The notes under the pieces are model-generated. The model saw only the letters and a program-made list of their open reading frames with translations, had not been told where the DNA came from and made no database searches. A stretch of 21,959 nucleotides of DNA, taken from a virus. The stretch's first letter is position 1. Each line of letters begins with the position of its first letter. Shown here in pieces: positions 1 to 21,959 of the stretch. The position numbers and the translations under genes were made by a program. The stretch spans positions 1-21,959 of the IMG/VR virus record IMGVR_UViG_3300031278_000017. The stretch is one strand, 5' to 3'.

Positions 1-34
1 ATCCTCAGAGCCGCGCTCGATTGGCGGCTGGGAT
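1..34. other. Hairpin at the left edge, upstream of the integrase
   Basis: AGCCGC (9-14) can pair with GCGGCT (24-29) around a 9-nt loop, and ATCC (1-4) can pair with GGAT (31-34), giving a two-part stem. It lies just before the SD of the integrase gene. It may be a terminator of an upstream gene or an operator; there is no T-run. The first bases, ATCCT, match the inside of the reverse-oriented repeat found at 17236, so this could be a truncated copy, but the window starts too late to tell. Confidence 0.35.
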
Positions 35-59
35 AGCTTGACAGGAAAGGAGGCAAACG

Positions 60-1247
60 ATGATAGAGACAAAAGTCCGGGGGGACGAAGCGGCCACGGG
101 GCAGGCCAAAGATGATATAATCAAAGTGTGCCCTGAAGAGAGTGACTACACTAAGGTCAATGTCGGCAAGGACCTCGAGCCAATCGTCTCGGCAATAACG
201 GCGCTCAGCCCGGCGAGCATAGAGCTGGTGGCCTCACTGGTCAGGCAGCTTGCCGTTCGGGAAGGCGTAGACATGAGTGCCGAGAATCGGTCGAGGATAA
301 CCTGCCCGATGGACGGAGTGCCGCTATGGGTATCGAAGCTCAAGCAAGAGAGCTACTCGCCCGGGACCATCCGGGTGTACATGTCGACGATAACGATGTG
401 CCTGGCAATCATGCCGACGCCGTCCAGACTGGACCTGCAGCAATGGCTCGCCCAGCGCTTGGAGACGTGCTCTCCCGCACGAGTGGCCACGGACCGGAAG
501 GCGCTCAGGAGCCTGTTCTCGTTCTTGCGAGAGGAAGGGCTCTGGGCGGTAGACCCGACAGAGCGCATCAAAAGCATCAGGGTGCCCCGCCACACGAAAG
601 AGCCGCCCACGCTGGAAGAGGTGTGCAAGCTGCTGGAGTACGAGTGCCACGGTATCGGGCAGACGCAGAAGTACAGGGTGATGACACAGCTGCTCGCCAC
701 GACGGGGCTCAGGCTGACGGAAGCCTGCTCGCTCAAGAAGAGCGGCGTGCTGTTCTCGAAGCACGAGCTGAGGGTCTGGGGCAAGGGCATGGGCGGCGGC
801 AAGGAAGGCATCGTGCCCATGATACCGGCGGCCGAAGTGCTGCTGAAGGACTGGATGGAGAGACACCCGGACAAGAGCTCCCCGTACGTGTTTCCTGGGG
901 GCGGGAAGACCGGCTACTGGTCGATATCATCCTACGAGAAGACCCTCAAGAGGGCGTGCAAGAAGTACGGCCTCAAGAACTTCCACCCTCACACGCTAAG
1001 GCACTTTTTTGCGACATACACGCTGTCTCACGGCGCCAAGCTAGAGGTCGTGAGCAAGATACTCAGACACGCGTCGGTCGGCACGACCGCAGATATCTAC
1101 AGGCACGTGCTGACGGGCGAGATGCACGACGCGGCCAGAGACTTTGCGCCGCAGCTGACAATGCCGGCGCTGGTGGCTTTGCCGGAACACGGAGTCGTAG
1201 AAGGAGAGTTCAAGGAAATTGACAGCGAGACCGAAGGAGGCGAATAA
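60..1247 (+). CDS. int: Tyrosine recombinase / phage integrase
   Basis: This 395-residue protein should cut and rejoin DNA at attachment sites, integrating or excising the phage. The N-terminal part (about 85-160) looks like the SAM-like core-binding domain, and about 180-360 is the catalytic domain. Visible catalytic residues are R218 (TGLRLTEA), a lysine in the GKGMGGGK beta-hairpin (K242 or K248), H311 and R314 (HTLRH), H337 (LRHAS) and the nucleophile Y347 (ADIYRHV). All are intact, so it is probably active. Residues 1-80 have no recognised domain and could bind arm-type sites. The start has AAAGGAGG (46-53) six bases upstream. It could instead be a XerC/D-type resolvase, but position and context favour an integrase. 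No tRNA or recognisable att core lies beside it within the window. Confidence 0.95.
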   Translation: MIETKVRGDEAATGQAKDDIIKVCPEESDYTKVNVGKDLEPIVSAITALSPASIELVASLVRQLAVREGVDMSAENRSRITCPMDGVPLWVSKLKQESYSPGTIRVYMSTITMCLAIMPTPSRLDLQQWLAQRLETCSPARVATDRKALRSLFSFLREEGLWAVDPTERIKSIRVPRHTKEPPTLEEVCKLLEYECHGIGQTQKYRVMTQLLATTGLRLTEACSLKKSGVLFSKHELRVWGKGMGGGKEGIVPMIPAAEVLLKDWMERHPDKSSPYVFPGGGKTGYWSISSYEKTLKRACKKYGLKNFHPHTLRHFFATYTLSHGAKLEVVSKILRHASVGTTADIYRHVLTGEMHDAARDFAPQLTMPALVALPEHGVVEGEFKEIDSETEGGE

Positions 1248-1248
1248 C

Positions 1249-1623
1249 ATGCCGCGGACCGGCGCCCAGGTCTCATCGCCTGGCCTCCGTCGCAATACTG
1301 CTAAAAAGAGCGCGCCCACTGTGGCAGTAGGCTCTAAGCAGGCTGGCGGCCGGCGTCGCCGCGGCATCCATATCGTGAGAGTATGCTGGCTGACCGGGAA
1401 GCGCGGATGGAAGTACTTTGCGCGGCATCACGTCATGACGGTCGAGGAAGACCCGGACCTGACCGTGTGGCTCTGCAGAGGCGCGCACTACCTGGTCAAC
1501 CTGCTCAGCCGGTACAAGCTTATAGAGGACCCGAGCAAGATGGCCGACCTGATAATGCTCGCGAGGACGCAGGCCGGCCTCGAGAACAAGAGAATCGTGG
1601 TCCGGTACGAAGAGGTAGACTGA
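1249..1623 (+). CDS. Hypothetical protein with a basic N-terminus
   Basis: I do not recognise this 124-residue protein. Its first 40 residues are very basic and low in complexity (RRNTAKKS, GGRRRRG), which suggests nucleic-acid binding. The rest (about 41-124) looks like a compact folded domain ending in RIVVRYEEVD. The start at 1249 is chosen because AAGGAGG (1234-1240) lies eight bases upstream and the previous gene stops at 1247. The gene shares its stop with the start of the next gene (TGATG), so the two are probably translated together. It sits in the accessory region after the integrase. A DNA-binding accessory role is inference only. Confidence 0.7.
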   Translation: MPRTGAQVSSPGLRRNTAKKSAPTVAVGSKQAGGRRRRGIHIVRVCWLTGKRGWKYFARHHVMTVEEDPDLTVWLCRGAHYLVNLLSRYKLIEDPSKMADLIMLARTQAGLENKRIVVRYEEVD

Positions 1624-1892
1624 TGCACAAGAAGCGCGCCAGGGAAGACATACTCGCCAGACGCCGTGCAGACGACGGCAGGCGCGGCGAGCTTGGGCTG
1701 ATACCCAGCGCAGATGAAAGTGAAAGCTACGCCGCCAGAAGAGACAGGCAGGCAGCCGAGAGGCTCGGCATCGTCAGGCCGTATAGCCCCGGGATACTAG
1801 TCGTCACCAATCCGTTTCATGCGCGTCCGCAAGAGGGCGTGATAATACTGAGGCCGGGACGTGGAAGTCCTGCAGCCGCGAAGGAGGAATAG
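1623..1892 (+). CDS. Small hypothetical protein
   Basis: This 89-residue protein starts at an ATG overlapping the previous stop by one base (TGATG), which implies translational coupling. The first 50 residues are highly charged (KKRAREDILARRRADDGRRGE) and probably helical. The C-terminal half carries a short hydrophobic patch (GILVVTNPFHARP, then GVIILRPGRG) that resembles two beta-strands. No family is recognised. A longer in-frame extension back to 1383 is rejected because it would lie almost wholly inside the preceding gene. Confidence 0.6.
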   Translation: MHKKRAREDILARRRADDGRRGELGLIPSADESESYAARRDRQAAERLGIVRPYSPGILVVTNPFHARPQEGVIILRPGRGSPAAAKEE

Positions 1893-1894
1893 CC

Positions 1895-2038
1895 ATGACC
1901 ACAGACAATAGCAAACCATGCCCGCCGGGAGGACCGGTTCACGACGGAAGCGGTGGAGGAAAGGGAAGGCCGGGCGGAGACAGGCAGGGGCTCAGCAGCC
2001 CAAGGCCGCCAGACCATCCTGGCACTCAAAGCAAGTAG
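1895..2038 (+). CDS. Small Gly/Pro-rich peptide gene
   Basis: This is a 47-codon ORF preceded by AAGGAGG (1881-1887) with a seven-base spacer. The product is rich in Gly, Pro, Ser and charged residues (KPCPPGGPVHDGSGGGKG), is probably disordered and has one Cys. It starts three bases after the previous stop, which fits the packing of the neighbours. The excellent ribosome binding site is the main evidence that it is a gene. It could instead be a spacer that keeps ribosomes moving to the nuclease gene at 2067. Function unknown. Confidence 0.45.
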   Translation: MTTDNSKPCPPGGPVHDGSGGGKGRPGGDRQGLSSPRPPDHPGTQSK

Positions 2039-2066
2039 AGCAGACGAACGACAAGGAGGTACGACA

Positions 2067-2777
2067 ATGGCGTCACCGACAGCCGCGCATCAGCGGTACA
2101 GAAACCAAAGCGGGGCGATAGTCCCGGGAGTGACTACAGTTATCGGGCTTCTCGCCAAGCCGGCCCTTGTGCCTTGGGCATGGAAGCTCGGCATGCAGGG
2201 CGAGGACATGAACAAAGTGAGAGACATGGCCGCCGACATCGGGACGGCCACGCATTACATGGTAGAATGCAGGCTGAAGGGCGAGACGCCCGATTTTCAG
2301 CACACGACCCCGTTCGTCAAGGAAAGCGCCCTGAAGATGATGCCCGCGTTTGACAAGTACCTGAAAGAGAACCCGGCGAAGACGCTGGGGTCGGAGGTGC
2401 AGGTAGTCAGCGAGCGATGGCAGTTCGGCGGGTGCATCGACTGGATTGCCAGGCCAGAGTCTACAGGTGTTGTCACCATCCGTGACATCAAGACCAGCGC
2501 TGGGATATACCCGGAATACCGGATACAGCTGGTCGCCTACAAGGAGGCGTGGAACGAACTGCATCCCGACCAGCCCGTCGAGGCTGTCGAGGCCTTGCAC
2601 CTGGACAAGAAGACTGGACTGTTGACGGTCTATCCGTTTGGCGACCTGACCGCTGAGTGGGAGATATTCAAGCACCTGCGGGCCATATACATGCTGCAAA
2701 AGAGGGCGGACCCGAACCGCAATAAGGCACAGTCCAGGAACTACCGCAAGGTCGGCAAGCTGGGCGGCGTCTTATGA
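2067..2777 (+). CDS. PD-(D/E)XK nuclease (RecB/Cas4-like phage exonuclease)
   Basis: This 236-residue protein has the hallmarks of the PD-(D/E)XK nuclease superfamily, RecB/Cas4-type: a GTATHYMVE segment with H63, E110 in LGSEVQV, D125 in GGCIDWI, the core D140-x-K142 (IRDIKTS) and the QxxxY-like motif IV (IQLVAY, 153-158). Phage proteins of this kind usually degrade one strand at DNA ends to feed recombination or end processing. No Cas4-type Fe-S cysteine set is seen. The start is set by AAGGAGGT (2053-2060) six bases upstream; the frame is open further upstream but lacks a comparable signal. It overlaps the methyltransferase start by four bases (ATGA), so the two are translationally coupled. 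A restriction endonuclease partner of that methyltransferase is a less likely alternative. Confidence 0.82.
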   Translation: MASPTAAHQRYRNQSGAIVPGVTTVIGLLAKPALVPWAWKLGMQGEDMNKVRDMAADIGTATHYMVECRLKGETPDFQHTTPFVKESALKMMPAFDKYLKENPAKTLGSEVQVVSERWQFGGCIDWIARPESTGVVTIRDIKTSAGIYPEYRIQLVAYKEAWNELHPDQPVEAVEALHLDKKTGLLTVYPFGDLTAEWEIFKHLRAIYMLQKRADPNRNKAQSRNYRKVGKLGGVL

Positions 2778-3679
2778 AGGGACTCGAGACGTTCGTTGAC
2801 TGGTTCGCCGGCATCGGCGGCTTCCACATCGCTGCCGCAAGATGCGGACTTAAATGCGTAGGAGCGTGCGACAATGACAAATGGGCTAGAGAGACATATA
2901 AGACAAGATTCGGACACTATCCGGAGTTCGAAGACGCAAGACAGGTCGACCCCAGAGAAGTTCCAGACCATGACCTCTTCTGCGGAGGCTTTCCCTGTCC
3001 GTCCTTCAGCATCGCCGGCAAAAGGCTCGGCTTCCAAGACGAAAGAGGCACCCTCTTCTTTGAGATATGTAGTCTCCTTGATATCAAGCGACCGAACTAC
3101 GCCATCCTTGAGAACGTTACGGGACTTTTGTCGGCGCCTTTCGTTGACGAGAATGGACTCACAATCCCTGAGACTTCCGGATGGGTTTTCTACAGAATCC
3201 TGGAGTCGCTGGGGGACTTGGGGTATAATGTGCAATGGCAGGTGCTTTACAGCCGACATTGGGTTCCCCAAGACAGGCGAAGAGTATACATTATCTGCAG
3301 TTCTCGAGAAGTCCCCGTCCCTGAAGTATTTCCGCTCTTCGATGCTGCAGGAGAGATGGCAGGCTATCCTCGGGGGCAAGGAGGCGCCATAGGTAAACTG
3401 CACAAGCACCAAGGTGGCCGAGTGTACGGGCCAGGCAGCATAGGCCCAACGCTAGATACGGGACATGGCCCGCTTATTGACACGGGCACCGGCCTAAGGC
3501 TAGCGACACCAATCGAGCGCGAGCGGATGCAGGGCTTCCCAGACGGATGGACAGAGGGCGTCAGCGACCGCCAGCGAGAGAGGCAAACGGGAAACGCAAT
3601 CACAGTTCAGGTGGCAACCGAAGTCATACGGCGCCTCGTGGAGTGCCACAACAGCCAAGGGAGGCGTCGGGCGGCCTGA
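2774..3679 (+). CDS. dcm: C5-cytosine-specific DNA methyltransferase
   Basis: This 301-residue enzyme should transfer a methyl group from S-adenosylmethionine to C5 of cytosine in a specific DNA sequence. The motifs appear in canonical order: motif I WFAGIGGFH (SAM binding, 10-18), motif IV GFPCPSFS with catalytic C75, motif VI ENV (113-115), motif VIII QDRRRVYII (166-174) and motif X GNAITVQVATEVI (273-285). The region between VIII and IX that holds the target-recognition domain (about 180-245) is short, so the recognition site is probably simple. No cognate restriction enzyme is evident, so it looks like an orphan phage methyltransferase that protects against host restriction. Its base composition and codon choice are visibly less GC-rich than its neighbours, which suggests separate acquisition. 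It starts inside the nuclease stop codon region. Confidence 0.95.
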   Translation: MKGLETFVDWFAGIGGFHIAAARCGLKCVGACDNDKWARETYKTRFGHYPEFEDARQVDPREVPDHDLFCGGFPCPSFSIAGKRLGFQDERGTLFFEICSLLDIKRPNYAILENVTGLLSAPFVDENGLTIPETSGWVFYRILESLGDLGYNVQWQVLYSRHWVPQDRRRVYIICSSREVPVPEVFPLFDAAGEMAGYPRGQGGAIGKLHKHQGGRVYGPGSIGPTLDTGHGPLIDTGTGLRLATPIERERMQGFPDGWTEGVSDRQRERQTGNAITVQVATEVIRRLVECHNSQGRRRAA

Positions 3680-3682
3680 CGA

Positions 3683-3702
3683 GTACCTTAATACTAAGGA
3701 AC
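3683..3702 (+). other. Small hairpin after the methyltransferase
   Basis: CCTTA (3686-3690) pairs with TAAGG (3695-3699) around an ATAC loop, and after one A-A mismatch the stem continues with GT (3683-3684) against AC (3701-3702). There is no T-run, so it is not a classical terminator. It sits directly 5' of the dispersed repeat copy at 3702 and with it fills the gap between the methyltransferase and the next gene. Confidence 0.4.
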
Positions 3703-3726
3703 CCAGGATTCGCGACACGCGAGTCC
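3702..3726 (+). repeat. Dispersed hairpin repeat, copy at 3.7 kb (forward)
   Basis: The copy contains CCCAGGATTCGCG (3702-3714). GGATTCGCG (3706-3714) pairs over nine positions, one of them a G-T wobble, with CGCGAGTCC (3718-3726) across an ACA loop. The same 12-mer CCAGGATTCGCG recurs at 12150 and 17392 and on the opposite strand at 17236. Here similarity to the other copies stops at the 12-mer. It is followed two bases later by the SD AAGGAGG of the gene at 3744, so as RNA it would sit in that gene's leader. Confidence 0.75.
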
Positions 3727-3743
3727 AGAAGGAGGACGGAGCA

Positions 3744-4160
3744 ATGAGCGCAAAGAAGCAGACAGCACCAGAGCCAAAGGAAGAGGCCAACGAGGCCGAA
3801 CTGTTCGACGAGGAAACGGCGGAAGCCGAATCCCTGGCGGACCTGGCTGGAACCGGCGGCGGCGTCTACGAGGGCGACCTGCTGACGATGGAAGCCATCA
3901 AGGACCGCAAGCACACGGTCATCGACTTCAAGTTCCTGCCCAGCACGTTCAAAGAAGGGGGGACGTACGCCTGCATCCAGATTAAGCTCCGCGGCGCGCT
4001 GCAGGTCGTCAACACCAACGCGACCGTGATACTCAAAGGTCTGGCTAACGTCGACAAGACAAGACTGCCAATCGTGAACGCTTTCGTCATGCGGATGGGC
4101 AAAAACAAGCGGGAGTACTGGGACTTCGCCGGCGCGGACGAGCTAAAGCAACTGAAGTAG
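3744..4160 (+). CDS. Hypothetical protein with an acidic N-terminal tail; possible DNA-metabolism accessory
   Basis: This 138-residue protein has an acidic, probably disordered first third (EEANEAELFDEETAEAE) and a folded part from about 45 (HTVIDFKFLPSTFKEGGTYACIQIKL) to the end. The folded part alternates short beta-like stretches, which would suit an OB-type or similar small beta domain, but I cannot assign a family. It lies after the nuclease and methyltransferase and before the replication genes, where phages often carry a single-strand DNA-binding or recombination mediator protein. That role is inference from position only. The acidic tail is at the N-terminus, unlike typical SSB proteins, where it is C-terminal. 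AAGGAGG (3729-3735) lies eight bases before the ATG, directly after the repeat hairpin. Confidence 0.75.
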   Translation: MSAKKQTAPEPKEEANEAELFDEETAEAESLADLAGTGGGVYEGDLLTMEAIKDRKHTVIDFKFLPSTFKEGGTYACIQIKLRGALQVVNTNATVILKGLANVDKTRLPIVNAFVMRMGKNKREYWDFAGADELKQLK

Positions 4161-4176
4161 AGCACTGGAGGTAACC

Positions 4177-4464
4177 ATGCCTTACATACTGCAAAGCCAG
4201 CGGCAGCGGCTTGACCCCGCGATAGCCGAACTGGAGATAATTCTTTGCGACCTGTGCGAGCCCAAAGGCGGGCCAGACGTGGCCGCAGACGGGATGCTCA
4301 ACTACATCTTCACGCGGCTGCTGCAGGGAGGACCACTCCAGAGCTACGTCAGCCTCGAGCGCGCAGTCGGATGCCTGGAGTGCTGCAAGCTTGAGCTGTA
4401 CCGCCGAGTGGCCGCCCCTTACGAAGACAAGAAGGCCGAAGAGAACGGAGAAGTGTACCCGTGA
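4177..4464 (+). CDS. Small conserved phage protein (DUF6899-like)
   Basis: This 95-residue protein shows a pattern I recall from a widespread family of phage and bacterial hypotheticals (DUF6899-like): an N-terminal MPYI, a central LNYIFTRLL, a GCLECCKLELYRR stretch and an ending PYEDKKAEENGEVYP. The function of the family is unknown. The protein is mostly helical, with three cysteines in the CLECC cluster and nearby. GGAGGT lies a few bases before the ATG. It overlaps the next gene by four bases (GTGA), so the pair is coupled. The family assignment is from memory of the pattern. Confidence 0.8.
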   Translation: MPYILQSQRQRLDPAIAELEIILCDLCEPKGGPDVAADGMLNYIFTRLLQGGPLQSYVSLERAVGCLECCKLELYRRVAAPYEDKKAEENGEVYP

Positions 4465-4754
4465 GCGACGGGCCAAGCGACTGTGCGAGAGCCGCGGAGA
4501 CAAAAGCCGAGCAGCTCATAGCCGAACGCTGGCCTAAGCTGAGGCGCATACGCTATCACAGCGTTGCCCCGAAGTACGGGACCGCCGTGTACATGTACGA
4601 GGAGTGGCTCACACACGTGGTAGAGATTATAGTCAACAGACAGGTCAAGGAGCGCTGGGTGTGCGAACCATTTCAAGCGCCTAAAAGACGTAGGCTGACA
4701 AAGGACGACTGGCCTGTGGGCTACTATAGCACGAGTCGTTTATCAAGGAGGTAG
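4461..4754 (+). CDS. Hypothetical protein
   Basis: This 97-residue protein starts with GTG overlapping the previous stop (GTGA). No family is recognised. It has a helical N-terminus (RAAETKAEQLIAERWPKLRRIRYH), a Tyr-rich middle (YGTAVYMYEEWLTHVVEIIVN) and a basic C-terminus (KRRRL, SRLSRR). The coupling to the conserved small gene upstream and the next SD overlapping its end support its being a real gene. Nothing visible points to a role. Confidence 0.65.
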   Translation: MSDGPSDCARAAETKAEQLIAERWPKLRRIRYHSVAPKYGTAVYMYEEWLTHVVEIIVNRQVKERWVCEPFQAPKRRRLTKDDWPVGYYSTSRLSRR

Positions 4755-4756
4755 GC

Positions 4757-5215
4757 ATGACAAAGAGAGGCCTTATAGTGTACCAGGGCGGGTCGATGAC
4801 AGGGCTGACCCTGGAGGAAATTACAGGATGGCGCAGGGAGGCGGGCGCGCTGCTTGAGGACGCCGGATTCACGGTGCTCAATCCGGCCAGAGGGCTGATG
4901 TTCCTGGAGCCGGAAGCGGTCGTGAAGGACGCGTACGAGGACGAGTTCACCGAGAACAAGCATGTCGTCTTCGAGAGGGACAAGTTCGACGCCACCAGGG
5001 CAGACATACTGCTCATGAACCTGCTCAAGGCGCCGCGGACAAGCATAGGCACGGTCATGGAGATGGCTTGGGGTCACCTGGCCGGCAGGTTCATCTGCAC
5101 TGCCATAGAGCGAGAGGGCAATCCGCACATGCACGCGTTTGTCAGAGAAGCGTCGAGCATACTGTTCGAAGACATTATGGACGCCTGCCTGTACATTGTA
5201 GAGACGTTCGGATAG
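4757..5215 (+). CDS. Nucleoside 2-deoxyribosyltransferase-like protein
   Basis: This 152-residue protein matches the nucleoside 2-deoxyribosyltransferase / DUF4406-type fold: an N-terminal strand with VYQGGSMTG, a WRREAGALLEDAGFTVLNPARG segment, FERDKFDATRADILLMNLL (the family's conserved xxRDxxxixxsDxxlvN pattern) and RTSIGTVMEMAWG, equivalent to the SxGTxxExxxA motif that carries the catalytic glutamate. Family enzymes swap bases on deoxyribosides or hydrolyse nucleotides. Its substrate here is unknown. AAGGAGGT lies just before the ATG and overlaps the previous stop. It sits next to a P-loop kinase-like gene and directly upstream of the replication genes, which fits nucleotide salvage, modified-nucleotide metabolism or NAD-type chemistry. 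Family level is fairly sure; reaction is not. Confidence 0.78.
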   Translation: MTKRGLIVYQGGSMTGLTLEEITGWRREAGALLEDAGFTVLNPARGLMFLEPEAVVKDAYEDEFTENKHVVFERDKFDATRADILLMNLLKAPRTSIGTVMEMAWGHLAGRFICTAIEREGNPHMHAFVREASSILFEDIMDACLYIVETFG

Positions 5216-5222
5216 GAGGCGT

Positions 5223-5828
5223 ATGCTTAAGGTAGCGTTGGCCGGGGCGCAGGACACCGGCAAGACGACCGTAGCGAGAATGCTGTCCGGAAGGCTGTCC
5301 AGCCGAGGCATCCTGACTCACTACGTCCAGGAGTTCGCCCGCGGTTACATACCGAAGGCCGGAGAGATAACATCGCTCGCCGAAGAGCTGTTCCTTGTTG
5401 AGCAGCAGCTGAAGCTTGAGCGAGAAACGCCGGCAGGGATGGCTGTCATGATAACTGATTCGCCTGTCTTCCTTGCGTTCGTGTACTCGATATTAATGGT
5501 CAATTTCAGACAACTCCACAAGAAGGACATCATCATGCTCGACAGAGTCTACGACAAGGTCTTAGACCACGGCGGGTATGACATGATATTCCTGCTTCCT
5601 GTAAGATGCGAGCCTGCCGATGACGGCGTACGCCCAGAGAGTCTCAGGCGCAAAAACGGCGACATTGCCGCTAGGGTAGGTGCTTTTATTACGCTCCACG
5701 GCCTAGTGGCTCAAAAACTCACCACGGTGCTCCAGAACAAGTCTAAAGCGTTTAACGCGTATACCGATTCGGCAGAGCAGACAATTTTAGCGATATTGAG
5801 AGGACTCGATGCAGCCGCCAAAGACTAA
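5223..5828 (+). CDS. P-loop kinase-like ATPase (AAA_28 / NadR-like)
   Basis: This 201-residue protein begins with a Walker A motif, GAQDTGKTT (8-16). It then shows YVQEFARGYI, like the E-x-AR-x-YI element of the NadR kinase domain and AAA_28 proteins, an EELFLVEQQLKLE helix and TDSP as the likely Walker B. Such proteins phosphorylate nucleosides or ribosyl-nicotinamide, or act as uncharacterised phage ATPases. The substrate is not readable from the sequence. The SD TAGGAGG overlaps the previous stop codon and is only three bases from the ATG, so initiation is probably coupled. Its 3' end overlaps the primase-helicase gene by 20 bases. The second half is somewhat richer in A+T than surrounding genes. 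Confidence 0.8.
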   Translation: MLKVALAGAQDTGKTTVARMLSGRLSSRGILTHYVQEFARGYIPKAGEITSLAEELFLVEQQLKLERETPAGMAVMITDSPVFLAFVYSILMVNFRQLHKKDIIMLDRVYDKVLDHGGYDMIFLLPVRCEPADDGVRPESLRRKNGDIAARVGAFITLHGLVAQKLTTVLQNKSKAFNAYTDSAEQTILAILRGLDAAAKD

Positions 5829-7707
5829 CAGCTTGTTCAAGTGGGCAGACTATTACCTGTCCATCGGATGCTCGGTCATCCCGCTCAGGGAAGGCAAGCT
5901 GCCGGCGGTCGCATGGAAGGAGTTCCAGGCGAGACGCGCCGACAGGGTGGAACTAATGAAATGGTTCGTCGACTCCGGTTGGGGGATGGCCATCGTCTGC
6001 GGCAGCGTGTCGGGCAATCTGATAAGGCTTGACTTCGACGACCCGAAGGACTACGAAGACCTTTGGGGCAGTCTTCCCCCGGACGCGCCAATATTCAAGT
6101 CTCAGAGGCAGGGAGGTGGCTATGGCGTCTTGATGCGGTCGCCAGAATCGGTGCCCACGCTGCCCCAAAAGACCTTCAAGAACAGACCCAAGCTGGAGGT
6201 CAGGGGCGAGGGCTCAATCACGGTTGTCCCGCCCACTCCGGGCTACAAGTGGCTCAAGCTCGAGCAGGTTCCTCGGCTGCACGTGCACAAATGGCTGAAG
6301 GACGTGCTCGACTTTGACCTGTTCAACAGAGACAGACTGGCGAGGTCGGTAGAGACATCCGCCACGGACGAGCTATCGTCACTGCTCAAGGAGACCACCG
6401 AAGGCGAGCGCTCGAACAACCTTGTGAGGATAGCCGGAATGCTCAGGGCCAGAGGCATAGACCTGGAGACCGCGCTGGAAGTCATGCAGCACAACTTCGA
6501 GGAGCACTGGCCGCAAGACGGCATGGACTGGGACGAGGCTAAGGGCATCTTCGAGGGCGGGTTCAAGCGGTACGCCCATGAGGGCGTCAGGCTGACCGGG
6601 CAAAGACAGAGGCAGGCGTCGTCAGACGAGGACGAGGAGGGCGAGGAGGTCCAGTCGATGCGCCTTGACGAGATACGGGCGCCGACAGAAAGCGACTCGC
6701 TCATAGAGAAGCTGGTGCTCGCCGGCGAGGAGGGCAACACGGTCATCGCCGCCCCGGCAAAGATGGGCAAAACATCGCTGGTCCTCGACGCCTCGATAAC
6801 TGCCACGAGAGGGCTGCCGGCCTGGGGGCTGCTCCATGTTCGCGGGCCGATGAGGATAGCCTACATCGACCAAGAGCGCAAGTTCCTCCAGATACGGGAG
6901 AACCAGCTGCTCATGTCTTCGGTGATAGGCGACCCGGACTACTCGAGGTTTCTGCTGCTGGCGCAGAAGACCGGCCAGTTCCAGGTGGACCACCGCCGGA
7001 TTATGTCCCAGCTGTACGCGAGGCTGGAGGAGTTCGGCCCAGACCTGGTAGTTCTGGACGGATGGGGCTGGTTCGTGGGCCACAGGGCGAGCGACCCGGA
7101 GTACGTCAGACCGGCGATGTCGTGGCTCAAGTCGCTGCGCCAGTCACTTGGCTGCGCCACGATAATAATCCATCATTTCAAGAAGACCCAGTACGCCTCT
7201 GGCAGGGAGACCATAGAGATTGACTCTCTCGACCGCATAGAGGGGCTGAAGAGGCTGGTCGACCAGGCGCAGACGGCTCTGGTGTACACGCCAATCCCGG
7301 GTTACGACACGTTCAACCTGCTGACCGGCAGGACGAACAAGCCGGCGTGGGACCCGCCGAAGACCGTGATAGACTACGACCACACGACCCTGACGCACAG
7401 GGCCGTGTCGGCCGACGAGGGCATGGAGCTGTTCGACCCGGAGACATACAGGGACCTGTGGGGCAAGGAAAGCAACGAGAGCCGCCGCGTCAAGGGCATG
7501 ATGAACGTCATACGCAACCGCAACGGCTGGTCGCAGACGGACCTAGCCGCGCGCCTAGGCGTCGACAAGTCCCAGGTGTCGCGGTGGTACTCAGGCAGGC
7601 AAAACCCGGGACAGGCCGCGATGGAGCGGATGGACGAGCTCTACAGGAAGGCGAAGGAAAAGCCGCTCAAGTCGACGAGGATGCCGAGGAAAGCGGAGGG
7701 ATTGTGA
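5809..7707 (+). CDS. Prim-Pol / RepA-type helicase replication protein with C-terminal HTH
   Basis: This 632-residue multidomain replication protein has three parts. Residues 8-165 form a bifunctional primase-polymerase domain (CSVIPLREGKLPAVAWKEF, metal-binding LDFDDP with D75/D77, and LEVRGEGSITVVPPTP). Residues 300-520 form a RecA-fold RepA/DnaB-like helicase with Walker A APAKMGKTS (315-323), Walker B PDLVVLD (411-417) and IIIHHFKK (452-459). Residues 563-615 form an XRE-type helix-turn-helix (WSQTDLAARLGVDKSQVSRW). It should prime and unwind at the origin; the HTH may bind the origin or its own promoter. Oddity: the usual GGxH of Prim-Pol motif II reads GGGY (102-105), so the histidine seems replaced by Y105. 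An acidic linker (273-280) joins primase and helicase. The SD is weak (AGAGGA) and the gene overlaps its upstream neighbour. Confidence 0.9.
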   Translation: MQPPKTNSLFKWADYYLSIGCSVIPLREGKLPAVAWKEFQARRADRVELMKWFVDSGWGMAIVCGSVSGNLIRLDFDDPKDYEDLWGSLPPDAPIFKSQRQGGGYGVLMRSPESVPTLPQKTFKNRPKLEVRGEGSITVVPPTPGYKWLKLEQVPRLHVHKWLKDVLDFDLFNRDRLARSVETSATDELSSLLKETTEGERSNNLVRIAGMLRARGIDLETALEVMQHNFEEHWPQDGMDWDEAKGIFEGGFKRYAHEGVRLTGQRQRQASSDEDEEGEEVQSMRLDEIRAPTESDSLIEKLVLAGEEGNTVIAAPAKMGKTSLVLDASITATRGLPAWGLLHVRGPMRIAYIDQERKFLQIRENQLLMSSVIGDPDYSRFLLLAQKTGQFQVDHRRIMSQLYARLEEFGPDLVVLDGWGWFVGHRASDPEYVRPAMSWLKSLRQSLGCATIIIHHFKKTQYASGRETIEIDSLDRIEGLKRLVDQAQTALVYTPIPGYDTFNLLTGRTNKPAWDPPKTVIDYDHTTLTHRAVSADEGMELFDPETYRDLWGKESNESRRVKGMMNVIRNRNGWSQTDLAARLGVDKSQVSRWYSGRQNPGQAAMERMDELYRKAKEKPLKSTRMPRKAEGL

Positions 7708-9932
7708 TGGCTGAGCGCGTGCTAAAAGAGAAGAGGCATCCGGGAAAGCCTGGTCCGTACTGCGGCCACTGCCCGTACAAGGACGAGAAGCTAATCAAGC
7801 ACGGAGGCCGCAAGAGCGGCGTCATGCTGGTCGGCGCCGGTCCGGGGGAAGCCGACGTCAGGACAGGCCGCAGGTACTCTGGCCTCACCGGCCACAGGCT
7901 GGCGAAGCAGCTCGGGAGGGCGGGCCTGATATTCGACGACTGCTGGATTGACGACGTGGTGCAGTGCCACGTGCCGAAGACCAGGAAGCCCACCAAGACC
8001 GCCATGCGGTGCTGCAGGCCTTTGCTCGAGAAGGCGATGGCCGAGTGCCAGCCGCACACGATAATAACCCTGGGCAGTCCAGCCCTTGAGGCGTTCTACC
8101 CGGGAGGCAAGATAGGCGTGTACCACGGCCAGAGAATCCAGGCCGAAGACTATGTGCTGGTGCCCATGTATCAGCCCAACGCCTATGACGACAATCCCGA
8201 CCTGCTGAGGGTCATCGCGCAGGACTACTCCGGGCTCAAGAAGAGACCGATGCTCAAGACCAACGACGGCGACTACTCGCTGGCCGTCAAAGCCGGCTGG
8301 CCGAGCATAGCCAACGACCGCTTCGCAGTGGACACGGAGACCAAAGGCCTGGACCTCAGGTCGGAGATGCTTGGGGCCAGCTTCAGCGATTCCCCGGGAA
8401 CGGGGACGTACTACGAGGCGAGGCTGCTCCGGCACCAAGACAACGTGCCGGACCACGCCACCATGCACCACGCCAAGTTCGACCTGGGTATCCTGGACAG
8501 CAACGGTGTCGTGCGCGTAGACGACTGGGAGGACGTGGACGACACGCTGCTTCTGGCGTACTGCATGAACAGGAAGCCGCTGGGGCTGAAGTCGCTCGTC
8601 GCCCAGGAGCTCCACGTGGAGATGACCAAGTTCGCCGACGTGGCCGAAGGCGACACCCTAGAGGGCGTCGACCTGGAGGACGTGAGGGACTACGCGGGCG
8701 GAGACGCGGACATGACCCTGCAGCTCTGGGACTGCCTGTGGAAGGCGGCCGTCTCGAGGGAGAGGCGGCTGTACGAAACCGTAGAGAAGCCCCTGCCGAG
8801 GATAATGGCCAAGGCCCAGCTGGCCGGCGTCCTGGTGGACGTGCCGTACTTTGAGCAGATGTCCGTGTCCCTGGACGAGCAGCTCAGAGACCTGTGGACG
8901 TCGATGCGGAGGCTGGACGGATGCGAAGGCCTGATGTGGGAGGACCTGACGTCGCCCGCCCGACTCGCCAAGTTCCTTTCGCGCCTGCTCAAGAGGAACG
9001 TCCCCAACACGGAGAGGTTCGCCTTGGAGAGGCTCGAAGGCAGGCACCCGGTCATGCCGATGATTCTGGAGTTCAGGTCGGCGTACAAGCTGAAGACGGC
9101 GTTCGTCGACAGCATACTCAAGCTGCAGCGCGGAGGCCTCGTGTTCCCCGACTTCAACCAGACCGGCACCGGGACCGGCCGCTGGTCGTGCTCGAAGCCG
9201 AACATGCAGCAGCTGCCGAAGCGCACCGACAAGACGGTACGCAAGGGATTCCCCGCCCCGGAAGGCTACGTGGTGGTCTGCCTCGACAACAGCCAAATTG
9301 ACCTGAGGTCGCTGGCCTACCTGAGCCAGGACTACGAGCTGTGCAGGATATTCGAGCTGGGCCTCGACGCCCACGACGAAACGGCCGCCACGCTCGAGGA
9401 CGAGAAGGACAAGGAGCTCGCCAGGAGGCTGGCCAAGACCGCCAACTTCCTGACGGTGTTCGGAGGCGGGGAAGACGCCCTGGCGATGAAGTGCAGGGTT
9501 CCGCTCGAGAAGGCCCACGCGTTCCTCGAGGCCCACAGGGCCAGGTTCACGGGCATATACGAGTGGGTGGCCCGGACGCACAAGAGCCTGCGGGAGACCG
9601 GCTACGTGGAGACCGTCTACGGCCGCAGGCGGTACATTCCGAAGATATACACGGGCGAGTTCAGGGCCGCCGAGAGGGAGGGCCAGAACATGCCTGTCCA
9701 GGGCACGTCGGGGGACGTCCTGAAGCTGCAGCTCGCGGCGGTGGCCGACATCTGCGTGCCGTTCAGCCAGGTGCACGACGAGCTGGACTTCTACCTGCCG
9801 GAGAGGCACGCCAAGGAGGAGGCCCGCGAGCTAATCCGCAGGATGGAGTCGGTGGACTGCCCGTTCGCCCTGAAGGTCGAGGCCACGATGGGCCCGAGCC
9901 TCGGGGAGACGGAGAAGATAACGTTCGACTGA
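7707..9932 (+). CDS. polA: Family A DNA polymerase with 3'-5' exonuclease and N-terminal UDG-like domain
   Basis: This is the 741-residue replicative polymerase. Residues 15-180 resemble a family 4 uracil-DNA glycosylase with an apparent 4Fe-4S set C19, C22, C87 and C103 (C102 adjacent). Residues 203-345 are a DnaQ-like exonuclease with DTET (209-212), KFD (257-259) and YAGGD (329-333). Residues 355-741 are the polymerase: motif A LDNSQIDLR (526-534), O-helix RRLAKTANFLTVFGG (573-587) and motif C VHDELDF (689-695), all intact. There is no 5'-3' exonuclease domain, as is common in phages. The UDG-polymerase arrangement is known from SPO1-type phages. The ATG at 7707 overlaps the helicase stop (TGATG). 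The frame is open back to 7347, but that would overlap the helicase gene by 360 bases. The UDG part lacks expected catalytic residues. Confidence 0.95.
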   Translation: MAERVLKEKRHPGKPGPYCGHCPYKDEKLIKHGGRKSGVMLVGAGPGEADVRTGRRYSGLTGHRLAKQLGRAGLIFDDCWIDDVVQCHVPKTRKPTKTAMRCCRPLLEKAMAECQPHTIITLGSPALEAFYPGGKIGVYHGQRIQAEDYVLVPMYQPNAYDDNPDLLRVIAQDYSGLKKRPMLKTNDGDYSLAVKAGWPSIANDRFAVDTETKGLDLRSEMLGASFSDSPGTGTYYEARLLRHQDNVPDHATMHHAKFDLGILDSNGVVRVDDWEDVDDTLLLAYCMNRKPLGLKSLVAQELHVEMTKFADVAEGDTLEGVDLEDVRDYAGGDADMTLQLWDCLWKAAVSRERRLYETVEKPLPRIMAKAQLAGVLVDVPYFEQMSVSLDEQLRDLWTSMRRLDGCEGLMWEDLTSPARLAKFLSRLLKRNVPNTERFALERLEGRHPVMPMILEFRSAYKLKTAFVDSILKLQRGGLVFPDFNQTGTGTGRWSCSKPNMQQLPKRTDKTVRKGFPAPEGYVVVCLDNSQIDLRSLAYLSQDYELCRIFELGLDAHDETAATLEDEKDKELARRLAKTANFLTVFGGGEDALAMKCRVPLEKAHAFLEAHRARFTGIYEWVARTHKSLRETGYVETVYGRRRYIPKIYTGEFRAAEREGQNMPVQGTSGDVLKLQLAAVADICVPFSQVHDELDFYLPERHAKEEARELIRRMESVDCPFALKVEATMGPSLGETEKITFD

Positions 9933-9942
9933 GGAGGGAGAC

Positions 9943-10167
9943 ATGGACCCAAAGCAGAGGGCTGAGTTCAAGAGGATAATGGCGAAGCCGGTGAAGGACT
10001 ACACGGACGCCGAGTTCCGGTTCGTCAAGAAGTGCATGGTAGGCCACGGAGTTGAATGCATCGACGTCATCTCTGAGTGCCTGAAGGAGTTGCGGGAGGA
10101 GACCCTGAGGCTCGCAACGGCCTCGCAACAGTTGACGCCTTCGAATAGGAAAGTTGCGCCTATATAA
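9943..10167 (+). CDS. Small hypothetical protein
   Basis: This 74-residue protein follows the polymerase by ten bases, with GGAGGGAG just before the ATG, so it is probably the last gene of the replication operon. It looks fully helical (MDPKQRAEFKRIMAKPVKDYTDAEFRFVKKCM, then VISECLKELREE) with a polar tail. No family is recognised. The stop lies within an AT-rich stretch that may be a promoter for the next gene. Confidence 0.65.
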   Translation: MDPKQRAEFKRIMAKPVKDYTDAEFRFVKKCMVGHGVECIDVISECLKELREETLRLATASQQLTPSNRKVAPI

Positions 10168-10198
10168 TGTGTATATAGTATTATGTGCCTGTCACATA
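10160..10198 (+). promoter_or_regulatory. AT-rich promoter/operator candidate before the regulator gene
   Basis: This is a sharp AT-rich island in GC-rich DNA. TATAAT (10163-10168) matches a -10 box, with TATAGT and TATTAT just downstream. The best -35 at 17 bases (TTCGAA, 10140-10145) is poor. A palindrome TATGTG (10182-10187) / CACATA (10193-10198) around CCTGT looks like a binding site for a dimeric regulator. The 3' 47 bases up to the ATG at 10246 are GC-rich and can pair CGCCT (10200-10204) with AGGCG. This would be the only clear transcription restart between the replication operon and the ligase region. Confidence 0.45.
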
Positions 10199-10245
10199 CG
10201 CCTTAAGCGCCGCCGTTCGCAAGTGCGTACAGGCGAAGGGAGACG

Positions 10246-10797
10246 ATGAAGCAGGACATGTTCTACGAGGTGGAGACCTTGGGCGAGTTGGGCAGACGTG
10301 CCGTGGGCGTCATGGAGCGACCGGGGCAGGAGCCGACGGCGCCGAGGGGTTGTCACTGGTTCAGGGACTGCGGGGAGTGCAGGTGGGAAGACTGCAGAAT
10401 ATCCGGCAACCCGGTTCGGTATGACTCCGACAGGGGACGGCGGATGCGCGGGATGGCGTTGGCCGGCATGCTGCAGGGAGGAACGCCGCGGGCCCAACTG
10501 GCCGAGTTCTTTGGCCTGACCGAAGAGCAGGTGGAGAGGCAGGCCGAGCTCGGTGCTGCCGTGCACGCCAGAGGGCAGCGTTATGACCCTGAGTTCCGGC
10601 CGGCGATAATAGCCGAGGCGATAAGGCGCAGGGTAGGCGGCGAGCCGGAGATGCTGGTGGCTGAGACCATGGGCGTGTCCGCAAGGCAGGTCCGACGCTG
10701 GTGCGAGGGCGTCGACAGCATCAAGAGAGACGACGGTCGCAGGCTGCGGGGCAAGGAGTACCGTGGATTCAAATGTACTAATGCGGGCACTGTTTAG
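10246..10797 (+). CDS. Putative DNA-binding regulator: Cys cluster plus two HTH-like segments
   Basis: This 183-residue protein has a compact cysteine cluster C36-x5-C42-x2-C45-x4-C50 (CHWFRDCGECRWEDC) that could hold zinc or an Fe-S centre. Two helix-turn-helix-like segments follow: about 67-101 (GGTPRAQLAEFFGLTEEQVERQ) and about 117-155 (PEMLVAETMGVSARQVRRW). The end is basic. The layout suggests a transcription factor, perhaps the switch to packaging and head genes or an autoregulator acting on the palindrome just upstream. No named family is recognised. A GGGAG SD lies before the ATG. Its position at the start of a new transcription block, after the polymerase operon and before ligase and terminase, supports a regulatory role, which is inference. 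Confidence 0.7.
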   Translation: MKQDMFYEVETLGELGRRAVGVMERPGQEPTAPRGCHWFRDCGECRWEDCRISGNPVRYDSDRGRRMRGMALAGMLQGGTPRAQLAEFFGLTEEQVERQAELGAAVHARGQRYDPEFRPAIIAEAIRRRVGGEPEMLVAETMGVSARQVRRWCEGVDSIKRDDGRRLRGKEYRGFKCTNAGTV

Positions 10798-11029
10798 AAC
10801 ACCCGCTCTGGTTCCGCCGGTTATGGCGTCTGAAAGTCCTGTAACCCGCGCGAAACAAGAACGCGGTCTGAATAGGAAGTCGTATCTGGCAGGAATTACA
10901 GAGGCCGGTCGGCCATCGGCCTGCGCGCTGGACTATTTTATTGCGGACCGAATACGGGGTTTCCGGGAGGTTGAATAGGCAATTTATGACAATAATTAGA
11001 GCGGGCGTTCTGAGCGCCAGGAGGCACGA
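10798..11029 (+). other. Mostly non-coding gap with small inverted repeats
   Basis: This 232-base gap has no convincing gene. CCGCG (10846-10850) can pair with CGCGG (10862-10866), and AGGCCG (10902-10907) with CGGCCT (10917-10922). GGGCGTTCTGAGCGCC (near 11003-11018) resembles the 3' part of the dispersed repeat, and AGAACGCG (near 10859) resembles its opposite strand, so a decayed inverted pair is possible. A 71-codon frame from a GTG at 10763 runs to 10978 with AAGGAG four bases upstream, but its codon choice is unlike the neighbours and it overlaps the previous gene. AT-rich bases at 10977-11000 could hold a weak promoter. Confidence 0.4.
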
Positions 11030-11194
11030 ATGATATACTCGACGAAGGAAGTGAAGGCAATGTCGGACGCTGACTTGGAGAAGGCAAGGCAGTCGCTGGA
11101 CTACGCCATCCGCCATTACGGCAGCGAGCTCGCGGGAGACGCAGGCAAGGCGCTGAGCAACGTCGAGGCAGAGCAGCAGAGGCGGGCGGCATGA
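11030..11194 (+). CDS. Small helical protein coupled to the ligase
   Basis: This 54-residue ORF has a very good SD, AGGAGG (11019-11024), five bases before the ATG, and it overlaps the ligase start by four bases (ATGA). The product is amphipathic and helical (TKEVKAMSDADLEKARQSLDYAIRHYG, then LSNVEAEQQRRAA). No family is recognised. The ribosome binding site and the overlap show it is translated, and it may exist partly to couple translation into the ligase gene. Confidence 0.65.
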   Translation: MIYSTKEVKAMSDADLEKARQSLDYAIRHYGSELAGDAGKALSNVEAEQQRRAA

Positions 11195-12123
11195 AGGACA
11201 ACAGGTGGGCGATGCTCTGCAAGCTGAAGGTGGCCGCCTTCGATAACCCGCTCTGGAGGTGGGAGCGCAAGCTCGACGGCTGCAGGATGCGGGTGGACAT
11301 AAGCCGTGACGGCAATGTAAAGCTGGCCGCCCGAAGTGGCGCCGACAAGACGGCCCAGTTCCCGGAGCTGGCTTTCGCCCATCGTCTGTCTGCTCTGCCT
11401 GCCTCGATAGACGGGGAGGTCGTGAGCGCCGACGGCCTGAGCTTTCAGGAGTTCAACCAGAGGCGGATGAACCGGACTGAGGGCGTGGCGCTGATGGCCA
11501 GGAGGCTGCCGGCCATGTTCGTCGCCTTCGACATTATAGAGTGCTGGGGCAAGAGCTTGCGGCTGCTCCCGCTGCAGATGCGGCGGGACATACTGCTTGG
11601 GTTCTCGAGTACCCTTCACGTGTCTGAGCAATACAAGGATGGCGTGGAACTATTCGAGCGCGCTTGGCGCGAGGGCTGGGAAGGCGTGGTCGGCAAGAGG
11701 CTGGACGAGCCGTACCTGCCGAACAAGAGGGCGTGGGTCAAGGTCAAGGTGTGGCTGCCGCCGAAGGACTACTACGTCATCGGCTTCACGAGGGGGACAG
11801 GCAAGAGGGCCGGACTGTTCGGCGCCTTCATGCTCGGAGAGTGGGACACAGCCACCGGAGGGCTCAGGCACGTCGGCGACTGCGGCACCGGGCTGGATGA
11901 CGCCGGCCTCAGGGAGTGGGACGCCGTCAGGAGGGAGCACCCGGTGTATTGCTGCCTTGAGCTCGGACGGCCGTTGCTCGGCGCGTCTGACCCCAGATAC
12001 CTAAGGGCGGTGCGGGTCAAGGCCGTGGAGGTCACCAACGCCGGCTCGCTCAGGTTCCCGGTCTACCTTGGGCCGGGCGGTCGTCAGGAGCGCCAGAACG
12101 AGAATCCGGGTGCTTTGGGCTGA
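11191..12123 (+). CDS. ATP-dependent DNA ligase
   Basis: This 310-residue minimal ATP-dependent DNA ligase should seal nicks through an enzyme-AMP intermediate. Motif I is ERKLDGCR with nucleophile K27, motif III DGEVVS (74-79), motif IIIa FDIIE (113-117), motif IV EGVVGKR (164-170) and motif V WVKVKV (182-187). Residues from about 190 form the OB-fold domain (YYVIGFTRGTGKRAGLFGAFMLGEW). The N-terminal DNA-binding domain of larger ligases is absent, as in other small phage ligases. It starts on the ATGA overlap with the 54-residue gene. Its last 11 codons contain a degenerate reverse copy of the dispersed repeat, so the C-terminal tail RQERQNENPGALG is probably encoded by the repeat and may be a late addition. 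Confidence 0.93.
   Translation: MKDNRWAMLCKLKVAAFDNPLWRWERKLDGCRMRVDISRDGNVKLAARSGADKTAQFPELAFAHRLSALPASIDGEVVSADGLSFQEFNQRRMNRTEGVALMARRLPAMFVAFDIIECWGKSLRLLPLQMRRDILLGFSSTLHVSEQYKDGVELFERAWREGWEGVVGKRLDEPYLPNKRAWVKVKVWLPPKDYYVIGFTRGTGKRAGLFGAFMLGEWDTATGGLRHVGDCGTGLDDAGLREWDAVRREHPVYCCLELGRPLLGASDPRYLRAVRVKAVEVTNAGSLRFPVYLGPGGRQERQNENPGALG
12089..12119 (-). repeat. Dispersed repeat, degenerate reverse copy in the ligase 3' end
   Basis: On the minus strand this reads CCCGGATTCTCGTTCTGGCG, matching the consensus CCAGGATTCGCG followed by T(T)CTG and CGCT with two differences in the 12-mer. It also has CCCAAAGC on its left flank, like CCCAAGC at 12143. It forms an inverted pair with the forward copy at 12143-12175, about 25 bases away. 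It lies inside the ligase coding sequence, which must encode it. Confidence 0.6.
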
Positions 12124-12142
12124 TGGCGAGTAGGTTAGCACT

Positions 12143-12175
12143 CCCAAGCCCAGGATTCGCGTCTGAGGGCTTGGG
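12143..12175 (+). repeat. Dispersed hairpin repeat, copy at 12.15 kb (forward)
   Basis: A perfect nine-base stem, CCCAAGCCC (12143-12151) against GGGCTTGGG (12167-12175), encloses a 15-base loop with most of the 12-mer CCAGGATTCGCG (12150-12161). There is no T-run after the stem, so it is not a simple intrinsic terminator. It ends six bases before the SD AGGAGG of the zinc-ribbon gene. Together with the degenerate copy upstream it fills the gap between ligase and the next gene. Confidence 0.75.
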
Positions 12176-12191
12176 CGAATAGGAGGAAGAC

Positions 12192-12368
12192 GTGGGCGTG
12201 ATGAAGGCGAAGCCAAAGGTCGTCGGGCGGCTGGCCGACGGCACTAGCGTAGTCGAGGTGCGATGTCCTGCGTGCGACTCGGACAGAAACGAGCCGCAGC
12301 CAGACGGCACATACGAGTGCTGCAGGTGCGGTCAGCTGTTCAGGCAAGACTACAGACAGGAGGACTGA
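12192..12368 (+). CDS. Small zinc-ribbon protein
   Basis: This 58-residue protein has a zinc-ribbon pattern: CPAC (C25, C28), a short loop, then CCRCG (C43/C44, C46). Proteins like this bind one zinc ion and often contact nucleic acid or a protein partner such as RNA polymerase. The GTG at 12192 is preferred over the ATG at 12201 because AGGAGG (12181-12186) is five bases from the GTG and 14 from the ATG. It directly follows the repeat hairpin, whose RNA form could affect its translation. Specific role unknown. Confidence 0.7.
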   Translation: MGVMKAKPKVVGRLADGTSVVEVRCPACDSDRNEPQPDGTYECCRCGQLFRQDYRQED

Positions 12369-12369
12369 C

Positions 12370-12618
12370 ATGCTCAGGATAAGGTTCGGGGAGAAGGAGG
12401 TCACGGTCGCGCTGTCCGGCGAGTCGTGCAGCGTTGACGTCACGGTGACCAGGTCTTACGGGGAAGGGCTGGAGGTCGAGTACTTTCACGCCCGCCGGTT
12501 CTGGCAGGCCGTGGCTCATCCGCTCGGTATCATGCGGCTGGGGCAGAAGGCCAAGGAAATGGGCGACGAGTTCGTGGCTGTCGTCCGGGGGGACAAAGAC
12601 AAGGAGGCTCAGTCCTGA
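12370..12618 (+). CDS. Small hypothetical protein
   Basis: This 82-residue protein starts one base after the zinc-ribbon stop, and AGGAGG lies inside the end of that gene. It begins with beta-like strands (LRIRFGEKEVTVALSGESCSVDVTVTR) and continues with a helix (HARRFWQAVAHPLGIMRLGQKAKEMG). No family is recognised. Its stop overlaps the next ATG (TGATG), so it belongs to the same translated chain as the dNMP kinase. Confidence 0.65.
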   Translation: MLRIRFGEKEVTVALSGESCSVDVTVTRSYGEGLEVEYFHARRFWQAVAHPLGIMRLGQKAKEMGDEFVAVVRGDKDKEAQS

Positions 12619-13184
12619 TGGTGTATAATGGAACGGTGACAAGCGACAAATCTCCTACTCTCAGGCTGGCCGTGTCAGGCAAGATGAGGTCCGGCAAGGA
12701 CACCTTGGCCGCGCGGCTTGTCGAGAGGTACGGCTTCAGAAGGTACGCGTTCGCCGACCGTCTCAAGGCGGTGGCAAGCGAGCTGTTCGGCATGGCTTCA
12801 GGCGCCAAGAACCGGCACCTTTTGGTGGAGCTCGGGCGCAAGATGTGCGAAATCGACAAGCTGGTATGGGTGAACCACGTGCTCGGCCAGATGCCGCTCC
12901 GCTGCGACGTCGTCATCTCCGACCTCAGGTTCAGGTACGAGTATCACGCGCTGAAGGCCTTTGACTTCGTCATGGTCCGGGTCGACAGCGACGAGACGGC
13001 CAGGCTGAAGAGGGTCGAGAGGTTCGGCTCGAAGGTGGACCTGGCGCTCGTGGGCGACCCGTCCGAGACAGACCTCGACGGGGCGGAGTTCGACTGGGTC
13101 ATCGACGGCACCACGTATGACGCGCTGTACGACGGGGTCGCGGCCATGATGAAGGCGATGGGGAGGGCACCGGCGCATGAGTGA
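12618..13184 (+). CDS. Deoxynucleoside monophosphate kinase
   Basis: This 188-residue protein resembles phage dNMP kinases (T4 gp1-like). The P-loop is SGKMRSGKDT (19-28), followed by LVERYGFRRYAFADRLKAVASELFG, the family's conserved FAdplK segment, then ISDLRFRYEYHALKA (the DvRfxxE-like element) and a lid region RLKRVERFG. It should convert dNMPs to dNDPs for phage replication and could also accept a modified nucleotide. AAGGAGG lies ten bases before the ATG. It overlaps the small terminase start by eight bases, so nucleotide supply is expressed together with packaging genes. A dephospho-CoA-kinase-like enzyme is the main alternative. Confidence 0.85.
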   Translation: MVYNGTVTSDKSPTLRLAVSGKMRSGKDTLAARLVERYGFRRYAFADRLKAVASELFGMASGAKNRHLLVELGRKMCEIDKLVWVNHVLGQMPLRCDVVISDLRFRYEYHALKAFDFVMVRVDSDETARLKRVERFGSKVDLALVGDPSETDLDGAEFDWVIDGTTYDALYDGVAAMMKAMGRAPAHE

Positions 13185-13623
13185 CGAGCAGAAGAGCAGG
13201 GTGATGCTGCCCAAGCCCAAGCGGCCAGTAGGCAGGCCGCCGAAGCATGGGGCGTTCACGGGCTCTGAGCTGGCGATACTGTCGCCCGTGAAGCGCGACG
13301 AGATTGTGTCCGTGCTGACCGGCGCCAAGGTATCGGTCGGCCCTGCGGACATGATAGCCGTGAGCATGCTGGCCGGCTGCCTCGCGAAGATGGAGCTGAT
13401 AGACCGGTTCTTTGCCGCCTGCGGAGTGTTCGATGAGACTAACGCCATAAGGCAGGGGCCGTTCAAGGTGTACCTGGCGGCGATGAACGCCGCGACCAGG
13501 CTTTGCGCTCAACTGGGCATGACGCCTGACTCGCGCATCAAGCTCGGCATCGGGATGCTGCAGGCCAACAAGGACCTGGCTTCGATGATGAGCGACGCCG
13601 CAGAGGAGGACGAGCCGTCATGA
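13177..13623 (+). CDS. terS: Terminase small subunit (P27-type)
   Basis: This 148-residue protein sits immediately before the large terminase and overlaps it by four bases (ATGA). Its N-terminus has KRPVGRPPKHG, the basic GRP motif common at the start of P27-type small terminases. The rest is helical (DMIAVSMLAGCLAKMELIDRFFAA; AAMNAATRLCAQLGMTPDSRIKLG), and the C-terminus is acidic (AAEEDEPS). Small terminases oligomerise, recognise packaging-site DNA and deliver it to the motor. Assignment rests on the motif, size and position. Confidence 0.88.
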   Translation: MSDEQKSRVMLPKPKRPVGRPPKHGAFTGSELAILSPVKRDEIVSVLTGAKVSVGPADMIAVSMLAGCLAKMELIDRFFAACGVFDETNAIRQGPFKVYLAAMNAATRLCAQLGMTPDSRIKLGIGMLQANKDLASMMSDAAEEDEPS

Positions 13624-15065
13624 CGCAGAAGCCGGCTGAGTTTACGGAAGAGAAGGCGAAGCTGTACAACAAGGACATAATATCTTTTCTCGAGGAGCAG
13701 TACATACTGCCCGAGACCGGCAAGCTCATAGTCCTGGAGGAGTGGCAGAAGGAGCTCATATTTCGTCCGCTGTTCTACGACCTGCTTCCGGATGGGCGTC
13801 GCAAGTATACTCTGGCCCTCATAGGCATGTGCAAAAAGAACGGCAAGAGCACGCTGGCCGCCGGCGTTGGCCTGTGGTTTTGCTTCGCCGGCGAGCCCCA
13901 CGGTGAGGTCATCATCGCGGCGAACAACCTAGACCAGGCGTCGCTCATTATATACGAGAAGATACGGTCCGCATTCAAGCTCAATCCGAATCTGCTGCAG
14001 TCAGCCAGACTACTCAAGACCGGCATCGAGATGAAGAGGACCGGCACGGTATGCCGGCCAATAGCCCACAAGTACCAGACGGCGGCCGGCGTCAACCCTA
14101 CGCTGGTCCTGTTCGATGAGCTGTGGGGCTACCCTGGGCGAGAGTTCTACGACGAGCTCACTACGTCGCCTGCCAGAAAGGAGCCGCTCGGGCTCATTGT
14201 GACGTACGCCGGCTACGACAAAGACTCGTTGCTGTATTCGCTGTACAAGGCCGGCAGGGCGGGCAAGGACCCGCGCATGTTCTACCTGTGGCTTAACGAG
14301 AACAAGGCCTCGTGGGTGAACCGGGAGTACCTTGACTCCCAGAGGAACAGGCTGCCTCCCAACAGCTTCGCCAGGTTTCACGAGAACAAGTGGGCGTCCG
14401 CGGAGGGTACGTTCGTTACCGAAGACGACATTAAGCGGCTGCACGGGGTTCCGTGGACGATACAGTATGGACCGGACCAGAATCGCCCGCTGCTAGAGTA
14501 CATTATTTCGTGCGACGCGGGCCTGAGCCATGACAGGACAGCCAGATGTATCGGGCACTACGACCCGCTTGACGGGCGGGTGTATGTCGATAACCTCAGA
14601 TGGTGGGAGGGCACAAAGAAGGCGCATGTGGACATGAGCAATGTCGAGGCTGACCTGAAGGACACCGGCATCAAGTTTCACCCGAGGAAGATGGTCATTG
14701 ACCCGTGGCAGATGGAGTACGTCATGCAAAGGCTCAAGCCGTATTTCACCGTCGAGCCGTTCAATTTCAACACTGACATGATGTTCATGTCGCAGACAGT
14801 CATTACAATGCTCCGCAACGGCACGCTCGTCTGTTACAACGAGCCGCTGCTCGACAAGGAGTTCAAAGAGATTATAGCGAAGCAGACAGGTCAAGGCTGG
14901 AGGATAGACCACGTCAGGGGCAAGCGCAACGACCTCGTCATCTCTGTAGGCATGATGGCGGTCGCGGCCATAAGGAACGCCGGCCTGTCGGAGATGGACT
15001 TCATGAAAGACAAGAACCCGCTGCCTCCTGTCGGCTTCCAAGGCATACGGGAGAAGGAGTTCTAA
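13620..15065 (+). CDS. terL: Terminase large subunit
   Basis: This 481-residue packaging motor has an N-terminal ATPase with an adenine-binding-like stretch (IVLEEWQKELIF), Walker A GMCKKNGKST (69-78) and Walker B TLVLFDE (161-167, D166/E167). The C-terminal RNase-H-like nuclease domain has acidic residues at D299 (IISCDAGLSHD), D361 (MVIDPWQM) and D438 (RNDLVISVGMMA). It pumps DNA into the prohead and cuts concatemers. Both halves look complete. The length is typical of the P27-associated phage terminase family. Presence of a terminase with Mu-like head genes points to head packaging from concatemers or integrated DNA rather than Mu-style transposition. Confidence 0.95.
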   Translation: MTQKPAEFTEEKAKLYNKDIISFLEEQYILPETGKLIVLEEWQKELIFRPLFYDLLPDGRRKYTLALIGMCKKNGKSTLAAGVGLWFCFAGEPHGEVIIAANNLDQASLIIYEKIRSAFKLNPNLLQSARLLKTGIEMKRTGTVCRPIAHKYQTAAGVNPTLVLFDELWGYPGREFYDELTTSPARKEPLGLIVTYAGYDKDSLLYSLYKAGRAGKDPRMFYLWLNENKASWVNREYLDSQRNRLPPNSFARFHENKWASAEGTFVTEDDIKRLHGVPWTIQYGPDQNRPLLEYIISCDAGLSHDRTARCIGHYDPLDGRVYVDNLRWWEGTKKAHVDMSNVEADLKDTGIKFHPRKMVIDPWQMEYVMQRLKPYFTVEPFNFNTDMMFMSQTVITMLRNGTLVCYNEPLLDKEFKEIIAKQTGQGWRIDHVRGKRNDLVISVGMMAVAAIRNAGLSEMDFMKDKNPLPPVGFQGIREKEF

Positions 15066-15066
15066 G

Positions 15067-17181
15067 ATGAGCATAAGGTCAAGACTTCAGTCAATGCTGG
15101 GCTCAGATAAGCCCCGGGTAACGGTTGAGTTGGGCGCTACCGGGACGTCGGTATTCTCCGGTCTTCTCTACGAGGAAGAGTACAACTCGGACCTGCAGGG
15201 GGACAAGGCCATCAAGACGTACGACAAGATGCGCCGAAGCGACGGCCAGGTCAAGGCCGGACTGCTGGCGTGCAAGCTGCCGCTGATGGTCGCCCGCTGG
15301 GACGTGGCGCCGGCCAGCGACGACCCTCTCGATGTTCAGATAGCCGAGACGGTCAAGGAGGACCTGTTCGACGGTTGGGACGACTTCCTGAGGCAGGCGC
15401 TGATAATGCTGGACTTTGGCCACATGGTCTTCGAGAAGGTGTGGGAGCTGAGGGACGGGCGGTACACCTGGCGCAAGCTGGCGCCGAGACTGCCGCGGTC
15501 ATTGGTCGAGTGGCACATCACTGATGACGGCGAGCTGGACTATGTCGTGCAGCAGGCGATGATAGGCAACAATTTCGACCAAGTGCCGATACCGGCCGCG
15601 AAACTGTTCGTGTTTACTCACGAGCGCGAAGGCAGCAATTTCCGAGGCATCAGCCTTCTGAGGGCCGCGTACAAGCACTGGTATTACAAGAACAACCTGT
15701 ACGCCATTGACGGCATAGCCGCCGAGAGGCACGGCGTCGGTCTCGCCTCGTTCACGTACCCCGACCAGGCCACGCAGGCGCAGAAGGACGCGGTGAAGGA
15801 GATAGGCGAAAGGCTGCATTCTCACGAGAGGGCATACGAGGCTCATCCCGAGTCCATAAAGTTCGACCTCAAGGGCGTGCAAGGTCAGCTGCATGACATC
15901 ATGCGCAGCATAGACCATCACGACCTTCAGATAGTCAGGAGCATCCTGGCGCAGTTCATGAATCTAGGCGCCAAGTCGACAGGCAGCTACGCGCTGAGTC
16001 AGGACCAGTCGCAGTTCTTTTTGATGGCCCTGCAGGCCGTGGGCAGGAACGTCTGCAACACGGTGAACCACCAGGGAATCAAGGAAATGGTGGACTACAA
16101 CTGGGACGTAAGGAAATACCCGAAGCTGACGGTCAGCGGCCTTGACAGTCCTGACGTTTTGGCGTACGCCGGAGCTATAGCGCAGTTGGTGACGGCCGGG
16201 GCGATAGTCCCGGACGACCCGATGGAGAACGAGCTGAGGAGAATAGTCAAGATGCCGCTCAAGACCAAGGACGCCGCACCGAGACCGGCTCCGACGCCGG
16301 CCGCGCCAATGACCGAAGGCAGGACATGGCCAGCCGACGCGGAAGAGGCTGCCGCTGAGAAGGCTGTGGTCGTGAAAACCAAGAGCACGGACAGGGCGCT
16401 GTTGGCGGCCGAGTTCTGGAGGGCGCCGACTGGCGTCGAGAAGTCAGTGGCGTTCGCTGAGATTGAGCAGACGCTGGACACGTTCGAGGACAAATTCGTC
16501 AAGGCGATAACGCCGATACAGCGGAAGCAGACCAAGGTGCTGGTGAACGTCGTCGCAGGCTACCTAGAAGACGGGGAGTATGACCGGCTGACGGAAATTG
16601 ACGTCCCCTACAGAGCGCAGGTGGCTGACGTGATTGAGACGCTGCTGAGCGACCTCGTAGCATACGGCGCGAAGCAGGTCAGGGCCGAGTCTTCCCGGCA
16701 AGGCAGCACACTGAAGGCGCAAGACGTTCCGAAGCCGCAGGACCCGCAGGCGTTCCTGAGAGTCAGGTCGCTGGCTGTGGCCAACATACTCGCGAACAGA
16801 ATGCGGGCTGCCTTGACCTGGGAATCCATGCGACAGCTGCGGGAGGGCACGCTCGACAAAGGCCAGCTGACGGCGTCGGTCGACGAGCTGTCGGACAAGG
16901 AGTTGCGAAGCGTGTCGAAGGCAAGCGCGAGCGAGGCGGTCAACCTCGGAAGGCAGGAGCAGGCCAGCAAGATGAGCATCAAAAGAGTCACGTCAAGCGC
17001 GCTGCTCGACAGCAACACTTGCGACTACTGTCGCAAGATGGATGGCGAAAGTTGGGCGCCCGGCGAAAAGCTGACGAAGCCGGACAACATGCCCGTGCCG
17101 CCGGAGCCGCCGTACGAGGAATGCGAGGGCAGGGACCGCTGCCGCTGCCTTTGGGTGTACACGTTTTCACAGGAGGAGTAA
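15067..17181 (+). CDS. Portal protein (DUF935, Mu gp29-like) fused to a MuF-like minor head domain
   Basis: This is a 704-residue fusion. Residues about 15-410 match the DUF935 portal family (DKMRRSDGQVKAGLLACKLPLM; FVFTHEREGSNFRGISLLRAAYKHWYYK; GLASFTYPD), the twelve-fold ring through which DNA enters. A Pro/Ala linker (about 415-432) leads to residues 440-704, which look like Mu gpF: a long helical region ending in SALLDSNTCDYCRKMDG (C652, C655, D659) and a final cysteine-rich segment (C686, C692, C694). In Mu these are two genes. The cysteines probably bind metal. AAGGAG lies seven bases before the ATG, in the end of the terminase gene. Confidence 0.9.
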   Translation: MSIRSRLQSMLGSDKPRVTVELGATGTSVFSGLLYEEEYNSDLQGDKAIKTYDKMRRSDGQVKAGLLACKLPLMVARWDVAPASDDPLDVQIAETVKEDLFDGWDDFLRQALIMLDFGHMVFEKVWELRDGRYTWRKLAPRLPRSLVEWHITDDGELDYVVQQAMIGNNFDQVPIPAAKLFVFTHEREGSNFRGISLLRAAYKHWYYKNNLYAIDGIAAERHGVGLASFTYPDQATQAQKDAVKEIGERLHSHERAYEAHPESIKFDLKGVQGQLHDIMRSIDHHDLQIVRSILAQFMNLGAKSTGSYALSQDQSQFFLMALQAVGRNVCNTVNHQGIKEMVDYNWDVRKYPKLTVSGLDSPDVLAYAGAIAQLVTAGAIVPDDPMENELRRIVKMPLKTKDAAPRPAPTPAAPMTEGRTWPADAEEAAAEKAVVVKTKSTDRALLAAEFWRAPTGVEKSVAFAEIEQTLDTFEDKFVKAITPIQRKQTKVLVNVVAGYLEDGEYDRLTEIDVPYRAQVADVIETLLSDLVAYGAKQVRAESSRQGSTLKAQDVPKPQDPQAFLRVRSLAVANILANRMRAALTWESMRQLREGTLDKGQLTASVDELSDKELRSVSKASASEAVNLGRQEQASKMSIKRVTSSALLDSNTCDYCRKMDGESWAPGEKLTKPDNMPVPPEPPYEECEGRDRCRCLWVYTFSQEE

Positions 17182-17360
17182 TGGACCAGTTTACAGCCTG
17201 CGGGAGTCGGCCGAACTCCACCAGAAGCGACAGAACGCGAATCCTGGGCCTTGGAATTTGCGAGTATATTATATCAGGCCATGCTGCTCGGACGCGCCTT
17301 ATGCTTGACGGCTGTCCTGCGCGTGACACGGCGTCACACACGGCACTTGGAGGATTGTGA
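17181..17360 (+). CDS. Possible 59-residue ORF in the portal-protease gap
   Basis: An ATG overlaps the portal stop by one base (TAATG), with AGGAGG (17171-17176) four bases upstream, and the frame stays open to 17360. The product has several cysteines and no recognisable family. Codon choice does not look like the neighbours, and the sequence contains the reverse repeat copy at 17236, so it may be only the leader region read through by ribosomes. Kept at low confidence because the SD is good. Confidence 0.25.
   Translation: MDQFTACGSRPNSTRSDRTRILGLGICEYIISGHAARTRLMLDGCPARDTASHTALGGL
17226..17262 (-). repeat. Dispersed hairpin repeat, reverse copy at 17.24 kb
   Basis: The minus strand contains CCCAGGATTCGCG (complement of 17236-17248) followed by TTCTGTCGCTT, and preceded by CCAAGG as in the 12.15 kb copy. 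On the + strand CGCGAATCC (17236-17244) pairs with GGAATTTGCG (17253-17262), with one wobble and one bulged A, across an eight-base loop. It forms an inverted pair with the forward copy at 17392, about 150 bases downstream. Confidence 0.75.
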
Positions 17361-17373
17361 GTATAAACATAAG

Positions 17374-17464
17374 GCCGGGCACTTTTCGGCTCCAGGATTC
17401 GCGTCCTGGCGCTTGCAGCAAAGGCCAAAAGCAAGGCCTTCGGGCCATATTTTAGGAGGGACAA
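17374..17464 (+). promoter_or_regulatory. Structured leader of the protease/scaffold gene
   Basis: The leader holds several potential hairpins in series: GCCG (17374-17377)/CGGC (17387-17390); the repeat copy at 17392; AAGGCC (17421-17426)/GGCCTT (17435-17440); and GGCC (17435-17438)-TTCG-GGCC (17443-17446) with a stable UUCG-type tetraloop. The last two share 17435-17438 and so exclude each other. ATATTTT follows the tetraloop stem, then the SD AGGAGGG (17454-17460) and the ATG at 17465. This could be an attenuator or translation switch; activity is inference. Confidence 0.4.
17392..17414 (+). repeat. Dispersed hairpin repeat, copy at 17.39 kb (forward)
   Basis: CCAGGATTCGCG (17392-17403) followed by TCCTGGCGCTT. 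CCAGGA (17392-17397) pairs perfectly with TCCTGG (17404-17409) around a TTCGCG loop. The extended match with the minus-strand copy at 17236 covers about 23 bases with two differences, so the unit is longer than the 12-mer. Confidence 0.75.
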
Positions 17465-19024
17465 ATGAAGACGATGACGGCAAAATACAGCATGCCGGAC
17501 AACATTCCGGACTACATCAAGAACCTGCCTGAGGGAGCGCAAAGAGTCTTTGTCGATGCGTTCAACGGCGCCATGGACGACGGTGCTTCTGAGGAGGAAT
17601 CAAGGATGGCCGGATGGGGAGCGGTCAAGAACGTCTACGAAAAAAGCGGAGACGAGTGGGTGCGCAAGGGCGCCGAACTGACCACTCTCAGGTACGTCTC
17701 GATGATAGGCGAGGCGCCTCTTGACGGGTCGAACGAGTCGGCGGTCCAGGTGTTCAGGACCGGAACTTTCAGGCATCCTCTGTACGGCAAGTTCACGCTG
17801 ACCGTAGACGACCTTCGCGTGATGGTGGCCAACTTCATCGCACACAGGCCGAAGCCTCCGACCGAGCTGTCCGTTGACTACGAGCACATGAGCGCAGTCG
17901 GCAACCAGATAGCCCCGGCCGCGGGGTGGGTGAAGGACCTCGAGCAGCGGGGTAACGAGCTGTGGGCGACAGTGTCGTGGACGGACAAGGCCGCCGAAAT
18001 GATACGCGCCAAGGAGTACAGGTTCATCAGTCCTGAATGGCACATGCACTACAAGGACAAGGAGACGGGCAAGGACATCGGCGCATGCCTGTTGTCCATG
18101 GCCCTGACCAATAGGCCGTTTATAGAGGGCATGCAGCCGGTCATGCTAAGCGAGAAACTCGAGGAATACAACGCTAGCGTGCTGATGCTCAGCGACAGAA
18201 TGCTGGGGCTATTCATGCCGCAAGACAAGGAGGGTAACATGAAAGGAGCAGACTGGGACACAGAGTATATCAATGACCTGCCGGATAAGGCCTTCGCATA
18301 CATCGCCCCCGGAGGGGAAAAGGACGAGAAAGGGAAGACCGTGCCTAGAGACAACCGTCACCTGCCGTACAGGAACATGGACGGGTCTACTAACCTGGAC
18401 CACCTGAGGAACGCGCTGGCCAGACTTGACCAGACGTCCCTTCCCCAGGAGGCGAAAGCAGAGGCAAGGAAGGCGCTCGAAAAGGCCGCCGAAGAGGCGG
18501 GCGTTGGAGAGGCTGGCGATAAAGAACCCAACAAAGGACAGGAGGTAACTGTAGTGGAAGAGCAAATCAGGGAAATACTCGGACTGGCGGCGGAGGACGA
18601 CATACTGGCCGCAATCAAGGACCTCAAGGCCAAAGCCGACGCCGCCGGTGAAGCCGAGCAGCAGAAGACCGAAGCGGAGCAGGCCAGAGAAGCCGCAGAG
18701 ACAAAGCTCCAGGCGGCCGAGGCCAAGCTGGCATCCGGCGAGGTGGACGCAGACGTCAACCAGGCGCTGAAGGACGGGCACATACTGCCCAAGCAGGTGC
18801 CGTGGGCCAAGGACCTGCGAGCCAAGGACCCGACAGGGTTCAAGACGTTCCTCGCGTCAGCACCGAAGATAGGGCCAGAGGGCACGATAATCGGGCGAGA
18901 GTCCGAGGAAGGCGCCATTCAGCTGACTGAAAAAGAGATTGAGGTCGGCAAGCGGATGGGCGTCTCCAAGGAAGAGCTGGTCGAGCAAAAGAAGAGGGAC
19001 GCAGCCGCCAAGACAACGGCGTAG
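17465..19024 (+). CDS. ChaB-domain / Mu gpI-like prohead protease / scaffold polyprotein
   Basis: This is a 519-residue head maturation protein. Residues 7-68 match ChaB (MPDNIPDYIKNLPEGAQRVFVD, MAGWGAVKNVYEK, EWVRK). Residues 75-228 match the Mu gpI protease family (VDYEHM 138-142, PAAGWVKDLE, EYRFISPEW 184-192, MALTNRPFIEGM). Residues about 265-345 hold a small module (YINDLPDKAFAYIAPGG, HLRNALAR) that I believe resembles DUF6582-type insertions. Residues 364-519 are a charged, coiled-coil-rich scaffold. The protease would cleave itself, the scaffold and perhaps capsid during assembly. Two internal in-frame starts with strong SDs (18239, 18554) suggest separate scaffold products, as with I and Z of Mu. 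ATG 17465 is set by AGGAGGG five bases upstream. Confidence 0.9.
   Translation: MKTMTAKYSMPDNIPDYIKNLPEGAQRVFVDAFNGAMDDGASEEESRMAGWGAVKNVYEKSGDEWVRKGAELTTLRYVSMIGEAPLDGSNESAVQVFRTGTFRHPLYGKFTLTVDDLRVMVANFIAHRPKPPTELSVDYEHMSAVGNQIAPAAGWVKDLEQRGNELWATVSWTDKAAEMIRAKEYRFISPEWHMHYKDKETGKDIGACLLSMALTNRPFIEGMQPVMLSEKLEEYNASVLMLSDRMLGLFMPQDKEGNMKGADWDTEYINDLPDKAFAYIAPGGEKDEKGKTVPRDNRHLPYRNMDGSTNLDHLRNALARLDQTSLPQEAKAEARKALEKAAEEAGVGEAGDKEPNKGQEVTVVEEQIREILGLAAEDDILAAIKDLKAKADAAGEAEQQKTEAEQAREAAETKLQAAEAKLASGEVDADVNQALKDGHILPKQVPWAKDLRAKDPTGFKTFLASAPKIGPEGTIIGRESEEGAIQLTEKEIEVGKRMGVSKEELVEQKKRDAAAKTTA
18239..19024 (+). CDS. Nested in-frame product of the protease gene (linker module plus scaffold)
   Basis: The SD AAGGAGGG (18227-18234) lies four to five bases before the ATG at 18239, in frame with the protease ORF at residue M259. 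The product would be 261 residues: the small DLPDKAFAYI module plus the scaffold, without ChaB and protease. The start falls exactly at the boundary after the protease domain, which supports design rather than chance. Expression is not proven. Confidence 0.45.
   Translation: MKGADWDTEYINDLPDKAFAYIAPGGEKDEKGKTVPRDNRHLPYRNMDGSTNLDHLRNALARLDQTSLPQEAKAEARKALEKAAEEAGVGEAGDKEPNKGQEVTVVEEQIREILGLAAEDDILAAIKDLKAKADAAGEAEQQKTEAEQAREAAETKLQAAEAKLASGEVDADVNQALKDGHILPKQVPWAKDLRAKDPTGFKTFLASAPKIGPEGTIIGRESEEGAIQLTEKEIEVGKRMGVSKEELVEQKKRDAAAKTTA
18554..19024 (+). CDS. Nested scaffold protein starting at an internal GTG
   Basis: AGGAGGT (18540-18546) lies about eight bases before a GTG at 18554, in frame at residue 364 of the protease ORF. 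The product would be 156 residues, starting VEEQIREILGLAAEDDILAA, then a Gln/Glu/Ala-rich coiled coil (EAEQQKTEAEQAREAAETKL) and a basic tail. This copies the Mu I/Z and lambda C/Nu3 arrangement, in which the scaffold is made from the 3' end of the protease gene. Confidence 0.55.
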   Translation: MEEQIREILGLAAEDDILAAIKDLKAKADAAGEAEQQKTEAEQAREAAETKLQAAEAKLASGEVDADVNQALKDGHILPKQVPWAKDLRAKDPTGFKTFLASAPKIGPEGTIIGRESEEGAIQLTEKEIEVGKRMGVSKEELVEQKKRDAAAKTTA

Positions 19025-19070
19025 GCGCCTTCGGACAACAGACAAAATAATCGAAGGAGAACAACCGAAC

Positions 19071-20123
19071 ATGAACCGATTAGCGAAAACCTTTCGCAGG
19101 TTCGGCCTGATAATGGCCATGGTGATGCTCATAGTCTTGGGCATCCCCGGGGCATTGTCTGCCGACACACAGATACCCCGCAAGGAGGCGGGACTGCAGA
19201 GCTATCCGGTGGCCGCGTCAGCGACCATCTACAAAGGCGCGATGGTAGGCTCTGACGGAGACGGCTATCTTGTGCCAATGTCGACGACCATCACTTTCAA
19301 GTTTGTCGGCATTGCGTATGAGCAGATTGACAACTCATCCGGCAGCGACGGCGACAAGAACTGCCGCGTCCACACGTCGGGCGTATTCAAGCTGACCGCG
19401 ACAAGCATTGCACAGACAATGGTCGGCCAGCCAATGTTCGCGATTGACGACGCCACCATGGACGACTCTGGCACCAGCTACCAGCTCATTGGCGTTCTTG
19501 TCGAATACTCAAGCGCGACAAGCGGCTGGGTTGACATTGGGCAACGACCAGGAATACGCGGTGTCGCCGACAACCTGCAGATACTCACAGACACCGACAC
19601 AAAGAACGTGCGCATAAACAGCAGGAGTTACACTGCCACAAGCGGTGACGTTACGGCTGTCCAGTCTAAGCCGAATGTAGCAACGGGCGGGACCATTGGC
19701 GTCACCGGCATAGAAGTATCGCCTCGATTCGCCGAAGGCGCCGCAGGCTCGAAGCTTGTTGGCATCATGTCCAATCCTATACTGAAAGGCAGCGGCGACC
19801 AGGGCGACCTGAGCAGCGCCATGAGATGCTACGAGGCCAGGCTCGAGAGTGACAGCGGCAGCACCAGAACCGTCGCCGAAGCCTACTGTCTGCACTGCAT
19901 GCAGGCGCTCCACGGCACGGTAACAACGGGGCCATACCCGATAGCGGTCGATGCGGGAGGCGGCAACGTTGCCTGGGCTGGCTTCGCAAAGCTGCCTGAC
20001 GATAGCCAAGTGGCTAACGATGAGGATACGGGAGACGCGAACACAATCGCCGGCTACATAAAGGTCCTTATCGGAACCAACACCCGCTACATATACACAT
20101 ACAGTGTATTGCCTAGTGCCTAG
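19071..20123 (+). CDS. Capsid decoration-like structural protein with N-terminal signal peptide
   Basis: This 350-residue protein starts with a textbook signal peptide: basic MNRLAKTFRRF, hydrophobic GLIMAMVMLIVLGIPGAL and a likely cut after ALSA (about residue 31). The following 35-150 resembles phage head-decoration or cement proteins (IPRKEAGLQSYPVAASATIYKGAMVG, FVGIAYEQIDNSSGSDGDKNCRV). A second Gly/Thr-rich part (about 165-350) includes GIEVSPRFAEGAAGSKLVGI and RTVAEAYCLHCMQALHG. Its place between scaffold and major capsid fits a virion role. AAGGAG lies 11 bases before the ATG. An export signal on a capsid protein is very unusual. The in-frame extension back to 18939 overlaps the scaffold gene and is rejected. 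A membrane-anchored protein is the main alternative. Confidence 0.75.
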   Translation: MNRLAKTFRRFGLIMAMVMLIVLGIPGALSADTQIPRKEAGLQSYPVAASATIYKGAMVGSDGDGYLVPMSTTITFKFVGIAYEQIDNSSGSDGDKNCRVHTSGVFKLTATSIAQTMVGQPMFAIDDATMDDSGTSYQLIGVLVEYSSATSGWVDIGQRPGIRGVADNLQILTDTDTKNVRINSRSYTATSGDVTAVQSKPNVATGGTIGVTGIEVSPRFAEGAAGSKLVGIMSNPILKGSGDQGDLSSAMRCYEARLESDSGSTRTVAEAYCLHCMQALHGTVTTGPYPIAVDAGGGNVAWAGFAKLPDDSQVANDEDTGDANTIAGYIKVLIGTNTRYIYTYSVLPSA

Positions 20124-20152
20124 CATCAAATAAAATTGAAGGAGACGGACTG

Positions 20153-20341
20153 ATGAAAAATATGGACTTAGTTGAGCTCAAGAAGGACAGACAGAATCTT
20201 CAGGTGATGCTTGAGGTCGAGCAGCAGAAGCTGATAGATACTCAAAACGCTTGCCTAAGATTCGAGGGCGCCCTTACTTATAACTCGCAGTGTATAGCCT
20301 TCCTTGAGCAGGAAGACGAGCCGGACAAGCCCGTTTCCTAA
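20153..20341 (+). CDS. Small coiled-coil protein
   Basis: This 62-residue protein has a strong heptad-like stretch (MDLVELKKDRQNLQVMLEVEQQKLIDTQ) and an acidic end (EQEDEPDKPVS). AAGGAG lies about eight bases before the ATG. Small coiled-coil proteins are common between head genes in phages and may assist assembly. No family is recognised. Codon use is more AT-rich than the genes beside it. Confidence 0.7.
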   Translation: MKNMDLVELKKDRQNLQVMLEVEQQKLIDTQNACLRFEGALTYNSQCIAFLEQEDEPDKPVS

Positions 20342-20369
20342 CAAAATACGACAAAGGAGATAACCGACA

Positions 20370-21293
20370 ATGACATTAGTAACTTCAGACTTCCTCGCCG
20401 GCCTGATGACAAACTACCGGGCAATCTTCACCAAGGCGCTCGACGAAGCGTTCGCCGAGAAGCCGCTCTACACGGAGATAGCCACGAAGTTCGACAGTCT
20501 TACCGCCGAGGAGAGCTACGGATGGCTCGGGGCTAACCCGACGATGTCGGAGTGGAAGGACAAGAGACAGGTAAAATCACCCAAGGCCTATGACTACACT
20601 CTGACGAACAAGCACTACGAGGGCACCATATCCGTCAACCGCGATACCTATGACGACGACAAGTACGGGATGATTGCCCCTCGAATCCGCGGGCTCGCCA
20701 ACAGGGCGGTCCGCCACTTCAACCAGGTGATTGTCAGCCAGCTGGACGACGGCGCCACGCTGCTCGCGTATGACGAGGCCGCCTTCTTTGGCACCTCCAG
20801 GACCATCGGCGACAGCGGGACCATCGCCAACCAGCTCACCGGCAACTATTCCGACTCCGGCGACGAGATTCGGGCGGCCCTGGCTGCCGCGTTCGTGGCG
20901 ATGCAGAACTTCAAGGACGACCAGGGCATTGTCATGGGGCTGATGCCCGACACCATCGTCTGCTCGCCCACGATGCTCATCCCCATCCGCAATGCCCTTC
21001 TGCCCGGTGTGGCGGGGACTGTACGGCCTGAGGCCGGGATATTCGCCGACGGGCTCATCCACCCGTCGCCATGGATTGACGGCGCGGCCAAGACCTGGTA
21101 CGTGCTTTGCACGAAAGCGGTTGAGGTGCGGCCGATAATCTTCCAGCTCCGCAAGAACGTGGAGTTCGTGTCCATGGACAAGCCCGACAGCAACAGCGTG
21201 TTCATGCAGAATGAGTTCTACTATGGCGTAGACGACAGGTTCGCCTCCGGCTACGGCGACCCGCGAACCGCCATCCAGATAGTCAACACGTAA
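20370..21293 (+). CDS. Major capsid protein (Mu gpT-like)
   Basis: This 307-residue protein matches the Mu-type major head subunit family: an N-terminal LMTNYRAIFTKALDEA, the YGWLGANPTMSEWKDKRQVKSP segment, then YEGTISVNRDTYDDDKYGMIAPRIRGLANRAVRHFNQVIVSQL, a central PDTIVCSPTMLIPIRNALL and a C-terminal NEFYYGVDDRFASGYGDPRTAIQIV. It should form the HK97-fold shell of the head. The length is typical. The SD AAAGGAGA precedes the ATG. It follows protease/scaffold and decoration genes in the usual order. The gene has the lowest apparent coding irregularity and is probably the most highly expressed gene of the window. Confidence 0.93.
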   Translation: MTLVTSDFLAGLMTNYRAIFTKALDEAFAEKPLYTEIATKFDSLTAEESYGWLGANPTMSEWKDKRQVKSPKAYDYTLTNKHYEGTISVNRDTYDDDKYGMIAPRIRGLANRAVRHFNQVIVSQLDDGATLLAYDEAAFFGTSRTIGDSGTIANQLTGNYSDSGDEIRAALAAAFVAMQNFKDDQGIVMGLMPDTIVCSPTMLIPIRNALLPGVAGTVRPEAGIFADGLIHPSPWIDGAAKTWYVLCTKAVEVRPIIFQLRKNVEFVSMDKPDSNSVFMQNEFYYGVDDRFASGYGDPRTAIQIVNT

Positions 21294-21296
21294 AGC

Positions 21297-21357
21297 CTTC
21301 AGGCTTGCGCTTAGCGGGAGGAGCGCACGGGTTTCTCCCGCCCACGGAATCCTGAAG
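21297..21357 (+). terminator. Long two-part hairpin after the major capsid gene
   Basis: An outer stem CTTCAGG (21297-21303)/CCTGAAG (21351-21357) encloses an inner stem GCGGGAG (21314-21320)/CTCCCGC (21335-21341). Both are perfect seven-base stems. There is no T-run, so it is more likely an mRNA-stabilising or processing hairpin, or a partial terminator, that separates the highly expressed capsid gene from the genes after it. GGAATCCTG at 21346-21354 recalls the reverse orientation of the dispersed repeat. Confidence 0.55.
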
Positions 21358-21374
21358 AGAAGGAGGACAGCAGA

Positions 21375-21614
21375 ATGAAGGCCAAAATCAAAGTCGAGGC
21401 GACGGTAGACGTCGGCAGGAAAGACTACAAGGCGCTCGAGGCGGCAGGCCCGCTCGAGCTGGTGCAGACAGCCCAAATGCAGGGCGCGAAAATAAGCACC
21501 AGCGTCGAGAAGGCGCGCCAGACCGCCAAAGAAAGGAAGGCGGAGCCGCCTGAGCCCGGCGGGGAGGAAGGCAGTGGCGATAATGTCGGGAAGGGTGGCG
21601 GCGTACCGTCATAA
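21375..21614 (+). CDS. Small hypothetical head-region protein
   Basis: This 79-residue protein is preceded by AAGGAGG. The first 50 residues look like a small alpha/beta unit (KAKIKVEATVDVGRKDYKALEAAGPLELV), and the tail is disordered and Gly/Glu/Pro-rich (EPPEPGGEEGSG). No family is recognised. It overlaps the next gene by 41 bases. Its position suggests a head or connector accessory protein. Confidence 0.65.
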   Translation: MKAKIKVEATVDVGRKDYKALEAAGPLELVQTAQMQGAKISTSVEKARQTAKERKAEPPEPGGEEGSGDNVGKGGGVPS

Positions 21615-21783
21615 CGCCTCTGACTTGGGCACCTCAACGACGATATTCTTTGTGGATGGCAGGGAACTGACCGTCGATGGCCATGTTCACTTTCCGCATA
21701 ACATGACTTTTGAGGTTCGCTATCAGAGGAGAAACGACCCGGAGCCGCACAAAATAAAGCAGATAACGGCTGTGGCCGGATAA
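21574..21783 (+). CDS. Small hypothetical protein overlapping the previous gene
   Basis: This 69-residue product (GTG start) is predicted to be beta-rich (STTIFFVDGRELTVDGHVHFPHNMTFEVRYQRR). The GTG at 21574 is favoured because GGGAGG (21562-21567) lies six bases upstream; the ATG at 21583 would be 15 bases away. Its start lies within the 3' disordered tail of the previous gene in another frame. No family is recognised. Confidence 0.6.
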   Translation: MAIMSGRVAAYRHNASDLGTSTTIFFVDGRELTVDGHVHFPHNMTFEVRYQRRNDPEPHKIKQITAVAG

Positions 21784-21793
21784 GGAGACGAGC

Positions 21794-21959
21794 ATGAGTT
21801 ACTGCACTATAGCGGATGTTCAGACGCTGAATCCGACAAGGACGTACAGCGCGACGTCTAAACCGACTCTGACTCAGGTCGGGGAGTACATAACGCAGAT
21901 AGCCGGCGAGGTCGACACGGTTTTGCAGGGCAGAGGTCTTGGGGTGCCGATTGAGACTC
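21794..21959 (+). CDS. Head-tail connector protein (gp6/DUF1320-like), 5' part only
   Basis: The gene starts with ATG at 21794 after GGAG and runs off the window. The 55 visible residues begin MSYCTIADVQTLNPTRTYS and continue SKPTLTQVGEYITQIAGEVDTVL, the pattern typical of phage head-tail connector (gp6-like / DUF1320, Mu gp36-like) proteins, which sit between portal and tail. The position after the major head gene agrees. Confidence 0.75.
   Translation, partial: MSYCTIADVQTLNPTRTYSATSKPTLTQVGEYITQIAGEVDTVLQGRGLGVPIET

Follow-up and report, generated by a model that had tools for sequence, protein, structure and literature searches.

The cement ('head fibre') protein of an uncultured virus with a Mu-like head begins with 31 residues that closely resemble a textbook Sec signal peptide and have their own Shine-Dalgarno sequence. 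This kind of cement is already known; the new part is the export leader, its fusion onto the ancestral N-terminus and its repeated acquisition. A genuine-looking export tag, together with several separate gains, suggests that the outer coat of the head is routed via the host membrane and not merely added within the cell. We put forward tentatively, and lean slightly against, the wider proposal that a phage lineage builds part of its head via host secretion. Its cement/fibre would be exported by Sec, decoration would take place not in the cytoplasm but at the membrane or upon lysis, and this habit would have evolved repeatedly in one cement family; the G005 major capsid protein has an amphipathic leader too.

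The window and its head module

The window, that is, the whole stretch of DNA analyzed (IMGVR_UViG_3300031278_000017, 21,959 nt), holds a Mu-like head module on a fragment of an uncultured virus. The module begins with the small and large terminase genes and a Mu-type portal gene, the end of which gives a weak MuF match, and continues with Mu-I-type protease, cement gene, 62-aa ORF, and gpT-type major capsid protein, which places the cement gene between the genes for the head protease and the major capsid protein. The features are the following:

17465..19024, + strand: head maturation protease (Mu I type) with an N-terminal ChaB domain (PF10123, 3e-46; PF06150, 2e-13)
19054..19059, + strand: Shine-Dalgarno AAGGAG of the cement gene, 11 nt upstream of the ATG (from the sequence)
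19071..20123, + strand: cement ('head fibre') gene, 350 aa
19071..19106, + strand: n-region, residues 1-12, MNRLAKTFRRFG, net +4 (translation; charge scan)
19107..19145, + strand: h-region, residues 13-25, LIMAMVMLIVLGI, uncharged (hydrophobicity; AlphaFold2 helix 2-22; character conserved in alignment A1)
19146..19163, + strand: c-region PGALSA, with the predicted signal peptidase I cut at A31/D32 (19163/19164; -3,-1 rule)
19149..19151, + strand: ancestral start codon position, now GGG (G27; alignment with the leaderless starts MALTKD, MTALSAD, and MSLTAD)
19152..19538, + strand: cement domain, residues 28-156 (phrog_1731, E=5e-28; PF09956; AlphaFold2; Foldseek)
19569..20120, + strand: exchangeable C-terminal module, residues 167-350 (found alone or on other N-termini elsewhere)
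20153..20341, + strand: small ORF of 62 aa between the cement and capsid genes (ORF with Shine-Dalgarno)
20370..21293, + strand: major capsid protein, gpT type, leaderless (MTLVTSDFL; PF10124, 1e-54; start checked)

Profile searches with the 62-aa ORF gave no family match. A ChaB-like start of the protease was also present in the relatives L077 and L078, and was not found in the protease of L070. Positions 7347-9932 form a single open frame with a uracil-DNA glycosylase domain, a 3'-5' exonuclease and a family A DNA polymerase; its true start is probably near 7700.

The window terminase shares only about 25% identity with its kin in named phages. A search for prophages in GTDB genomes found none with the cement profile; a single distantly related capsid protein turned up, in a genome of the Lachnospiraceae (L054).

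Identity of the cement protein

The preliminary description called the product decoration-like, and profile, fold, and gene order, together with homologues that occur in virions, make the assignment to the decoration proteins sound. The phrog_1731 profile ('virion structural protein') matched residues 28-156 with E=5e-28; PF09956 (Phage_cement_2) reached 21.6 bits, under its curated cutoff of 24, and PF22758 also matched weakly. AlphaFold2, run on a 22-row alignment, predicted a helix at residues 2-22, low confidence at 26-38, and a pLDDT of about 90 over most of 40-155. Searching the PDB by sequence gave no match, and the fold search alone succeeded: Foldseek with the predicted domain retrieved T1, Sf11, HFTV1, Pam3, TW1, phi29 gp8.5, and lambda gpD. 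The model has a cement-type fold, and its highest-ranking PDB matches were, with few exceptions, capsid structures or the bases of head fibres.

The homologous domain occupies the same position between protease and gpT capsid genes in the siphophages with Mu-like heads D3112 (p34), PaMx73 (ORF h), JBD25 (gp37), and vB_PeaS-P1 (ORF35). These phrog_1731 proteins have about 130 aa, start with M-(T)-A-L-T/S, and possess neither a leader nor the large C-terminal module. Mass spectrometry detected PaMx73 ORF h (PMC4378225) and ORF35 of vB_PeaS-P1 and vB_ThpS-P1 (PMC5488378) in virions; the presence of this cement in virions is known for leaderless homologues only. The JBD30 'minor capsid protein' gp39 was rejected as a template, as it appears to be a different gene, numbered after the capsid protein gp38 (PMC11445458).

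Each leader-carrying contig had one cement match, and as far as the current data show, the cement of the phage is thus the protein with the export-type leader. These contigs yielded no paralogue lacking the extension, and a second, leaderless cement within them was rejected; most are fragments, and such a gene could lie elsewhere in the genome.

Relatives differ by exchange of the C-terminal module, which fits the expectation for a display domain. It was found in L004, L005, L006, L011, and L080, in L004 and L005 as a small gene of its own that follows the capsid gene, and in L006 fused to another N-terminal domain; it also occurs in Virus Rctr197k_040, and one contig (G009) has it twice. Other domains replace it in L026, L028, L031, L019, and L033. 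Its AlphaFold2 model was poor, with pLDDT below 50 over most of the module. The replacement in L019 (1956-3536) consists of long repeats, TLSIGGTSTLNGTVSCNGNL..., which are beta-solenoid-like and give a weak bactofilin match.

The leader and its start

In the 19071-19166 frame, residues 1-31 and the Asp that follows read MNRLAKTFRRFG-LIMAMVMLIVLGI-PGALSA|D. The classical n-, h-, and c-regions and cleavage site that had been described were borne out: a net charge of +4 precedes an uncharged core, a G-I-P helix breaker follows the h-region, and L29-S30-A31|D32 satisfies the -3,-1 rule. The best 12-mer of the h-region scored 3.05 (Kyte-Doolittle), and of all stop-free 27-mers in the window only 0.6% had a core of at least 2.6. 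Among the 32 genes called there, an N-terminus of this kind occurred on no other convincing gene. The window protein and its leader-bearing relatives share the sequence features of a Sec signal peptide of the signal peptidase I type, and Sec targeting is a prediction that the sequence supports well. A Tat signal was rejected, the S/T-R-R-x-F-L-K motif being absent from the window and from its relatives, some of which have an RR pair; a lipoprotein signal was rejected as well, since neither the window nor the relatives have a Cys near the site that could serve as the +1 residue of a lipobox. An export signal on a capsid protein had been called paradoxical, and with both the cement identity and the export-type leader supported, the paradox is real.

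Homologues without the extension begin M-(T)-A-L-S-A-D, so ALSA|D is older than the leader. The protein of L029 (59% identical) starts with MSLTADKEV directly after a Shine-Dalgarno and has no leader, and L043/L065, of the same clade as the window cement, are also leaderless; the leader is therefore not essential to this type of cement. Starts of distant homologues are MTALSADRE, MTALAANKE, MALTKDRN, MTTLAANKP, and similar. As the alignment reads, the leader is fused precisely ahead of the old N-terminus, M-A-L-S-A-D, and the old start codon of the window became GGG. The family N-terminus, placed by aligning JBD25 MALTKDRNTPRR to the window GALSADTQIPRK, corresponds to residue 27/28. The predicted cut falls about four residues inside it, and the mature part does not begin exactly at the family N-terminus, as had been thought. 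Here lies the chief correction to the preliminary description: the site fits the -3,-1 rule and signal peptidase may use ALSA|D, but the motif was inherited from a leaderless ancestor, so its conservation is no proof of cleavage.

Judged by sequence only, the leader is the translated N-terminus. The Shine-Dalgarno places the start at the leader ATG, and the ancestral position carries GGG and has no Shine-Dalgarno of its own; an internal start in the window was rejected on these grounds, and removal of the leader through choice of start site, which the preliminary description had considered, is unlikely.

Leaders in relatives

Another contig, L002, has an identical copy of the leader-bearing stretch. 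When homologues were checked for the same extension they divided into two sets, one leaderless and one with a leader, the latter comprising six further orthologues (L026, L028, L030, L031, L019, and L033) whose cement domains are 53-63% identical. The six leaders share the n/h/c plan and differ in sequence: MKKHLQSFMLLMVMAMILAFNIPLVLTAD in L026, MKRKLSTVRRLLGLMALMVLITMGFPASLSAD in L028, MKKLTTAIRRAGLLALLTMLVVLGVPTMALSAD in L030, MKGRMYRIAVAVTMMILVAFGIPMALSAD in L031, and MKQKLHRFCLLMAMVMLIALGIPAALSAD in L019; that of L033 follows the common plan and is longer than the others. All extended relatives (6/6) have a Shine-Dalgarno shortly upstream of the leader start and none ahead of ALSAD. L29, A31, and D32 are invariant in alignment A1, and an ATG persists at the ancestral start position in L030, L031, and L113.

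The dN values were 0.26-1.3 for the leader versus 0.18-0.46 for the cement domain, and the best 12-mer hydrophobicity was at least 2.6 in every relative. In simulations, neutral drift to equal divergence held the hydrophobicity in only 9-26% of cases per lineage. Fast divergence of residues with kept hydrophobicity is the behavior of a signal peptide, unlike that of a contact arm, and these values indicate that selection maintains the leader, a part of the best explanation.

A scan for distant homologues, made from a three-row alignment, gave 80 loci, 59 of them distinct. Outside the window clade, hydrophobic leaders were present in L113-117 and L148/152, found by the scan, and in L049. The leader of L113-117, MKKSTILLIGLVAAVFSIGAYA|G..., has a textbook AYA site; that of L148/152 is long and doubly hydrophobic and stands ahead of GTTLAAN, the old Met being replaced; and L049 has MSLILMTIGLLMLFGSITK ahead of ALSAN. 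The L148 and L049 leaders resemble anchors more than cleavable signals. L113-117 and L148/152 keep the gene in its place, flanked by those for head protease and capsid; in L049 it follows a probable protease gene, and the contig breaks off within it. The leader trait required six changes on a tree of 78 cement domains, at least four of them forced by well-supported branches, so acquisition happened several times. By this reading of the tree, the same head gene has repeatedly acquired a membrane-targeting leader.

Proposed mechanism and alternatives

Our explanation is a cement that is targeted by Sec, held as an envelope pool and loaded late onto expanded capsids; taken whole, we judge it evenly balanced between right and wrong. 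We infer the localization, cleavage, and decoration timing of the window cement as follows. Residues from about 28 to 156 would form a trimer-type cement base that binds the outside of the expanded capsid, and residues 167-350 an exchangeable display module. The Sec-type signal peptide, fused ahead of the ancestral M-A-L-S-A-D and presumably kept by selection, would direct the protein, as it is being made, to the membrane of the host via Sec. The protein would there be anchored, or cut at ALSA|D, and then held as an envelope pool. Finished heads would be loaded at the membrane or during cell lysis, and the display module would reach virions late, not in the cytoplasm.

JBD30 procapsids carry no decoration (PMC11445458), and Dec of phage L binds P22 heads in vitro (PMC7602432). 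Cements bind expanded heads only and can bind from outside, which makes late external loading plausible. A fast-folding cement might escape Sec, which would count against export.

An uncleaved anchor would tether the cement to the inner membrane, where it would recruit or hold capsids, either staying on the cytoplasmic side or meeting them when the membrane ruptures. The two hydrophobic stretches of L148, by which the domain could end up back in the cytosol, the leader of L049, which has no N-terminal positive charge, and the hydrophobic or amphipathic leaders on major capsid proteins of the related loci L005, L059, and L024 speak for such an anchor. We still consider it unlikely, as the window clade and L113 have the N-terminal positive charge, and most members the helix breaker and acceptable cleavage site, that typify a cleavable signal. 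A role outside the virion, in which the exported protein would act on the host cell or its siblings through surface display, adhesion, or superinfection exclusion, seems improbable: it would agree with the export signal and with the variation of C-terminal display modules among relatives, whereas the conserved cement domain, the protease-capsid position in lineages with flanks, the homologues located on virions, and the failure to detect a second cement in the carrying contigs all point back to the capsid.

We give equally little credence to a leader that is made and not used for export, the protein folding in the cytoplasm and its hydrophobic N-terminus either serving as a capsid-contacting arm or being trimmed by the prohead protease. 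The ALSAD region is indeed an ancestral N-terminal arm, and other capsid genes of the group also gained N-terminal leaders. However, a capsid arm has no need of a positive n-region, an uncharged core of 12-14 residues and a helix breaker, and residue identity that is free while hydrophobicity is kept indicates a signal peptide, not a contact arm. It is very improbable that the leader is an artefact of mis-assembly, of a frameshift, or of a wrong start, with a real protein beginning near residues 27-32. The ATG retained at the ancestral position in L030, L031, and L113 would allow this; the identical contig L002 and the in-frame, diverged leaders of six relatives led us to reject an assembly error, and the Shine-Dalgarno ahead of the leader only and the GGG in the window argue against a later start.

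Comparison with known systems

By the textbook account, HK97-type tailed phages assemble their heads entirely in the cytoplasm. Cements of the type of Pam3 gp6, E217 gp24, the TW1 capsid stabilizing protein and lambda gpD (Pam3, TW1, and lambda gpD being among the Foldseek matches) are generally joined to capsids in the cytoplasm, and we know of no signal peptide in any of the four. In phi29 gp8.5 a capsid-binding N-terminal base is followed by a C-terminal fibre, as in the window protein, and this base was among the top fold matches; the prediction for the window's C-terminal module is of low confidence and no fold relation to gp8.5 is claimed for it. To our knowledge gp8.5 has no leader.

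The coat proteins pVIII and pIII of filamentous phages are similar in how they work and are not kin: they bear signal peptides and are passed across the membrane prior to assembly. Filamentous phages extrude through the envelope, whereas the window phage has an HK97-type tailed head, and both the proteins and the virions are unrelated. Among the open-access papers searched we found no precedent for an export leader on a decoration protein, a scope that does not prove absence. If the Sec-export explanation is true, the outer capsid layer could be supplied from the envelope side, and phages could display on their heads domains that were exported or had folded in the envelope, with decoration tied to lysis. 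Gain and loss of the leader within one protein family offer a clean test for the timing of decoration.

Leaders on major capsid proteins

Two gpT-type major capsid proteins have leaders of about 22 aa with their own Shine-Dalgarno: MLRKILSKVTSALTALHTNEVGA|LVTSDFL in L059 (about 2935-3921) and MRKITKWLLAFAAEIHANEVGA|IVTSDFL in L024 (about 849-1844). Both leaders are amphipathic, are not classical signal peptides, and were absent from the other relatives checked. L005 encodes at 1761-2900 a major capsid protein from a different family, phrog_212, with a hydrophobic N-terminal extension, MHKVRTLCRQALTIALFAFTLPVRMMLLD, ahead of LSGGHW, the sequence with which three of its homologues start. The gene that follows it encodes the C-terminal module of the window protein.
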